A DNA stretch of 64,000 nucleotides, from contig JAKACT010000004.1 in assembly GCA_021821195.1 (NCBI GenBank), positions 248,001 through 312,000 of the forward strand. Reading direction: 5' to 3'. Below the pieces are notes generated by a model. It was not told where the DNA came from, searched no databases, and saw only the letters and a list, made by a program, of their open reading frames with translations. Both the position numbers and the translations under genes were made by a program. Of this stretch, positions 1-64,000 are shown in pieces. Source of the stretch: Pseudomonadota bacterium. Lineage in GTDB: Bacteria; Pseudomonadota; Gammaproteobacteria; Xanthomonadales; Xanthomonadaceae. Positions within the stretch are counted from its first letter, which is position 1; each line of letters begins with the position of its first letter.

Positions 1-182
1 TCGGCTACCTGTACGCCATCGACCGCGTGCTGGACATGATGCGCACCATGACCAACGTGACCGGGCAGATGCTGGTGCCGGTGCTGGTGGCGCGGGAGAC
101 CGGGCTGCTGGACCGGCAGGTGTTCGACGCCGCCCCGACCAATGTCGGCGTGCGCGAGGGCGACCTGGCCGACGCGGAATGA
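1..182 (+). CDS. Dicarboxylate/amino acid:cation symporter, C-terminal end (partial)
   Basis: Only the last 59 codons are in the window, in the frame that starts at position 3; the 5' part lies upstream. The segment DRVLDMMRTMTNVTG is the typical last helical segment of the sodium/proton:dicarboxylate (DAACS, SDF) symporters such as GltP and DctA, in which the DxxxDMxRTxxNVTG stretch contributes to the substrate and cation site. The protein would be an inner-membrane importer of C4-dicarboxylates or glutamate/aspartate. The tail after the motif is short and acidic, as is usual. Substrate cannot be told from this end. Confidence 0.8.
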   Translation, partial: GYLYAIDRVLDMMRTMTNVTGQMLVPVLVARETGLLDRQVFDAAPTNVGVREGDLADAE

Positions 183-228
183 AACCCGCCATCAAGCATC
201 GGCCCCTGCCAGCCGTTAAGCTTGGTGG

Positions 229-990
229 ATGAGCGAAGTTCCGCCCCCTGCCGAGCTGGACGCGGCCGACCTGGACGGCTATTACGACAAGTTCTACGTC
301 CACGACGCCGGCGAGATCCGCCACCACCTGCAGCGGCTGGCGGGGGAGCGCTGCGCGCTGATGGTGCGGGCGGAAGGCAGCGACCACAGCATGGCGACCA
401 TGCTGCTGCGGGTGGACGACGGCTCGCTGTGGATCGACGTGCCGTCCAGCCGCAAGTTGCTGGATGCCTGGATGGGCGCGCACCTGCTGCGCATCGAGGG
501 CAGTATCGACCGTGCCGCGCTGCGTTTTTCCGCCGGCCCGGCGTGGCTGGATAGTTTCGAAGACAAGCCGGCGCTGCGGCTGACGCTGCCCGCCCGCATG
601 CTGTACCTGCAGCGGCGTGAGTTCATGCGCCGCGAGCCGCCCAGCGGCGCCCTCGTCTGCCACCTGCGCCTGCCCGACGGCGACCGCGAAGTCCAGGCCA
701 GCATTCGTGACATCGGTGGCGGCGGGCTGGCCATCGTCGCCACCCGCGCGGAAGCCACGTTCAAGACCGGCGACGTGCTGAAGGGGTGCCGGATCGAACT
801 GCCGGAGATCGGCGAGGTGGAGGTGAACCTGCAGGTCCGCCACGTGCTGGTGCGCGGCCACATCGGCTACGACGCGGCGCAGGCCGGTTGCGAGTTCGTC
901 GGCTTGACCCCGGCGGCGCAGCGCAAGCTGTTCCGCTACCTGATGCAGCTGGACCGCGACCAGTTGGCGCGTCGGCGCGGGCTGGAATAG
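229..990 (+). CDS. YcgR-like flagellar brake / PilZ domain protein
   Basis: A 253-residue cytoplasmic protein with an N-terminal YcgR-type domain (about residues 20-120) followed by a PilZ domain (about 125-245). PilZ domains bind cyclic di-GMP; YcgR-type proteins slow flagellar rotation. The arginine motif is visible as QRREFMRR around residues 128-135. The second PilZ motif, normally D/N-x-S-x-x-G, reads D161-I-G-G-G-G166, so the serine is replaced by glycine. Both arginines are kept, so binding is probably retained. The gene stands alone, without neighbouring flagellar genes, and is followed by a possible hairpin terminator. The ATG at 229 has only a weak upstream GGTGG. Confidence 0.82.
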   Translation: MSEVPPPAELDAADLDGYYDKFYVHDAGEIRHHLQRLAGERCALMVRAEGSDHSMATMLLRVDDGSLWIDVPSSRKLLDAWMGAHLLRIEGSIDRAALRFSAGPAWLDSFEDKPALRLTLPARMLYLQRREFMRREPPSGALVCHLRLPDGDREVQASIRDIGGGGLAIVATRAEATFKTGDVLKGCRIELPEIGEVEVNLQVRHVLVRGHIGYDAAQAGCEFVGLTPAAQRKLFRYLMQLDRDQLARRRGLE

Positions 991-1013
991 CGCGGCAAGA
1001 CAGCCATTTTTGG

Positions 1014-1033
1014 AACCCGCCGCCGGCGGGTTT
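1014..1033 (+). terminator. Possible intrinsic terminator after the PilZ gene
   Basis: An 8-bp perfect inverted repeat (AACCCGCC / GGCGGGTT) with a 3-base loop, followed by a short T-rich stretch, lies 24 bases after the PilZ stop. The T-run is short, so its strength is uncertain. Confidence 0.5.
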
Positions 1034-1348
1034 GTGTTGCCCGCGAGCCTGCCGCGACACGCTAGGGCAATGGCTGCCCTCTTGGAGGCTTTCCTGCGCA
1101 AGCGTGGAAAACAGGCGCTGTGCGCGGCGCGCGCCTGCGCTGCACCTGCCGCCGTCGCCTGCCGCTCCCCACGATCCATGGGCATCGCGGTGTTTTTTCG
1201 ACGCTGCCGAACGCCCGTAGGGACATCGGGATGACTGCAATGCTGCGGCAGCAGGCGGCCGCCTGCCTGCGCGGGATGACATTTCCTCGACATCCGTGCG
1301 GGTAGAACGGGAACCGCGTGCCGCTGGCTGCATCGGCGGCGCCGCAGC
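1034..1348. other. 315-base gap before otsB, no supported gene
   Basis: Short open frames cross this gap on both strands, but none has a recognisable motif, a ribosome binding site or a family-like product. No tRNA, clear promoter or repeat is visible. It presumably carries the promoter for the downstream trehalose cluster. Confidence 0.5.
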
Positions 1349-2128
1349 ATGTTTCCCCCCGGTACCCCCATGCCCGTTGCCGAGTTCCACGCATCGCTTC
1401 CCGCACCACCACCGCTGTCCGCCGACTGGGCGCTGTTCCTGGACGTGGACGGCTGCCTGCTTGAATTCGAGGAGGATCCCGACCGCGTGCGCGCGCCGGC
1501 ATCGCTGTCGGCGCAGCTCGCGGCGGTATCGCAGCGGCTTGGCGGCGCGCTGGCGCTGGTCAGCGGACGCGGCATCGCCAGCGTCGACCGCGTGTTCGCA
1601 CCGGCGCGGTTCCCGGTCGGTGGCCTGCACGGGCTGGAGCGGCGCGGTGCGACGATGCCGGATACGGATACCGGCGCCGCGATTGATCCGCTCGCGTGGG
1701 CGGGTCTGGTTGCCGATGCGCGCGCCTGGATGGCCGCGCATCCGTTGGCACGGGTGGAGGACAAGGGGCGCGCGCTGGCGTTGCACTGGCGGGCCGCGCC
1801 GCAGGCCGCAGCGCAGGCGCACGCCTTCGCCACCGCCGCCTTGGCACGATTGCCGGGGTACCGGCTGCAGCCGGGCGACTGCGTGCTGGAGCTGCGGCCG
1901 GAAGGCGCCGACAAGGGCGCCGCGATCGCGGCGTTCCTGGACGAGCCGCCGTTCGCCGGGCGGCGCCCGGTGTTCGCCGGCGACGACCTGACCGACGAGC
2001 ACGGCTTCGCGCTGGTCAACCGGCGCGACGGCATCAGCATCGTGGTCGGCGATCGCAGGCCGACGCTGGCGACGCACCGGCTGGCCAACCCGGTCGCCGT
2101 GCGCCGCTGGCTGGGGGAGGTGGCATGA
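1349..2128 (+). CDS. otsB: Trehalose-6-phosphate phosphatase OtsB
   Basis: Removes phosphate from trehalose 6-phosphate to give trehalose, the second step of the OtsA/OtsB pathway for the osmo- and desiccation protectant. The 259-residue protein is a HAD-family phosphatase. The nucleophile motif is FLDVDGCLLEF near residue 31 (Asp32 and Asp34, with cysteine where the family usually has T or S), and the late acidic motif is FAGDDLTDEHGF near the C terminus. Length fits the family. A second in-frame ATG at 1370 is an equally possible start, since neither has a convincing ribosome binding site. Its stop overlaps the next start as ATGA, so it is translationally coupled to the GH15 gene, with otsA behind that. 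Confidence 0.9.
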   Translation: MFPPGTPMPVAEFHASLPAPPPLSADWALFLDVDGCLLEFEEDPDRVRAPASLSAQLAAVSQRLGGALALVSGRGIASVDRVFAPARFPVGGLHGLERRGATMPDTDTGAAIDPLAWAGLVADARAWMAAHPLARVEDKGRALALHWRAAPQAAAQAHAFATAALARLPGYRLQPGDCVLELRPEGADKGAAIAAFLDEPPFAGRRPVFAGDDLTDEHGFALVNRRDGISIVVGDRRPTLATHRLANPVAVRRWLGEVA

Positions 2129-3921
2129 ACGAAGAACGCCCGCCCGTGCACACGCTCGACCTGGGCGTGGTCGGCAATGGCAGCTTCGCCGCGCTGGTCG
2201 ATGCGCAGGCGAGGGTGGTCTGGGCCTGCCTGCCGGCGTTCGACGGCGATCCTGCGTTCTGCGCGCTGCTGTCGCCGCGCCGACACCCCGGCGGCGACTT
2301 CGCCATCGAACTGGAAGATTTCGAACGCGCCGAGCAGCACTACATCGCCAATACCGCGGTGCTGCGCACGGTGCTGCACGACAATCGCGGCGGCTCGGTG
2401 GAGATCCTCGACTTCGCTCCCCGCTGGCACCAGGACGGGCGCTTCTACCGACCGGTGTCGCTGCTCCGCCGGATCACCCCGCTGGCCGGTACGCCGCGCA
2501 TCCGCGTGCGTGCACGGCCGCTGGCGGACTGGGGCGCACGCGTCCCGGACAGTACCTGGGGCAGCAACCACATCCGCTGGCTGCTGCCGCAGATGACCCT
2601 GCGGCTGACCACCGACGTGCCGGTCCGCTTCGTCCGCGAACAGCTGCCGTTCGTGCTGAACCACCGCCTGCACCTGGTGCTGGGGCCGGACGAGCCGCTG
2701 GCGCGCTCGATCGACGGCTACGTGGAGGAAGCGTTGAACCGCACCCTGGACTACTGGCGCGAATGGGTGCGCTACCTGTCGATCCCGCTGGAGTGGCAGG
2801 ACGCGGTGATCCGCAGCGCCATCACCCTGAAGCTGTGCCAGTACGAGGACAGCGGGGCGATCATCGCGGCGATGACCACTTCCATCCCGGAGGCACCGGG
2901 GTCGTCGCGCAACTGGGACTACCGCTATTGCTGGCTGCGCGACGCGGCCTTCGTGGTGCGCGTGCTCAACCGGCTGGGCGCGACCCGCAGCATGGAGGAG
3001 TTCCTGCGCTACATCTTCGACATCGCCACCCACGACGGCAGCCTGCAGCCGCTGTACGGGATCGCCTTCGAGACCGCGCTGCACGAGGAGGAAGTGGCGT
3101 CCCTGGACGGCTACCGCGGCTGCGGCCCGGTGCGACGCGGCAACCTGGCCTGGCTGCAGAAGCAGCACGACGTGTACGGCAGCGTGGTGCTGGCCACCAC
3201 CCAGCTGTTCTTCGACCAGCGCCTGGCCGATCCCGGCGACATTGCCACCTTCGCCCGGCTGGAACCGCTGGGCGAGCGGGCGTTCGCGCTGCACGACGTG
3301 CCCGATGCCGGCCTGTGGGAGTTCCGCGGCCGCGCCGAGGTGCATACCTATACCGCGGCGATGTGCTGGGCCGCCTGCGACCGGCTGGCGCGGGTGGCGG
3401 CCAAGCTCGGCCTGGTGGAACGCTCGGCGTACTGGCGCGAGCGTGCGGACACCGTCCGTGCCAGGGTGCTGGAACGCGCCTGGCGCGAGGACGTCGGCTG
3501 GTTCAGCGCCTCGTTCGACAGCACCTACCTGGATGCCTCGCTGCTGCTGCTGGCCGACATCGGCCTGCTGCCCGCCGAGGACCCGCGCTACATCGCCACG
3601 GTGGAGGCGATCGGGCGCGAGCTCAAGCGCGGCGACGGACTGTTCCGCTACGTCGCCGCGGATGACTTCGGCGTGCCGGAAACCAGCTTCACCATCTGCA
3701 TGTTCTGGTACATCGACGCGCTGGCGGCGATCGGCCGCCACGACGAGGCGCGGCAGCTGTTCGAACGCGTGCTCGCGCGCCGCAACCACCTTGGCCTGCT
3801 GTCGGAGGACATGGCCTTCGAGGACGGCGAGGCCTGGGGCAACTTCCCGCAGGCGTACTCGCACGTCGGCCTGGTCATGGCGGCGATGCGCCTGTCGCGG
3901 CCGTGGACGGAGGCGCTGTGA
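2125..3921 (+). CDS. Glycoside hydrolase family 15 protein (glucoamylase/trehalase type)
   Basis: A 598-residue predicted cytoplasmic GH15 enzyme without a signal peptide. Family landmarks are NWDYRYCWLRDA in the centre, QKQHDVYG, FTICMFWYIDALA, and the C-terminal LLSEDMAFEDGEAWGN followed by FPQAYSHVGL, which carries one catalytic glutamate. GH15 members cleave alpha-1,4 or alpha-1,6 glucans, but some bacterial ones are trehalases. The gene sits between otsB and otsA and overlaps both (ATGA at 2125, GTGA at 3918), so it is made with the trehalose synthesis enzymes. This makes trehalose, or a glucan linked to it, the likeliest substrate, which is inference. A strong GGGGGAGG lies just before the start. 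Confidence 0.88.
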   Translation: MNEERPPVHTLDLGVVGNGSFAALVDAQARVVWACLPAFDGDPAFCALLSPRRHPGGDFAIELEDFERAEQHYIANTAVLRTVLHDNRGGSVEILDFAPRWHQDGRFYRPVSLLRRITPLAGTPRIRVRARPLADWGARVPDSTWGSNHIRWLLPQMTLRLTTDVPVRFVREQLPFVLNHRLHLVLGPDEPLARSIDGYVEEALNRTLDYWREWVRYLSIPLEWQDAVIRSAITLKLCQYEDSGAIIAAMTTSIPEAPGSSRNWDYRYCWLRDAAFVVRVLNRLGATRSMEEFLRYIFDIATHDGSLQPLYGIAFETALHEEEVASLDGYRGCGPVRRGNLAWLQKQHDVYGSVVLATTQLFFDQRLADPGDIATFARLEPLGERAFALHDVPDAGLWEFRGRAEVHTYTAAMCWAACDRLARVAAKLGLVERSAYWRERADTVRARVLERAWREDVGWFSASFDSTYLDASLLLLADIGLLPAEDPRYIATVEAIGRELKRGDGLFRYVAADDFGVPETSFTICMFWYIDALAAIGRHDEARQLFERVLARRNHLGLLSEDMAFEDGEAWGNFPQAYSHVGLVMAAMRLSRPWTEAL

Positions 3922-5285
3922 GCCGGCTGGTGGTGGTCTCCAACCGGGTGGCGCTGCCGGGCGAGAGTGCGCCCGGCGGGCTGGCGGTGGGGCTGCAGGC
4001 GGCGCTGGCGGCGCGCGGCGGGCTGTGGTTCGGCTGGAGCGGCAAGACCGTGCGCGAGGATAGCGGCGCGCTGCACGAACAGGGCGAAGGCGGCATCCGC
4101 TACGTGACCCTCGACCTGTCGCGACAGGACGTGGCCGCCTACTACAACGGCTTCTCCAACCGCACGCTGTGGCCGCTGCTGCATTTCCGCCTGGACCTGG
4201 TGGACTACGCGCGCGAAACCCGCGCCGGCTACCGCCGCGTCAACGCGCTGTTCGCCGACCGGCTGGCGCCGCTGCTGCGCGACGACGACATCGTGTGGAT
4301 CCACGACTACCACCTGATCCCGCTTGCGGCGATGCTGCGCGAGCGCGGCGTGGGCTGCCGGATCGGCTTCTTCCTGCACGTGCCGATGCCATCGGCGGAC
4401 ATCGTCGCGTCGCTGCCGGAGCACGGCCAGCTGTTCGGCGCGCTGTTCGCGCACGACCTTGTCGGTTTCCAGACCCGGCGCGATGCCGAGCGCTTCCGCA
4501 GCTACGCGCGGCTGTTCGGGGGCGCGACCCTTGTCGGCGATGACGGCCTGCGCCTGTCCGACGGGCGCAGCGTGCGCGTCGGCGCGTTTCCGATCGGCAT
4601 CGATGCGCGGCGGATCGCCGGCCAGGCCGCGGCGGCGGTCTCCAAGCCGGCGGTGCGCCAGCTGCAGGCCAGCATGGGCGGACGCGAGCTGGCCATCGGC
4701 GTGGATCGGCTGGACTATTCCAAGGGCCTGCCGGAGCGCTTCCGCGGCTTCTCGCGCTATCTCGAGCGTTACCCGCAGGATCGCGGCCGGTTGACCTTCC
4801 TGCAGATCGCCCCGGTCTCGCGCGGCGAGGTGCAGGAATACCGGCTGCTGCGCGACCAGCTGGAGGGCATCGCCGGCCACATCAACGGCACCCACGCCGA
4901 CCCGGAGTGGACGCCGCTGCGCTACGTCAACCGCAACTTCGCCCATGCCACCCTGACCGGGTTCTACCGGCTGGCCGCGATCGGCGTGGTCACGCCACTG
5001 CGCGACGGCATGAACCTGGTGGCGAAGGAATACGTGGCCTCGCAGGACCCGCAGGATCCGGGCGTGCTGCTGCTGTCGATGTTCGCCGGCGCCGCCGCCG
5101 AGCTGGAGCAGGGCGCGCTGCTGGTGAACCCCTACGACCTGGACGGAGTGGCCGATGCGTTCGCACGCGCTGCGGCGATGCCGCTGGCGGAGCGGCGCGA
5201 ACGCTGGGGATCGATGATGGCGCCGGTGTCACGCTACGACATCCATGCGTGGTGCGAGGACTTCCTCGCCACGCTGCGCAGCTGA
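3918..5285 (+). CDS. otsA: Trehalose-6-phosphate synthase OtsA
   Basis: Transfers glucose from a nucleotide sugar (UDP-glucose in most homologues) to glucose 6-phosphate, giving trehalose 6-phosphate. It is a GT20-family GT-B enzyme of 455 residues, close to the family length. Visible signatures are LVVVSNRVALPG at the N terminus, WIHDYHLIPLA, GVDRLDYSKGLPER, and DGMNLVAKEYVAS with GVLLLSMFAGAA near the C terminus. The GTG at 3918 is preferred over an ATG at 3903. It places SRLVVVSNR at the family N terminus, overlaps the GH15 stop as GTGA, and has GGAGG a few bases upstream. It is the last gene of the otsB-GH15-otsA unit. Confidence 0.93.
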   Translation: MSRLVVVSNRVALPGESAPGGLAVGLQAALAARGGLWFGWSGKTVREDSGALHEQGEGGIRYVTLDLSRQDVAAYYNGFSNRTLWPLLHFRLDLVDYARETRAGYRRVNALFADRLAPLLRDDDIVWIHDYHLIPLAAMLRERGVGCRIGFFLHVPMPSADIVASLPEHGQLFGALFAHDLVGFQTRRDAERFRSYARLFGGATLVGDDGLRLSDGRSVRVGAFPIGIDARRIAGQAAAAVSKPAVRQLQASMGGRELAIGVDRLDYSKGLPERFRGFSRYLERYPQDRGRLTFLQIAPVSRGEVQEYRLLRDQLEGIAGHINGTHADPEWTPLRYVNRNFAHATLTGFYRLAAIGVVTPLRDGMNLVAKEYVASQDPQDPGVLLLSMFAGAAAELEQGALLVNPYDLDGVADAFARAAAMPLAERRERWGSMMAPVSRYDIHAWCEDFLATLRS

Positions 5286-5330
5286 AGGTGGCAAGGGTCG
5301 CTAGCGGCCCTGCCCGGCGCGGCGCTGCTG

Positions 5331-5579
5331 CTTGTCGTCGCCCACCTTGCCGGCGGCGCCACCTTCGTGACGCTGGAGGGCGAGCACGGGACGACCAACG
5401 TGGTGGCCTGGAAGCCGGTGGCCGACCAGCAGCGGCAGCCGTTGCTGGAGTCGAAGTTGATGGTGGCGGAGGGGCGGCTGGAAGCCGAACACGGCGTGCG
5501 CCACCTGATCGCCAGGCGCCTGCATGACCTGACTCCGCTGCTCGGCAGCCTGGACGTGCGCAGCCGCGATTTCCACTGA
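5331..5579 (+). pseudogene. Relict of dnaE2 (imuC), C-terminal end only
   Basis: About 80 codons read like the extreme C terminus of error-prone DNA polymerase DnaE2: [16 protein letters not shown], then [18 protein letters not shown], and finally the family-typical ending RSRDFH. DnaE2 is over 1000 residues, so almost all of the polymerase is missing. The upstream sequence up to the otsA stop (same frame) shows no further family match. There is no start codon with a ribosome binding site, and imuA and imuB are not beside it. This is best read as the remnant of a deleted imuA-imuB-dnaE2 mutasome cassette. The boundary of homology (about 5340-5361) is approximate. Confidence 0.75.
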
Positions 5580-5652
5580 GCGCGCGGCAGGTCGCCGACC
5601 CGTGATCGCGCCGGCATCGAGCCCACTGCGCGGCTTGCGGCAGGCAACAAAA

Positions 5653-5672
5653 AAGCCCGCTTGCGCGGGCTT
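5653..5672 (-). terminator. Intrinsic terminator of tRNA-Leu
   Basis: Perfect 8-bp stem AAGCCCGC / GCGGGCTT with a 4-base loop. Read on the minus strand it is followed by a run of T (the A-run at 5649-5654). It lies 15 bases beyond the 3' end of the tRNA-Leu gene. Confidence 0.8.
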
Positions 5673-5686
5673 CTTCAGAACCACTG

Positions 5687-5771
<85 letters not shown>

Positions 5772-5868
5772 CGGTGGTGAGCCGCGCATTCTCCAGAGAT
5801 GCGCTGGGGCTGTCAACAGTTATTTGTGGCTGCGCGTACGGTTCACGCCGGGCCTGTACCATCGCGGG

Positions 5869-8280
5869 ATGAGCAAACCACCCAGCAAGCGCGGCACGGG
5901 CCGCGGCAAGGGGGCCGGCACCGCCAAGGGCGCCGGCAAGTCCACTGGATCATCGGCCAAGGGCGCCGGCAAGCGGCCGGGATGGCTGCCCGAACCCCCG
6001 CCGAGCGGGGCAGGCCGGCGCGCGCCGCGGCCGGCTTCGGCGCCTGCCGCCGACCCGCATGCGCATCGCGAAGCCCAGCGCTACGAACACCCGATCGCCA
6101 GTCGCGAAATGATCCTGCAGGTGCTGGCGGCGCAGGACGGGCCGATGGACGACCGCGCGCTGGCGGAGAAGCTGGCGCTGACCGCGCCCGACCGCTTCGA
6201 GGCCCTGCAGAAGCGCCTTGGCGCCATGCTGCGCGCCGGCCAGCTGCTGCAGAACCGGCGTGGCGGCTACGTGCCGGCGGCGCAGGCGGAGCTGATCGCC
6301 GGCAGCGTGATCGCCAACCCCGACGGCTTCGGCTTCCTGCGCCCGGAGAAGGGCGGCGACGACCTGTTCCTGCCGCCGTACGAGATGCGCAAGGTCAGCC
6401 ACGGCGACCGCGTGCTGGTCAGCCTCACCGGCATGGACCGGCGCGGGCGCGGCGAAGCGACCATCGTCGAGGTGCTGGAACGCCGCCTGACCCGGCTGCT
6501 GGGGCGTTATACCGAGGAGCTGGGCATCGCCTACGTGGTGCCGGACGACAAGCGCATCCAGCGCAACGTGATGGTGCCGCAGGACGCGCGCAACGATGCC
6601 AAGGCGGGCCAGCTGGTGGTGGTGGAAATCACCACGCCCCAGGACGCGCACCGCCCGCCGATCGGCCGCGTGCTGGCGGTGCTGGGCGACAAGCTCACCG
6701 CCTCGCAGGCGGTGGAGGCGGCCATCCACGGCCACGACATCCCGCACGAATTCCCGCCCGAGGTGCTGGCGCAGGCCACTGCGGTGCCGCTGGAGGTCCA
6801 GTACGACGAAACCGCCTCGCGCGTCGACCTGCGGCGCGTGCCGCTGGTGACGATCGATGGCGAGGACGCCAAGGATTTCGACGATGCGGTGTGGTGCGAA
6901 CCCAACGCAGACGGCTTCCGCCTGATCGTCGCGATCGCCGACGTTTCGCACTACGTGCGGCCCGGCACGCCGCTTGACGACGAGGCGCAGCTGCGCGCGA
7001 CCTCGGTCTATTTCCCCGGCTTCGTGGTGCCGATGCTGCCGGAAACGCTCAGCAACGGCATCTGCTCGCTCAACCCGGCGGTGGACCGGCTGTGCTTCTG
7101 CTGCGACATGCAGGTGGGCCGCGACGGCATCGTCACGTCGAGCCGGTTCTACGAGGCGGTGATGCACTCGCACGCGCGCCTGACCTACACCGACGTGTGG
7201 AACGCGGTGGGCGAGGGCATCCCGGAGGACGACCACGACGCCGCGCTGGCGAAGATCGGCCCCCTGCTGCCGCAGGTGCAGCGCCTGCACCAGCTCTACA
7301 AGGTGCTGGACAGGGCGCGTGCCAAGCGCGGAGCGATCGAGTTCGAGAGTAGCGAAGTGCGCTTCCTGCTGGACGCCAAGGGCGTGGTGACGCAGGCCGG
7401 CATGCTCCAGCGCAACGACGCCCACAAGCTGATCGAGGAGTGCATGATCGCGGCCAACGTGCAGGCCGCGCTGTACCTGATGCAGGCGCGCGTCCCCGCG
7501 CCCTACCGCGACCACGACAGGCCGCCGGAATCCAAGTACGCCGACCTGGAGGAATTCCTCAAGGAGTTCCAGCTGCGCGTCCCGCCGTGGGCCAAGGTGC
7601 GGCCGAAGGACCTGCGCGCGCTGCTCGAAAAGATCCGCGAGCGCCCCCACGCCGCGCTGCTGGAATCGGTGATCCTGCGTAGCCAGTCGCTGGCGGTGTA
7701 CGCGCCGGACAACATCGGGCACTTCGGCCTGGCGCTGGAGGCCTACGCGCACTTCACCTCGCCGATCCGGCGCTACCCGGACCTGCTGGTGCATCGCGCG
7801 ATCAAGCACGCGCTGGCCGGCGGCCAGCCGGAAGCGTACGAATACTCGCCGCACGAAATGGCCAGCCTTTCGCTGCAGTGCTCGGAGCGCTCGCGCCGCG
7901 CCGACGAGGCCCAGCGCGAGGTCGACGAGCGCTACCGTGCGGCGTGGATGGAAAGCCACGTCGGCAAGGAGTTCGACGGCACCATCAGCGGCGTGACTAG
8001 CTTCGGCCTGTTCGTGGAACTGGACGATTCCAAGGTCAACGGCCTGGTCCACGTGACCCAGCTGCCGCGCGACTTCTACCACTTCGATGCGGTGCGCAAG
8101 ACGCTCACCGGCGAGCGCCGCGGCCGCGAGTTCCGGCTCGGCGACCGCGTCCGCATCGTGGTGCTGAAGGCCAGCGTGGAAGAGCGCAAGATCGACTTCC
8201 GCCTGGCCGAGGAAGACGCCGGCCTGCCGGCGCTGCCGGAACGCGGCAAGCCGGCCAAGCGGCAGAAGAAGCGGTACTGA
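5869..8280 (+). CDS. rnr: Ribonuclease R
   Basis: A 3'-5' exoribonuclease able to degrade structured RNA, acting in rRNA and mRNA turnover. The 803-residue protein has a basic Gly/Lys/Ala-rich extension (about residues 1-70), a winged-helix segment (about 75-145) and cold-shock domains. The RNB catalytic domain begins near DGEDAKDFDDAVW at Asp330, whose aspartates bind magnesium. An S1 domain starts near residue 700 (FDGTISGVTSFGLFVELDD), followed by a short Lys/Arg tail. The ATG at 5869 is chosen because upstream codons run through the tRNA-Leu gene. rlmB follows 157 bases later, the common rnr-rlmB pairing. Confidence 0.95.
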   Translation: MSKPPSKRGTGRGKGAGTAKGAGKSTGSSAKGAGKRPGWLPEPPPSGAGRRAPRPASAPAADPHAHREAQRYEHPIASREMILQVLAAQDGPMDDRALAEKLALTAPDRFEALQKRLGAMLRAGQLLQNRRGGYVPAAQAELIAGSVIANPDGFGFLRPEKGGDDLFLPPYEMRKVSHGDRVLVSLTGMDRRGRGEATIVEVLERRLTRLLGRYTEELGIAYVVPDDKRIQRNVMVPQDARNDAKAGQLVVVEITTPQDAHRPPIGRVLAVLGDKLTASQAVEAAIHGHDIPHEFPPEVLAQATAVPLEVQYDETASRVDLRRVPLVTIDGEDAKDFDDAVWCEPNADGFRLIVAIADVSHYVRPGTPLDDEAQLRATSVYFPGFVVPMLPETLSNGICSLNPAVDRLCFCCDMQVGRDGIVTSSRFYEAVMHSHARLTYTDVWNAVGEGIPEDDHDAALAKIGPLLPQVQRLHQLYKVLDRARAKRGAIEFESSEVRFLLDAKGVVTQAGMLQRNDAHKLIEECMIAANVQAALYLMQARVPAPYRDHDRPPESKYADLEEFLKEFQLRVPPWAKVRPKDLRALLEKIRERPHAALLESVILRSQSLAVYAPDNIGHFGLALEAYAHFTSPIRRYPDLLVHRAIKHALAGGQPEAYEYSPHEMASLSLQCSERSRRADEAQREVDERYRAAWMESHVGKEFDGTISGVTSFGLFVELDDSKVNGLVHVTQLPRDFYHFDAVRKTLTGERRGREFRLGDRVRIVVLKASVEERKIDFRLAEEDAGLPALPERGKPAKRQKKRY

Positions 8281-8352
8281 GCGGGCGGGAGGCGCGCGGC
8301 GCGGGGCGGCGGGGTGCTGCTCCGCGTCCGCGCGTGTTCCGCTCGGGGCGCG

Positions 8353-8378
8353 GCTGCCGGCCGTCGATGGCCGGCAGC
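8353..8378. repeat. Perfect 10-bp inverted repeat between rnr and rlmB
   Basis: GCTGCCGGCC and GGCCGGCAGC are separated by six bases. There is no T-run on either side, so it is not a typical terminator. It may be a processing or attenuating hairpin in an rnr-rlmB transcript. Confidence 0.6.
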
Positions 8379-8437
8379 CTGCAATTCCCCGCCCCGCGCC
8401 GGGTGCGCCGGATTTGCGCGTGCATCACAATAGCCGC

Positions 8438-9184
8438 ATGAGCAAATCCTCCCAATGGATCGTCGGCCTGAACGCGGTGGCTTCCGCGCTGGAACACGAC
8501 GCCGAACACGTGCGCGAAGTGCTGCTGGAAGCCGGCGGCAAGAATCCGCGCATCGTCGAAATCGAGCAGCAGGCGCGGCGCAAGGACATCGACGTGCGCC
8601 GGGTCGCCCAGCAGGCGCTGGACGGCGTGGCCGGCGGGGTGCGCCACCAAGGGGCGGCGGCGCGCTATGCGGCGGCGAAGACCTGGGACGAGCATGAGCT
8701 GCCGGCGTTGATCGAAGCCGCCGCAGGCAAGGCACTGCTGCTGGTGCTGGACGGCGTGCAGGACCCGCACAACCTCGGCGCCTGCCTGCGCAGCGCGGCG
8801 GCGGCGGGCGCGACCGCGGTGGTGATTCCGAAGGACAAGGCGGTGCAGGTCAACGCCACCGTGCGCAAGACCTCGGCCGGCGCAGCGGACACGCTGCCGA
8901 TCTTCAGCGTGACCAACCTCTCGCGCACCCTGCGTGACCTGCAGAAGGCCGGCGTGTGGATCTACGGGCTGGCCGGCGAGGCGGACGCGTCGCTGTACGC
9001 CATCGACCTGAAGGGCAACGTGGCGCTGGTGATGGGCAGCGAAGGCGAAGGCCTGCGCCGGCTCACCCGCGAAAACTGCGACCAGCTGGTGAAGATCCCC
9101 ATGCCGGGCGGTTTCGAGAGCCTCAACGTCTCGGTCGCCAGCGGCGTGGCGCTGTTCGAAGCCGTGCGGCAAAGGAGCGCGTGA
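8438..9184 (+). CDS. rlmB: 23S rRNA 2'-O-methyltransferase RlmB
   Basis: Methylates the ribose of G2251 (E. coli numbering) in the peptidyl-transferase region of 23S rRNA using S-adenosylmethionine. The 248-residue SpoU/TrmH-type protein has an N-terminal substrate-binding domain with IVGLNAVASALE. The SPOUT knot motifs are LDGVQDPHNLGACLRSA, LVMGSEGEGLRRLTRE and IPMPGGFESLNVSVASGVAL, in the expected order. Length matches E. coli RlmB. Its stop overlaps the next start (TGATG), so the small membrane protein is coupled to it. Confidence 0.95.
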   Translation: MSKSSQWIVGLNAVASALEHDAEHVREVLLEAGGKNPRIVEIEQQARRKDIDVRRVAQQALDGVAGGVRHQGAAARYAAAKTWDEHELPALIEAAAGKALLLVLDGVQDPHNLGACLRSAAAAGATAVVIPKDKAVQVNATVRKTSAGAADTLPIFSVTNLSRTLRDLQKAGVWIYGLAGEADASLYAIDLKGNVALVMGSEGEGLRRLTRENCDQLVKIPMPGGFESLNVSVASGVALFEAVRQRSA

Positions 9185-9453
9185 TGGCCTTGAACCTGAT
9201 GTGGTACGACTGGGTGGGCATCGCCGGGACGCTGGCGGTGCTGGTGGCGTTCTTCCTGCTGCAGGCCGGCAAGCTGTCCGGCACTGGCATCGTCTACCAG
9301 CTGCTGAACCTGTTCGGCTCCGGCGGCGTGCTGGTGTCGCTGCTGGGCAAGTTCAACGTATCGGTGTTCGTGCTGGAAGCCGTGTGGATGGCGATCAGCG
9401 CCTACGGGATCGTGCGCACGCTCAGGGTGAAATCACGGGCGAAGCAGACGTGA
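9184..9453 (+). CDS. Small membrane protein, CBU_0592-like
   Basis: An 89-residue protein with about three hydrophobic helices and a short basic tail (VKSRAKQT). The pattern YDWVGIAGTLAVLVAFFLLQ followed by a GIVYQLLNLFGS segment resembles the CBU_0592-like small integral membrane family, whose function is unknown. The start overlaps the rlmB stop, and AAAGGAG lies upstream, so translation is coupled to rlmB. Confidence 0.7.
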   Translation: MALNLMWYDWVGIAGTLAVLVAFFLLQAGKLSGTGIVYQLLNLFGSGGVLVSLLGKFNVSVFVLEAVWMAISAYGIVRTLRVKSRAKQT

Positions 9454-9600
9454 GCCCATTACGCGCAGGGCGCTCCGCCCACATCGGCTTGGGACACGCC
9501 GCAAGTACCCGCTGAGCGGGCCCGGCCCGCAATCACAGGTTGCAGGCGTTCGGCTGCGCGCGAAGCAATGCTTCGCAAGCGCTTGCCTCACCCATGCAGG

Positions 9601-10293
9601 CTAATCGGCGCCATCCATGGCGCCGATTGTCCCCGCGCTCGATGCGGACGAACCGCCCTGCGCTGCGGGATATGGTTTTTGCCACGCGTTTGCAATCGCA
9701 CAGAACAACTTCGCGGTCTGCGCGGTGTCGTATACCGCCGAATGCGCCTGGCTGGGATCCCAGCCCAGCCCGGCAGCCATTGCCGCGCGCGCCAGCACGG
9801 TCTGGCCGTAGGCCAGGCCGGCCATCGTCACCGTGTCGAACACGCTGAACGGATGGAACGGGTTGCGCTTGTGCTGCACGCGGGCGACCGCGGCGTTGAG
9901 GAAGTTGAGGTCGAAGTGGGCGTTGTGGCCCACCAGGATGGCGCGCTGGCAGCCGTGCTTCTTCACCGCGGCACGCACCGGCACGAAGATCGCGTCCAGC
10001 CCGGTACGCTCGTCCACCTCGCCGCGCAGCGGATGGCCGATCTTGATGCCGGTGACCTCCAGCGATTTCGGGTCGATGCTGGTGCCGGGCGCAGGGGCGA
10101 TGTGCGCATGCGCGACTTCGCCCGGCACGTAGTTGCCGGCCGCATCCAGTTCGATCGGGATTGCCGCGATCTCCAGCAGGGCGTGCTTGTTCCAGTCGAA
10201 GCCGCCGGTTTCCACGTCCACCACCACCGGCAGGTAGCCGCGGAAGCGCTCGGCCATCGCCGCGAAGGCGGGTGCATCTTGCGTATCGGTCAT
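9601..10293 (-). CDS. rnt: Ribonuclease T
   Basis: A DEDDh 3'-5' exoribonuclease that trims tRNA 3' ends and matures stable RNAs. The metal-binding residues are visible: [11 protein letters not shown] (Exo I), [12 protein letters not shown] (Exo II) and [15 protein letters not shown] (Exo III, His and Asp). At 230 residues it is slightly longer than E. coli RNase T. The last 20 or so residues are low-complexity (Ser/Gly/Ala), and the final codons are formed by a perfect inverted repeat (9603-9628). ATG at 10293 is chosen; an in-frame TTG lies two codons upstream. Confidence 0.92.
9603..9628. repeat. Perfect 10-bp inverted repeat at the rnt stop codon
   Basis: AATCGGCGCC and GGCGCCGATT are separated by six bases and lie across the last codons of rnt, between two convergent genes. 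No T-run follows, so it may be an RNA 3'-end stabilising hairpin rather than a simple terminator. Confidence 0.55.
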
Positions 10294-10334
10294 CGGCAAA
10301 GCCTAGCAGAGCGGCCCTCCGGCCCACGTCGCTT

Positions 10335-11084
10335 TCAGCGCGCGGGCGGCGCGGTACCCGGCAGCACGCCCTCGGCGCGCAGCCGTTCCAGCATCGGCAG
10401 CGCTTCGCCGAGGAACGCGTCGAAATCGGGGTGGCCCGCTTCCTCCGCCAGCTGGCGCAACAGCGCCCTGCCGCTGCGCCCTTCGTTGGCGGCAACCAGC
10501 GCCAGCAAGCGATACAGCAGCGGGGACAGCATCGAGAAGTGGACGCGGCCGCCGGGATCGCGGCGCAGCAGCACCAGCGTGGGTGCGGGCGGTGGTTCGG
10601 CGGGCTGGCAGTCCGGGCCAAGCCGGTGCACCGGCCAACGGTAGGCCAGCGGCCACGCCAATGGCGACAGCAGCGGCACGCCGTCCAGCAGATCGCCATC
10701 GGGATCGTGCGCAGACAGCGCGGCGTCGCTGAGCTGCAGGCCCAGCTCGGCCCATTCGTAGTGCGCCAGCTCGGCCAGCCATGGCCGCACCGGATCTTCC
10801 GCAGCCTCGAGGAAGGCGATGAACTCCAGTCCCAGCCGGGTGAACAGCGGGGTTTCGCTGTGATGGATGATGAGGAAGCGGCGCAGCAGCGCCTGCCAGT
10901 CGGCATCGCCCAGGGTCCTGCGGATCACCGGGAAGGTGCCGGCCAGCAGGCCGTCGAGGTTGTTGGCCACCAGCTCGCGATAGACCGCCAGTCGCCGGTC
11001 CTCGATGCCGGGCGGGCCGGGGTGGGTGGCCGGATCGCGCACGTGCGCGGCCAGTGCGTGCAGCTGGTCGTGCAGCGCGCTCAT
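10335..11084 (-). CDS. DUF2063-family MNIO partner protein (HvfC/BufC-like)
   Basis: A 249-residue protein of the DUF2063 (formerly 'putative DNA-binding') family. The N-terminal domain has the typical [20 protein letters not shown] and [20 protein letters not shown] segments, followed by a variable C-terminal half. In known systems (HvfABC, bufferins) this protein is the obligate partner of the DUF692 iron oxidase. It helps recruit the peptide whose cysteines are modified. Its ATG overlaps the stop of the DUF692 gene (ATGA at 11081-11084), so the two are translationally coupled, and it is the last gene of a three-gene minus-strand operon. The DNA-binding label in databases is probably wrong. 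Confidence 0.88.
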
Positions 11085-11905
11085 GGCGCTGACGCCTGCA
11101 GCGCGCGGATGCGTGCCACCTCGTCCACCAGCACGGGCAGCGGCGGGAAGTTGAAGTCGCGCTCCAGCAGGGTCGGGCGCACGCCGTGGGTGGCGTAGGC
11201 GAAGCCGAGCAGTGCCCACACGTCGTCCTTCACCGCCGTGCCGTGGGTGTCGATCTTGAGGTCGTCGGCCTCGTCGAAGTGGCCGGCAACGTGGTAGCTG
11301 GCGATGCGCTGCGTCGGCATCGCCGCGATGAAAGCGCGCGCGTCGTAGCCGTGGTTGATCGCGTTGACGTAGACGTTGTTGACGTCCAGCAGCAGGTCGC
11401 AGCCGGCTTCGGCCAGCACCGCTTGGATGAAGTCGGTTTCGGCAAGCTGCTGGAACGGCGCGGCGTAGTAGCTCACGTTCTCCACCGCGATGCGCCGGCC
11501 CAGCGCGTCCTGCACCTCGCGGATGCGCGCGGCGACGTGCAGTACCGCTTCGTCGGTGAACGGCAGCGGCAGCAGGTCGTAGAGGTGGCCGCCAGCGGCG
11601 CAATAGCTCAGGTGCTCGCTGTAGAGCGCGACGCGGTGGCGATCAAGGAAGTCGCGGGTCTGGCGCAGGAACGCGTGGTCCAGCGGATCCGGGCCGCCCA
11701 GCGACAACGACAGGCCGTGGCAGCTCAGCGGATGCCGCGCCGTGAGCGTTTCCAGCTGCCCGCCGAGCGCGCCACCGACGCCGATCCAGTTGTCCGGCGC
11801 GCATTCCAGAAAATCGAAGGCGCCCGCAGGCGCCCCGATCAATTCGTCCAGCAGCGCGCGGCGCAGGCCAAGCCCGGCGCCGTGCTGGGGCAGGGCCTCA
11901 GCCAC
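11081..11905 (-). CDS. DUF692 (UPF0276) multinuclear non-heme iron oxidase, HvfB/BufB-like
   Basis: A 274-residue TIM-barrel enzyme of the MNIO family, related to MbnB. Family members use two or three iron ions and oxygen to convert cysteines of a ribosomal peptide into heterocycles such as thiooxazole or oxazolone-thioamide, which bind copper. Typical segments are [54 protein letters not shown] and [12 protein letters not shown], carrying the His, Glu and Asp ligands. The start is GTG at 11905, three bases after the stop of the EF-hand/EGKCG protein gene, and no ATG exists nearby. The target is very probably that neighbouring protein. Confidence 0.92.
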
Positions 11906-11908
11906 GGC

Positions 11909-12373
11909 TCACATGCTGCCGCCGCACTTGCCCTCGCCGCATTTGCCTTCCCCGCACTTGCCTTCGCCGGCGGCCTTGCCGTCCTTCTTCATGGCAGCGT
12001 GGTGCGCGTCCATTTCGGCCTGGCTGATGAAGCCGTCGCCGTCGGTGTCGATCTTCGGGAACATCGTGTCCTTGCCGCCGTGGGCAGCGGCGAACTCGGC
12101 GCGGGAGATGCGGCCGTCCTTGTCGGTGTCCTTCTGCGCCATGCCGCAGCTGCCTTCCTGCTTGGCCTTGTCGGCCTTGGCGGGCTTGGCGGCGCCCATC
12201 ATCCCGGCGCCGCACTTGCCTTCCCCGCACTTGCCCTCGCTGGCGGCGGCCTTGGGCGGTTCCTGCAGGTAGCCGTGGGCCATCGCGTCCATCGAGAACA
12301 GCGGGCCGGCGAGCGCGCCGGTGGCAACGGCGGCGCCGATCACCAGCGCCAGGGGATTGCGGGATTGCGACAT
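11909..12373 (-). CDS. Secreted EF-hand protein with EGKCG repeats, probable MNIO-modified precursor
   Basis: A 154-residue protein. It has a signal-peptide-like N terminus (residues 1-32, ending MDAMAHG) and two EGKCG units (Cys49, Cys54). A lone EGSCG follows (Cys76), then two EF-hand loops, DTDKDGRISRAE (82-93) and DTDGDGFISQAE (109-120). Three EGKCG units end the protein (Cys140, Cys145, Cys150). All six cysteines lie in the E-G-K/S-C-G motif, the motif modified in HvfA-type peptides. The following genes encode DUF692 and DUF2063 proteins, so this is the likely substrate and would be an exported copper-binding product. ATG 12373 has AAGGAG upstream. The EF-hands could bind calcium or help partner docking; this part is inference. 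Confidence 0.85.
   Translation of the reverse strand: MSQSRNPLALVIGAAVATGALAGPLFSMDAMAHGYLQEPPKAAASEGKCGEGKCGAGMMGAAKPAKADKAKQEGSCGMAQKDTDKDGRISRAEFAAAHGGKDTMFPKIDTDGDGFISQAEMDAHHAAMKKDGKAAGEGKCGEGKCGEGKCGGSM
11924..11968. repeat. Three tandem 15-base repeats encoding EGKCG
   Basis: On the plus strand the units begin at 11924, 11939 and 11954 and differ by one to three bases, mostly silent. Each encodes one E-G-K-C-G unit on the minus strand. Two more copies lie at 12213-12242 within the same gene. The pattern suggests growth by unit duplication. Confidence 0.85.
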
Positions 12374-12470
12374 GGTCGACTCCTTGCGCGAATGCGCCTG
12401 ATGGTGGGGCGATCCTACCGCTTGCGGCACGGGGCGGCCAGTCGCCGGCAGGCGCGCTGTCCCGGGTGGT

Positions 12471-13175
12471 TCAGACGGCGGTGGTGTTGCTTTCGTCGCG
12501 CTTGTCGCGCTGCGGCAGCAGCTCCTCGCCGTGGATCAGGAACCAGGCGTTCTCGGCGATGTTGGTGGCGTGGTCGCCGATCCGCTCGATGTTCTTGGCC
12601 ATGAACAGCAGGTGGGTGCAGGCGGTGATCGCGCGCTGGTCCTCCATCATGTAGGTCAACAGCTCGCGGAACAGCCCGGTGTAGAGGGTGTCCAGCTCGG
12701 CGTCGCGCGCGCGCACGCGCAGCGCGGCCTCGCCGTCGCGTTCGCGGTAGGCCTCCAGCACGTCGCGCACCTGCTGCACCGCCATCCTGCCGAGGGTGCC
12801 GAGCCCGCGCGTATGCGGCAGCGGCGGCAGCTGGTTCAGCACCAGCGAGCGCTTGGCGATGTTCGCCGCGTAGTCGCCGATCCGCTCGATGTCCGAAGCC
12901 ACCCGCAGCGCGGCCAGGATCATGCGCAGGTCGGTGGCCATCGGGCCGCGCCGGATCAGGTGGATCACGTCGTGGTTGACCTGCTGTTCCAGCGCGTCGA
13001 TGGCTTCGTCGTTGGCGACCACCCGCTCGGCGGCGCCATCGTCGCGGCGTTCCACCACTTCGAGCGCTGCTTCCAGCTGGGAGGCGGCCATCAGGCCCAT
13101 GCGGATCAGTTCGCCCTGCAGCGCGTGCTGCTCGGCGTCGTAGCTCCGGACGATGTGGCTGTGCTGTTCGTTCAT
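12471..13175 (-). CDS. phoU: Phosphate transport system regulator PhoU
   Basis: A 234-residue all-helical protein made of two similar three-helix repeats. PhoU binds metal and links the Pst transporter to the PhoR sensor kinase, keeping the Pho regulon off when phosphate is plentiful. The repeat motifs are visible as ALRVASDIERIGDYAANIAKRS and, near the C terminus, LLFMAKNIERIGDHATNIAEN. ATG at 13175 has AAGGAG upstream. It lies 80 bases after pstB on the same strand, the usual pstSCAB-phoU order. Confidence 0.95.
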   Translation of the reverse strand: MNEQHSHIVRSYDAEQHALQGELIRMGLMAASQLEAALEVVERRDDGAAERVVANDEAIDALEQQVNHDVIHLIRRGPMATDLRMILAALRVASDIERIGDYAANIAKRSLVLNQLPPLPHTRGLGTLGRMAVQQVRDVLEAYRERDGEAALRVRARDAELDTLYTGLFRELLTYMMEDQRAITACTHLLFMAKNIERIGDHATNIAENAWFLIHGEELLPQRDKRDESNTTAV

Positions 13176-13255
13176 GTCTTGCTCCTTCTTCCCGATGGCC
13201 GGGGAAGTGCCCCGCAAGGGGACGAGGGTCGTTACGTGTGCGTGGACTGGCCTGG

Positions 13256-14092
13256 TCAGCCGAAACGACCGGTGATGTAGTCCTCGGTCTGCTGCTTGGC
13301 CGGGTTGGAGAAAATCTGCGAAGTCGCGCCGTGCTCGACCATGTCGCCCAGGTACATGAAGGCGGTGTAGTCGGACACGCGCGCGGCCTGCTGCATGTTG
13401 TGGGTGACGATCATGATGGTGAACTCCTGCTTGAGTTCCTCCACCAGCTGCTCGATGCGGCCGGTGGAGATCGGGTCCAGCGCGGAGGTCGGCTCGTCCA
13501 GCAGCAGCACGTCGGGCTTCAGCGCCACCGCGCGGGCGATGCACAGACGCTGCTGCTGGCCGCCGGACAGGCCCAGCCCACTTTCCTTCAGCTTGTCCTT
13601 CACCTCGTCCCAAAGCGCGGCCTGGCGCAGCGCCTGCTCGACGCGCACGTCCAGCTCGGCCCTGCCCAGGCGTTCGTGGTGGCGGATGCCATAAGCCACG
13701 TTCTCGTGGATGGTCATCGGGAACGGCACCGGCTTCTGGAACACCATGCCCACCCGGCTGCGCAGGCGGTTCATCGGGTACTTCGGATCGAGGATGTTCT
13801 CCCCGTCCAACAGCACCTCGCCTTCGGCACGCAGCTTGGGATAGAGCGCGTAGATGCGGTTGAACACCCGCAGCAGGGTGGACTTGCCGCAGCCGGACGG
13901 GCCGATCAGCGCGGTGACGCGCTTCTCGGGGATGTCGAGGTTGATGTTCCGGACCGCCAGGGACTTGTCGTACCAGAAGTTCAGCCCGCGGGCGGACAGC
14001 TTCACCGGCGGCGACTGGGGCAGGGCGGCATCGTGCGGCGCTTGCATGGCGGCTTGGGCATAGTTCATCGGAATGGTCCGGAGGTCAGTCAT
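13256..14092 (-). CDS. pstB: Phosphate ABC transporter ATP-binding protein PstB
   Basis: The ATPase of the high-affinity phosphate importer. The 278-residue ABC protein has Walker A GPSGCGKS (residues 64-71), Q-loop [12 protein letters not shown], signature LSGGQQQR, Walker [14 protein letters not shown] and a switch histidine in IVTHNMQQA. The ATG at 14092 overlaps the pstA stop by eight bases. An in-frame ATG at 14068 would drop eight residues and is an alternative start. The first 30 residues precede the ABC domain. Confidence 0.96.
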
Positions 14093-14948
14093 GGGCGGCG
14101 CGCTTGCGCAGGAGGATGAAGCGGGCCAGCAGGCTGGTGGCCAGCACGAACAGGGTGACCAGCAGCGCGCCGGCCCAGGCCAGCTGCTCCCAGTTCTCGA
14201 AGCCCGAGCCGGCGAACTTGTACATGGTCAGCGGCACCGCGCTCATCGCGCCGCCGATGTCGAGGCTGAAGAACTCGTTGCCGAACGCGGTGAACAGCAG
14301 CGGCGCGGTTTCGCCGCTGATCCGCGCCAGCGCCAGCAGCACGCCGGTGACGATGCCGGGCAGGGCGCTGCGGTAGAGCACCTGCAGGGTGACCTTCCAC
14401 TGCGGCACGCCCAGCGACAGCGCGGCTTCGCGCATCTGCACCGGCACCAGCCGCAGCATCTCGTCGGTGGTGCGCACCACCACCGGCAGCACGATGAAGG
14501 CCAGCGCCAGCGCGCCGGCGAAGGCGGAGAAATTGCCGCCGGTGTTCATCACGAAGGCCGCGTACACGAACAGGCCCAGCACGATGGAGGGTGCCGACAG
14601 CAGGATGTCGTTGACGAAGCGCACCGCGGTGCCGAGCTTGCGATGGCCGCCGACCTCCGCCAGCCAGGTGCCGGCGGCGATGCCCAGCGGGGTGCCGATG
14701 GCCACGCCCATGCCGCACATCAGCAGACTGCCGATGATGGCGTTGCGCAGGCCGCCGGCCTCCATCGGCGGCGGCTGGTCCTGGGTGAACAGCGCCAGGT
14801 TCAGGTGCGCCAGGCCCTTGGCCAGTAGGGTCCACAGGATCCAGCCGAGGAATGCCAGGCCGAACAGCGCGGCCACGCAGGCCAGGGCGATGGCCACGGC
14901 GTTCTTGATGCGGCGATTGCGGTACAGCGAAGCGGACGGGGCGTTCAC
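14085..14948 (-). CDS. pstA: Phosphate ABC transporter permease PstA
   Basis: One of the two inner-membrane permease subunits of the Pst importer. The 287-residue product has six hydrophobic helices and a permease-type EAA loop near [27 protein letters not shown]. The start is GTG at 14948, overlapping the pstC stop as GTGA, the same coupling used elsewhere in this genome. An upstream frame continues antisense-like and is not part of the protein. Confidence 0.94.
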
Positions 14949-15916
14949 CGGTTGCCCTCCTTGCGCGCCAGATTGAGCAGCATCAGCCGGGCCAGTGCCA
15001 GCACGATGAAGGTGACGATGAACAGCACGAAGCCGAGCAGCAGCAGGGCGGCGCGATAGGTCTCGGTGGCCTCGCCGAAATCGTTGGCGATCAGCGCGGC
15101 GATGGTGGTCGACGGCTCCAGCAGCGATGCCGTGAACGACACGCTGTTGCCGATCACGAAGGCCACCGCCATGGTTTCGCCCAACGCGCGGCCAAGGCCG
15201 AGGAACACGCCGCCGATCACCGCCGAGCGGGTGTAGGGCAGGACGATGTCCCAGCTCACTTCCCACTTGGTCGCGCCGAGCGCGTAGGCCGATTCCTTCA
15301 GCCGCGCCGGCACGGTCAGGAACACCTCGCGCATGGTCGAGGAAATGAACGGGATCACCATGACCGACAGCACCAGGCCGGAGGTCAGCATGCCGGCGCC
15401 GATCGGCGGGCCCTGGAACAGCGGGCCGATCACCGGCAGCGGTCCCAGGTGTGCGTCCATCCAGGGGATCAGGTGCTCGCGCATCACCGGCATCAGCACG
15501 AAGAAGCCCCACATGCCGTAGATGATCGAGGGGATGCCGGCCAGCAGTTCGATGGCGGTGCCCACCGGCGTGCGCAGCCAGCGCGGCGCCACCTCGGTGA
15601 GGAAGAAGGCGATACCGAAGCTCACCGGCACCGCGATCACCATCGCGATCAGCGCGGTGACCAGCGTGCCGTAGATCGGCACCAGCGCGCCGTACTTGTT
15701 CTCCACCGGGTTCCAGTCGGTGGAGAAGAAGAAGCCCAGGCCCTCGTGCGACAGCACGCTGCGCCCGCCCCACAGCATCGAGAGGGCGGCGCCGGCAAGG
15801 CTGAACAGGACGAAGACCGCGGTGGCGGTCAGCAGCCAGCGGAACCAGCGGTCGTGGCGCGCATCGGTCGCGTCACGGCGGCTGGCGATCGGAAGGTCGG
15901 AAGTGGTGGCGCTCAT
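14945..15916 (-). CDS. pstC: Phosphate ABC transporter permease PstC
   Basis: The second permease subunit, pairing with PstA to form the phosphate channel. It is a 323-residue protein with an extended N-terminal cytoplasmic region (about 25 residues) before the first helix. Six hydrophobic segments follow, with the EAA-like loop KESAYALGATKWEVSWDIVLPYTRSAVIGG. The ATG at 15916 starts 64 bases after the upstream pstS gene. Confidence 0.94.
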   Translation of the reverse strand: MSATTSDLPIASRRDATDARHDRWFRWLLTATAVFVLFSLAGAALSMLWGGRSVLSHEGLGFFFSTDWNPVENKYGALVPIYGTLVTALIAMVIAVPVSFGIAFFLTEVAPRWLRTPVGTAIELLAGIPSIIYGMWGFFVLMPVMREHLIPWMDAHLGPLPVIGPLFQGPPIGAGMLTSGLVLSVMVIPFISSTMREVFLTVPARLKESAYALGATKWEVSWDIVLPYTRSAVIGGVFLGLGRALGETMAVAFVIGNSVSFTASLLEPSTTIAALIANDFGEATETYRAALLLLGFVLFIVTFIVLALARLMLLNLARKEGNR

Positions 15917-15980
15917 TCGGTCTGCTCGTCAGGCCCGCGGGGCGGGCACTGTGGGAATCGGGGGGCGGTCCGCGGCGGCG

Positions 15981-17048
15981 TCAGGCGGGCTGCCCGGCCC
16001 AGTACGCCTCGATCTGGCGCACCAGTTCGGGCGGCAGGGGGACGTAGTCCAGCGCCGCTGCCTGCGCGCCGCCGTTGGCCCAGGCCCAGCGGAAGAACTC
16101 GCGCGCCGCCTCGGCCGAGGCGGGATCGCGCGGCTGCCGGCGCATCAGGATGAAATTGGTGGCGGCGATCGGCCAGGCGTCGGCGCCCGGCGCGTCGGTG
16201 ATGACCAGCGCGAAGTCGCGCGCGTTCTTCCAGTCGGCGCTGGCAGCGGCTGCGGCGAAGCTCGCCGCGCCGGGCTGCACCCAGTTGCCGGCGGCATTAC
16301 GCATCGCGGTATAGGCCATCCTGTTCTGCAGCGCGTAGGACAGCTCGACATAGCCGATCGCGCCCTTGAGCTGCTTGACGTAGGAGGCCACGCCCTCGTT
16401 GCCCTTGCCGCCCACGCTGGTGGCGATCCAGTTGACGGTGGTGCCTTCGCCGACCTGCGCCTTCCAGTCGGCGCTCGCCTTGGAGAGGTAGTTGGTGAAG
16501 TTGAAGGTGGTGCCCGAACCATCGGAGCGGCGCACAACGTTGATCTTTTCGGCCGGCAGCACCAGGCCCGGGTTGGCCGCGGCGATGGCCGGGTCGTTCC
16601 AGCGGGTCACCTTGCCGAGGTAGATATCCGCCAGCAGCGGGCCGGTCAGGCGCAGCTTGCCCGCCTCGATGCCGGGCAGGTTGACCACCGGCACCACCCC
16701 GCCGATCACCGAGGGGAACTGCATCAGCCCGTCCTTCACCAGCTCGTCGGTGGGCAGGGGCTTGTCGGAGGAGCCGAAGTCCACCGTGCCAGCCTTGATC
16801 TGGGCGATGCCGCCGCCGGAGCCGATCGACTGGTAGTTGATGCGCTTTCCGTTCAGCCTGGCGTAGTCGGACGACCACTTCGAGAACAGCGGATACACGA
16901 AGCTGGCACCGGCGCCGGTGACGACGTCGGCAACCCGGTCGGCCTGCGTGGCATCGGCGCCGGTGCGGTCACTGTCCCCGGAGCACGCGGCCAGGCCGGT
17001 GGCCAGGGTCAGGCAGAGGGCGGTGAGGCGGAAGGCGGAGCGGAACAT
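15981..17048 (-). CDS. pstS: Phosphate-binding protein PstS, lipoprotein form
   Basis: A 355-residue substrate-binding protein that delivers phosphate to PstCAB. The signal ends in a lipobox (GLAAC, Cys22), so it is predicted to be lipid-anchored. Phosphate-binding segments are TGAGASFVYPLFSKW, SIGSGGGIAQI, DFGSSDKPL and RRSDGSGTTFNFTNYLS. It is paralogous to the downstream-transcribed neighbour at 17208-18230, which has an ordinary signal peptide. It has its own Pho box at 17098-17115 and leads the pstCAB-phoU run. Confidence 0.93.
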   Translation of the reverse strand: MFRSAFRLTALCLTLATGLAACSGDSDRTGADATQADRVADVVTGAGASFVYPLFSKWSSDYARLNGKRINYQSIGSGGGIAQIKAGTVDFGSSDKPLPTDELVKDGLMQFPSVIGGVVPVVNLPGIEAGKLRLTGPLLADIYLGKVTRWNDPAIAAANPGLVLPAEKINVVRRSDGSGTTFNFTNYLSKASADWKAQVGEGTTVNWIATSVGGKGNEGVASYVKQLKGAIGYVELSYALQNRMAYTAMRNAAGNWVQPGAASFAAAAASADWKNARDFALVITDAPGADAWPIAATNFILMRRQPRDPASAEAAREFFRWAWANGGAQAAALDYVPLPPELVRQIEAYWAGQPA

Positions 17049-17097
17049 GGCGTATCTCGATGGCTATGGCCGGATGCGCACATCAAACGATGTTTTT

Positions 17098-17115
17098 GTG
17101 ACAGGCCGATGACCG
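17098..17115 (-). promoter_or_regulatory. Pho box before the lipoprotein pstS
   Basis: On the minus strand the site reads CGGTCAT-CGGC-CTGTCAC, two 7-base direct repeats separated by four bases, as in the PhoB consensus CTGTCAT-N4-CTGTCAT/C. The second half is a perfect match. It lies 50 bases before the start codon in the correct orientation. Confidence 0.75.
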
Positions 17116-17155
17116 TCGCAGGCGTTTTGTCATGGTTCCCGCCGGGAGACGGCGG

Positions 17156-17181
17156 AAAAAAAAGCGGGCCCGAAGGCCCGC
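17156..17181 (-). terminator. Intrinsic terminator after the soluble pstS
   Basis: Stem GCGGGCC / GGCCCGC with a 4-base loop is followed on the minus strand by eight T residues. It lies 27 bases after the stop of the first-transcribed pstS and before the Pho box of the second, so the two pstS genes are largely separate transcription units. Confidence 0.88.
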
Positions 17182-17207
17182 AACAGGGGGGGTATGCGGA
17201 ATGCGGC

Positions 17208-18230
17208 TTACTTGACGTTCTGCGTCCAGTAGGTATCGATCTGCTGGACCAGCGAGTCGGGGAGCGGGACGTAGCCGAGCGAAGCGGCGGACGCATCGCC
17301 GTTGGCATAGACCCAGCGGAAGAAGTCCAGCGCGGCCTTGGTGCCCGGCTTGCTGTTCTTGTGCACCAGCATGAAGTTGGTGGCGGTGATCGGCCAGGCG
17401 TTCTCGCCCGGCGCGTTGGTGACGATCAGGAAGAAGTCCTTGGTCGACTTCCAGTCGGCGCTGGCGGCGGCCTCGGCGAAGCTGTCGTCGCTCGGGTTGA
17501 CGTAGTTGCCGGCGGCGTTCTTCAGGCGCGAATAGGCGACCTTGTTCTGGATCGCGTAGGCCAGCTCGACGTAGCCGATGCTGCCGCGGATCTGCTTGAC
17601 GTAGGCGGACACGCCTTCGTTACCCTTGCCGCCGATGCCGACCGGCCACTTCACCGCGGTGCCTTCGCCGACCTCGGTCTTCCACGACGGGCTGACCTTG
17701 GACAGGTAGTTGGTGAAGTTGAAGGTGGTGCCGGAGCCGTCGGAGCGGTGCACCACGGTGATCTTCTGCGCCGGCAGGGTCAGGCCGCGGTTGCTGGCGA
17801 CGATGCGCGGATCGTTCCACATCTTGATCTTGCCGAGGAAGATGTCGGCCAGCACGTCCGGGTCCAGCTTCATGGCGCCGGCGGCGATGCCGGGCAGGTT
17901 GAACGCCGGCACGATGCCGCCGATCACCGACGGGAACTGCGCCAGGCCCGAGCGTGCCAGCTCGGCCGGCGGCAGCGGCTTGTCGGAGGAGCCGAAATCA
18001 ACGGTGCCGGCCTTGATCTGGGCGATGCCGCCGCCGGAGCCGATCGACTGGTAGTTCACTTCCTTGCCGGTGGCGGCCTTGTAGTCGGACGACCACTTGG
18101 ACATCGCCGGGTAGACGAAGGAGGCGCCGGCGCCGGTGACGTCGGAAGCGAAGGCGCTGGCGGACATGACGGCGGTGAGACTGGTCGCCAGCGCGAGCGC
18201 GGCGATGCGGATCTTGAAGGACTTGGACAC
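17208..18230 (-). CDS. pstS: Phosphate-binding protein PstS, soluble periplasmic form
   Basis: A 340-residue periplasmic phosphate-binding protein with a Sec signal peptide (residues 1-28, ending ASAFA) and no lipobox cysteine. The binding-site segments TGAGASFVYPAMSKW, SIGSGGGIAQI and HRSDGSGTTFNFTNYLS match its lipoprotein paralogue. The start is GTG at 18230 with AGGAG seven bases upstream; no ATG is available in the right place. A Pho box lies 90 bases upstream and a strong terminator follows, so this is a high-output monocistronic gene of the Pho regulon. Confidence 0.93.
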   Translation of the reverse strand: MSKSFKIRIAALALATSLTAVMSASAFASDVTGAGASFVYPAMSKWSSDYKAATGKEVNYQSIGSGGGIAQIKAGTVDFGSSDKPLPPAELARSGLAQFPSVIGGIVPAFNLPGIAAGAMKLDPDVLADIFLGKIKMWNDPRIVASNRGLTLPAQKITVVHRSDGSGTTFNFTNYLSKVSPSWKTEVGEGTAVKWPVGIGGKGNEGVSAYVKQIRGSIGYVELAYAIQNKVAYSRLKNAAGNYVNPSDDSFAEAAASADWKSTKDFFLIVTNAPGENAWPITATNFMLVHKNSKPGTKAALDFFRWVYANGDASAASLGYVPLPDSLVQQIDTYWTQNVK

Positions 18231-18319
18231 GAAGAACTCCTGGTGAGCGGATGCGACGGGGCGATGCCCGGTTCGTGGCGCATTCCATCGCGCTTGCGTG
18301 ACGCCCGCGGGTCAGTCGT

Positions 18320-18337
18320 GTGACGGTGGCATGACGG
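18320..18337 (-). promoter_or_regulatory. Pho box before the soluble pstS
   Basis: The minus strand reads CCGTCAT-GCCA-CCGTCAC, two direct 7-base units 11 bases apart, matching CTGTCAT-N4-CTGTCAC at all but one position of each unit. It sits in the divergent gap between pstS and the OprP-type porin gene and is oriented towards pstS. A weaker third unit may follow at 18310-18315. Confidence 0.75.
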
Positions 18338-18502
18338 TTGCGCAGGGGCGGCGTGGCGCGCGACCGGTGGCCGCGTGAAGAAAAGCGCGCAAGGGAAATA
18401 AAACTGCAATCGATGGCGGGTCAAATGCGTGCTGCAGGTGACGCGAGGCGGAGACCCGCGCGCTGCCCACCAGACAGCTTTCCATCACAACGGAGTTCCC
18501 AC

Positions 18503-19816
18503 ATGCGTCCCACCCGTCTGGCCGTCGCGATCGCCCTGATCGCCGGCACCGTCAGTTTCAACGCCGCCGCGCAGAGTGCCCCCAGCGCCCAGGACATCGC
18601 CGAGCTGAAGGCGCAGATCGCCGCGCTGCAGGCCCAGATCCAGAGCCTGGAAGAGCGCAACGATGCGCAGTCGGAAGTCAACGTCGACACCGCCACCCAG
18701 CTCGACAACCTCACCAACAACAGCGTGAAGGTGGAGACCAAGGGCGGCCTGAAGGTGACCTCGGCCGACAAGAACTTCGAGGCCTCGCTGGGCGGCCGCA
18801 TCCATTTCGACGCCTACAGCTTCGACAAGGACGTGGCGGCGACCACCGACACCACCGAGTTCCGTCGTGCCCGCCTGACCCTGTCCGGCAAGGCCTACGG
18901 CTGGGAATACAAGATGGAGCAGGACTTCTCCGCCGGTACCAACCTGGACGGCATCCGCGACATGTACATCGCCCGCAACATGATGGGCGGCAAGCTCACC
19001 ATCGGCCACTTCAAGCCGTACCGCTCGATGGAAGAGCTGACCAGCTCCAACGAGATCCTGATGATGGAGCGCCCCAGCACCTCCGCCACCGGCCTCTACA
19101 ACGGCCGCCAGCGGCAGCAGGGCGTGGGCTACCTGCGCGCCGGCGACAGCTACACCTTCGGCGTCAGCGCGTTCAACATGCGCAGCGCGCCGACCGCCCG
19201 CACCGAGGGTCTGGGCTTCTCCGCGCGCGGCACCTGGGCGCCGATCGATACCGGTACCACCACCCTGCACCTGGGCGGTTCGTACAGCCACGAGAACCTG
19301 AACAAGGGCACCCCGAACCTGTCGGCCGTGTCCCATTACGCCGGCCGCCGCGGTCCCTCGCAGACCATGGCCACCACCACCGCCGGCACCGGCGGCAACG
19401 ATTCGCAGATCGACACCTTCGGTCTGGAAGCCGCGTTCCGCAACGGTCCGCTGTTCCTGCAGTCGGAGTACGCGCGCGCCAGCTACGGTCAGGCGAACGG
19501 CACTTCGCAGGACGTCGACGCGTACTACGTGCAGGGCAGCTTCATGCTCAACGGCGGCCTGAAGGCGTACAAGGGCGCCACCGGCGTGTTCGGCTCACCC
19601 AAGGTCGGCGAGTCCGGCCTGTGGGAACTCACCGCACGCTACGACGTGATGGAGAACAAGGACGTCAACGACATGAAGACCACTTCGGCGTTGATCGGCC
19701 TGAACTACTACATCAACCCGAACATGCGGGTGATGCTGAACTACACCAAGGGCAAGAATGACAAGACCGGCGACGAGCCGGGCCAGATCGCGCTGCGCAC
19801 GCAGTTCGCGTTCTGA
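18503..19816 (+). CDS. OprP/OprO-family phosphate-selective porin
   Basis: A 437-residue outer-membrane protein. It has a signal peptide (to about Ala23, NAAAQ) and a short coiled coil (residues 30-55, AELKAQIAALQAQIQSLEE), as in trimeric OprP-type porins. A beta-barrel with alternating strands ends in phenylalanine (RTQFAF). The first strand region GGRIHFDAYSF and the FRRARLTLSGKAYGWEYKME segment are typical of the family. It would carry phosphate or polyphosphate across the outer membrane to the two PstS proteins encoded divergently. ATG 18503 has CGGAG upstream; upstream in-frame codons are not used. A strong terminator follows. Confidence 0.9.
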   Translation: MRPTRLAVAIALIAGTVSFNAAAQSAPSAQDIAELKAQIAALQAQIQSLEERNDAQSEVNVDTATQLDNLTNNSVKVETKGGLKVTSADKNFEASLGGRIHFDAYSFDKDVAATTDTTEFRRARLTLSGKAYGWEYKMEQDFSAGTNLDGIRDMYIARNMMGGKLTIGHFKPYRSMEELTSSNEILMMERPSTSATGLYNGRQRQQGVGYLRAGDSYTFGVSAFNMRSAPTARTEGLGFSARGTWAPIDTGTTTLHLGGSYSHENLNKGTPNLSAVSHYAGRRGPSQTMATTTAGTGGNDSQIDTFGLEAAFRNGPLFLQSEYARASYGQANGTSQDVDAYYVQGSFMLNGGLKAYKGATGVFGSPKVGESGLWELTARYDVMENKDVNDMKTTSALIGLNYYINPNMRVMLNYTKGKNDKTGDEPGQIALRTQFAF

Positions 19817-19839
19817 TCATCGCTCCCGGCATGCCATAG

Positions 19840-19873
19840 ACGACGCCCCGCGTCTGCGGGGCGTCGTTTTTTG
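19840..19873 (+). terminator. Intrinsic terminator after the porin gene
   Basis: A 12-bp perfect stem (ACGACGCCCCGC / GCGGGGCGTCGT) with loop GTCT is followed by six T residues, 24 bases beyond the porin stop. Confidence 0.92.
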
Positions 19874-19938
19874 CGCAGCCTTCGGTGTGCGCCATCTTCC
19901 GCAGGGTTCAGGGTTAGCGACGTCGCGCCGGGTGTTCT

Positions 19939-20634
19939 TCAGGGCGCGGCGGGCTGCGCCGACGGACCCTTGTCCGGCCAGCGGCACAGGTCGTGGAGCA
20001 CGCAGCGCGCGCAGTCCGGCTTGCGTGCCTTGCAGGTGTAGCGCCCGTGCAGGATCAGCCAGTGGTGCGCATCGCGCGCGAATTCGGCCGGCACCAGCCG
20101 CACCAGCTTGTCCTCGACTGTGCGCACGTCCTTGCCCGGCGCCAGCCCGGTGCGGTTGGAGACGCGGAAGATGTGCGTGTCCACCGCGATGGTGGGCTCG
20201 CCGAACGCGGTGTTGAGCACCACGTTGGCGGTCTTGCGGCCCACGCCGGGCAGCGCTTCCAGCGCCTCGCGCGTGCGCGGCACCTCGCCGCCGTGGCGTT
20301 CCAGCAGCAGCCGGCACAGCGCGATCACGTTGGCCGCCTTCGCATTGAACAGGCCGATGGTGTTGATGTAGCCCTTCAGGCCGTCTTCGCCCAGCGCCAG
20401 GATCGCTGCTGGCGTGTTGGCGGCGGGATACAGCCGGCGCGTGGCCTTGTTGACCCCGACGTCGGTGGCTTGCGCCGACAGCACCACCGCCACCAGCAGC
20501 TCGAACGGGGTGGTGTATTCCAGCTCGGTGGTGGGGTGCGGGTCGCCCGCGCGCAGGCGGGTGAACATCTCGGTGATTTCAGCGGACGTGAGCTTGCTGC
20601 CGCGCGCGGCGCGCGGTCTCGGTGCCGAGCTCAT
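19939..20634 (-). CDS. nth: Endonuclease III
   Basis: A DNA glycosylase/AP lyase that removes oxidised pyrimidines in base excision repair. The 231-residue protein has the helix-hairpin-helix LPGVGRKTANVV with the catalytic lysine, and the catalytic aspartate in AVDTHIFRVSNR. A C-terminal 4Fe-4S cluster motif C-x6-C-x2-C-x5-C spans Cys201, 208, 211 and 217. A tail of about 14 residues follows the cluster. Its ATG overlaps the stop of the small cysteine-rich gene upstream (ATGA). Confidence 0.95.
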   Translation of the reverse strand: MSSAPRPRAARGSKLTSAEITEMFTRLRAGDPHPTTELEYTTPFELLVAVVLSAQATDVGVNKATRRLYPAANTPAAILALGEDGLKGYINTIGLFNAKAANVIALCRLLLERHGGEVPRTREALEALPGVGRKTANVVLNTAFGEPTIAVDTHIFRVSNRTGLAPGKDVRTVEDKLVRLVPAEFARDAHHWLILHGRYTCKARKPDCARCVLHDLCRWPDKGPSAQPAAP

Positions 20635-21002
20635 GCGTGGCGCGCCTTGGCTTTCGCCAGCGCCCGCGCCAGTGCATCGGCGGCAGCCGTGGGCAGTGCG
20701 GGCGTGGCCTGCCGGGCCGTTGGCGCAACGGCGGTGGGACGCGCGGCGTCGCGTTCAGCCTTGATCCGCGCCAGCCGTTCGGCGCGGGCGTGGTGCCGCT
20801 GCCGCGCGGCCAGCGCGAAGCGTCGCGCGTCGCGCGCGGCGATCAATCGCGCGCCGCAGGCGGGGGCGCAGGACGGACAGGGCGCGGCGTCGAGCAGGCC
20901 CAGCGCCAGCGCGGCGTCGAGGTCGTCTTCGCACAGCGCCGCGAGCAGGGCGTGGGTCGGGTGCGTCGCGGCGCAGCTGCAATTCGGGCAGGCAGGGGGC
21001 AT
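20631..21002 (-). CDS. Small cysteine-rich protein coupled to nth, function unknown
   Basis: A 123-residue protein with an N-terminal cluster of cysteines (PACPNCSC near residue 5 and PCPSCAPACG near residue 42), followed by an Ala/Arg-rich, probably helical C-terminal half. The paired CxxC motifs could hold zinc or an iron-sulfur cluster. No family is recognised. It ends in an ATGA overlap with nth, and the crotonase gene lies 41 bases upstream on the same strand, so it is probably cotranscribed with a DNA repair gene. The coding call rests on this coupling and on the cysteine pattern. Confidence 0.65.
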   Translation of the reverse strand: MPPACPNCSCAATHPTHALLAALCEDDLDAALALGLLDAAPCPSCAPACGARLIAARDARRFALAARQRHHARAERLARIKAERDAARPTAVAPTARQATPALPTAAADALARALAKAKARHA

Positions 21003-21043
21003 GGCTTGCTCGCCACTCCCGCGGGCGCGGGAGCGAGGCGGAT

Positions 21044-21826
21044 TCACTTCCCGGTGAATGCCGGCTTGCGCTTTTCGAGGAACGCGGAGGTGCCTTCGCG
21101 CATGTCCTCGGTGGCGAACATCAGTCCGAATTGCGCGGACTCGTACTCCAGCCCTTCCTCGATGCCGCATTCGCCGCCGATGTTCACGCAGTCCAGCATC
21201 CCGCGCAGCGCCAGCGGCGCGGCGTTGGCCAGCTGCGCGGCCAGCTTCATGGTTTCCGCTTCCAGCTCGGCGGCCGCCACCACCCGGTTGACGATGCCCA
21301 GCTGCAGCGCGCGCTCGGCGGTCACCGGGGCGCCGGTCAGGCACAGTTCCAGCGTCGCCGCGCGACCGCACAGGCGCAGCAGGCGCTGGCTGCCGCCGAA
21401 GCCGGGTATCAGCCCGAGGTTGATTTCCGGCTGGCCCACCTTGGCGGTATCCGCGGCCACGCGCAGGTGGCAGCACATCGCCAGCTCCAGCCCACCGCCC
21501 AAGGCGAAGCCGTTGATCATCGCGATCACCGGTTTGTTCAGCTTTTCCACCCGCCGCATCATCCGCGTGCCACGCAGCGAGAAATCGCGCCCTTGCACGG
21601 GGCTGAGCGCATTCATCTCGGCGATGTCCGCGCCGGCCACGAACGCCTTGGGGCCGGCGCCGGTCAGCACCACCACGCGCACGGCGTCGTCGGTGGCAGC
21701 GTCGGCGAAGGCCGCATCGAGTGCGTCGATTGTGGCGGCGTTCAGCGCGTTCAGCTTGTCCGGGCGGTTGATGCGGAGGGTGCGCACGCCATCGGTGGTG
21801 TCGATCAGCAGCAGGTGGTCGCTCAT
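21044..21826 (-). CDS. Enoyl-CoA hydratase (crotonase family)
   Basis: A 260-residue crotonase that adds water to trans-2-enoyl-CoA in fatty acid beta-oxidation or a related pathway. Both catalytic glutamates are present: GFALGGGLELAMCCH (Glu144 equivalent) and GQPEINLGLIPGFGGSQRL (Glu164 equivalent). The oxyanion-hole segment is KAFVAGADIAEMN. Start is ATG 21826. Length and motifs fit a true short-chain enoyl-CoA hydratase; no other beta-oxidation gene is adjacent. Confidence 0.92.
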   Translation of the reverse strand: MSDHLLLIDTTDGVRTLRINRPDKLNALNAATIDALDAAFADAATDDAVRVVVLTGAGPKAFVAGADIAEMNALSPVQGRDFSLRGTRMMRRVEKLNKPVIAMINGFALGGGLELAMCCHLRVAADTAKVGQPEINLGLIPGFGGSQRLLRLCGRAATLELCLTGAPVTAERALQLGIVNRVVAAAELEAETMKLAAQLANAAPLALRGMLDCVNIGGECGIEEGLEYESAQFGLMFATEDMREGTSAFLEKRKPAFTGK

Positions 21827-22034
21827 GCAGGTGGTCCAGTCGGATTTCGTGTGCCGGGAGGGAACTTCGAGGGCCGGGCCGGGTCGCAGAGCGGTGCCGG
21901 TAGCCGTCAAGTGCCGGGGCCAGTATCCTAACGTGTCGCGCACGGGCATTCCGCCCGGTCGCGGCGAAACCTCCGGCCTGCGCCGGATTCCTGCGGGCCG
22001 CGTTGGCGGCCTCATTCGACTTACGAGGTTGTGG

Positions 22035-22763
22035 ATGAAGTTGCGTGCGATTGCTGCCAGTGCGGCGGCCCTGACCCTGACCGCCGGCATCGCCTCGGCG
22101 CAGACCAAGCCGGCAGCGGCCCCCGCAAAGCCCGCCACCGCCGCGCCCGCCGTGCCGCCGGCGGTCGACAAAACCCACGCCAGCTATGCCTTCGGTTGGC
22201 AGCTCGGCCAGGAGTTGGCCAACACCGGCGAGCCGATCGACATCGCCACCGTGGTGCGCGGCGTGCAGGATGCCTTCGCCAAGAAGCAGCCGGCCTACAC
22301 CGAGCAGCAGCTGGGCACCGCCTACTCCGCCTTCCAGCAGCGCATGGAGATCAAGGCGCAGGAAGCGTTCCGCAAGGCGCTGGCCGACAACCAGGCGCAG
22401 TCCGCCGCGTTCGTCACCAAGTTCAAGGCCGAGCAGGGCGTGATCACCCTGCCCAGCGGCATCATGTACCGCGTGGCCAAGGCAGGCACCGGCGCCAAGC
22501 CGACCGCCACCAGCGAAGTGCAGATTGCCTTCCGCAGCTTCCTGGCGGCCGTGGGCGTTCCGCTGAGCGGCGTGCAGACCCCGCCGGCGTTCAAGGTGGC
22601 CGACGCGCCGATCCCGGCGCTGAAGGAAACCCTGCCGCTGATGCAGCAGGGCGCGGTCTGGGAAGTGGTCATCCCGCCGGGCAAGGGCCTGGGCGGCAAC
22701 CAGAACCAGCAGTTCGCGCAGCAGGCCGTGGCCATGCAGATCGAGCTGGGCGCGGTCAAGTAA
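22035..22763 (+). CDS. FKBP-type isomerase-like periplasmic protein with a degenerate FKBP domain
   Basis: A 242-residue protein with a signal peptide (residues 1-22, IASAQ) and a Pro/Ala-rich linker. A helical Mip/FkpA-type N-terminal dimerisation domain (YAFGWQLGQELANTG) follows, with a long helix AFQQRMEIKAQEAFRKALAD. The C-terminal part aligns with FKBPs (LPSGIMYRVAKAGTGAKPTA; LPLMQQGAVWEVVIPP). Residues that line the active site are altered: VHYxG becomes IAFRS, FDSS becomes LSGV, and the VIPGW tryptophan is missing. It may act as a chaperone rather than a fast prolyl isomerase. Confidence 0.82.
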   Translation: MKLRAIAASAAALTLTAGIASAQTKPAAAPAKPATAAPAVPPAVDKTHASYAFGWQLGQELANTGEPIDIATVVRGVQDAFAKKQPAYTEQQLGTAYSAFQQRMEIKAQEAFRKALADNQAQSAAFVTKFKAEQGVITLPSGIMYRVAKAGTGAKPTATSEVQIAFRSFLAAVGVPLSGVQTPPAFKVADAPIPALKETLPLMQQGAVWEVVIPPGKGLGGNQNQQFAQQAVAMQIELGAVK

Positions 22764-22857
22764 TCCGGTTGGCCGCGCGCTGGCGCGGCACCGCGGCAAG
22801 TCCCGATGCGCCGGCCATGTGCCGGCGCATCGCGTTTGCAGCGCTACCATGCGCGAC

Positions 22858-23046
22858 ATGAGTAATCTGTTCCGCGCCGTGCTCAGTCCCTGCACCGGCG
22901 TCTGCACGCTGGATGACGGCGGACTGTGCCGCGGTTGCCGCCGCACCGGCGACGAAATCGCAGCGTGGACCACGCTGGACGATGCCGCCCGCCTGCACCT
23001 GATGGACGTGGTCCTGCCGGCGCGCCCAGCGGCGGAAGACGCCTGA
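22858..23046 (+). CDS. DUF1289 small zinc-ribbon-like protein
   Basis: A 62-residue protein with the DUF1289 pattern SPCTGVCTLDDGGLCRGCRRTGDEIAAW. Four cysteines are spaced to bind a metal, and the family-typical RTxDEIxxW follows. Function of the family is unknown. An ATG three codons upstream (22849) is also possible. The stop overlaps the NUDIX gene start (TGATG), so it heads a chain of four coupled genes. Confidence 0.85.
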   Translation: MSNLFRAVLSPCTGVCTLDDGGLCRGCRRTGDEIAAWTTLDDAARLHLMDVVLPARPAAEDA

Positions 23047-23672
23047 TGGACGCCGTTGCGCTTGCCGAATGGCTGTGCGGCGCCCTGCATCCGCTGGATG
23101 CGCCCCCCGCTGCGGCGCCGTGGAACCTCGCCGACCTGGCCGGGCTGGCCCCGCCGGTCGCGCCGCGCCCGGCGGCGGTGCTGGTCGGGGTGATTCCGCG
23201 CGCCGCTGGCGCCGGCGTGCTGCTGACCCGCCGCACCGACGGCCTGCGCCACCATGGTGGCCAGGTCAGCTTTCCCGGCGGGCGCATCGAGCCCGACGAT
23301 CCCAGCCCGGCCGCTGCGGCGCTGCGCGAGGCGCGCGAGGAGGTGGGCCTGCAAGCCGCGCAAGCCCGACTGCTGGGCTATCTCGATCCGCTGCTGACCA
23401 TCACCGGCTTTCGCGTGCTGCCAACGGTGGTGGTGGTAGATCCGGGTTTCCAGCCGGTGCCGGAGCCGGGCGAGGTGGCCGAAGTGTTCGAAGTGCCGCT
23501 GGAAATGCTCCTGGACCCGGCGCAGCTGGACACCATCGAGCTGGAGTTCGGCGGGCGCGCCCGCCACGTGTTCCAATACCGCTACCAGCCGCAGCGGATC
23601 TGGGGCGCGACCGCCTCGATCCTGTACAACCTGCGCGAGCGGCTGGCTGGCTCGAACCAATGGAGGGTGTGA
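23046..23672 (+). CDS. NUDIX hydrolase, CoA pyrophosphatase type
   Basis: A 208-residue NUDIX enzyme. The CoA-pyrophosphatase (UPF0035) motif LLTRRTDGLRHHGGQVSFPG runs directly into the Nudix box, with REAREEVGL carrying the metal-binding glutamates. Such enzymes (E. coli NudL/YeaB, yeast Pcd1) split CoA or oxidised CoA into 4'-phosphopantetheine and ADP. Start and stop overlap both neighbours (TGATG on each side). Confidence 0.9.
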   Translation: MDAVALAEWLCGALHPLDAPPAAAPWNLADLAGLAPPVAPRPAAVLVGVIPRAAGAGVLLTRRTDGLRHHGGQVSFPGGRIEPDDPSPAAAALREAREEVGLQAAQARLLGYLDPLLTITGFRVLPTVVVVDPGFQPVPEPGEVAEVFEVPLEMLLDPAQLDTIELEFGGRARHVFQYRYQPQRIWGATASILYNLRERLAGSNQWRV

Positions 23673-24517
23673 TGGCCGGATGGACTACCCTGGTGCAGGC
23701 GGACATCCTGTCGGTGGCGCTGGGGCGCCCCGACCTGGTGATCGTCGACTGCCGCTTCTCGTTGCTCGACTCGAACCTGGGCGAACAGTCCTGGCGCCGC
23801 TCGCATATCCCCGGCGCGGCCTACGCGCACCTCGAGCGCGATCTATCCGACATGTCCCGCAAGGGCGAGGGTCGGCATCCGTGGCCGGATGCGGAAACCT
23901 TCTGCGCCAAGCTGACCCGCTGGGGCATCGCGCCGACCACGCAGGTGGTGGCCTATGACGACGCCGAAGGCGCCTACGCCGCGCGGCTGTGGTTCCTGCT
24001 GCGCACGCTCGGCCACGAGAAAGTGGCGGTGCTGGACGGCGGCTGGACGCGCTGGACCTCGCTCGGCCTGCCGGCCTCGTCGCTGCCGCGCGAACCCGCC
24101 AGCCAGCGCTACGTCGCCAGCTTCGATGCCTCGCGCCTGCTCGATGCCGAGGCCGTCGAAGCCCATCTCGCCGCAGGCGGGATGCTGGTCGATGCGCGGG
24201 CGGCGGCGCGTTTCCGCGGCGAGGAAGAGCCGCTGGACAAGGTGGCAGGTCACGTCCCCGGCGCGGTCAACCGGCCATACGCGGAGAACATGGCAGAGGG
24301 CCGCTTCAAGTCGCCGATGCAGCTGGCCGACGAGTACCGCGCGCTGCTGGCCGGGCGCGACCCGTCCGAGGTCGTGGTGATGTGCGGCTCCGGCGTCACC
24401 GCCTGCCACAACCTGCTGGCGATGGAACGTGCCGGGCTGCGTGGCGCCAAGCTGTTCACCGGTTCGTGGAGCGGCTGGCTGGCCGACCAGCGCCGGCCGG
24501 TGGCGACCGGGGCATGA
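23672..24517 (+). CDS. sseA: 3-mercaptopyruvate sulfurtransferase (SseA type)
   Basis: A 281-residue tandem-rhodanese enzyme. The N-terminal inactive domain contains DCRFSLLDSNLG and RSHIPGAAYAHLERDLS. The C-terminal domain carries the active-site loop CGSGVTA after VVM, the loop typical of mercaptopyruvate sulfurtransferases rather than of thiosulfate-specific rhodaneses. It moves sulfane sulfur from 3-mercaptopyruvate to thiol acceptors or cyanide. GGAGG precedes the ATG at 23672, which overlaps the NUDIX stop; its own stop overlaps the next gene (ATGA). Confidence 0.9.
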   Translation: MAGWTTLVQADILSVALGRPDLVIVDCRFSLLDSNLGEQSWRRSHIPGAAYAHLERDLSDMSRKGEGRHPWPDAETFCAKLTRWGIAPTTQVVAYDDAEGAYAARLWFLLRTLGHEKVAVLDGGWTRWTSLGLPASSLPREPASQRYVASFDASRLLDAEAVEAHLAAGGMLVDARAAARFRGEEEPLDKVAGHVPGAVNRPYAENMAEGRFKSPMQLADEYRALLAGRDPSEVVVMCGSGVTACHNLLAMERAGLRGAKLFTGSWSGWLADQRRPVATGA

Positions 24518-24876
24518 GCGTGCAAGGACGCAACGTGGAAATCTGGCATCGCCCCAGCTGCAGCAAATCCCGCGGCGCGCTGGAGATCCTGCGCGAGGCC
24601 GGCGTCGAACCGGTGGTCGTGGACTACGTGGCCAACCCGCCCACCAAGGCGCGGCTGCGACAGGCGATTGCCGATGCCGGGCTCAGCGTGCGGCAGGCGA
24701 TCCGCAGCAAGGAATCCGAGTACGCCGCGCGCGGCCTGGCCGATCTGGCGCTGCCGGACGACGTGCTGCTGGAAGCGATGGTGGCCGCCCCGGTCCTCAT
24801 CGATCGCCCGTTCGTGTTCACGCCGAAGGGCGTGCGCCTGTGCCGGCCGCCGGAAACGGTGCTGGAGCTGCTGTAG
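24514..24876 (+). CDS. ArsC-family thioredoxin-fold protein
   Basis: A 120-residue protein of the glutaredoxin-linked ArsC/Spx family. The N-terminal active-site loop is WHRPSCSKSRGALEIL, with a single cysteine near residue 16. The later arginine motif LIDRPFVFTPKGVRLCRP is also present, as in arsenate reductases (E. coli ArsC, YfgD). It probably reduces arsenate or acts as a general thiol oxidoreductase; no arsenic-resistance genes are near. It ends the DUF1289-NUDIX-sseA chain. Confidence 0.85.
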   Translation: MSVQGRNVEIWHRPSCSKSRGALEILREAGVEPVVVDYVANPPTKARLRQAIADAGLSVRQAIRSKESEYAARGLADLALPDDVLLEAMVAAPVLIDRPFVFTPKGVRLCRPPETVLELL

Positions 24877-24914
24877 CGAATCACGGCCGCGACCTTGCGG
24901 CCGCACACCGGCGA

Positions 24915-25673
24915 CTACTTGCCGATCCGCGCCAGCATCGCGCGCAGCGCCGCCTGCGTGTCGGGATGCGACCACTGGGCGACGAAGCGGGGCAGGTCGA
25001 TGCGTTCGTCGGCCAGCGCGGCGATGACGTCGCGGCGGGCGATCGCGCGGGTTTCCAGCATCGGCATGTGCGGCAGCTGCAGCAGCTCCTCCAGCCAGAC
25101 CCGCGCGCGCGTGGCCACTTCGTCCACGTGCACCAGCTCGTCCACCAGCCCGATCTGCAGGGCCTGCTGGGCATCCGGCATCGCCCCGGCTACCAGCAGG
25201 CGTTCGGCGCGATGCGGGCCGACCACGCGCGCCAGCAGCGCCTGGATGCCTTCCGGTGCGACCAGGCCCACCTGGGTTTCGTTCAGGCCGATCCGATAGG
25301 GCCCGTCGGCGAGGATGCGGTAGTCGCAGCACAGCGCCAGCACGCAGCCACCGGCCGGCGCGTGGCCGGCCATCGCCGCCACCACCGGCACGGGGCATTC
25401 CGCCAGCGCGCGGGCGGCGGAGAAGAACACCGTCCACGCCCGCAGCAGCGCGTCCTGATCTTCGCCCAGCGACAGCAGATAGGGCACGTCCAAGCCTGCC
25501 GAAAATACCTTCGGCCCGCCCACCAGCACGATCCCGCGGGCGCCGCGCGCCGGCGCTTCGTGCAGCGCCTGCACCAGATCGGCGCACAGCTCGGGATTCA
25601 ACGCGTTGACCGGCGGCCGCGCCAGCCGCAGCTCGTGGACTTGGCCGTGGACGGTGGATTCGATCAGCGACAT
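24915..25673 (-). CDS. Delta3,delta2-enoyl-CoA isomerase-like crotonase
   Basis: A 252-residue crotonase-fold protein. The first catalytic glutamate of hydratases is replaced by valine (APAGGCVLALCCDYRILADG). The second is kept in the segment IGLNETQVGLVAPEGI, which closely matches the GLNETQLGI segment of mitochondrial dodecenoyl-CoA isomerase (ECI1). It is therefore more likely an isomerase that shifts double bonds in unsaturated fatty acid oxidation than a hydratase. The oxyanion-hole segment KVFSAGLDVPYLL is intact. It lies convergent with the ArsC-like gene and downstream of the thioesterase gene. Confidence 0.82.
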   Translation of the reverse strand: MSLIESTVHGQVHELRLARPPVNALNPELCADLVQALHEAPARGARGIVLVGGPKVFSAGLDVPYLLSLGEDQDALLRAWTVFFSAARALAECPVPVVAAMAGHAPAGGCVLALCCDYRILADGPYRIGLNETQVGLVAPEGIQALLARVVGPHRAERLLVAGAMPDAQQALQIGLVDELVHVDEVATRARVWLEELLQLPHMPMLETRAIARRDVIAALADERIDLPRFVAQWSHPDTQAALRAMLARIGK

Positions 25674-25730
25674 GGGCGGGTTCCTGTGCGACGTGCGGCC
25701 ATCATAGGCGTGCGCGTCGGCGATGCGGGA

Positions 25731-26146
25731 TCAGGCGGCGGGCGCGGCCAAGAGCCGCTCGGAGGCGCGGCGCACGCAGTCGGGCAACGGCGTGGGGCGG
25801 CCGTCGCGGCGACCCACCCAGACCGCCACCACGTTGCCGTCGCAGTGCAGGGTGCCGTCGGCGGCCACGATGCGGTGGCCGATCACCACGCTGCTGTTGC
25901 CCAGCTTCTCGGTGAATAGTTCCACGGAGACTTGCGCCGGGTATTCGATCGGACGCTTGAAGTTGAGCGTGGCCGAAGCGACCACCGGCGCGGCGGCGTC
26001 GGTCACCCACGGCTCGCCGATGGATTCGAACCACTCGATGCGCGCCTGCTCCAGGAAGGTCAGGTAGCGCGCGTTGTTGACGTGGTTGAACGCGTCCAGA
26101 TCGCTCCAGCGCAGCGGAATGGACATGCGGAACACGGTGTTGTGGG

Positions 26147-26150
<4 letters not shown>
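25731..26150 (-). CDS. Acyl-CoA thioesterase, 4HBT hotdog fold
   Basis: A 139-residue hotdog-fold protein of the 4-hydroxybenzoyl-CoA thioesterase type, with the catalytic segment [27 protein letters not shown]. The catalytic aspartate is in D-x-FNHVNN. It hydrolyses an acyl-CoA of unknown chain length. The ATG overlaps the uvrA stop (ATGA at 26147-26150), placing it directly behind uvrA. Confidence 0.88.
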
Positions 26151-29047
<2,897 letters not shown>

Positions 29048-29395
29048 CGGGTGTGTCCTGCGGTGGGGGACGGCCGGCGGCGGGCGCAGGCCAATCGGGA
29101 AGCGTAGCGAGGGGGCGATTTGGGGGCAAATCGCGGGATTGCCAGTTTCGGTGGCGGGCGTCGCCTGGGATGAGACGGACATCGGGGCCGTCCGGATGCA
29201 GCGCGCGCCCGTCGGCGCGATGGCTGGGCGGCCCGGCCGGGGCGATCTGCCGGTGCCGGGGCGTGCCGGGGATAGGTTGACCCTAACCCGCTGAATCCCC
29301 TACAATTCCGCTCCTGTCCGCCCTCGATGTCGGCAGACCCTGCGCAAATACGGCAACGGGTACCCAGAAGAACTACAGAACCGAGAGACATCAAC
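29048..29395. other. Divergent gap between uvrA and rplU
   Basis: A 348-base gap without a supported gene. It must hold the uvrA promoter and holds a good promoter for rplU (29277-29306) with a leader of about 80 bases. No SOS box, tRNA or repeat was seen. Confidence 0.55.
29277..29306 (+). promoter_or_regulatory. Predicted sigma-70 promoter of rplU-rpmA
   Basis: TTGACC and TACAAT are separated by 18 bases, close to the TTGACA/TATAAT consensus, about 90 bases before the rplU start. It is notably AT-rich for this genome. Confidence 0.65.
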
Positions 29396-29704
29396 ATGTA
29401 CGCAGTACTGGTCACCGGCGGTAAGCAATACCGCGTGATGCAGGGCGAAACGCTCCGCGTCGAACTGCTCGAAGCCGAAGCCGGCAGCGAGATCAAGCTG
29501 GACAACGTCCTGATGCTGGGCGATGCCGACGGCATCAAGCTGGGCGACGCGCTGAAGGGCGCTTCCGTCACCGCGAAGGTCGTCGGCCACGGCCGCGCCG
29601 ACAAGGTGCGCATCGTCAAGTTCCGTCGCCGCAAGCACCACCGCAAGCAGATGGGTCACCGTCAGCACTACACCGAAATCCAGATCACCGGCATCAACGC
29701 CTGA
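29396..29704 (+). CDS. rplU: 50S ribosomal protein L21
   Basis: A 102-residue L21 protein. N terminus [20 protein letters not shown] and C-terminal [21 protein letters not shown] are the family's conserved ends, the latter contacting 23S rRNA. ATG 29396 gives the normal N terminus. rpmA follows 23 bases later, the usual rplU-rpmA pair. Confidence 0.98.
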
Positions 29705-29727
29705 TCGTCAGCCTGGAGAACTAAGCA

Positions 29728-29988
29728 ATGGCACACAAAAAGGCAGGCGGCAGTACCCGTAACGGCCGCGATTCCAACCCGAAGTACCTGGGCGTCAAGA
29801 TCTACGGTGGCCAGGCCATCGAAGCGGGCAACATCATCGTCCGCCAGCGCGGCACCCAGTTCCACCCGGGCACCGGCGTCGGCCTCGGCCGCGACCACAC
29901 CCTGTTCGCGCTGATCGACGGCAAGGTGGAGTTCACCACCAAGGGCCCGAAGCAGCGCCGCACCGTCAACATCGTCGCCGCGCAGTAA
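29728..29988 (+). CDS. rpmA: 50S ribosomal protein L27
   Basis: An 86-residue L27 protein, whose N-terminal [16 protein letters not shown] reaches towards the peptidyl-transferase centre. The GVKIYGGQ and [18 protein letters not shown] segments are typical. There is no cleavable N-terminal extension of the Firmicute type. A terminator lies 27 bases after the stop. Confidence 0.98.
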
Positions 29989-30014
29989 GCGCAGGCGGTG
30001 TTGTAGCGCGAAGG

Positions 30015-30036
30015 GCCCCGCCTCGGCGGGGCTTTT
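30015..30036 (+). terminator. Intrinsic terminator after rpmA
   Basis: Stem GCCCCGC / GCGGGGC with loop CTCG is followed by TTTT, between rpmA and obg. Confidence 0.8.
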
Positions 30037-30075
30037 CGTTTGCAGGCGAAGCCACTTCGCCGAAATCCCACATGA

Positions 30076-31146
<1,071 letters not shown>

Positions 31147-31165
31147 GGCGCAGCGCCCGCACGCG

Positions 31166-31192
31166 AAAAACCCGGCATCCGCCGGGTTTTTT
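31166..31192 (+). terminator. Intrinsic terminator after obgE
   Basis: CCCGGC / GCCGGG with a 4-base loop, flanked by an A-run and a six-T run, 20 bases after the obgE stop. The A/T flanks make it potentially bidirectional. Confidence 0.85.
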
Positions 31193-31201
31193 CATGGCAC
31201 G

Positions 31202-31227
31202 AAAAACCCCGCCGGAGCGGGGTTTTT
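31202..31227 (-). terminator. Intrinsic terminator after rpsT
   Basis: AAAAACCCCGC / GCGGGGTTTTT with a 4-base loop lies 20 bases beyond the rpsT stop on the minus strand. It forms a back-to-back pair with the obgE terminator between convergent genes. Confidence 0.85.
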
Positions 31228-31246
31228 CGAATCCTGCAGCCTGGGC

Positions 31247-31516
31247 TCAGGCGGCCTTCAGCGCCTTGATGCGCGCGGTCAGGCGGGCCTTGTGGCGGGC
31301 GGCCTTGTTCTTGTGGATCAGGCCGCGGGCGGCAAACCGGTCCAGCAGCGGCTGGGCGGTGGCGAAGGCTTCGGTAGCGCCGGCGGCATCGTTGGCGTCG
31401 AGCGCCTTGATCACCTTCTTGACGGCGGTGCGCAGCTGCGAGCGCTGGGCGACGTTGCGGGCATTGCGCACGACGGTCTGCTTGGCGCGCTTCTTGGCGG
31501 ACTTGATGTTGGCCAC
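31247..31516 (-). CDS. rpsT: 30S ribosomal protein S20
   Basis: An 89-residue helical S20 protein beginning [17 protein letters not shown] and ending with a basic stretch. The start is GTG at 31516, which gives exactly the family N terminus; in-frame codons further upstream are not conserved. A non-ATG start for rpsT is known from E. coli (UUG), where it takes part in autoregulation, so the GTG here may be similarly relevant. It is divergent from murJ. Confidence 0.95.
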
Positions 31517-31675
31517 GGGTGAGGATCCTGGAAAGTCTGTGGGTGGGGCTGTGAAAACCGCCCGCTGGCAGGCTTGCCCACGGACGAAAGAATACGGAAG
31601 ACTGGAAATTATGGGTGATTCAATGGCTTGGGTCAATATGTCGGTTTTTTCGGGGCGGGCGGGGATGGCGAAGGC

Positions 31676-33238
31676 ATGAGCGGGCTGTTGCGTTCCAGCG
31701 CGGTGTTCAGCGCGATGACCTTGCTGTCGCGGATCGCCGGCTTCCTGCGCGATGCCCTGCAGTCGCGGCTGTTCGGCACTTCGGTGGCGATGGATGCGTT
31801 CGTCATCGCCTACCGGATCCCCAACTACCTGCGGCGGATCTTCGCCGAGGGCTCGATGCAGATGGCCTTCGTGCCGGTCCTCAATGAGCTGCGCGAGCGC
31901 GGCGACAAGGCGGCGCTGAAGGACTTCATCGACCACATGGCCGGCGCGCTGTTCGCGCTGGTGTTCGTGGTCGCCGGCATCGGCATGCTGGCGGCGCCGC
32001 TGCTGGCCGAGCTGTTCGCCCCCGGCGCGGTGGGCTCGCCGGGCGGGGAGGAGAAGCTGGCGCTGATCGCGCAGATGCTGCGCATCACATTCCCGTACCT
32101 GGTCGCCATCTCGATGATGGCGCTGGTGGCTTCGGTGCTGAACAGCTTCGGCAAGTTCGCGTTGCCCGCGGCCACGCCGGTGCTGCACAACCTGACCATG
32201 ATCGCGGCGATGCTGTGGCTGGCGCCGAAGTTCGCCGAACCGGTCAAGGCGCTGGCCTGGGGCGTGCTGGTGGCGGGCGCGCTGCAGCTGCTGGTGCTGT
32301 GGCCGGCGCTGGGCAAGCTGGGGCTGCGGCCGCGGCTCAAGCCGGGCTTCTCCCATCCGGACGTGCGGCGGGTGGCCAAGCTGATGCTGCCGACCCTGTT
32401 TTCGTCGTCGGTGGCCCAGCTCAACCTGCTGGTGGGCACGGTGTTCGCCTCGCTGCTTGCCACCGGCAGCCAGACCTGGCTGTACCTGTCCGACCGTCTG
32501 GTGGAACTGCCGCTGGGGCTGTTCGGGGTGGCGATCGGCACCGTGATCCTGCCGCACCTGTCGCGCCGGCATGCCGCCACCGATGCCGATGGCTACGGCG
32601 CCGCGCTGGACTGGGGGCTGCGGCTGGCCCTGCTGGCGGGGGTGCCGGCGGCGCTGGGCCTGCTGCTGCTGGCCGAGCCGCTGACCGCGGTGGTCTACCA
32701 GGGCGGGAAGTTCACCGCCTTCGATACCCGCATGGCGGCGATCAGCCTGAGCGCGATGAGCCTGGGCATTCCTGCGTTCATGCTCAGCAAGGTCCTCTCG
32801 CCGGCGTTCTATGCCCGCCAGGACAGCAAGACACCCATGCGGGCGGCGATCTGGACGGTGGTCTGCAACGTGCTGCTGACCATCGTCCTGACCTTGCCGC
32901 TGTGGCTCAACGACATTCCCGGTGCGCACGGCGGCATCGCGCTGGCCACCGGCCTGTCCGGGATCATCAATGCCTGGCTGCTGTGGCGCTATCTCAAGCG
33001 CGCCGGACTGATGCGGCCGCAACCGGGCTGGGCGCGCTTCTGGCTGCAGCTGGCGCTGGCCTGCGTGGCGATGAGCGCGGTGGTGCTGGGGCTGCGCTGG
33101 GAAATCGGCGACTGGACCGCGATCGACAGCTTGTTGCATCGCGCGCTGCTGCTGGTGGCGGTGATTGCCGCGGGTGGTCTCAGCTACGTGCTGGTGCTGC
33201 TGGGGCTGGGCCTGCGTCCGCGCGATCTGCGCCACTGA
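31676..33238 (+). CDS. murJ: Lipid II flippase MurJ
   Basis: The inner-membrane flippase that moves the peptidoglycan precursor lipid II to the periplasm. The 520-residue protein has about 14 hydrophobic segments and the family N terminus ([20 protein letters not shown], then [10 protein letters not shown] and [16 protein letters not shown]). Arginines known to be essential in the cavity (SRxxGFxRD and RRIFAEG) are present. ATG 31676 fits this N terminus better than an upstream ATG at 31628. The rpsT-murJ-ribF-ileS-lspA order is conserved in gammaproteobacteria. Confidence 0.95.
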
Positions 33239-33273
33239 TCGTTGCTGCGGCGCGGCTATACTGGCGGATCATC

Positions 33274-34248
33274 ATGACCTTCCTGTTCCGCGATACCGCT
33301 GGCGGGGCGCTGTGCCCCCAGGGAAGCGTGGTCTGCATCGGTGCGTTTGACGGCCTGCACCAGGGCCATCGCGCGCTGGTCGGCCACGCGGTCGGGCGCG
33401 CGCGCGCGCTGGGCGTGGCGGCGGTGGCGCTGTCGTTCGAGCCGCTGCCGCGCGAACTGTTCGCCCGGGGCGCGCCGCCGCCGCGGCTGATGCTGCCGCG
33501 GGCCAAGCTGGAAGGGCTGTGCGCGATGGGCTGCGATGGCGTCGGCCTGCTGCGGTTCGACGCGGCGCTGGCGGCGATGTCCGCCGAGGATTTCGTGCGC
33601 CAGGTGCTGGTGGCGCGGCTGGGCGTGCGTGAAGTCTGGGTGGGCCCCGGTTTCCATTTCGGCCGCGGCCGCGCCGGCGACATCGCGCTGCTGCGTGCGC
33701 TGGGCGAAGCGTGCGGCTTCACTGCGCACGAGATCGCGCCGCTGCATGTGGACGGCGAGCGCGTGTCCAGCACGGCCATTCGCGCCGCGCTGGTGCAGGG
33801 CGACTTCGAGTACGCCGCGCGCCTGCTGGGCCGGCCCTATGCAATTGGTGGGCGGGTGGTGCGCGGCCGGCAATTGGGCCGCACCCTCGGCTATCCCACC
33901 GCCAACCTGCGCTACGGCGGCAAGACGCCGGCATTGCGCGGGATCTTCGCCACCTGGGTGCACGGCGTCGGCGAGCGGCCGTGGCCATCGGTGTCGAGCT
34001 TCGGCACCCGTCCTACGGTGGACGGGCAGGAGCCGCTGCTGGAAGCGCACCTGTTCGACTTCGAGGGCGACCTGTACGGGCGCCGGATCGAGGTCGAATT
34101 CGTCGCCCACCTGCGCGACGAGGAAAAATTCCCCGACTTGCCGTCGCTGGTGGCGCAGATGCACCACGACGAAGCGCAGGCACGTGCCATCCTGCAAGAC
34201 GATGCGCCTTCTGGTGCAATTGCCGCCGTTCAATCCTGTCGCGCCTGA
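33274..34248 (+). CDS. ribF: Bifunctional riboflavin kinase/FAD synthetase
   Basis: Converts riboflavin to FMN and then FAD. The 324-residue protein has an N-terminal FAD synthetase (nucleotidyltransferase) domain with VVCIGAFDGLHQGHRALV, a G-x-D-G-x-H-x-GH motif, and SSTAIRAALVQGD. The C-terminal riboflavin kinase domain has GRTLGYPTANLR (the PTAN motif) and RIEVEFVAHLRDEEKF. ATG 33274 is the family start. It lies 35 bases after murJ and 33 before ileS. Confidence 0.95.
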   Translation: MTFLFRDTAGGALCPQGSVVCIGAFDGLHQGHRALVGHAVGRARALGVAAVALSFEPLPRELFARGAPPPRLMLPRAKLEGLCAMGCDGVGLLRFDAALAAMSAEDFVRQVLVARLGVREVWVGPGFHFGRGRAGDIALLRALGEACGFTAHEIAPLHVDGERVSSTAIRAALVQGDFEYAARLLGRPYAIGGRVVRGRQLGRTLGYPTANLRYGGKTPALRGIFATWVHGVGERPWPSVSSFGTRPTVDGQEPLLEAHLFDFEGDLYGRRIEVEFVAHLRDEEKFPDLPSLVAQMHHDEAQARAILQDDAPSGAIAAVQSCRA

Positions 34249-34281
34249 AGGCGCTCCTGCACACCGTTCGAGACGCTGTCC

Positions 34282-37134
34282 GTGACCGACAAGACCGAAA
34301 ACCCGTACAAGGCCACCATCCTGCTGCCGGAAACCGCGTTCCCGATGCGCGGCGACCTGCCCAAGCGCGAGCCCGAGACGCTGGCGCGCTGGGAGGCCGA
34401 CGGCCTGTACGCGCAGATCCGCAAGGCGGCCAAGGGGCGTCCGCAGTTCGTGCTGCATGACGGCCCGCCCTATGCCAACGGCGCGATCCACCTGGGGCAC
34501 GCGGTCAACAAGATCCTCAAGGACATCATCGTCAAGTCGAAGACGCTGGCCGGTTTCGATGCGCCGTACATCCCGGGCTGGGACTGCCACGGCTTGCCGA
34601 TCGAGATCGCCATCGAGAAGAAGTTCGGCAAGGTCGGCGTGAAGCTCGACGCGGTCGCGTTCCGGCAGAAGTGCCGCGAATACGCCAGCGAGCAGATCGA
34701 TGTGCAGCGTCGCGACTTCAAGCGGCTGGGCGTGCTGGGCGACTGGGAACGGCCGTACCGCACGCTGGACTTCCGCTTCGAGGCCGACGAGATCCGCGCG
34801 CTGGCCAAGGTGGTGGAGAACGGCCACCTGCTGCGCGGGGTGAAGCCGGTGTACTGGTGCTTCGACTGCGGCAGCGCGCTGGCCGAGGCCGAGATCGAAT
34901 ATCAGGACAAGACCTCGCCGGCGGTGGACGTGGCCTACGCCGCGCGCAATCCGCAGCAGCTCAGCCGCGCCTTCGGCAGCGAGCTGCCGGAAGGCGTGGA
35001 GGTGGTCGTTCCGATCTGGACCACCACGCCGTGGACGCTGCCGGCCTCGCTGGCGATCTCGCTGGGGCCGGAGCTGGACTACGTGCTGGTGGAAGGTCCG
35101 GCTTCGGCGGATGGCGGGCGGCGCTGGCTGGTGCTGGCCGAGGCGCTGGCCGAGAAGGCGCTCAAGCGCTACGGCGTGGACGAAGTAGTCGTGCTCGGTC
35201 GCGCGCAGGGCGAAAAGCTGGAAGGCATGCTGTTCGCGCATCCGTTCTACGCCGAGCGTGACATCCCGATCCTGCTCGGCGACCACGTCAGCGCCGAGGA
35301 CGGCACTGGCGCCGTGCACACCGCGCCCGGCCACGGACAGGAGGACTTCGCGGTGGGCCAGAAGTACGGCCTGGTCGAGAAGTACAGCGCGGCCCAGCTC
35401 AACCCCGTCGATGGCCGCGGCGTGTACCTGCCGTCGACGCCGCCGGCGGGCGATGTCGACCTGACCCAGCTGCATGTGTGGAAGGCCAACGACGCCATCG
35501 TCGAGGTACTGCGCGGGACTGGCGCGCTGCTGGCGTTCGCGCCGCTCAAGCACAGCTACCCGCACTGCTGGCGGCACAAGACCCCGATCGCGTTCCGCGC
35601 CACCCCGCAGTGGTTCATTTCGATGGAGCAGGCGCACTTGCGCCGCGACGCGCTGGCCGCGATCGAAACCGTGAAGTGGTATCCCGAATGGGGCCAGGCA
35701 CGCATCGCCGGCATGGTCGAGGGCCGCCCGGACTGGACGATCTCGCGCCAGCGCACCTGGGGCGTGCCGATCGCGCTGTTCGTGCATCGCGAGACCGGCG
35801 ACATCCATCCGCGCAGCGTCGAGCTGATGCGGCAGGTGGCCGAACGCGTCGAGCAGGCCGGCATCGACGTCTGGTATTCGCTGGACGCCGCGGAGCTGCT
35901 GGGCAGTGATGCGAAGGACTACGACAAGATCACCGACATCCTCGATGTCTGGTTCGATTCCGGCGTCACCCACGAGGGCGTGCTGCTGGAGCGCGGGCTC
36001 GGCAAGCCGGCCGACCTGTACCTGGAAGGCTCCGACCAGCACCGCGGCTGGTTCCAGAGTTCGCTGCTCACCGGCGTGGCCATCGACAACGCCGCGCCTT
36101 ACCGGCAGTGCCTGACCCACGGCTTCACCGTGGACGAGCACGGCCGCAAGATGTCGAAGTCGCTGGGCAACGGCATCGAGCCGCAGGAAATCATGAAGAC
36201 GCTGGGCGCGGACATCCTGCGCCTGTGGATTGCCAGCGCCGACTACAGCAACGAGATGTCGCTGTCGCAGGAAATCCTGAAGCGCAACGCCGACGCCTAC
36301 CGCCGCATCCGCAACACCGCGCGTTTCCTGCTGGGCAACCTGCACGGCTTCGACCCGGAGCGCGACCTGCTGGCACTGCAAGACATGGTGGCGCTGGACC
36401 GCTGGATCGTGCATCGCGCCTGGCAGGTGCAGGAAGAGATCGCCGCGGCATACGCGAACTACGATTTCGCCGCGGTGGTGCAGGCGCTGATGAATTTCTG
36501 CAGCGTGGACCTGGGCTCGCTCTACCTCGATGTCACCAAGGACCGCCTGTACACCATGCGCGAGGATTCGCGCGGGCGGCGCAGCGCGCAGTCGGCGATG
36601 CATCGCATCGCCGAGGGCTTCGTGCGCTGGATCGCGCCGGTGCTCAGCTTCACCGCCGACGAGATGTGGGCGCACCTGCCCGGCGAGCATCCCGGCAACG
36701 TGCTGTTCACCACCTGGTACGACGGCCTGGCGCCGCTGCCGGACGACGCATCGCTGTCCGCCAAGGATTTCGAGGGCCTGCTGGAACTTCGCGAGCAGGT
36801 GACCCGGGCACTGGAGCCGATGCGCGCCGCCGGGCAGATCGGCGCCGCGCTGGAAGCCGAGATCGAACTGCGCTGCAGCGTGGCCGACCAGAACTGGCTG
36901 GCGCCGCTGGCCGACGAGCTGCGCTTCCTGCTGATCAGCGGCGACGTGCGCGTGGTCCCGGACACGGAGGCGAAGGGCGTGATCGGCGTGTTCGCCCAGC
37001 CCACCGCCAAGCCCAAGTGCGTGCGCTGTTGGCACCACCGCGAGGACGTCGGCGCGCACGCGGCGCACCCGCTGCTGTGCGGGCGCTGCGTGGCGAACGT
37101 GGAAGGCCCGGGCGAAGAGAGGAAGTGGTTCTGA
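34282..37134 (+). CDS. ileS: Isoleucyl-tRNA synthetase
   Basis: Charges tRNA-Ile. A 950-residue class I synthetase with the HIGH-type motif HLGH (residues 70-73), the editing domain in between, and K623-M-S-K-S627. The C-terminal zinc ribbon is [12 protein letters not shown]...LLCGRC. The start is GTG at 34282, which gives the conserved N terminus ([20 protein letters not shown]). lspA starts inside its stop (TGATG). Confidence 0.97.
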
Positions 37135-37631
37135 TGGCGTCCGCCAAGCCCAACGCGCTTGCCTGGCTGGCCGTTTCGGCCCTCGTCCTCGTCCTTGACC
37201 AGTGGTCGAAGGCGTGGGTGCTGGCGTCGCTGCCGGAATACACCGCCGTGCCGGTCATCGACGGCTTCTGGAACTGGTACCGCACCTACAACACCGGTGC
37301 GGCGTTCAGCTTCCTCGCCGATGCCGGCGGCTGGCAGAAGTATTTCTTCATGGTGCTGGCGTTCGCCATCAGTGGGCTGATGGCGTGGATGCTGGCGAAG
37401 ACCCGGCGCGGCGACTGGATGCAGGCGCTGCCGCTGTCGCTGGTGATCGGCGGTGCGGTCGGCAACGTGATCGACCGTTTCCTGCACGGCCACGTGGTCG
37501 ATTTCATCCAGTGGCATGTCGGCCAGCACTACTGGCCGGCGTTCAACATCGCCGACTGCGCGGTGGTGGGCGGTGCCATCGGCATCGCCCTGTTCGGCCT
37601 GCTGGGCGGCAAGCCCAAGGCCGCGGGGTAG
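37134..37631 (+). CDS. lspA: Prolipoprotein signal peptidase (signal peptidase II)
   Basis: An inner-membrane aspartic protease that removes signal peptides from lipoproteins; it would process the lipoprotein PstS and the outer-membrane efflux lipoprotein in this window. The 165-residue protein has four hydrophobic helices and both catalytic aspartates ([14 protein letters not shown], Asp114; [13 protein letters not shown], Asp141). It is coupled to ileS by overlap and ends nine bases before ispH. Confidence 0.96.
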
Positions 37632-37640
37632 AATCGACGC

Positions 37641-38591
37641 ATGGATGTCCTGCTTGCCAACCCGCGCGGCTTCTGCGCCGGCGTCGACCGCGCCATCGAG
37701 ATCGTCAAGCGCACGCTGGAAGTGTTCGGCGCGCCGATCTACGTGCGCCATGAAGTGGTGCACAACAAGTTCGTGGTCGATGACCTGAAGGCGCGCGGCG
37801 CTATCTTCGTCGAGGAGCTGGACGAGGTGCCGGACGGCGCCACCGTCATCTTCAGCGCCCATGGCGTGTCGCAGGCGGTGCGCACGGAGGCCGAGCGGCG
37901 CGGGCTGAAGGTGTTCGACGCCACCTGCCCGCTGGTGACCAAGGTGCACCTGGAAGTCAGCCGCACCAGCCGGCGCGGCCGCGACATGGTGCTGATCGGC
38001 CATGCCGGGCATCCCGAGGTGGAAGGCACGATGGGCCAGTGGCGCGCGGATGCCGAAGCCGGCCAGATCCACCTGGTCGAAGACATCGACGACGTCGCCG
38101 CGCTGGTGCTGAAACAGCCCGACAACTGCGCCTACACCACCCAGACCACGCTCAGCGTGGACGACACCCGCGACATCATCGCCGCGCTCCGGGCCCGCTT
38201 CCCGAACATCCAGGGGCCCAAGCACGACGACATCTGCTACGCCACCCAGAACCGCCAGGACGCCGTGCGCGACCTGGTGCGCGACGGCTGCGACGCGGTG
38301 CTGGTGGTCGGCTCGCCCAACAGCTCCAATTCCAACCGCCTGCGCGAGCTGGCCGAGCGCGAGGGCGCGGCGGCGTGGCTGATAGACAATGCCGGCCAGA
38401 TCGACCCGGCCTGGATCGCCAGCCACAAGCGGATCGGCGTGACCGCCGGCGCCTCCGCCCCGGAAGTGCTGGTGCAGGGCGTGCTGGAGCGCCTGCGTGA
38501 GCTGGGCGCCGGCGACGTGCGCGAGCTGCGCGGCGAGCCGGAAAGCATGGTGTTCGCCCTGCCGAAGGAACTGCGCCAGCTGGCGCAGTGA
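37641..38591 (+). CDS. ispH: 4-hydroxy-3-methylbut-2-enyl diphosphate reductase IspH (LytB)
   Basis: The last enzyme of the non-mevalonate isoprenoid pathway, making IPP and DMAPP with a 4Fe-4S cluster. The 316-residue protein has the three cluster cysteines in [12 protein letters not shown] (Cys12), [12 protein letters not shown] and the [11 protein letters not shown] region. Active-site segments are [12 protein letters not shown] and [11 protein letters not shown]. The ileS-lspA-ispH order is widely conserved. Confidence 0.97.
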
Positions 38592-38619
38592 CCCGGCAGC
38601 CGCTACAATCGCCGGCCAC

Positions 38620-38695
38620 GCCGGAGTAGCTCAGTTGGTAGAGCACGTCATTCGTAATGATGGGGTCGTAGGTTCGATTCCTATCTCCGGCACCA
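38620..38695 (+). tRNA. tRNA-Thr (anticodon CGT)
   Basis: A 76-base cloverleaf with acceptor stem GCCGGAG / CTCCGGC and encoded CCA. The anticodon arm has loop TTCGTAA and anticodon CGT, reading ACG. The T arm is GTAGG-TTCGATT-CCTAT. It closely resembles E. coli thrW. A TACAAT hexamer lies about 10 bases upstream, and a terminator follows at 38710. Confidence 0.96.
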
Positions 38696-38709
38696 GCAGC
38701 AACAGAATA

Positions 38710-38733
38710 GCCGCCCCTTGGGGCGGCTTTTTT
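38710..38733 (+). terminator. Intrinsic terminator after tRNA-Thr
   Basis: GCCGCCCC / GGGGCGGC around a very short loop, followed by six T residues, 14 bases after the tRNA. Confidence 0.88.
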
Positions 38734-38759
38734 GTTTGCGGGGTTCCGGAATGTCGCGG

Positions 38760-39887
38760 CTACACCATCAGGTCGATCTGCTGCAGCGTGCCGGCGCCGC
38801 CGTCCTCGCGCAGGTACAGGCCGCTGGCGCGCACCGCGCCCTGCAGCGCGTTGGCGCCGTCCTTGAGTGCGAACGGGGTGTCCGCATTGCCCAGGTAGAG
38901 GGCGCCGACGCCGTGCTGCAGCAGGCCCTGCAGGTTGTCCTTTCCGTCGCCGTCGCGGGTCCAGACCAGCAGGCGGTCGAACACCGCATCGTCCTGGTCG
39001 ATCCAGCCGTTGCCGTCGTCGTCGTGCCGGGCAAGGTCGGCAAAGCCGTTGCCGCTCAGCGCGCCGAACAACTCGCGGCCGTCGTTGATGCGGCCATCGC
39101 CATCGTGGTCAAGGGCAATGAAGCCGCTGCCGGGGGCGACGAAGCGCATGGCGTCGGCCGCGCCGTCGGCATCCAAGTCGAACTTGAAGGTGGTCTGCGC
39201 CAGCTGCGCCGCGCTGCCGTTGAAGTTGATCACCAGCGGATCCTTCAGCGCATCGCCGGCGCGCACCGACACGCGGGTGTGGCTGGCGAACTCCCGGCTC
39301 ATGTCCAGCTCCAGCGCCAGCCGGATTTCCTTGCCGTCGGCGGTGTGGACGATGCCCTGCGCGGTGAAGCGGCTGGCCTCGCTTTCGTAATGGACTTCCT
39401 CCAGCGAATAGGTGGCGCCCCAGCCGGCGCGGCCGTTGCCGGCAGCCGCTGGCGGCGTGGTGCCAAGTTTGGACGCAGCTTCGCCCAGCTCCGCCGGGGG
39501 CTGGGTGTCGGCATCGCCTTTGCCCAGTTTCGCGGCGTCGACCACCTCGACCTTGCGGCCGGTGAGCTGTTCCACCAGCAGGCGCAGCAGGGTGACCTTG
39601 AGTTCGCCGATGTCTTTCGCCTTGGCATCCACCTCGCTGCTGGCGTTCGGGGCATCCACCGCCGGCGGCGCCTGCGGCAGGTCCATCGGCGGGCGCAGTG
39701 CCTCCTGGCTCAAGGTCAGGCGGGTAGCGCTGGCTTCGAGGCGCAGCGACTCGCTGGTGGATTCCAGCTGGATCTGGCTGCGGCCGTTCGGCCCGTCGCG
39801 CCATGCGCTCAGGGATTCGTGGCGGCGCTGGTATTCCAGCGAGGCATGGCTGCCGGTGAGCTGCAGGTTGGAGGCGGTGACGATCAT
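38760..39887 (-). CDS. Asp-rich calcium-binding-type repeat protein, function unknown
   Basis: A 375-residue protein without an obvious signal peptide. The N-terminal half is polar and low in motif content. The C-terminal half has Asp-rich calcium-loop-like stretches: DLDADGAADAMRF, DHDGDGRINDGRELFG, DDDGNGWIDQDD and WTRDGDGKDNL. The order FDLDxDG, LDHDGDGxIxxGRELFG and DxxGNGWID is the same as in the C-terminal parts of large RTX/hemolysin-type exoproteins, but no glycine-rich RTX nonapeptides are present. It may be a small cytoplasmic or unconventionally secreted relative. It is convergent with tRNA-Thr and divergent from radA. Confidence 0.75.
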   Translation of the reverse strand: MIVTASNLQLTGSHASLEYQRRHESLSAWRDGPNGRSQIQLESTSESLRLEASATRLTLSQEALRPPMDLPQAPPAVDAPNASSEVDAKAKDIGELKVTLLRLLVEQLTGRKVEVVDAAKLGKGDADTQPPAELGEAASKLGTTPPAAAGNGRAGWGATYSLEEVHYESEASRFTAQGIVHTADGKEIRLALELDMSREFASHTRVSVRAGDALKDPLVINFNGSAAQLAQTTFKFDLDADGAADAMRFVAPGSGFIALDHDGDGRINDGRELFGALSGNGFADLARHDDDGNGWIDQDDAVFDRLLVWTRDGDGKDNLQGLLQHGVGALYLGNADTPFALKDGANALQGAVRASGLYLREDGGAGTLQQIDLMV

Positions 39888-40018
39888 GGGCGGGGGGAGC
39901 TGGGGGAGGGGCTCGAAGTCGTTAGCGCCCGTTAGCGGGCAAACTTTAGCGCCGTTCGTCGCGGCGGATGCGACGCGCGCCGGCTAAAGTGAACGCATCC
40001 CCGCTTGCCGAGCCCCCG

Positions 40019-41422
40019 ATGTCGAAGCCCGCAACCACGTCGTCCGCCGCGAAGCGCCGCAGCGCCTATGTCTGTGCCGAGTGCGGCGCCGACTACGCCA
40101 AGTGGCAGGGCCAGTGCGAGGCCTGCGGGGCGTGGAACACGCTGGCGGAGATCGCGCTGGAAACCGCGGCGCAGGCCAAATCGCCGGCGTCGCGCCGCAG
40201 CGGCTGGGCCGGCAAGGTGGACGCGCCGAAGATCATGGCGCTGGCGGACGTGCAGCTGGACGCGCGCGCGCGCGCCTCGACCGGCATCGGCGAATTCGAC
40301 CGGGTGCTAGGCGGCGGGCTGGCCGAGGGCGCGGTGGTGCTGGTGGGCGGCGATCCCGGCATCGGCAAGTCCACCCTGCTGCTGCAGGCGCTGGCCCGGA
40401 TGGCGCCCACCTGGCCGGGCCTGTACGTCACCGGCGAGGAGTCGCTGGCGCAGGTGGCCGGACGCGCGCAGCGCCTCGGGCTGCCGCTGGAAGGGTTGCA
40501 GGCGCTGGCCGAGACCTGCGTGGAGCGCATCCTCGAACATGCCATCGCCGCCAAGCCGCGGTTGCTGATCGCCGACTCCATCCAGACCCTGTGGACGGAC
40601 ACCCTGACCGCCGCGCCCGGGTCGGTGTCGCAGGTGCGCGAGAGCGCCGCGCGGCTGGTGCGCTATGCCAAGGAAACCGGCACCGCCGTGTTCCTGGTCG
40701 GCCACGTGACCAAGGAGGGCGGCATCGCCGGTCCGCGCGTGCTGGAGCACATGGTGGACGCGGTGCTGTATTTCGAAGGCGATTCCGGCAGCCGCTTCCG
40801 CGTGCTGCGCGCGTTCAAGAACCGCTTCGGCGCGGTCAATGAGCTGGGCGTGTTCGCGATGTCGGACGGCGGCCTGCGCGAGGTGTCGAATCCGTCCGCG
40901 ATCTTCCTGTCCGGCACCGGCGCGCCGCAGCCGGGCAGCTGCGTGATGGTCACGCGCGAAGGCACGCGCCCGCTGCTGGTGGAGGTGCAGGCGCTGGTCG
41001 ATGCCTCGCCGCTGTCCAATCCGCGCCGGGTGGTGGTGGGTCTGGAAGGCAACCGCCTGGCCATGCTGCTGGCGGTGCTGCACCGCCACGGCGGGGTGAT
41101 GGTGGGCGACCAGGACGTGTTCGTGAACGTGGTCGGCGGCATCCGCGTGCAGGAAACCGCGGTCGACCTGCCGGTGCTGCTGGCGGTGCTGTCCTCGCTG
41201 CGCGACGCGCCGCTGGCGGAGAAGACCATCGCCTTTGGCGAGGTGGGCCTGAGCGGCGAGATCCGCCCGGTGCCGAACGGCGAGGAGCGCCTCAAGGAAG
41301 CGGCGACGCATGGGTTCAAGCGCGCCATCGTGCCGAAGGCGAACGCACCGAAATCGGGCAGCTACAAGGGCATGGAGGTGGTGGCGGTGGAGCGGCTGGC
41401 GGATGCACTGGAGCAGGCCTGA
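40019..41422 (+). CDS. radA: DNA repair protein RadA
   Basis: A RecA-like branch-migration helicase in homologous recombination. The 467-residue protein has an N-terminal C4 zinc finger (YVCAECGADYAKWQGQCEAC), Walker A GGDPGIGKSTLL, the RadA-specific KNRFG motif (RAFKNRFGAVNELG) and a C-terminal Lon-protease-like domain. ATG 40019 gives the usual N terminus. Confidence 0.96.
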   Translation: MSKPATTSSAAKRRSAYVCAECGADYAKWQGQCEACGAWNTLAEIALETAAQAKSPASRRSGWAGKVDAPKIMALADVQLDARARASTGIGEFDRVLGGGLAEGAVVLVGGDPGIGKSTLLLQALARMAPTWPGLYVTGEESLAQVAGRAQRLGLPLEGLQALAETCVERILEHAIAAKPRLLIADSIQTLWTDTLTAAPGSVSQVRESAARLVRYAKETGTAVFLVGHVTKEGGIAGPRVLEHMVDAVLYFEGDSGSRFRVLRAFKNRFGAVNELGVFAMSDGGLREVSNPSAIFLSGTGAPQPGSCVMVTREGTRPLLVEVQALVDASPLSNPRRVVVGLEGNRLAMLLAVLHRHGGVMVGDQDVFVNVVGGIRVQETAVDLPVLLAVLSSLRDAPLAEKTIAFGEVGLSGEIRPVPNGEERLKEAATHGFKRAIVPKANAPKSGSYKGMEVVAVERLADALEQA

Positions 41423-41522
41423 GGCTCGTCAAGCGCGACATTGGTCACGATGACGGCAGGCACTGGTCGGTCGTCGTCGCGACCGACACATTGGACGCTC
41501 CTCCCGACCCGATCCCCCCTGC

Positions 41523-42902
41523 ATGCGCTTGACCGGCCTTGTGCGCCGCGCCGCCCTCCTGCTATGCCTTGTCGGCGCTGCACCTGCATTGATGGCGGGC
41601 AATCCGGCCTCGCCGGACATGCCTGATATTGCCCTGTCCCGGCACCCGGAAGGGCGCTGGGCGGTGCGCTACGTGCTGCCGGCGCCGGCCCGGCAGCTGG
41701 TGTTCGTGCGCGCCGATGCGCGCGGTACGCGGGCGCGCGACTGGACCGCGCTCGATCCGGACTTCCAGCTGGTCGTTGAGAACGGCGTCGAGGCGGTGCG
41801 CCGTCGCGACGGTGCGCCGTTCACCCAGGCGGTGTTCACGATGCCGACCCGGTACGTGACCCTGGAGAAGGATTACGCACCGTTCGCGCCGTTTGGCGAC
41901 GGCGGTCTGCTGGTCCACAGCGGGCGCTTCCACGCCTGTGCGGAACGCTGCCCCGAGGTCGGTACTGGCCGGCCGGTCCGCTGGCGGGTCAGGCTCATGC
42001 CATCCGCGGGTGAACACGCGATCGTGGGCGGACAGGTGGTTGCGGCGGTGGATTTCCTCGATGGCGACGACGGCACCAGTCTGTACGTCGGCAAGGCCAC
42101 TCCGGTCGAGACCGCGGACGTGCTGGCGGTGATCGACCAGGCCATGCCGGACGGCATCCGCCAGCGCCTGCAGTCGCTGCTGCCGCGGTTGATGGCGCTG
42201 TACGCCCGCGAGCTGGGCGCGCTGCCGGCAAAGCCCATGCTGTTCGCGTCGCGCGACGCCGCCCATCCGGGTGGCGGTTACGGCTACCAGGGCGGGACGC
42301 TGCCGGGCCAGGTGTTCATGCACATCTACGGCGACCATCCTGCCTTCGCCACCCCGGCGTTCGCCGCGCGGATGGACGCCTTCTTCGCCCACGAGGCGGC
42401 GCACATGTACCAGCACTATCCGGCCACCGACCAAGGCGAGGGCTGGATCCACGAGGGCGGCGCGGACGCGCTGGCCGCGGTCGCCCTGCAGCAGCTCGGC
42501 GAGTCCGACCCCGCGGCGCTTGGCGTGCGGCTGCGCGATGCCCGCGACAGCTGCGCCACCAGCCTCGCTGCCGGACCGCTGGCGGAGGCGGGCGAGCGCG
42601 GCGACTTCGATGCCTACTATCGCTGCGGTTTCGTCCTGCAGATGGCGGTGGACGCGGCGGTGCGCCGGGCCACCGGCGGGCAGTGCGGCCTGTCCTGCGT
42701 CTGGCGCGATTTCCAGGCCCGGGTGCATGGCGGCGCACCGTGGACCGCCGCCACTTTCATCGCGGCGGCGCGCAAGCGCGGTGGTGATGGGGCGGCGGAC
42801 TTCCTGATGGCCGTCACCGAGGGCAAGCCGGACAACCCGGGCATGCTGCTGGCGGACGGCATGGCCGGGGCCGGATTGCCACCTGCGCCACCGAAGAATT
42901 GA
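41523..42902 (+). CDS. Secreted zinc metallopeptidase-like protein (HEAAH motif)
   Basis: A 459-residue protein with a signal peptide (residues 1-25, ending ALMAG). An HEXXH zinc motif, FFAHEAAHMYQH, lies at His290-His294, with a downstream acidic ligand candidate in WIHEGGADALA (Glu311). This is the gluzincin arrangement seen in M1- and M61-like peptidases. The N-terminal part (about 30-190) is beta-rich and has paired cysteines (HACAERCPE); further cysteine pairs occur near the C terminus (CATS, YRCG, QCGLSC). The protein is probably periplasmic. No close named family was recognised. It converges with the efflux operon, with 13 bases between the stops. Confidence 0.75.
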   Translation: MRLTGLVRRAALLLCLVGAAPALMAGNPASPDMPDIALSRHPEGRWAVRYVLPAPARQLVFVRADARGTRARDWTALDPDFQLVVENGVEAVRRRDGAPFTQAVFTMPTRYVTLEKDYAPFAPFGDGGLLVHSGRFHACAERCPEVGTGRPVRWRVRLMPSAGEHAIVGGQVVAAVDFLDGDDGTSLYVGKATPVETADVLAVIDQAMPDGIRQRLQSLLPRLMALYARELGALPAKPMLFASRDAAHPGGGYGYQGGTLPGQVFMHIYGDHPAFATPAFAARMDAFFAHEAAHMYQHYPATDQGEGWIHEGGADALAAVALQQLGESDPAALGVRLRDARDSCATSLAAGPLAEAGERGDFDAYYRCGFVLQMAVDAAVRRATGGQCGLSCVWRDFQARVHGGAPWTAATFIAAARKRGGDGAADFLMAVTEGKPDNPGMLLADGMAGAGLPPAPPKN

Positions 42903-42915
42903 GTTGATGCGTGGG

Positions 42916-44514
42916 CTAGTGCCCGCCACCCGCGGGCGCGCCGCCGGTCTTGGCCCCGAACGGCGGCTTCGCCAGCCATACGAACAGGATCACGCCGATG
43001 AAGATGATCCCCAGCAGGTGGAAGATCTCGTTGAAACCGAGCTGCGCGGCCTGGTTGGAGATCATCTTCTCCAGCACCGCCGCGCCGCGCAGGAGGTCGC
43101 CGCCGCCGTATTGCGCCACCGCGTCCATCGCGGTGGGATCGAGGGTGGACACCCGCTCGGTCATGTGCGCGTGGTGCACCGCGCCGCGCTCGCTCCAGGC
43201 ATAGGTGGTCAGCGAGGCGGCGAAGCTGCCGCCCAGCGTGCGCACGAAAGTGGCCAGGCCCGAGCCGGCGGCGATTTCGTGCGACTCCAGGTCGGACAGC
43301 AGGATCTGCAGCACCGGCATGAAGAACAGCGCCACGCCCAGGCCCTGGAACAGCTGTACCAGCGCCACGTGCTGGAAGTCCACGTCGAGGTTGAAGTGCG
43401 AGCGCGCGAAGCTGGTCAGCGACATCGCGATGAAGGCGAAGCTGGCGAGGATGCGCAGGTCGAAGCGGTTGGCGTACTTGCCGACGAAGGGTGTGAGTAT
43501 CACTGGCAGGATGCCGATGGGCGCGGTGGCGAAACCGGCCCAGATGGCGGTGTAGCCGAGGTTGCGCTGCAGCCACAGCGGCACCAGGATGCCGACGCTG
43601 AAGAACGCGCCGTAGGCCACGGTCATCGCGATGGTGCCGGAGCGGAAGTTGCGGTGCCGGAACAGGCGCAGGTTGACGATGGGGTCCTGGTCGGTCAGCT
43701 CCCAGATCACGAACACCGCCAGCGCGATCGCCGACACCACGGCCAGCGACACGATCATGGGCGAGGCGAACCAGTCCTCGTCGTTGCCCAGGTCCAGCAG
43801 CACCTGCAGCGCGCCCACGCCGACCACCAGCGTGGCCAGCCCGATGTAGTCCATCTTCGGCTTTTCCAGCCGCTCCGGCCGGCCCTTCAGCTGCCGGCCG
43901 ACGACCGTGCTGGCGAAGATGCCGATCGGGATGTTGATGAAGAAGATCCATTCCCAGCTGTAGTTGTCGGTGATCCAGCCGCCCAGGATCGGGCCGGCGA
44001 TCGGCGCCACCACCGTCACCATCGCCAGCAGCGCGATCGCCTGCCCGCGCTTGGCGGGCGGGTAGATCGACAGCAGCAGCGCCTGCGTCACCGGGTACAT
44101 CGGGCCGGCCACGAAGCCCTGCAGCGCGCGCGCGACCACCAGCAGGCCCATGCTGTGGGCGATGCCGCACAGGAACGAGGCGAACACGAACGCCAGCGTG
44201 GACCACATGAACAGCTTGCGCTCGCCGAAGTGGCGGGTCAGCCAGCCGGTCAGCGGCAGCGCGATCGCGGTGCTGACCGCGAACGAGGTGATCACCCAGG
44301 TAGCCTGGTTGGCGCTGCCGCCCAGGTTGCCGGAGATGGCCGGCAGCGACACGTTGGCGATGGTGGTGTCCAGCACCTGCATGAAGCTGGCCAGCGCCAG
44401 CCCGAGCGTGGTCAGCGCCACGTTCGGCGGTCGGAAATCGGAAGGCTTCGCCTGGACCTCGCGGCCGGGCGGCAGGCCCATCGATTCTTCTTCCTGGGCA
44501 AGGGTCGTGGCCAT
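42916..44514 (-). CDS. emrB: Multidrug efflux MFS permease, DHA2/EmrB type
   Basis: A 532-residue inner-membrane proton-driven drug exporter with about 14 hydrophobic segments. The DHA2 signatures LDTTIANVSLPAI and TSFAVSTAIALPLTGWLTRHFGERK are near the N terminus, and the PVTQALLLSIYPPAKRGQA loop also fits. It would form a tripartite pump with the EmrA-like adaptor and the outer-membrane lipoprotein encoded upstream on the same strand. Substrates are unknown; EmrAB pumps usually handle hydrophobic toxins and uncouplers. Confidence 0.92.
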   Translation of the reverse strand: MATTLAQEEESMGLPPGREVQAKPSDFRPPNVALTTLGLALASFMQVLDTTIANVSLPAISGNLGGSANQATWVITSFAVSTAIALPLTGWLTRHFGERKLFMWSTLAFVFASFLCGIAHSMGLLVVARALQGFVAGPMYPVTQALLLSIYPPAKRGQAIALLAMVTVVAPIAGPILGGWITDNYSWEWIFFINIPIGIFASTVVGRQLKGRPERLEKPKMDYIGLATLVVGVGALQVLLDLGNDEDWFASPMIVSLAVVSAIALAVFVIWELTDQDPIVNLRLFRHRNFRSGTIAMTVAYGAFFSVGILVPLWLQRNLGYTAIWAGFATAPIGILPVILTPFVGKYANRFDLRILASFAFIAMSLTSFARSHFNLDVDFQHVALVQLFQGLGVALFFMPVLQILLSDLESHEIAAGSGLATFVRTLGGSFAASLTTYAWSERGAVHHAHMTERVSTLDPTAMDAVAQYGGGDLLRGAAVLEKMISNQAAQLGFNEIFHLLGIIFIGVILFVWLAKPPFGAKTGGAPAGGGH

Positions 44515-44639
44515 GGGGGATCGCTATCGGAAGAGGTGCAGGAGCGACAGCGCGGTGGCTGCCGGCCGGGCGGGATCCGTTACCCAAAGGGGGAGGGGGA
44601 GGGAACGGGGCGCCGCCGGCGCGACTCCTGCGAAGGGGG

Positions 44640-45860
44640 TCAGGACGCGCGGGCCTGCGGCAGGTTGCCGGCGATGATGCGTTCGATCAGCGCGTCGGCA
44701 TCGTGCAGCTGGCGGGCATAGGCGTCGGTGGTCAGCACCGGCTTGTCGGCCGGCGCGGCCGGGAGCACGGGGCCGCCCTGGTCATGCACGTCGACGTCCA
44801 CCGCCATGCTCATGCCGAGGCGCAGCGGGTGGTCGCGCAGCTGCTTGGGATCCAGCTGGATGCGCACCGGTATGCGCTGCACGATCTTGATCCAGTTGCC
44901 GCTGGCGTTCTGCGCCGGCAGCAGGGCGAACGCGCTGCCGGTGCCCAGGCCCAGGCTGGCCAGCTTGCCGTCGAATTCCACGTCACTGCCGTAGAGGTCG
45001 GCGGTGAGTTTCACCGGCTGGCCCAGGCGCATGTTGTGCAGCTGGGTTTCCTTGAAATTGGCGTCCACCCACACGTCGTGCAGCGGGATCACCGCCATCA
45101 GCGCGCCGCCGGGCTGCACGCGCTGGCCGAGCTGCACGCTGCGCTTGGCGACGAAGCCATCGACCGGCGCCACGATCGCGGCGCGCTGCAGGTTCAGGTA
45201 GGCCTGGCGCAGCTGCGCGGCGGCGGCCTGCACCTGCGGCTGGCTGGCCACGGTGGTGGCGTCGACCAGCGCGCGGTTGCGCGAGAGCTGCCCGCGCGAG
45301 GCCGACAGCGCAGCTTCGGCGGCCTTCAGCTGGGCCTGCGCATGCGCCAGCTCCTCGGCGGAGACCGCGCCGCTGGCGACCAGCCCGCTGCGGCGCGCGA
45401 CGTCGGCGCGGGCCTGCTGCAACGCCACCTCGCGGGCGGCGATGTCGGCCTGCGCGCTGTCCACGCTGCTGAAGAGGCCGCGGACCTGGCGCACCGTCGC
45501 CGCGAGGTTGGCTTCGGCCTGCGCCAGTGCCACCTGGGCGTCGTTGGGGTCCAGTTGCACCAGCACCTGGCCGGCCTGCACCCGCATGCCGTCGTCGGCG
45601 TTGATGGACACCACCGTGCCCGGCGTCTGCGCGGTGATGCTGACGATGTTGCCCTGCACGTAGGCGTCGTCGGTGTCCTGGTGCCAGCGGGCGACCAGCA
45701 GGTAGTAGGCGAGCCAGGCGACGCCGGCCACGACGACGACGGCCAGCAGCACCAGCAGCGCGCGGCGGCGCTTGCCCTGCGCGGGCGTCCGCGTGACCTG
45801 CGAGGGCGGCAGCGGAGCGGCCGGGCCGGTGGAGGTGTTCGGAGTGGTTTCGGTGGTCAT
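44640..45860 (-). CDS. emrA: Efflux periplasmic adaptor, EmrA type
   Basis: A 406-residue membrane-fusion protein with one N-terminal membrane anchor (ALLVLLAVVVVAGVAWLAYYLL, here split at about residues 34-55). The biotinyl-lipoyl half-motifs DAYVQGNIVSITAQTPGTV and IVAPVDGFVAKRSVQLGQ flank a long alpha-helical hairpin. It links the EmrB-type permease to the outer-membrane channel. It lies 9 bases after the upstream OMF gene and 125 before the permease gene. Confidence 0.92.
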   Translation of the reverse strand: MTTETTPNTSTGPAAPLPPSQVTRTPAQGKRRRALLVLLAVVVVAGVAWLAYYLLVARWHQDTDDAYVQGNIVSITAQTPGTVVSINADDGMRVQAGQVLVQLDPNDAQVALAQAEANLAATVRQVRGLFSSVDSAQADIAAREVALQQARADVARRSGLVASGAVSAEELAHAQAQLKAAEAALSASRGQLSRNRALVDATTVASQPQVQAAAAQLRQAYLNLQRAAIVAPVDGFVAKRSVQLGQRVQPGGALMAVIPLHDVWVDANFKETQLHNMRLGQPVKLTADLYGSDVEFDGKLASLGLGTGSAFALLPAQNASGNWIKIVQRIPVRIQLDPKQLRDHPLRLGMSMAVDVDVHDQGGPVLPAAPADKPVLTTDAYARQLHDADALIERIIAGNLPQARAS

Positions 45861-45869
45861 GGGGGCGCG

Positions 45870-47315
45870 TCAGTGGGAGGCGATGGGGGTGGGCGCGGTG
45901 ACGGCGATGCCGCCGCCCAGCGCTTGGTCGAGGTCGACGGCGGCGGCGTAGCGCTGGCTGCGCACGGCCGCCAGCTGTTGCTCCGCCTGCAGCAGTGGCT
46001 TGCGTGCCGCCAGCAGGTCGAGCCGGTTGGCCAGCCCGGCGCGCTGGCGCTGCTCCACCACCTGGGCGGCGGCGGCAGCTGCACTGCGGGCCTGTTCCAG
46101 CGCGGCCGCCTGGGCGTCCAGCGCGCGGATGGCCTGCACCGCGTCGGTGACCTGGCGCAGGCCATCGACGACGGTCCGGTTGTACTCGGCCACGGCGAGG
46201 TCGTAATCGGCATCGCGCGCGGCCAGGTTGCTGCGCAGCTGGCCGCCGTCGAAGATCGGCAGGCTCAGCGCGGGGCCGCCGAAGCCGAGGAAGGCGTCGC
46301 TGTCGAACAGGCCCTTGAAGCCGGTGGCGGCAAGCCCGACCAGGCCGCTCAGGTCGATGCTGGGTCGGAACCGTGCCTTCGCGGAGGTGACGTCCTGCGC
46401 GGCCGCTTCCACCCGCCAGCGCGCTGCGACGACGTCGGGGCGATGGCCCAGCAGTTCGCTGGGCAGCACCGACGGCAGTGCCGGGGCGGGGGTCTCTAGC
46501 AGGTGCGGGCGCTGGATCGCCAGGCCGCGGTCGGGGCCTTGTCCCAGCAGCGCGGCCAACGCGTTGCGCAGCGCATCGATGCGGTGCCGGGCGGCGTCCG
46601 CCTGTGCCGTGGCGGTGGCGGCCAGGGCCTCGTTGCCGCGCAGGGCGGCCTGGTTGTCCAGTCCGGCGGCGATGCGCTGCTTGCCCAGCGCCACCAGGTC
46701 GCCGGTGCGCGCCTGCTCGCGGCGGGCCAGGTCGAGGTCATCGAACGCCTGCGCCAGCGCGACGTAGCTGCGCGCCACGTTGGCTGCCAGCGACAGCCGC
46801 GCGGCCTGCGCGTCGACTTCGCTGGCACGGGCCTGGCCCAGCGCCGCAAGGTAGTCGGCGCGCTTGCCACCCCAGACGTCCAGCGGCCAGTCGAATTTCA
46901 GGGTCAGCACCGCGTTGTGCATCAGCTGGCCTCCCAGCTCTTCGCCGGCCAGCCCCGCCGGCAGCTGGGCCACCGCGTACTGCGCGCCGCCGCCCACGCT
47001 GGGCTTGCGCGCGGCATCGGCCAGCCCGGCCTGCGCCTGCGCCTTGCGGACACGCGCCTCGGCGGCGTCCAGCGAGGGCGAGCCGGCCAGCGCCTCATCG
47101 ACCAGCGCGTCGAGCTGGGCATCGCCGAATGCGGTCCACCAGCGTTCGTTGGGCCAGGCGGCGGGCGACAGCGGCGCGCCGGCCAGGGCAAGGCCGGTCG
47201 CGAGGGTGGCGGCGTCGCGTGGTGCGCCCTGCGGCGCGAGCCCGGCGGTGCTGGCACAACCGGCCACCAGCAAGGCACCGCCCAGGGCGGTGGCAAGAAT
47301 CGAAAGTCGCGGCAT
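45870..47315 (-). CDS. Outer-membrane efflux lipoprotein (NodT/OprM family)
   Basis: A 481-residue TolC-like channel of the RND/EmrAB type. A lipoprotein signal (LVAGCAS) is followed by two homologous repeats of long helices and barrel strands, with motifs such as RVRKAQAQAGLADAARKPSV and ARWRVEAAAQDVTSAKARFRPSIDL. ATG 47315 gives a normal lipoprotein signal and lies four bases after the marR stop; an in-frame extension upstream would run into marR. It is the outer-membrane part of the operon. Confidence 0.92.
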   Translation of the reverse strand: MPRLSILATALGGALLVAGCASTAGLAPQGAPRDAATLATGLALAGAPLSPAAWPNERWWTAFGDAQLDALVDEALAGSPSLDAAEARVRKAQAQAGLADAARKPSVGGGAQYAVAQLPAGLAGEELGGQLMHNAVLTLKFDWPLDVWGGKRADYLAALGQARASEVDAQAARLSLAANVARSYVALAQAFDDLDLARREQARTGDLVALGKQRIAAGLDNQAALRGNEALAATATAQADAARHRIDALRNALAALLGQGPDRGLAIQRPHLLETPAPALPSVLPSELLGHRPDVVAARWRVEAAAQDVTSAKARFRPSIDLSGLVGLAATGFKGLFDSDAFLGFGGPALSLPIFDGGQLRSNLAARDADYDLAVAEYNRTVVDGLRQVTDAVQAIRALDAQAAALEQARSAAAAAAQVVEQRQRAGLANRLDLLAARKPLLQAEQQLAAVRSQRYAAAVDLDQALGGGIAVTAPTPIASH

Positions 47316-47319
47316 GGGA

Positions 47320-47778
47320 TCAGTCCGGGGAAAGCAGGTTGTCGCGGGCTTGCTCAAGCAAGCCGGTCAATTGCGCGCGCGTGGCCTCGTCCATGCCGTG
47401 GAACGCGCGCTCGCGCACGCGTGCACCGCACTGGTCGACGTCATGCCACATGTCGCGGCCGGCATCGGTCAGGTGGATGTGCAGGGCGCGGCGGTCGCGC
47501 GGATCGGCCACCCGGGCCAGCAACCCGCGCGCCTCCAGCCGGTCCAGCAGCCGGGTCATGGCGCCCGGATTCAGGTCGGCGGCGCGGGCGAGGTCGGTGA
47601 CGCCGGCAGTGCAGCCGCCGGCCAGCTTCTTCAGGGTGATGTACTGGCTGAAGGTGAGCTCATGCCCGGCCGTGGCCAGTTCCCGCTCCATGCGCGCCCA
47701 CATGGCATCGCGCAGCTGGCGGAACAGCAGGCCGAGCGAGGTGCTGCAGGCGTCGGCGGACGGGTCGGACGGTTTCAT
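47320..47778 (-). CDS. MarR-family transcriptional regulator of the efflux operon
   Basis: A 152-residue winged-helix protein. The DNA-binding region is LAGGCTAGVTDLARAADLNPGAMTRLLDRLEARGLL, with wing residues in ADPRDRRALHIHLTDAG, as in EmrR/MarR. It is the first gene of the marR-OMF-emrA-emrB operon and very probably represses it, being relieved by ligand. ATG 47778 is preferred to an upstream TTG at 47805, which would lie inside the promoter. The product is then translated from an almost leaderless mRNA. Confidence 0.9.
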   Translation of the reverse strand: MKPSDPSADACSTSLGLLFRQLRDAMWARMERELATAGHELTFSQYITLKKLAGGCTAGVTDLARAADLNPGAMTRLLDRLEARGLLARVADPRDRRALHIHLTDAGRDMWHDVDQCGARVRERAFHGMDEATRAQLTGLLEQARDNLLSPD

Positions 47779-47786
47779 GGGGCGGC

Positions 47787-47815
47787 ATTTTGTTTCGATG
47801 GGCAATAGTTGTCAA
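47787..47815 (-). promoter_or_regulatory. Predicted promoter of the marR-efflux operon
   Basis: On the minus strand TTGACA (47815-47810) is followed after 17 bases by CAAAAT (47792-47787). Transcription would start close to the ATG at 47778. The -35 element overlaps the palindromic operator. Confidence 0.55.
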
Positions 47816-47836
47816 TGCAAATGTTTGCATTGCAAA
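47814..47836. promoter_or_regulatory. Palindromic operator for the MarR regulator
   Basis: AATGCAAA-TG-TTTGCATT is a perfect 8-bp inverted repeat (47814-47831). It shares its right half with a second palindrome, TTTGCA-T-TGCAAA (47824-47836). This AT-rich element in a very GC-rich genome, overlapping the predicted -35 box, is what an autoregulated MarR operator looks like. Confidence 0.75.
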
Positions 47837-47966
47837 CGTATTCGCGGCAGGCGGCGGCCATCGCCAGCGGCCAGCGCATCGAAAGCGCATCAGGGGAAGG
47901 CACGAAGCGGCACGCCTGCGCAGCAGGCGTGCGTCAGCTCGAGATGGGGTTGGCGCGGGAGGCCGC

Positions 47967-48761
47967 TCAGGCGGTGCGGTGCAGGACCAGCTCCAGCACG
48001 AACTTGCTGCCGAAGAACGCCAGCACCAGCAGCGCCATCGCCACCAGCGTCCAGCGCACCGCGGTGGCGCCGCGCCAGCCGCGCCGCCAGCGGCCCAGCA
48101 GCAGCGCACCGAAGGCCAGCCACGACAGCACGCTGAGCACGGTCTTGTGCACCAGGTGCTGGGCCAGCAGGTTCTCCACGAACAGCACCCCGGTCAACAG
48201 GGTGGCGGTCAGCAGCACGAAACCCACCGCGATGGTGCGGAACAGCAGGGTTTCCAATTCGGTCAGCGGCGGCAGCGCGCGCAGCCAAGCGTGGAATTCG
48301 CGCCGGCGCAGGGCGCGCTCCTGTGCCCACAGGAATACCGCCAGCACCGCCGCCAGCGCCAACGTGGCGTAGGCCAGCAGGGCCAGCCAAGCGTGCAGCA
48401 GCATGCGCCAGTCCAGCGGATCGGCCGGGGTGGCGTGGCCATAGAAGCGATAGGCCAGCAGCACCAGTGCGGCCAGCGGGAATACCACCACGCCCAGCGC
48501 ACGCATGCGCCCGGTGGCGGCAACCAGTGCGGTCAGTGCGGCCATGCCCAGCCCCACCAGCGACAGCGCGGCGAAGAAATGCAGGTCGGTGGCGCCGCTG
48601 CCGCGCCATGCGAGGTAGTGGGCCAGTCCGTGGAGCAGCACGGCGGCATCGGCCGGCAGCAGCCAGCCGCGACCGCCGGCGCCTTGGCCACGGCGGGCGT
48701 CCAACGCCAGCCAGAGGGCTGCCGCGAGGTACAGGACGGCGGCGGACAGGACGATCAACAT
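47967..48761 (-). CDS. CcsA/HemX-like cytochrome c assembly membrane protein
   Basis: A 264-residue inner-membrane protein with about eight hydrophobic helices. Histidines occur in AVLLHGLAHYLAW, in the DWRMLLHAWLALLAYATL segment and in LAQHLVHKTVLSVLSWLAFG, as in the CcsA/CcmC/HemX heme-handling family (YpjD-like). The tryptophan-rich signature of true CcsA is weak. A GTG-start form (48785) is also possible. In many gammaproteobacteria this gene precedes ffh; here it does not. Confidence 0.78.
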   Translation of the reverse strand: MLIVLSAAVLYLAAALWLALDARRGQGAGGRGWLLPADAAVLLHGLAHYLAWRGSGATDLHFFAALSLVGLGMAALTALVAATGRMRALGVVVFPLAALVLLAYRFYGHATPADPLDWRMLLHAWLALLAYATLALAAVLAVFLWAQERALRRREFHAWLRALPPLTELETLLFRTIAVGFVLLTATLLTGVLFVENLLAQHLVHKTVLSVLSWLAFGALLLGRWRRGWRGATAVRWTLVAMALLVLAFFGSKFVLELVLHRTA

Positions 48762-48848
48762 CCGGCAAGTGTCGCACAGCGACACGCCATCCCAGAACGC
48801 CCGGGCACGGTGTTATTCTGGCGGCAACACCACTGCCGGGGAGTTCCG

Positions 48849-49181
48849 ATGCACGCTTCGCATGCCATCCATCTGCCCGAACGCAGTCCGCTGTGGAAGG
48901 TGTTCTGGCTGTATGGCGTCCTCCCCAGCAACCTGCTGTGGCTGGCAGTGGCCTGGCTGGTCGATCACGGCCAGCTTCCGGGCGCCACCCTCGGCCTGTT
49001 GGTCTTCCTGCTCGGCTATACCGCCTGGATCGTCGCCGCGGTCTGGAAGGCCGCGCCAAATGCAAAAGACCCGCGCTATGGCGTGATGGCGCAGGCGCTG
49101 ACCGTGGCGTGGGCGATCAACACCGTGCTGATCGCGTTCTTCCTTGGCCTGCAGATGGTGCGCGCGCTGGTCGGCGGCTGA
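48849..49181 (+). CDS. Small membrane protein, function unknown
   Basis: A 110-residue protein with three hydrophobic helices (LYGVLPSNLLWLAVAWLV, then TLGLLVFLLGYTAWIVAAV and a C-terminal segment with AINTVLIAFFLG). GGGGAG lies eight bases before the ATG. No family is recognised. It is divergent from the CcsA-like gene, with an 87-base shared promoter region. Confidence 0.75.
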   Translation: MHASHAIHLPERSPLWKVFWLYGVLPSNLLWLAVAWLVDHGQLPGATLGLLVFLLGYTAWIVAAVWKAAPNAKDPRYGVMAQALTVAWAINTVLIAFFLGLQMVRALVGG

Positions 49182-49187
49182 GCCGGC

Positions 49188-49592
49188 TCAGCCGAACTGC
49201 ACCACCTCGCCCTGTCGGTCGAAGGTAGCGAACTGCGCCACCCGGCCGTCGTTGATCGCGTTGACCATGAAGCGCAGCGGCTGCGCGGCTTCGTCCGCGC
49301 TCGGGGCGATGCCGGCGCGGCCCGCCAGGCCGCCGACGAACAGCAGGTCCCAGTCCTGGCCGGTGGCCTTGGATTCCTCCGCCAACGCTTCGAAGCTGGC
49401 GATTTCCCCCGGGGTCTTGTCCACGCACAGGCAGGGGGCGAGCGTGCCGCCCTCGCGCCGCTCGAAGCGCTCGCGCTGCTCGGCCGTGGCGTTCTGCGGC
49501 AACTCCACCTTGGCGAACACCAGCAGCAGGCGCTGCGGTTCCGGCTGCTGGCGGGCGGCGTCGAGGAGGTCCTGGAAGCTGGCAAGGCTCAT
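49188..49592 (-). CDS. Conserved protein sometimes named 'ribonucleotide reductase subunit alpha'
   Basis: A 134-residue soluble protein. The family pattern is FQDLLDAARQQPEPQRLLLVF, then LCVDKTPGEIASFEALAEES and a C-terminal INDGRVAQFATFDRQGEVV. It is often labelled ribonucleotide reductase subunit alpha in databases but has no reductase motif and is far too small, so that name should not be used. Function unknown. It is convergent with the small membrane protein gene and divergent from moaA. Confidence 0.78.
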   Translation of the reverse strand: MSLASFQDLLDAARQQPEPQRLLLVFAKVELPQNATAEQRERFERREGGTLAPCLCVDKTPGEIASFEALAEESKATGQDWDLLFVGGLAGRAGIAPSADEAAQPLRFMVNAINDGRVAQFATFDRQGEVVQFG

Positions 49593-49669
49593 GGCGGTGG
49601 GGGGGCTGGTTGGGGAGGCGCGAAGCTAACACGAGCGCGCGACCGTGGCGGCGCCGGCAGCCGCGAATA

Positions 49670-49683
49670 TTGATCGCAATCAA
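49670..49683 (+). promoter_or_regulatory. Perfect FNR/Anr box upstream of moaA
   Basis: TTGAT-CGCA-ATCAA is an exact match to the FNR consensus TTGAT-N4-ATCAA, 172 bases before the moaA start. It implies oxygen-limited induction of the molybdenum cofactor genes. Confidence 0.8.
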
Positions 49684-49854
49684 GCGCACAGTCTGCGGCT
49701 GGGGATAAGCTGTCGTCGTACCACCCTCCAAGCCCCCTTGCCTGGGTTCGTCCGCGAATATGGCAACGGGGCCGTGGCAGTGACCGGAAGGTTGCCGCCA
49801 CCGGGTCGGATCCGGAAACGGGCCGGCCTCCCGCGTTCGGACTGGAGCGACAAC
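49684..49854 (+). promoter_or_regulatory. Long structured leader of moaA (candidate riboswitch region)
   Basis: The 171 bases between the FNR box and moaA carry no gene. GGCAAC (49762-49767) can pair with GTTGCC (49791-49796), with further GC-rich complementary stretches around. moaA leaders in other gammaproteobacteria carry a molybdenum-cofactor riboswitch; I cannot confirm the motif here by eye. Confidence 0.35.
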
Positions 49855-50835
49855 ATGGCAACCCTCGTGGACGGCTTCGGCCGCACGTTCCCCTATCTGC
49901 GGCTCTCGCTCACCGAGGCCTGCAACTACCGTTGCAGCTACTGCCTGCCGGATGGCTACCAGGCCGATGGACGCCCCACCTTCCTGTCGCTGGAGGAAAT
50001 CAAGCGGCTGGTGCGCGGCTTCGCCGCGGTGGGGATGCGCAAGATCCGCCTGACCGGCGGCGAGCCCAGCCTGCGCAAGGACCTGCCGTCGATCATCGCC
50101 GCCGTCTCGGCGACGCCGGGCGTGCAGAAGATCGCCCTGACCACCAATGGCTGCCTGCTGCCCCGGCATGTGCGGCTGTGGCGCGAAGCCGGGCTGACCG
50201 CGCTCAACGTCAGCCTGGACAGCCTGCAATCGGCGCGTTTCGCCGCCATCACCGGGCACGACCGCTTCGCTGAGGTGATGGAGGGCGTCGAGATCGCACA
50301 GGGGCTCGGCTTCGACGCGGTCAAGCTCAACGCGGTGCTGCTGCGCGGGCTGAACGACGACGAGCTGCCGGCGTGGATGGACTTCCTGCGCGACCGCGAC
50401 GTGTCGATCCGCTTCATCGAGCTGATGCGCACCGGCGACAACGCGGCCTATTTCGAACGCCACCACTACCGCGCCGAGGCGCTGGAACAACAGTTGGTGG
50501 ATGCCGGCTGGACGCTCCGGCCGCGCGCCGCCGATGCCGGCCCGGCGCGCGAGTACGCGCACCCTGGCTATCGCGGGCGGATCGGCATCATCGCCCCGTA
50601 TTCGAAGGATTTCTGCGCTGGCTGCAACCGCCTGCGGGTGACCGCCCGCGGCGACCTGCGGCTGTGCCTGTTCGGCGACTTCGGCATCCCGCTGCGGCCG
50701 CTGCTGCAGTCGGATGAAGACCACGACGCGCTGGCGGCACGCATCGCCACCCAGCTGGGCCTGAAGGCCGCGGGCCACGGCCTGCACGAGGGCAACACCG
50801 GCATCACCCCGCACCTGGCCTCAATCGGCGGATAA
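49855..50835 (+). CDS. moaA: GTP 3',8-cyclase MoaA
   Basis: A radical SAM enzyme for the first step of molybdenum cofactor synthesis, acting with MoaC on GTP. The 326-residue protein has the SAM cluster motif CNYRCSYC (Cys23, 27, 30), LTGGEPSLRKDL and LNVSLDSL. The second cluster motif CAGCNRLRVTARGDLRLC is near the C terminus, and the ending GG is typical of MoaA. ATG 49855 has GGAG upstream. It starts a run of coupled moa genes. Confidence 0.96.
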   Translation: MATLVDGFGRTFPYLRLSLTEACNYRCSYCLPDGYQADGRPTFLSLEEIKRLVRGFAAVGMRKIRLTGGEPSLRKDLPSIIAAVSATPGVQKIALTTNGCLLPRHVRLWREAGLTALNVSLDSLQSARFAAITGHDRFAEVMEGVEIAQGLGFDAVKLNAVLLRGLNDDELPAWMDFLRDRDVSIRFIELMRTGDNAAYFERHHYRAEALEQQLVDAGWTLRPRAADAGPAREYAHPGYRGRIGIIAPYSKDFCAGCNRLRVTARGDLRLCLFGDFGIPLRPLLQSDEDHDALAARIATQLGLKAAGHGLHEGNTGITPHLASIGG

Positions 50836-50844
50836 ACACAATCC

Positions 50845-51843
50845 ATGACGACCCCACGCGACGCGGCCTTCTACATGGCCGACATCCGCAACAAGCGCCC
50901 GACCCGCCGCCGCGCGGTGGCGGTGGGCGAATTCCTGCCCGGACCGGACGCGTTCGCCACCGTCATCGAGCGCCGCCTGCCCAAGGGCGATGCGCTGGTG
51001 ATGGCGGAAATCGCCGGCCTGCAGGGGGCGAAGATGGCCTCCATGCTGATGCCGCTGTGCCATCCCATTTCGCTGGAACTGGTGCGCGTGCGCTGCGTGC
51101 CGGTGCCGGAGCGCCACGCCATCCGCGTTTACTGCGAATGCGCGCTGGAGGCCCGCACCGGCGTCGAGATGGAAGCGCTGGCCGGCGTCAACGCGGCCCT
51201 GCTCACGCTTTACGATCTGACCAAGCCGGTCGAGCCTGCGCTTGCCATCAACGGCGTGCGCCTGCTGTTCAAGGAAGGCGGCAAGAAAGGGCTGTGGGTG
51301 CACCCCGACGGCATGACGGGCGACGAGCGTGCGCACTACCAGCCGCGCGACCTGGCCCGCCTCGACGGGGTGCCCTGCGCGGTCATCACCCTTAGCGACC
51401 GCGCCAGTTCGGGCGAATACGAAGACCGCTCCGGCCCGGTGCTGGTGGAGGCCCTGCGCAAGCTGGGCGCCGAGGTCGGCCATATCGAAGTATTGCCCGA
51501 CGGCATCGACCCGCTGGCCGAACGCCTGCGCGCGCTGGCCGCCAAGGGCGTGCGCCTGTGCCTGTGCAGCGGCGGCACCGGTCTGGGGCCGCGCGACGTG
51601 ACGCCGGAAGCGCTGCGGCTGGTCGCAGATCGCCCGGTGGAAGGTCTCGCCGAGATGTTGCGCAGCGAAAGCGCCAAGCACACCCCGCTGGCCTGGCTCA
51701 GCCGCGCCGAAGTGGTGCAGCTGGACGGCATGCTGGTGTTCGCGCTGCCGGGCAGCCCGCGCGCGGCGCAGCAGTGCATGGACATGCTGCAGCCGCTGCT
51801 GGCGCATGCGCTGGCGATGCTCGACGGCAGGCCGCACCCGTGA
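50845..51843 (+). CDS. moaCB: Bifunctional MoaC/MoaB fusion protein
   Basis: A 332-residue fusion. Residues 1-160 form MoaC (cyclic pyranopterin monophosphate synthase), with MLMPLCHPISLELV and EARTGVEMEALAGVNAALLTLYD. Residues 175-332 form a MoaB/MogA-type molybdopterin adenylyltransferase with ITLSDRASSGEYEDRSG, CSGGTGLGPRDVTPEA and FALPGSPRAAQQ. It would couple precursor formation to the adenylation step that prepares molybdate insertion. The fusion is known from Xanthomonadaceae and relatives. Nine bases separate it from moaA. Confidence 0.94.
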   Translation: MTTPRDAAFYMADIRNKRPTRRRAVAVGEFLPGPDAFATVIERRLPKGDALVMAEIAGLQGAKMASMLMPLCHPISLELVRVRCVPVPERHAIRVYCECALEARTGVEMEALAGVNAALLTLYDLTKPVEPALAINGVRLLFKEGGKKGLWVHPDGMTGDERAHYQPRDLARLDGVPCAVITLSDRASSGEYEDRSGPVLVEALRKLGAEVGHIEVLPDGIDPLAERLRALAAKGVRLCLCSGGTGLGPRDVTPEALRLVADRPVEGLAEMLRSESAKHTPLAWLSRAEVVQLDGMLVFALPGSPRAAQQCMDMLQPLLAHALAMLDGRPHP

Positions 51844-53087
51844 TCGGCTACGACGAGGCGCTGGCGCTCATCCAGCGCGAGGCGAAGCCGCTGCCGGCGG
51901 TGCCGCGCACGCCGGTGCCGGGACAGGTGCTGGCCGAGCCGGTGCACAGCGCTGAAGACCTGCCGCCGTTCGACAATTCCGCGATGGACGGCTTTGCCCT
52001 GCGGGTGGGTGATGCCGGCGCGGCCGCGGGCGCCGAGTTCGACGTGCTGGGCGCGCAGGCGGCAGGCGACGCGCAGGCCGCGGCGCAGGGTGGGGTGTGG
52101 GAAATCATGACCGGCGCGCGCATCCCGGATGGGCTGGATGCGGTGATCCCGGTCGAGCAGGTCGAAGTGCTGGCCCGCGATGGCGACGGCAAGCCGGCTC
52201 GCATCCGCCTGCAGGCCGATGTGCCGCCCGGCCAGCATGTACGCCGGCACGGCGAGGACGTGCGCAAGGGCGACCGCTTCCTCGCCGCCGGCACCCGCCT
52301 GGATGCGCCGCAGCTGATGCTGCTGGCGGCGCTGGGGGTGCCGCTGGTGGACGTGCGCGCGGCCCCGCGGGTGGCGCTGCTCAACACCGGTCGCGAGCTG
52401 GTGGACGATCCCGCGCAGGCGCTGGGCTCCGGCGAGATCCGCAACAGCAATGGCCCGTACCTGGCCCGACGGATCGAGCAGGCGGGTGCCGAGCTCGTAC
52501 TGCGGCAGACCGTCAGCGACGAAGCGGAGGCGTTCTTCATCGCGATGGAGCAGGCGCGCTCGGCCGGCGCTGAGCTGGTGCTGAGCACCGGCGCGGTGTC
52601 GATGGGCCGCTACGACTTCATCCCCGATGCGCTGCGCAAGCTCGGTGCGACCCTCCATTTCCACAAGGTGGCGATCCGCCCCGGCAAGCCGCTGCTGTTC
52701 GCCACCCTGCCCAACGGTGCGCTGTTCTTCGGGCTGCCGGGCAATCCGGCCTCCAGCGCGGTGGGGCTGCGCTTCTTCGTCGAGCCGGCGCTGCGGGCGA
52801 TGCTGGGGCTGGCGCCGGAGCGCCCGCTGCGGCTGCCGCTGCTGGGCGGCTACCGCAAGCGCCACCCGCTGCGCTTCCACCTCAAGGGCCACGTGGGGCT
52901 GGATCGCGACGGCCGGCTGCAGGCGCGGGTGCTGCCGGGGCAGGAGTCGTTCCGGATCGCGCCGCTGGCGCACAGCAATGCGTGGATCGTGGTCGATGCC
53001 GCCGCCGGCGATCTCGCCGAGGGCGCACTGGTCGATGTGTACCCGCCCGGGCACCTGCTCGGGCTGCAACTGCAGGGACAAGGCTGA
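51840..53087 (+). CDS. moeA: Molybdopterin molybdotransferase MoeA
   Basis: Inserts molybdate into adenylated molybdopterin. The 415-residue protein has LPPFDNSAMDGFALR near the N terminus, IMTGARIPDGLDAVIPVE, HVRRHGEDVRKGD, the MPT-binding region NSNGPYLARRI and STGAVSMGRYDFI, and a C-terminal domain IV. The start is GTG at 51840, overlapping the moaCB stop as GTGA. It overlaps moaD by one base. Confidence 0.95.
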   Translation: MIGYDEALALIQREAKPLPAVPRTPVPGQVLAEPVHSAEDLPPFDNSAMDGFALRVGDAGAAAGAEFDVLGAQAAGDAQAAAQGGVWEIMTGARIPDGLDAVIPVEQVEVLARDGDGKPARIRLQADVPPGQHVRRHGEDVRKGDRFLAAGTRLDAPQLMLLAALGVPLVDVRAAPRVALLNTGRELVDDPAQALGSGEIRNSNGPYLARRIEQAGAELVLRQTVSDEAEAFFIAMEQARSAGAELVLSTGAVSMGRYDFIPDALRKLGATLHFHKVAIRPGKPLLFATLPNGALFFGLPGNPASSAVGLRFFVEPALRAMLGLAPERPLRLPLLGGYRKRHPLRFHLKGHVGLDRDGRLQARVLPGQESFRIAPLAHSNAWIVVDAAAGDLAEGALVDVYPPGHLLGLQLQGQG

Positions 53088-53347
53088 TGGATGTGCAAGT
53101 GAAGCTGTTCGGGGCCTTCCGCGACTGCCAGCCGGAGCCGCAGGTGGTGCTGGCGCTGGCCGAGGGCGCCCTCGTGGCCGACCTGCGCGCCGCGCTGGAG
53201 GCGCATGGCCGCGCGCACTGGCCGAACTTCAACCCGGCGCTGCTGGCGCGTTCCGCCTTCGCCAGCGACAGCGCGGTACTACGCGATGCGCAGCCGGTGC
53301 CGGCGGGCGTGGGCATGGCGATCCTGCCGCCGGTGAGCGGGGGTTGA
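53087..53347 (+). CDS. moaD: Molybdopterin synthase small subunit MoaD
   Basis: A ubiquitin-like sulfur carrier of 86 residues ending in the required GG (LPPVSGG), whose C-terminal thiocarboxylate supplies sulfur to make the dithiolene. The start overlaps the moeA stop (TGATG). It is the partner of MoaE encoded two bases downstream. Confidence 0.93.
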   Translation: MDVQVKLFGAFRDCQPEPQVVLALAEGALVADLRAALEAHGRAHWPNFNPALLARSAFASDSAVLRDAQPVPAGVGMAILPPVSGG

Positions 53348-53349
53348 GC

Positions 53350-53874
53350 ATGGATCGCCACCATCTCACCGTGGTCGAGATCGCCGAGGGCAAACTGAAC
53401 CCGGACGCCGCGCTGGAGTTCGTCTCCGACCCCGGTTTCGGCGGCATCACGATGTTCGTCGGCCGCGTGCGCGATCTCAACCATGGCCGCGACGTCACCG
53501 GCATCAGCTACGACATGTTCGTGCCGCTGGCGCTGAACGGGTTTGCCGAGATTGCCGCCAAGGCCGAGCGCGACTTCGGCGGCAAGCTCAAGCTGTACAT
53601 CGGCCACGCCAAGGGGCGGCTGGGGATCGGCGACCTGGCGATGGTGGTGGCTGCCGGCACTCCCCATCGCGACGAAGCCTTCCGCGCCTGCCGGCAGGTG
53701 GTGGAGGCGGTGAAGCACACCAGCCCGATCTGGAAGCAGGAGCACTACGTCGACGGCGACAGTGTCTGGAGCGAAGGCTGTTCGCTGTGCGAGGGCCACG
53801 CGCCAGCGGGCGGGCAGGCGCATGCACACGCGCCCGGCCACCACCACCAGCATGCCCCGGAGCCGGGACGGTGA
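53350..53874 (+). CDS. moaE: Molybdopterin synthase catalytic subunit MoaE with His-rich tail
   Basis: A 174-residue MoaE, about 24 residues longer than E. coli MoaE. Family segments are GGITMFVGRVRDLNHGRDV, HAKGRLGIGDLAMVV, ACRQVVEAVKHTSPIWKQE and the catalytic-lysine region WKQEHYVDG. The extra C terminus is histidine-rich (AHAHAPGHHHQH), a possible metal-binding tail. It overlaps the next gene by GTGA. Confidence 0.93.
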   Translation: MDRHHLTVVEIAEGKLNPDAALEFVSDPGFGGITMFVGRVRDLNHGRDVTGISYDMFVPLALNGFAEIAAKAERDFGGKLKLYIGHAKGRLGIGDLAMVVAAGTPHRDEAFRACRQVVEAVKHTSPIWKQEHYVDGDSVWSEGCSLCEGHAPAGGQAHAHAPGHHHQHAPEPGR

Positions 53875-54227
53875 AAGTCCAGCTGCAGGGGCAGCTGGTG
53901 CGGCTGCGCATCAGCGAGGCCGAACTGGCACGCCTGCAGGCCGGCGGAACGGTGGAAAACCTCACCCGGCTGCCGGCCGGGCTGGCGCTGCGGCAGTGGC
54001 TGCGGCTGGGAAAGGGGTCGCAACCGGAATTGCTGGTGGGCGACGCGCAGGGCTGGGGTTGCCTGCTGCCGCCCGCCGAGCTGGCCGCCTACGTTGCGCG
54101 GCTGCCCTGCCGCGAGGGATTGCGCCTGCGCCTGCCGCTGGCCGAAGGGGCGGAAGACGTGATCGAGATCGATCTGGAGGTGGACGTGCGCGACAGCGTA
54201 CGCAGCCGGGGCGTGCCCAAGCGCTGA
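53871..54227 (+). CDS. Small protein at the end of the moa operon, function unknown
   Basis: A 118-residue soluble protein starting at GTG 53871, overlapping the moaE stop. It has a beta-rich pattern (KVQLQGQLVRLRISEAELARL; LRQWLRLGKG; IEIDLEVDVRD) and no cysteine cluster beyond isolated residues. Location suggests a role tied to molybdenum cofactor or nitrate metabolism. I do not recognise its family with certainty. Confidence 0.7.
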   Translation: MKVQLQGQLVRLRISEAELARLQAGGTVENLTRLPAGLALRQWLRLGKGSQPELLVGDAQGWGCLLPPAELAAYVARLPCREGLRLRLPLAEGAEDVIEIDLEVDVRDSVRSRGVPKR

Positions 54228-54261
54228 GCGCAAGGGGGCCGGACGCTTTTGTGGCGCCGGC

Positions 54262-54275
54262 TTGACCGGGATCAA
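54262..54275 (+). promoter_or_regulatory. FNR/Anr box 1 upstream of narK
   Basis: TTGAC-CGGG-ATCAA matches the FNR consensus at nine of ten positions. It is the upstream member of a pair spaced 38 bases apart before narK. Confidence 0.75.
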
Positions 54276-54299
54276 CCCGCGATGGGGTGCGGACGGGAT

Positions 54300-54313
54300 T
54301 TGACTCCGATCAA
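54300..54313 (+). promoter_or_regulatory. FNR/Anr box 2 upstream of narK
   Basis: TTGAC-TCCG-ATCAA again matches nine of ten consensus positions and lies 106 bases before the narK start. The downstream site would be the activator site near -41.5 of a start point around 54348. Confidence 0.75.
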
Positions 54314-54419
54314 TATGGCGCGGGGGGTGTTGCCGCACGCTTGCGCAACAAATTTTGCCGTCACGCCGAAATAGGGTGATGATCGGCATCGCCGGCTATC
54401 CCTAGCACAGGTACGTCCC

Positions 54420-55829
54420 ATGAGCGCCCAACTGGCCAGCAAGCCACGCAGCGTCGGTTCCGTGATCCAGGACTGGAGGCCGGAGGACGCGGCGTTCTGG
54501 GCACAGACCGGCAATCGCATCGCCAATCGCAATCTCGCCATCTCGGTCCCGGCCCTGCTGCTGGCATTCGCCATCTGGCAGATGTTCTCGGCGGTGGCCA
54601 TCAGCCTGCCGCTGGTGGGCTTCCAGTTCGACACCAACCAGCTGTTCTGGCTGGCCGCGCTGCCTGCGCTGTCCGGCGCCACCCTGCGCATCTTCTACTC
54701 GTTCGTGGTGCCGCTGTTTGGCGGCCGCCGCTGGACCGCCATCGCGACCGCCTCGCTGCTGATCCCGGCGGTATGGCTGGGCATCGCGGTGCAGGACACC
54801 TCCACGCCCTACTGGCACTTCGTGGCGATCGCCATCCTGTGCGGCTTTGGCGGCGGCAATTTCTCCTCGTCGATGTCCAACATCTCGTTCTTCTACCCGA
54901 AGGCGAAGCAGGGCTTCGCGCTGGGCATGAACGCGGGGCTGGGCAACCTGGGCGTGTCCGCCACCCAGTTCGTGATCCCGCTGGTCATCACCCTCGCGCT
55001 GTTCGGCGGGATCGTGGGCGGGCCGCAGCTGACCGCCGACGGCAAGGAGCTGTTCCTGCAGAACGCCGGCTTCGTGTGGGTGCCGTTCCTGGTGGTCTGC
55101 GCCATCGCCGCGTGGTTCGGCATGCACGACCTGGCCGCGGCGCGCTCTTCGTTCGCAGAGCAGGCGGTGATCTTCAAGCGCAAGCACAACTGGCTGATGT
55201 GCTGGCTGTACATCGGCACCTTCGGCTCGTTCATCGGCTTCTCGGCCGGCTTCCCGATGCTGATCAAGACCCAGTTCCCCGACGTCAACCCGATGACCTA
55301 CGCCTTCCTCGGGCCGCTGGTCGGCGCGCTGATGCGTTCGGTGGGCGGCTGGCTGTCCGACAAGCTGGGTGGCGCGCTGCTGACCTTCTGGGTGTTCGCG
55401 CTGATGATCGTCGGCGTGTTCTTCGTGCTGCATTTTCTGCCGGACCACGATGGCCAGGGCGGCAACTTCTACGGCTTCCTCGGCAGCTTCATGGGCCTGT
55501 TCGTGCTCAGCGGCATCGGCAACGCCTCGACGTTCCGGATGATCCCGGTGATCTTCCGCACCCTGCACGAGCGCTGGTCGGCCAGCGCCGACGCGGAGGG
55601 CAAGACCGCCGCGTCGCGCCAGGCCGGCATCGAATCGGCGGCGGTGATCGGCTTCAGCTCGGCCATCGGCGCCTACGGCGGCTTCTTCATCCCGAAGAGC
55701 TATGGCTCCTCGATCGCCTGGACGGGCGGCCCGGAACTGGCGCTGTACGGCTTCATCGCCTTCTACGCCACCTGCCTGGTGGTGACCTGGTGGTGGTACT
55801 ACCGGCGCGGTGCGGAAACGCCGTGCTGA
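54420..55829 (+). CDS. narK: Nitrate/nitrite transporter NarK (NarK2 type)
   Basis: A 469-residue MFS protein with 12 hydrophobic helices. The nitrate signatures are GFGGGNFSSSMSNISFFYPK with KQGFALGMNAGLGNLGVS in the first half, and SGIGNASTFRMIPVIF with IGFSSAIGAYGGFFIPKSYG in the second. It resembles E. coli NarK, a nitrate/nitrite exchanger. It lies directly before narG (88 bases) and after two FNR sites, so it heads the nitrate reduction operon. Confidence 0.95.
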   Translation: MSAQLASKPRSVGSVIQDWRPEDAAFWAQTGNRIANRNLAISVPALLLAFAIWQMFSAVAISLPLVGFQFDTNQLFWLAALPALSGATLRIFYSFVVPLFGGRRWTAIATASLLIPAVWLGIAVQDTSTPYWHFVAIAILCGFGGGNFSSSMSNISFFYPKAKQGFALGMNAGLGNLGVSATQFVIPLVITLALFGGIVGGPQLTADGKELFLQNAGFVWVPFLVVCAIAAWFGMHDLAAARSSFAEQAVIFKRKHNWLMCWLYIGTFGSFIGFSAGFPMLIKTQFPDVNPMTYAFLGPLVGALMRSVGGWLSDKLGGALLTFWVFALMIVGVFFVLHFLPDHDGQGGNFYGFLGSFMGLFVLSGIGNASTFRMIPVIFRTLHERWSASADAEGKTAASRQAGIESAAVIGFSSAIGAYGGFFIPKSYGSSIAWTGGPELALYGFIAFYATCLVVTWWWYYRRGAETPC

Positions 55830-55917
55830 CCTGCGACACCCCTGACGCGGTGGCTGCAGCCACCCCCAGCAAGATGCATGCGCGCGTTTCGTGCGTGCCA
55901 GCCAAGAGGATGTTCCC

Positions 55918-58900
55918 ATGAGTTATTTCCTTGACCGTCTGCAGTTCTTCAAGCGCAACCCGGAAGAGTTCGCCGACGGCCACGGCTTCACCAAGACCGA
56001 GAGCCGCGAGTGGGAGAACAGCTACCGCGCGCGCTGGCAGTACGACAAGATCGTGCGTTCCACCCACGGGGTGAACTGCACCGGCTCCTGCAGCTGGAAG
56101 ATCTACGTCAAGAACGGCCTGGTGACCTGGGAAACCCAGCAGACCGACTACCCGCGCACGCGCCCCGACCTGCCCAACCACGAGCCGCGCGGTTGCCCGC
56201 GTGGCGCCAGTTATTCCTGGTACCTGTACAGCGCCAACCGCCTGAAGTACCCGCTGATCCGCGGCGCGCTGCTGCGCATGTGGCGGCAGGCGCGCAAGAC
56301 GATGGCGCCGGTGGATGCCTGGGCCAGCATCGTGGAGGACAAGGCCAAGGCGAAGGACTACAAGTCCCGCCGCGGCATGGGCGGCTTCGCGCGGGTGCGC
56401 TGGGAGGAGGCGAACGAGATGATCGCCGCCGCCAACCTGTACACGGTGAAGCAGTACGGCCCCGACCGCGTGGTCGGGTTCTCGCCGATCCCGGCGATGT
56501 CGATGGTGTCCTACGCCTCCGGCGCGCGCTACCTGTCGCTGCTCGGCGGCGCCTGCCTGTCGTTCTACGACTGGTACTGCGACCTGCCGCCGTCGTCGCC
56601 GCAGGTGTGGGGCGAGCAGACCGACGTGCCGGAATCGGCCGACTGGTACAACAGCCGCTACATCATCGCCTGGGGCTCCAACGTCCCGCAGACCCGCACG
56701 CCGGACGCGCACTTCTTCACCGAGGCGCGCTACAACGGCACCAAGACGGTGGCGATCACCCCGGATTATTCCGAGGTCGCCAAGCTGACCGACCACTGGC
56801 TGCACCCCAAGCAGGGCACCGACGCCGCGCTGGCGTTCGCGTTCGGCCACGTGATCCTGAAGGAGTTCCACGTCGACCAGCCCTCGCAGTACTTCACCGA
56901 CTATTGCCGGCAGTACACCGACATGCCGCTGCTGGTGCGGCTGGAGCGGCGCGAGGACGGCCGGCTGGTGGCGGGGCGCTACCTGCGCGCCTCCGATCTC
57001 GGCGGACTGGGCGAGGCCAACAACCCCGAATGGAAGACGCTGGCGTTCGACGAGACCACCGGCGCCATCACCGTGCCGAACGGTTCGGTGGGCTTCCGCT
57101 GGGGCGAGAAGGGCAAGTGGAACATCGAGGAGAAGGACAGCGCCGGCCGCGAGACGCGCCTGCGGCTGAGCTTCAAGGACGGCAACGACGGCATCGAGGC
57201 GGTCAGCTTCCCGTACTTCGGCGGCGTCGAGCACGAGAAGTGGACGGCCTCCAAGTTCGAGGACGTGCTGGAGCGCAACCTCCCGGTGCGCAAGCTGCAG
57301 ACCGCCGATGGCGAGACCCTGGTCGCGACGGTGTACGACCTGCTGCTGGCGCAGTACGGCGTGGACCGCGGCTTCGGTGGCGGCAACGTGGCCACCAGCT
57401 TCGACGACAACATCCCGGGTACCCCGGCGTGGCAGGAGAAGATCACCGGCGTGCCGCGCCACGACGTGATCGAGATCGCCCGCGAGTTCGCCCGCACCGC
57501 CGACAAGACCCGTGGCCGCAGCATGATCATCGTCGGTGCCGCGATGAACCACTGGTACCACAACGACATGAACTACCGCGGCCTGATCAACATGCTGGTC
57601 ATGTGCGGCTGCGTGGGCCAGACCGGCGGCGGCTGGTCGCATTACGTCGGCCAGGAGAAGCTGCGCCCGCAGACCGGCTGGCAGCCGCTGGCGTTCGCGC
57701 TGGACTGGAGCAAGCCACCGCGCCACATGAACGGCACTTCGTTCTTCTACTTCAATTCCGACCAGTGGCGTTACGAAAAGCTGGACGTGAAGGAGATCCT
57801 GTCGCCGCTGGCCGATCCGTCGAAATTCACCGGCTCGATGGCCGACATGAACCTGCGCGCGGTGCGCATGGGCTGGCTGCCCAGCGCCCCGCAGCTGGAC
57901 CGCAACCCGATCGAAGTGGTCCGCGAGGCCGAGAAGGCCGGCGTGGCGCCGGTCGACTACGCGGTGTCGCAGTTCAAGTCCGGCGCGCTGGATTTCGCCT
58001 TCGCCGACCCGGATGCGCCGCAGAACTACCCGCGCAACATGTTCATCTGGCGCTCCAACCTGCTGGGTTCGTCCGGCAAGGGCCACGAGTACATGCTGCG
58101 CCACCTGCTGGGCACCCGCCACGGCGTGCAGGGCAAGGACCTCGGCGAGCGCGGCGCGCTCAAGCCGGAGGAGGTGAAGTGGCGTGACGAGGCGCCGGAA
58201 GGCAAGCTCGACCTGCTGGTCACGCTGGACTTCCGCATGTGCACCACGGCGCTGTACAGCGACATCGTGCTGCCTACCGCCACATGGTACGAGAAGAACG
58301 ACCTCAACACCTCCGACATGCACCCGTTCATCCACCCGCTGTCGAAGGCGGTGGATCCGGCGTGGGAATCGCGCAGCGACTGGGACATCTTCAAGGGCAT
58401 CGCCCGCACCGTCAGCGAGCTGGCTCCCGGCGTGCTGGACGTGGTCAAGGACCTGGTGCTGGTGCCGACCCTGCACGACACCCCCAACGAGCTGGCGATG
58501 CCGCTGGGCGTCACCGATTGGAAGAAGGGCGAGTGCGAGGCGATCCCCGGCAAGACCATGCCGTCGATGGTGGTGGTGGAGCGTGACTACCCCAATCTCT
58601 ACAAGAAGTTCACCTCGCTGGGCCCGTTGCTGGACAAGCAGGGCAACGGCGGCAAGGGCATGAACTGGGATACCAAGGACGAAGTGCATTTCCTCGGCGA
58701 TCTCAACCACCGCGTGCGCGAGGAGGGCGTCAGCCACGGCCGGCCGCAGATCGATTCGGCCATCGACGCCTGCGAGGTGATCCTGCACCTGGCGCCGGAA
58801 ACCAACGGCCACGTGGCGGTCAAGGCGTGGGAGTCGCTGGGTACCTTCACCGGCCGCGACCACACCCATCTGGCGGTCGGCAAGGAACACGAGGCGATCC

Positions 58901-59658
58901 GCTTCCGCGACATCCAGGCACAGCCGCGCAAGATCATCTCCTCGCCGATCTGGTCGGGGCTGGAGGACGAGCACGTCAGCTACAACGCCGGCTACACCAA
59001 CGTCCACGAGCTGATCCCGTGGCGCACCCTGACCGGGCGCCAGCAGTTCTACCAGGATCACGAGTGGATGCTGGCCTTCGGCGAGGGTTTCATGCAGTAC
59101 CGCCCGCCGGTGGACACCAAGACCATCGCGCCGATCCTGGGCAAGAAGCCGAACGGCCACAAGGAGATCGTGCTGAACTGGATCACCCCGCACCAGAAGT
59201 GGGGCATCCACAGCACCTATTCCGACAACCTGATCATGCAGACGCTGTCGCGCGGCGGCCCGATCGTTTGGCTCAGCGAGGATGACGCGCGCAGCGCCGG
59301 GATCGAGGACAACGACTGGATCGAGCTGTTCAACGTCAACGGTGCGATCGCGGCGCGGGCGGTGGTCAGCCAGCGCATGATGAACGGCATCGCGATGATG
59401 TACCACGCGCAGGAACGCATCATCAACACGCCCGGATCGGAGATCACCGGCACCCGCGGCGGCATCCACAACTCGGTCACCCGGGTGGTGCTCAAGCCCA
59501 CCCACATGATCGGCGGCTATGCGCAGTATTCCTATGGCTTCAATTACTACGGCACCGTGGGCACGAACCGCGATGAACTGGTGGTGGTGAGGAAGATGGA
59601 CAAGATCGACTGGCTGGACGGCGAGCCCGTGCCTGCCAATGCCCAGGAGGTGGTGTGA
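55918..59658 (+). CDS. narG: Respiratory nitrate reductase alpha subunit NarG
   Basis: The molybdenum catalytic subunit that reduces nitrate to nitrite on the cytoplasmic face. The 1246-residue protein is very like E. coli NarG. The FS0 cluster ligands are at the same positions (His50, Cys54, Cys58, Cys93 in HGVNCTGSC and RGCPRG). The cofactor-proximal segment SFYDWYCDLPPSSPQVWGEQ is present, and the C-terminal segment HMIGGYAQYSYGFNYYGT is conserved. No Tat signal, as expected for NarG. ATG 55918 has AGAGGA upstream; the stop overlaps narH. Confidence 0.97.
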   Translation: MSYFLDRLQFFKRNPEEFADGHGFTKTESREWENSYRARWQYDKIVRSTHGVNCTGSCSWKIYVKNGLVTWETQQTDYPRTRPDLPNHEPRGCPRGASYSWYLYSANRLKYPLIRGALLRMWRQARKTMAPVDAWASIVEDKAKAKDYKSRRGMGGFARVRWEEANEMIAAANLYTVKQYGPDRVVGFSPIPAMSMVSYASGARYLSLLGGACLSFYDWYCDLPPSSPQVWGEQTDVPESADWYNSRYIIAWGSNVPQTRTPDAHFFTEARYNGTKTVAITPDYSEVAKLTDHWLHPKQGTDAALAFAFGHVILKEFHVDQPSQYFTDYCRQYTDMPLLVRLERREDGRLVAGRYLRASDLGGLGEANNPEWKTLAFDETTGAITVPNGSVGFRWGEKGKWNIEEKDSAGRETRLRLSFKDGNDGIEAVSFPYFGGVEHEKWTASKFEDVLERNLPVRKLQTADGETLVATVYDLLLAQYGVDRGFGGGNVATSFDDNIPGTPAWQEKITGVPRHDVIEIAREFARTADKTRGRSMIIVGAAMNHWYHNDMNYRGLINMLVMCGCVGQTGGGWSHYVGQEKLRPQTGWQPLAFALDWSKPPRHMNGTSFFYFNSDQWRYEKLDVKEILSPLADPSKFTGSMADMNLRAVRMGWLPSAPQLDRNPIEVVREAEKAGVAPVDYAVSQFKSGALDFAFADPDAPQNYPRNMFIWRSNLLGSSGKGHEYMLRHLLGTRHGVQGKDLGERGALKPEEVKWRDEAPEGKLDLLVTLDFRMCTTALYSDIVLPTATWYEKNDLNTSDMHPFIHPLSKAVDPAWESRSDWDIFKGIARTVSELAPGVLDVVKDLVLVPTLHDTPNELAMPLGVTDWKKGECEAIPGKTMPSMVVVERDYPNLYKKFTSLGPLLDKQGNGGKGMNWDTKDEVHFLGDLNHRVREEGVSHGRPQIDSAIDACEVILHLAPETNGHVAVKAWESLGTFTGRDHTHLAVGKEHEAIRFRDIQAQPRKIISSPIWSGLEDEHVSYNAGYTNVHELIPWRTLTGRQQFYQDHEWMLAFGEGFMQYRPPVDTKTIAPILGKKPNGHKEIVLNWITPHQKWGIHSTYSDNLIMQTLSRGGPIVWLSEDDARSAGIEDNDWIELFNVNGAIAARAVVSQRMMNGIAMMYHAQERIINTPGSEITGTRGGIHNSVTRVVLKPTHMIGGYAQYSYGFNYYGTVGTNRDELVVVRKMDKIDWLDGEPVPANAQEVV

Positions 59659-61205
59659 TGAAGGTCCGTGCACAGATCGCGATGGTGCTGAACCTGGACA
59701 AGTGCATCGGTTGCCACACGTGCTCCATCACCTGCAAGAACGTGTGGACCTCGCGCGAAGGCGTGGAATACGCGTGGTTCAACAACGTCGAGACCAAGCC
59801 CGGCGTGGGCTACCCCAAGGAATGGGAGAACCAGGACAAGTGGAATGGCGGCTGGGTGCGCACCCGTGCCGGCAAGCTGGTGCCGCGCGCCGGCGGGCGC
59901 TGGCGGATGCTGTCGAAGATCTTCGCCAACCCCGACCTTCCGCAGATCGACGATTACTACGAGCCGTTCGATTTCGACTACCAGCACCTGCACGAAGCGC
60001 CGGACAGCAAGCACCAGCCGACCGCGCGCCCGCGCTCGCTGATCTCCGGCCAGCGCATGCAGAAGATCCACTGGGGTCCGAACTGGGAGGAGATCCTCGG
60101 CACCGAGTTCGCCAAGCGCAGCAAGGACCGCAACTTCGACAACGTGCAGAAGGAGATCTACGGCGCGTTCGAGAAGACCTTCATGATGTACCTGCCGCGG
60201 CTGTGCGAGCACTGCCTCAACCCGGCCTGCGTCTCCGCCTGCCCGTCGGGCGCGATCTACAAGCGCGAGGAGGATGGCATCGTCCTGATCGACCAGGACA
60301 AGTGCCGCGGCTGGCGCATGTGCGTGTCGGCCTGCCCGTACAAGAAGATCTACTACAACTGGAAGTCGGGCAAATCCGAGAAGTGCATCTTCTGCTACCC
60401 GCGCATCGAGATGGGCGAGCCCACCGTTTGCTCGGAGACCTGCGTGGGCCGCATCCGCTATCTCGGGGTGCTGCTGTACGACGCCGACCGCATCCAGGAA
60501 GCCGCCTCGGTGCCGGCCGAGAAGGACCTGTACCAGGCCCACCTGGACATCTTCCTCGACCCCAATGACCCGGCGGTGATCGAAGCCGCGCGCAAGGAAG
60601 GCATCCCCGACAGCTGGCTGGAAGCGGCAGTGAACTCGCCGACCTACAAGCTGGCGATCGACTGGAAGCTGGCGCTGCCGTTGCACCCGGAATACCGCAC
60701 CCTGCCGATGGTCTGGTACGTGCCGCCGCTGTCGCCGATCCAGTCCGCCGCCGAACGCGGCCGGGTGGGCATGAACGGCGAGCTGCCGGACGTGGGCTCG
60801 CTGCGCATCCCGGTGCGCTACCTCGCCAACATGCTGACCGCCGGCGACGAAGCGCCGGTGATCCGCGCGCTGGAGCGGATGATGGCGATGCGCGCCTGGC
60901 GCCGCGCCAAGAACGTGGACGGCGTGGAAGACCTGGCGGTGCTCAAGCAGGCCGGGCTGACCGTGGCGCAGGCCGAGGACATGTACCGCTATCTCGCCAT
61001 CGCCAACTACGAGGACCGCTTCGTGATCCCGTCGGCGCACCGCGAGTACGCCAACGACACCTTCGGCGAGCGCGGCGGCTGCGGCTTCACCTTCGGAAAC
61101 GGCTGCAGCGGCGATTCGCCGGCCGACCTGTTCGGCCAGCGCAAGACCACCAGCTACGCGGTGCACCCGAACCGGCAGGAGAAATCGCTCGAGGTGGTCG
61201 AATGA
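59658..61205 (+). CDS. narH: Respiratory nitrate reductase beta subunit NarH
   Basis: The iron-sulfur subunit that passes electrons from NarI to NarG. The 515-residue protein has four cysteine clusters: CIGCHTCSITCKNVW, CEHCLNPACVSACPSG, CRGWRMCVSACPYKK (a tryptophan replaces a cysteine, giving the 3Fe-4S cluster) and CIFCYPRIEMGEPTVCSETC. Its start overlaps the narG stop and its own stop overlaps narJ (ATGA). Confidence 0.97.
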   Translation: MKVRAQIAMVLNLDKCIGCHTCSITCKNVWTSREGVEYAWFNNVETKPGVGYPKEWENQDKWNGGWVRTRAGKLVPRAGGRWRMLSKIFANPDLPQIDDYYEPFDFDYQHLHEAPDSKHQPTARPRSLISGQRMQKIHWGPNWEEILGTEFAKRSKDRNFDNVQKEIYGAFEKTFMMYLPRLCEHCLNPACVSACPSGAIYKREEDGIVLIDQDKCRGWRMCVSACPYKKIYYNWKSGKSEKCIFCYPRIEMGEPTVCSETCVGRIRYLGVLLYDADRIQEAASVPAEKDLYQAHLDIFLDPNDPAVIEAARKEGIPDSWLEAAVNSPTYKLAIDWKLALPLHPEYRTLPMVWYVPPLSPIQSAAERGRVGMNGELPDVGSLRIPVRYLANMLTAGDEAPVIRALERMMAMRAWRRAKNVDGVEDLAVLKQAGLTVAQAEDMYRYLAIANYEDRFVIPSAHREYANDTFGERGGCGFTFGNGCSGDSPADLFGQRKTTSYAVHPNRQEKSLEVVE

Positions 61206-61894
61206 GCCTGCTGAAGCTGGTCGGCGTGCTGCTGGACTACCCGCAGGACGCGCTGTGGCAGCACGGCGATGAGTTGCTGGCGGCCGCGGAAGACCCGGGC
61301 CTGCCGCAGGCGCGGCGCGCGGCGCTGGCCGGCTTCGTGCGCGAGCTGCTGGCCAGCGACCCGCTGGAGGCGCAGGACCGCTGGCTGTCGCTGTTCGACC
61401 GCGGCCGCTCGATGAGCCTGCTGCTGTTCGAACACATCCACGGCGAATCGCGCGATCGCGGGCAGGCGATGGTCGACCTGATCGAGGCCTATCGCAAGAA
61501 CGGCTTCGAGCTGGATGCCAAGGAGCTGCCGGACTACCTGCCGCTGCTGCTGGAATACCTCAGCCTGCGCCCGCAGGAAGAGGCGCGCGACTGGCTGCAC
61601 CACGTCAGCCACATCATCGGCCTGCTGGCCGCGCGCGCCGGCGAGCGGCAGAGTCCGTACGCGCTGCTGCTGGAGCTGCTGGTCGAATACGCCGAAGGCG
61701 GGCTCGACCTTGGTGCCCTGCGCAAGCGCGCCAGCGAAGAGCCCCGCGACGACACCCCCGAGGTGATGGACCGGTTGTGGGAGGAAGAGGCCGTGCGGTT
61801 CGGGGCGGAAGCGCCCGGAGAAGACTGCGCGCCGCCAACCCGCATGCCCGCCCGTGCCGCCACCCCCGCCGCCCCCCGACAGGTGCAGCCATGA
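61202..61894 (+). CDS. narJ: Nitrate reductase chaperone NarJ
   Basis: A 230-residue TorD/DmsD-type chaperone needed for molybdenum cofactor loading of NarG. The family pattern is LLDYPQDALW, FDRGRSMSLLLFEHIHGESRDR and LPDYLPLLLEYLSLRPQEEA. The C terminus is a low-complexity Ala/Pro-rich tail. It overlaps narH and narI by four bases each. Confidence 0.95.
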   Translation: MSLLKLVGVLLDYPQDALWQHGDELLAAAEDPGLPQARRAALAGFVRELLASDPLEAQDRWLSLFDRGRSMSLLLFEHIHGESRDRGQAMVDLIEAYRKNGFELDAKELPDYLPLLLEYLSLRPQEEARDWLHHVSHIIGLLAARAGERQSPYALLLELLVEYAEGGLDLGALRKRASEEPRDDTPEVMDRLWEEEAVRFGAEAPGEDCAPPTRMPARAATPAAPRQVQP

Positions 61895-62595
61895 ATTATC
61901 TCAATACCTTCGCGTTCCAACTCTATCCGTACATCGCGCTGGCGGTGTTCTTCATCGGCAGCTGGCTGCGCTTCGACCGCTCGATGTACACCTGGCGCAC
62001 CGGCTCCAGCCAGATGCTGTCCGACAAGGGCATGCGGATCGGCAGCAACCTGTTCCACCTCGGCATCCTCGCCATCCTCGGCGGCCACTTGGTCGGCCTG
62101 CTGACCCCGCATGCGTTGTACGAAGGCCTGATCACCGCGCCGCAGAAGCAGCTGCTGGCGATGGTGGCGGGTGGTGTATTCGGCCTGGTCTGCTTGGTCG
62201 GCATCACCATCCTCACCGTGCGCCGGCTGACCAACCCGCGGGTCAAGGCCACCGGCACCACCGGTGACACGGTGATCCTGCTGCTGCTGTTCGCGCAGCT
62301 GCTGCTGGGTATGTACACCATCGTCGAGTCCACCCACCACATGGACGGCAGCGTGATGATGATGCTGGCCGAATGGGCGCAGCACATCGTCACCTTCCGC
62401 GGCGGCGCGGCCGAGTTCGTGGCGCCGGTAGCCTGGGTCTACAAGGCGCACATCTTCCTCGGCCTGACCCTGTTCCTGGTGGCGCCGTTCACCCGCCTGG
62501 TGCACGTGTGGAGCATCCCGGTCAGCTACCTGTGGCGCCCTTACCAGGTGGTGCGTCGCCGCCAGCCGGCGCTGCGCTACGGGCCGAGGGCATAA
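61891..62595 (+). CDS. narI: Respiratory nitrate reductase gamma subunit NarI
   Basis: The membrane cytochrome b subunit that oxidises quinol. The 234-residue protein has five hydrophobic helices. Heme-ligand histidine candidates lie in NLFHLGILAILGGHLVGL and in YKAHIFLGLTLFLVAPFTRLVH. N terminus NTFAFQLYPYIALAVFFIGSW and the RTGSSQ segment fit the family. It ends three bases before the isomerase gene. Confidence 0.96.
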   Translation: MNYLNTFAFQLYPYIALAVFFIGSWLRFDRSMYTWRTGSSQMLSDKGMRIGSNLFHLGILAILGGHLVGLLTPHALYEGLITAPQKQLLAMVAGGVFGLVCLVGITILTVRRLTNPRVKATGTTGDTVILLLLFAQLLLGMYTIVESTHHMDGSVMMMLAEWAQHIVTFRGGAAEFVAPVAWVYKAHIFLGLTLFLVAPFTRLVHVWSIPVSYLWRPYQVVRRRQPALRYGPRA

Positions 62596-62598
62596 GCG

Positions 62599-63504
62599 AT
62601 GGACGAGGGCAAGCCGCGGCGCGAACTGCCGATCACCGTCATCGACAGCGGCAAGTCGGTGACCGAGGAGGCGCATGCGCACCACCACGACCATGCCGAC
62701 GAGGGCCCGCGTTCGCTGGGCCAGGCGGCGCCGGCCTACCTGTTCGTCGGCGACGTGGCGATCAGCGAGGCGGAGATCGCGCGCGAGATGCAGTTCCACC
62801 GCGCGATGACCCCGGAGCAGTCGCGCGCCGACGCGGCGCGCGCGCTGGTGGTGCGTGAACTGCTGCGGCAGGAAACCCTGCGGCTGGGGCTGCAGGAAGC
62901 GGTGCAGCCGATTGGTGGCGAGGCGGTCGAGGAAGCCTGCATCCGGGTGCTGCTGGAGCAGGAGATCGAGAATCGCGTGCCCAGCGAGGACGACTGCCGC
63001 CGCTACTACGCGCAGAACCCGGAGCGCTTCCACGCGCCGGACCGCATCCGCGTGCGCCATATCCTGCTGGGGGCGGCTGCCGATGACGTCAGCGGCCGCT
63101 TCAGTGCGCGGGAACAGGCGGAAAAGCTCATCGCCGAGCTGAAGACGCAGCCGCACCTGTTCGCCGATTTCGCCATGCGCCATTCCGACTGCCCGTCGAA
63201 GGACGAGGGCGGTGAGCTGGGCTGGCTGGAACGCGGGCAGACCACGCCCGAGTTCGATCGCCAGGTGTTCCGCCTGCGCGTGGGGCTGGCGGCGTTTCCG
63301 GTGGAGTCGCGCTGGGGTTACCACGTGGTCAGCGTGGACGCGATCGAAAGCGGCGAGGAACTTGCGTTCGATCAAGTCCACCAGCGCATTTCCGACTACC
63401 TTGAACTGCAGGTCCGGCAACGCGAACTCCAGCAGTACCTGCAGGGCTTGCAGGAGCGCTACGAGGTCCGCGGACTGGACGCCATCGAAGCCGAAGCGGC
63501 CTGA
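62599..63504 (+). CDS. Parvulin-type peptidylprolyl isomerase of the nar operon
   Basis: A 301-residue protein with no signal peptide. It has an N-terminal helical region, a parvulin/rotamase domain (RIRVRHILLGAAADD; FADFAMRHSDCPSKDEGGELGWL; RWGYHVVSVD) and a C-terminal helix. A His-rich stretch lies near residues 26-32 (HAHHHDH). NifM-like isomerases in nar operons are thought to aid folding of the cytoplasmic reductase. Its position, three bases after narI, indicates co-expression. Confidence 0.88.
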   Translation: MDEGKPRRELPITVIDSGKSVTEEAHAHHHDHADEGPRSLGQAAPAYLFVGDVAISEAEIAREMQFHRAMTPEQSRADAARALVVRELLRQETLRLGLQEAVQPIGGEAVEEACIRVLLEQEIENRVPSEDDCRRYYAQNPERFHAPDRIRVRHILLGAAADDVSGRFSAREQAEKLIAELKTQPHLFADFAMRHSDCPSKDEGGELGWLERGQTTPEFDRQVFRLRVGLAAFPVESRWGYHVVSVDAIESGEELAFDQVHQRISDYLELQVRQRELQQYLQGLQERYEVRGLDAIEAEAA

Positions 63505-63563
63505 TCCAACCCCACGGTCGCCACGGCAACAACGCGTTTCCCAACCTCGACCGGAAGTGACCC

Positions 63564-64000
63564 ATGCAAGACCTTTCGCAAATCAGCGGCGCCCGCCAGC
63601 AGCGGGCGCTGTGGTTGAGCACGTTCGCCTTCACCACGTGCTTTGCCGTCTGGATGATCTTTTCGATCATCGGCATCCAGATCAAGAAAGACCTGGGCCT
63701 CAATGACACCCAGTTCGGCCTGCTGATCGCAACGCCGGTGCTCAGCGGGTCGCTGCTGCGCATCTTCCTCGGCGTCTGGGCCGACCAGCTCGGCGGGCGC
63801 AAGGTGCTCACCGGGGTGATGCTGGCCGGCGCCATCGCCACCTGGCTGCTGACCCATGCGCAGACCTATCCGCAGTTCCTGCTGGCGGCGCTGGGCGTGG
63901 GCATCGCCGGCAGTTCGTTCTCGGTCGGCGTGGCCTACGTCTCGAAGTGGTTCCCGGCGGAGAAGCAGGGCACCGCGTTGGGTATTTTCGGCGCCGGCAA
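63564..64000 (+). CDS. Nitrate/nitrite transporter NarK, NarK1 type (partial)
   Basis: The first 145 codons of a second MFS nitrate transporter; the window ends inside it. ATFAF-type start ALWLSTFAFTTCFAVWMIFS, then LLIATPVLSGSLLRIFLGVWAD and the nitrate signature AGSSFSVGVAYVSKWFPAEK place it in the NarK1 group (nitrate/proton symport), distinct from the NarK2-type gene before narG. GGAAG precedes the ATG. Confidence 0.9.
   Translation, partial: MQDLSQISGARQQRALWLSTFAFTTCFAVWMIFSIIGIQIKKDLGLNDTQFGLLIATPVLSGSLLRIFLGVWADQLGGRKVLTGVMLAGAIATWLLTHAQTYPQFLLAALGVGIAGSSFSVGVAYVSKWFPAEKQGTALGIFGAG

What the first reader, a model, noticed from the sequence alone, without database searches (positions are those of the whole stretch)
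10335..12373. MNIO peptide operon whose precursor combines EGKCG repeats with two EF-hands
Three coupled minus-strand genes encode a secreted 154-residue protein, a DUF692 iron oxidase and a DUF2063 partner. All six cysteines of the precursor sit in E-G-K/S-C-G units: two before and three after a pair of canonical EF-hand loops, plus a lone EGSCG. Known HvfABC and bufferin systems modify cysteines in short Cys-rich peptides to make copper ligands. Here the modifiable units flank a calcium-binding-type domain. This hints at a calcium-gated or folded-scaffold metallophore, or an EF-hand docking site for the enzyme.
Basis: partly seen in the sequence, partly recalled or inferred. Interest (0 to 1): 0.78.

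Follow-up and report, generated by a model that had tools for sequence, protein, structure and literature searches.

The report
Calcium-binding protein with copper-peptide arms
A bacterial operon makes a probably secreted protein with a calcium-binding core and cysteine-repeat arms on both sides, which its neighbour enzyme probably turns into copper ligands; this kind was already described, but related species without the enzyme keep the calcium core and lack the cysteine repeats, which suggests that the two halves are separable.

Summary
Three minus-strand genes in a Thermomonas-type genome encode a 154-aa protein with a signal-like start, an HvfB-family MNIO enzyme and an HvfC-family partner. 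All six cysteines lie in EG(K/S)CG units: two plus a lone EGSCG before a canonical EF-hand pair, three after it. It is not a new kind: Antoine et al. [quoted passage not shown] aeruginosa EfhP has four EGKCG repeats beside DUF692 and DUF2063 genes. What I add: (1) cysteine units on both sides of the EF pair are usual (36 of 39 and 8 of 9 precursors), not N-terminal only as described. (2) Enzymes serving EF and EF-less precursors differ no more than random sets, so enzyme docking is disfavoured. (3) A natural experiment: 18 of 25 genomes of the genus have the enzyme and EGKCG repeats; 7 have neither, yet keep at the same locus an EF-hand protein with canonical loops and a His-ended tail. One clade for those 7 is rejected (p-AU 0.004). 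The leader motif F-x7-G(Y/F) is missing from them too. Best reading: a calcium-folded core with two disordered, enzyme-modified, copper-binding arms. Modification, metal binding and calcium gating are not shown.

The parts
11909..12373 (-). precursor: signal-like start, EGKCG arm, EF-hand pair, EGKCG arm (154 aa)
12412..12417 (-). -10-like TAGGAT, 44 bases before the ATG; TA[GA][GC]AT lies 25-55 bases before the start in 24 of 25 upstreams of the genus (base-shuffled mean 0.17 of 25, max 2)
12269..12298 (-). leader motif F-x7-G-Y (residues 26-35); possible recognition element, shared with EF-less precursors, absent from the 7 enzyme-less relatives
12209..12238 (-). EGKCGEGKCG, N-terminal arm (residues 46-55)
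12143..12157 (-). lone EGSCG (residues 73-77); an EGxCG unit just before loop 1 is present in 9 of 18 genus members that have the operon (window genome included)
12095..12130 (-). EF-hand loop 1, DTDKDGRISRAE (residues 82-93)
12014..12049 (-). EF-hand loop 2, DTDGDGFISQAE (residues 109-120)
11921..11965 (-). EGKCGEGKCGEGKCG, C-terminal arm (residues 137-151)
11081..11905 (-). MNIO (DUF692) enzyme, HvfB family, 274 aa, GTG start
10335..11084 (-). partner protein, HvfC family (DUF2063 + NGO1945_C); overlaps the MNIO gene by ATGA

Best explanation
An HvfABC/captophorin-type operon whose precursor is a two-part secreted protein. In the cytoplasm the MNIO and its partner read the conserved leader (F-x7-GY) and tandem EGKCG units and oxidise the cysteines, expected as 5-thiooxazole at -4 Da each; they do not need the EF-hands. 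The unfolded protein is exported; in the calcium-rich periplasm the EF pair folds into a small lobe with one disordered, metal-binding arm on each side. The arms bind copper and the EF core has a calcium role of its own. Shown by sequence: gene set, layout, recurrence, confident predicted EF fold with disordered arms, joint absence of enzyme, EGKCG units and leader motif with retention of the EF core. Inferred from relatives: modification chemistry, copper binding. Inferred only: secretion, order of events, what the leader motif is for, and why arms are joined to a calcium core (anchoring, stability, or coupling copper to calcium).
For: HvfB and HvfC models over cut-off. EGKCG units are modified by relatives: FonBC took a two-repeat peptide (-8 Da) but not a one-repeat one; NedA lost 12 Da with three motifs. 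AlphaFold2: block means 83-93 over residues 81-130, arms 32-74 and 133-154 below 50; best Foldseek matches are calmodulin-like EF lobes, probability near 1 but none at E <= 0.001. In the genus sample the HvfB-type enzyme and EGKCGEGKCG DNA occur together in 18 of 25 genomes and are absent together in 7. The 7 keep an EF-pair protein at the same locus with 0 EGxCG and canonical loops, EF-segment pN/pS 0.25; one clade for them is rejected, p-AU 0.0044. F-x7-G[YF] before the first CG: 37 of 39 EF, 33 of 40 EF-less as counted (L079 was mis-cut and has it, so 34), 0 of 7 enzyme-less. EfhP binds calcium, 13.7 uM, and is predicted periplasmic.
Against: No biochemical data on this protein. HvfA equivalog model not reached (21.6 against 95 bits). 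EfhP is presented as a calcium sensor controlling iron-uptake genes, not as a copper protein. A FonA alanine scan found no single required position before the core, against a decisive leader motif. In the class sample 4 of 12 EF-type precursors have no MNIO in the fetched flanks of about 1.5 kb, though all 4 genomes hold an HvfB-like MNIO with HvfC elsewhere. L028 has the enzyme yet only one Cys unit. Transfer of the EF gene between species instead of repeated loss is not excluded.
Confidence: 0.62

Rival explanations
1. The EF-hand pair is a docking site or folded handle by which the enzyme or partner holds the precursor.
For: EF pair and enzyme are neighbours in 35 of the 40 enzymes of the main family clade.
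Against: Five EF-less precursors in that clade; 8 label changes on the enzyme tree, 4 forced by starred branches; 1 discriminating enzyme column against a mean of 0.65 for random sets, 137 of 300 sets as high; EF pair kept under constraint in enzyme-less genomes.
Confidence: 0.08
2. Primarily a calcium sensor like EfhP; the EGKCG arms are a redox or metal-responsive add-on and the product is a signalling protein, not a metal buffer.
For: EfhP has four EGKCG repeats, sits beside DUF692 and DUF2063 genes, binds calcium and is reported to control iron-uptake genes. The EF core is the part kept in enzyme-less genomes.
Against: Up to 9 Cys units follow the EF pair in one relative (L052), which suggests binding capacity; the EGKCG product gonophorin bound 1 or 2 Cu.
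Confidence: 0.22
3. Calcium-gated metallophore: calcium binding folds the core and changes copper affinity or release by the arms.
For: Cys units bracket the EF pair in 44 of 48 precursors (36 of 39 plus 8 of 9); loop ligands canonical in 95 of 95 loops, though the search pattern already asked for most of them.
Against: Arms predicted disordered, with variable linkers and unit numbers; no coupling contact seen.
Confidence: 0.15
4. Lanmodulin-like rare-earth binder with extra arms.
For: Weak NCBIfam LanM hit, 20.7 bits; 40.3 bits in one relative, L173.
Against: Cut-off 135; the Pro at loop position 2 of lanmodulin (recalled) occurs in 1 of 95 loops.
Confidence: 0.03

Closest known systems
[quoted passage not shown] 2025, PMC12452194)
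   Same: EGKCG units and two EF-hand_5 domains after a predicted membrane helix or signal region, associated with MNIO genes (sections 14 and 15 and passages seen).
   Different: Described there as EF-hands fused to the C-terminus of a short EGKCG domain; here, and in 44 of 48 precursors examined, units also follow the EF pair.
EfhP (PA4107) of Pseudomonas aeruginosa
   Same: Two EF-hands, four EGKCG repeats, adjacent DUF692 and DUF2063 genes (passages).
   Different: Studied as a calcium sensor; the position of its repeats relative to the EF pair was not checked here.
HvfABC oxazolin / fontiphorin / gonophorin (captophorins)
   Same: HvfB and HvfC models met; EGKCG repeats; 5-thiooxazole reported for those products.
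   Different: No EF-hand is mentioned in the captophorin paper (term not found); HvfA equivalog model not reached here.
Enzyme-less EF-hand proteins of the same genus (L130-L136)
   Same: Same locus, hydrophobic start, EF pair with 27-residue loop spacing, -10-like element in 6 of 7.
   Different: No EGxCG, no F-x7-GY leader, His-ended tail, no enzyme genes at the locus.

Membership tests
HvfABC / captophorin operon | MNIO enzyme of the HvfB family | tested here: met
   419.5 bits against 360
HvfABC / captophorin operon | DUF2063-type partner (PME1/HvfC) | tested here: met
   279.2 bits against 142
HvfABC / captophorin operon | Precursor with repeated EGKCG units | tested here: met
   NF050137 29.0 against 19.5; 6 of 6 Cys in EGxCG
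HvfABC / captophorin operon | HvfA equivalog | tested here: not met
   NF050188 21.6 against 95
HvfABC / captophorin operon | 5-thiooxazole (-4 Da) on Cys and copper binding | not testable with these tools
   needs mass spectrometry and binding assays
Buf_EGKCG|EF-hand_5 chimaera | EGKCG units and two EF-hand_5 domains beside an MNIO gene | tested here: met
Buf_EGKCG|EF-hand_5 chimaera | Signal peptide or membrane helix | not tested
   hydrophobic N-terminus read by eye; no predictor run
Buf_EGKCG|EF-hand_5 chimaera | EF-hands C-terminal to the EGKCG domain, as the paper words it | tested here: inconclusive
   two EGKCG units precede the EF pair, but three more follow it; same in most relatives
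EF-hand calcium-binding protein | Canonical loop ligands at 1, 3, 5, 12 | tested here: met
   both loops; Pfam EF-hand_5 and EF-hand_1 over cut-off
EF-hand calcium-binding protein | Calcium binding | not testable with these tools
   inferred from loops and from EfhP
Lanmodulin | LanM model and Pro at loop position 2 (the latter recalled) | tested here: not met
   20.7 against 135; no Pro2 in either loop here, 1 of 95 loops overall
XopAW | XopAW subfamily model | tested here: not met
   37.1 against 120

The most novel reading that the evidence does not exclude
A periplasmic two-metal protein with exchangeable arms: one calcium-folded EF core carries either enzyme-made thiooxazole arms or, in lineages that lost the enzyme several times, a histidine tail as substitute metal ligand; calcium and transition-metal binding are coupled, and the modification machinery is a gain-or-loss module on a conserved calcium protein.
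Probability: 0.2. Interest if true: 0.68.

Novelty: new member of a known kind. Interest (0 to 1): 0.45.

Why it matters
It links two lines of work that barely meet, calcium sensing by EfhP-like proteins and copper-binding MNIO peptides, and adds to the published picture (EF-hands after an N-terminal EGKCG domain) a second arm that is usual. The genus offers a natural deletion series: same locus and EF core, with and without enzyme and cysteine units. That makes three open questions testable: what the MNIO reads in its substrate, what the calcium core does alone, and whether a histidine tail replaces the enzyme-made ligands.

Tried and rejected
Rejected or led nowhere: docking role of the EF pair; lanmodulin and XopAW membership; a sigma-70 consensus promoter from the pattern scan (0 found; the aligned upstreams show a -10-like element instead); a solved relative of the precursor by sequence (none at E 0.001).

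Rows dropped. In one search, 113 MNIO loci were sorted after leaving out 10 repeats of the same places (L001, L032, L036-L043). 79 had a usable EGKCG precursor (39 EF, 40 EF-less). The other 34 were left out of precursor counts: 31 loci L099-L129 (23-44% identical), L098 (47%), L066 (61%, no sequence before the gene at the contig end) and L049 (57%, the script picked a wrong ORF; its real precursor is EF-less). Starts of L027, L028, L057 and L079 were re-cut; L079 still lost its leader because of a CG inside it. 'EF' and 'EF-less' rest on a loop pattern that already asks for D1, a D/N/S/G at 3 and an acid or Gln at 12, so decayed loops would count as absent. L068 (long branch) was left out; L003, L004 and L012 were left out of the pN/pS count, which has 15 operon-bearing and 7 enzyme-less rows. 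The concatenated flanking-gene tree holds 21 of the 25 genus genomes (14 with operon, 7 without); 11 of its 22 inner branches are open.

Number of losses: 4 changes are the fewest on each of three trees (RNase_T gene; flanking genes; EF DNA), with 3, 2 and 2 forced by starred branches; five of seven share a tail ending EHAGHH, which may mean 3. In the EF DNA tree L133 has a long branch and odd base make-up. One search printed only its best matches. Of 11 same-family genomes of other genera without a close HvfB, only one stretch of G048 was looked at (L138).

Full report
Observation. The three minus-strand genes are present as described. The precursor (11909-12373) has a hydrophobic, signal-like start (read by eye), EGKCGEGKCG at residues 46-55, a lone EGSCG at 73-77, two 12-residue EF loops starting at 82 and 109, and three EGKCG units at 137-151. 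All six cysteines lie in EGxCG units. Pfam gives EF-hand_5 and EF-hand_1 over cut-off; NCBIfam gives the KCGExKCG_twice domain over cut-off. The second gene is an HvfB-family MNIO, the third an HvfC-family partner, both over the curated cut-offs. The closest solved enzyme by sequence is 3bww, a DUF692 protein.

Where it lies. The named records nearest to the precursor include a Thermomonas MAG (97%), T. haemolytica (65%) and T. flagellata (67%); contig lengths of these records equal those of genomes that the tool puts in the window's genus (G024, G008, G004). The operon follows pst/phoU-type genes and precedes a gene with an RNase_T exonuclease domain (Pfam). A TAGGAT hexamer 44 bases before the ATG fits an element found as TA[GA][GC]AT 25-55 bases before the start in 24 of 25 upstreams of the genus, against a base-shuffled mean of 0.17, so the gene probably has its own promoter.

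Recurrence. A search of 99 related genomes, the window's own included, with the MNIO found matches in 82. I examined 113 MNIO loci, 109 from that search and 4 from named contigs; 79 had a usable EGKCG precursor, 39 with EF loops and 40 without. In 36 of the 39, CG-type cysteine units lie both before and after the EF loops; the exceptions are L028, L030 and L068. A class-wide draw of 369 genomes gave 12 with a match at E 1e-15; of the 9 not already counted, 8 have both arms, in five further family groups (f54, f55, f91, f133, f144), and L181 has units before only. The published description places the EF-hands at the C-terminus of a short EGKCG domain. I found no mention of the second arm in what I saw of the papers; the library is open-access only, and for most of these papers I saw passages, not the whole text.

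Is it new. No. Antoine et al. 2025 (PMC12452194; [quoted passage not shown] The 2014 EfhP paper (PMC4053335, one passage) notes the adjacent DUF692 and DUF2063 genes; the 2024 EfhP paper (PMC11559002, passages) notes four EGKCG repeats; the 2022 paper (PMC9132961, passages) reports calcium binding at 13.7 uM. EGKCG cysteines become 5-thiooxazole according to PMC13097082 (sections 12 and 13 and passages); another assignment is oxazolone/thioamide (mentioned in PMC12636315, passages). The original HvfABC and bufferin papers were not read.

Does the enzyme need the EF-hands. On a tree of 84 enzymes the EF label changes 8 times (shuffled mean 26.8; starred branches force 4), so it is clustered but not fixed. 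Five EF-less precursors lie inside the family clade that otherwise has EF types (35 of 40), beside enzymes 67-74% identical to the window's. Comparing 34 EF-serving enzymes with these 5, 1 column discriminates; random sets of 5 give 0.65 on average, and 137 of 300 reach 1 or more. With only five rows the test is weak, but it gives no sign of an EF-docking surface.

Natural experiment. Of 25 genomes of the genus, 18 have an HvfB-type enzyme (75-100% identical) and the same 18 have DNA for EGKCGEGKCG, in each case at this locus; the other 7 have neither. Of these 7, four have no MNIO at all and three only distant copies elsewhere (39-43% identical). Yet all 7 keep at the same locus, beside the exonuclease gene and in three cases phoU within the fetched stretch, an EF-pair protein with a hydrophobic start (L130-L136), and no trace of the enzyme or partner genes there at E 1e-4. 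It has 0 EGxCG units against 4-8 in the others, canonical loops with 27-residue spacing (27 in 17 of the 18 others, 39 in L012), and a tail ending in His (His 15-29% of the tail against 0-3%). The EF segment shows purifying selection in both sets (uncorrected pN/pS 0.25 and 0.40). One clade for the seven is rejected on the EF-segment DNA (p-AU 0.0044), and the RNase_T gene and concatenated flanking genes also need 4 changes. As other genera of the family have enzyme plus EF precursor, repeated loss is the simpler reading; transfer of the EF gene is not excluded.

Leader. F-x7-G[YF] before the first CG occurs in 37 of 39 EF and 33 of 40 EF-less precursors as counted (L079, mis-cut, has it), in 0.46 of 79 on average after shuffling, and in 0 of 7 enzyme-less proteins. 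It overlaps the signal-like region, so part of the conservation may serve export; its absence where the enzyme is absent suggests recognition by enzyme or partner. Conserved leaders in EGKCG precursors were noted for Microbulbifer (PMC12538549, passages). A FonA alanine scan found no single required position before the core, which is a caution.

Structure. AlphaFold2 on 36 aligned precursors gives mean pLDDT 58.9 and pTM 0.40; blocks over residues 81-130 are at 83-93, both arms below 50. The best Foldseek matches are calmodulin-like lobes at probability near 1 but with E 0.07 or worse, none at 0.001, as may be expected for a small domain in a mostly disordered model.

Mechanism. I propose modification before export, directed by leader and tandem units; export; calcium-dependent folding; copper binding by the arms; and a separate role of the EF core. 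In vitro a single repeat was not modified by a relative, so the lone EGSCG, whose counterpart is present in 9 of 18 genus members with the operon, may stay unmodified: expected mass change -20 to -24 Da.

Limits. Nothing here shows secretion, modification, metal binding or calcium gating. The His tail as substitute ligand is a guess from composition. Absence of genes rests on assemblies of 95-100% estimated completeness for the seven.

Noticed in passing
L130-L136 (seven genomes of the same genus): EF-hand-pair proteins at the same locus without the enzyme genes, without any EGxCG unit and with a His-ended tail (HAGHH, PHH or SSH).
   Followed up: yes
L172, L173, L178, L180: EF-type EGKCG precursors with no MNIO in the fetched flanks of about 1.5 kb; each genome has an HvfB-like MNIO with HvfC elsewhere, so modification in trans is possible.
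   Followed up: partly
L028: Precursor beside an HvfB-type enzyme with only one cysteine unit; possibly a step toward loss.
   Followed up: no
window 49714-49864 (+): Molybdenum/tungsten cofactor riboswitch (RF01055, 63.1 bits against 36).
   Followed up: no
window 15981-17048 and 17208-18230 (-): Two adjacent substrate-binding protein genes (PBP_like_2) before the pst-type transporter genes.
   Followed up: no
window 5687-5771 (-) and 38620-38695 (+): tRNA-Leu (CAG) and tRNA-Thr (CGT) genes.
   Followed up: no
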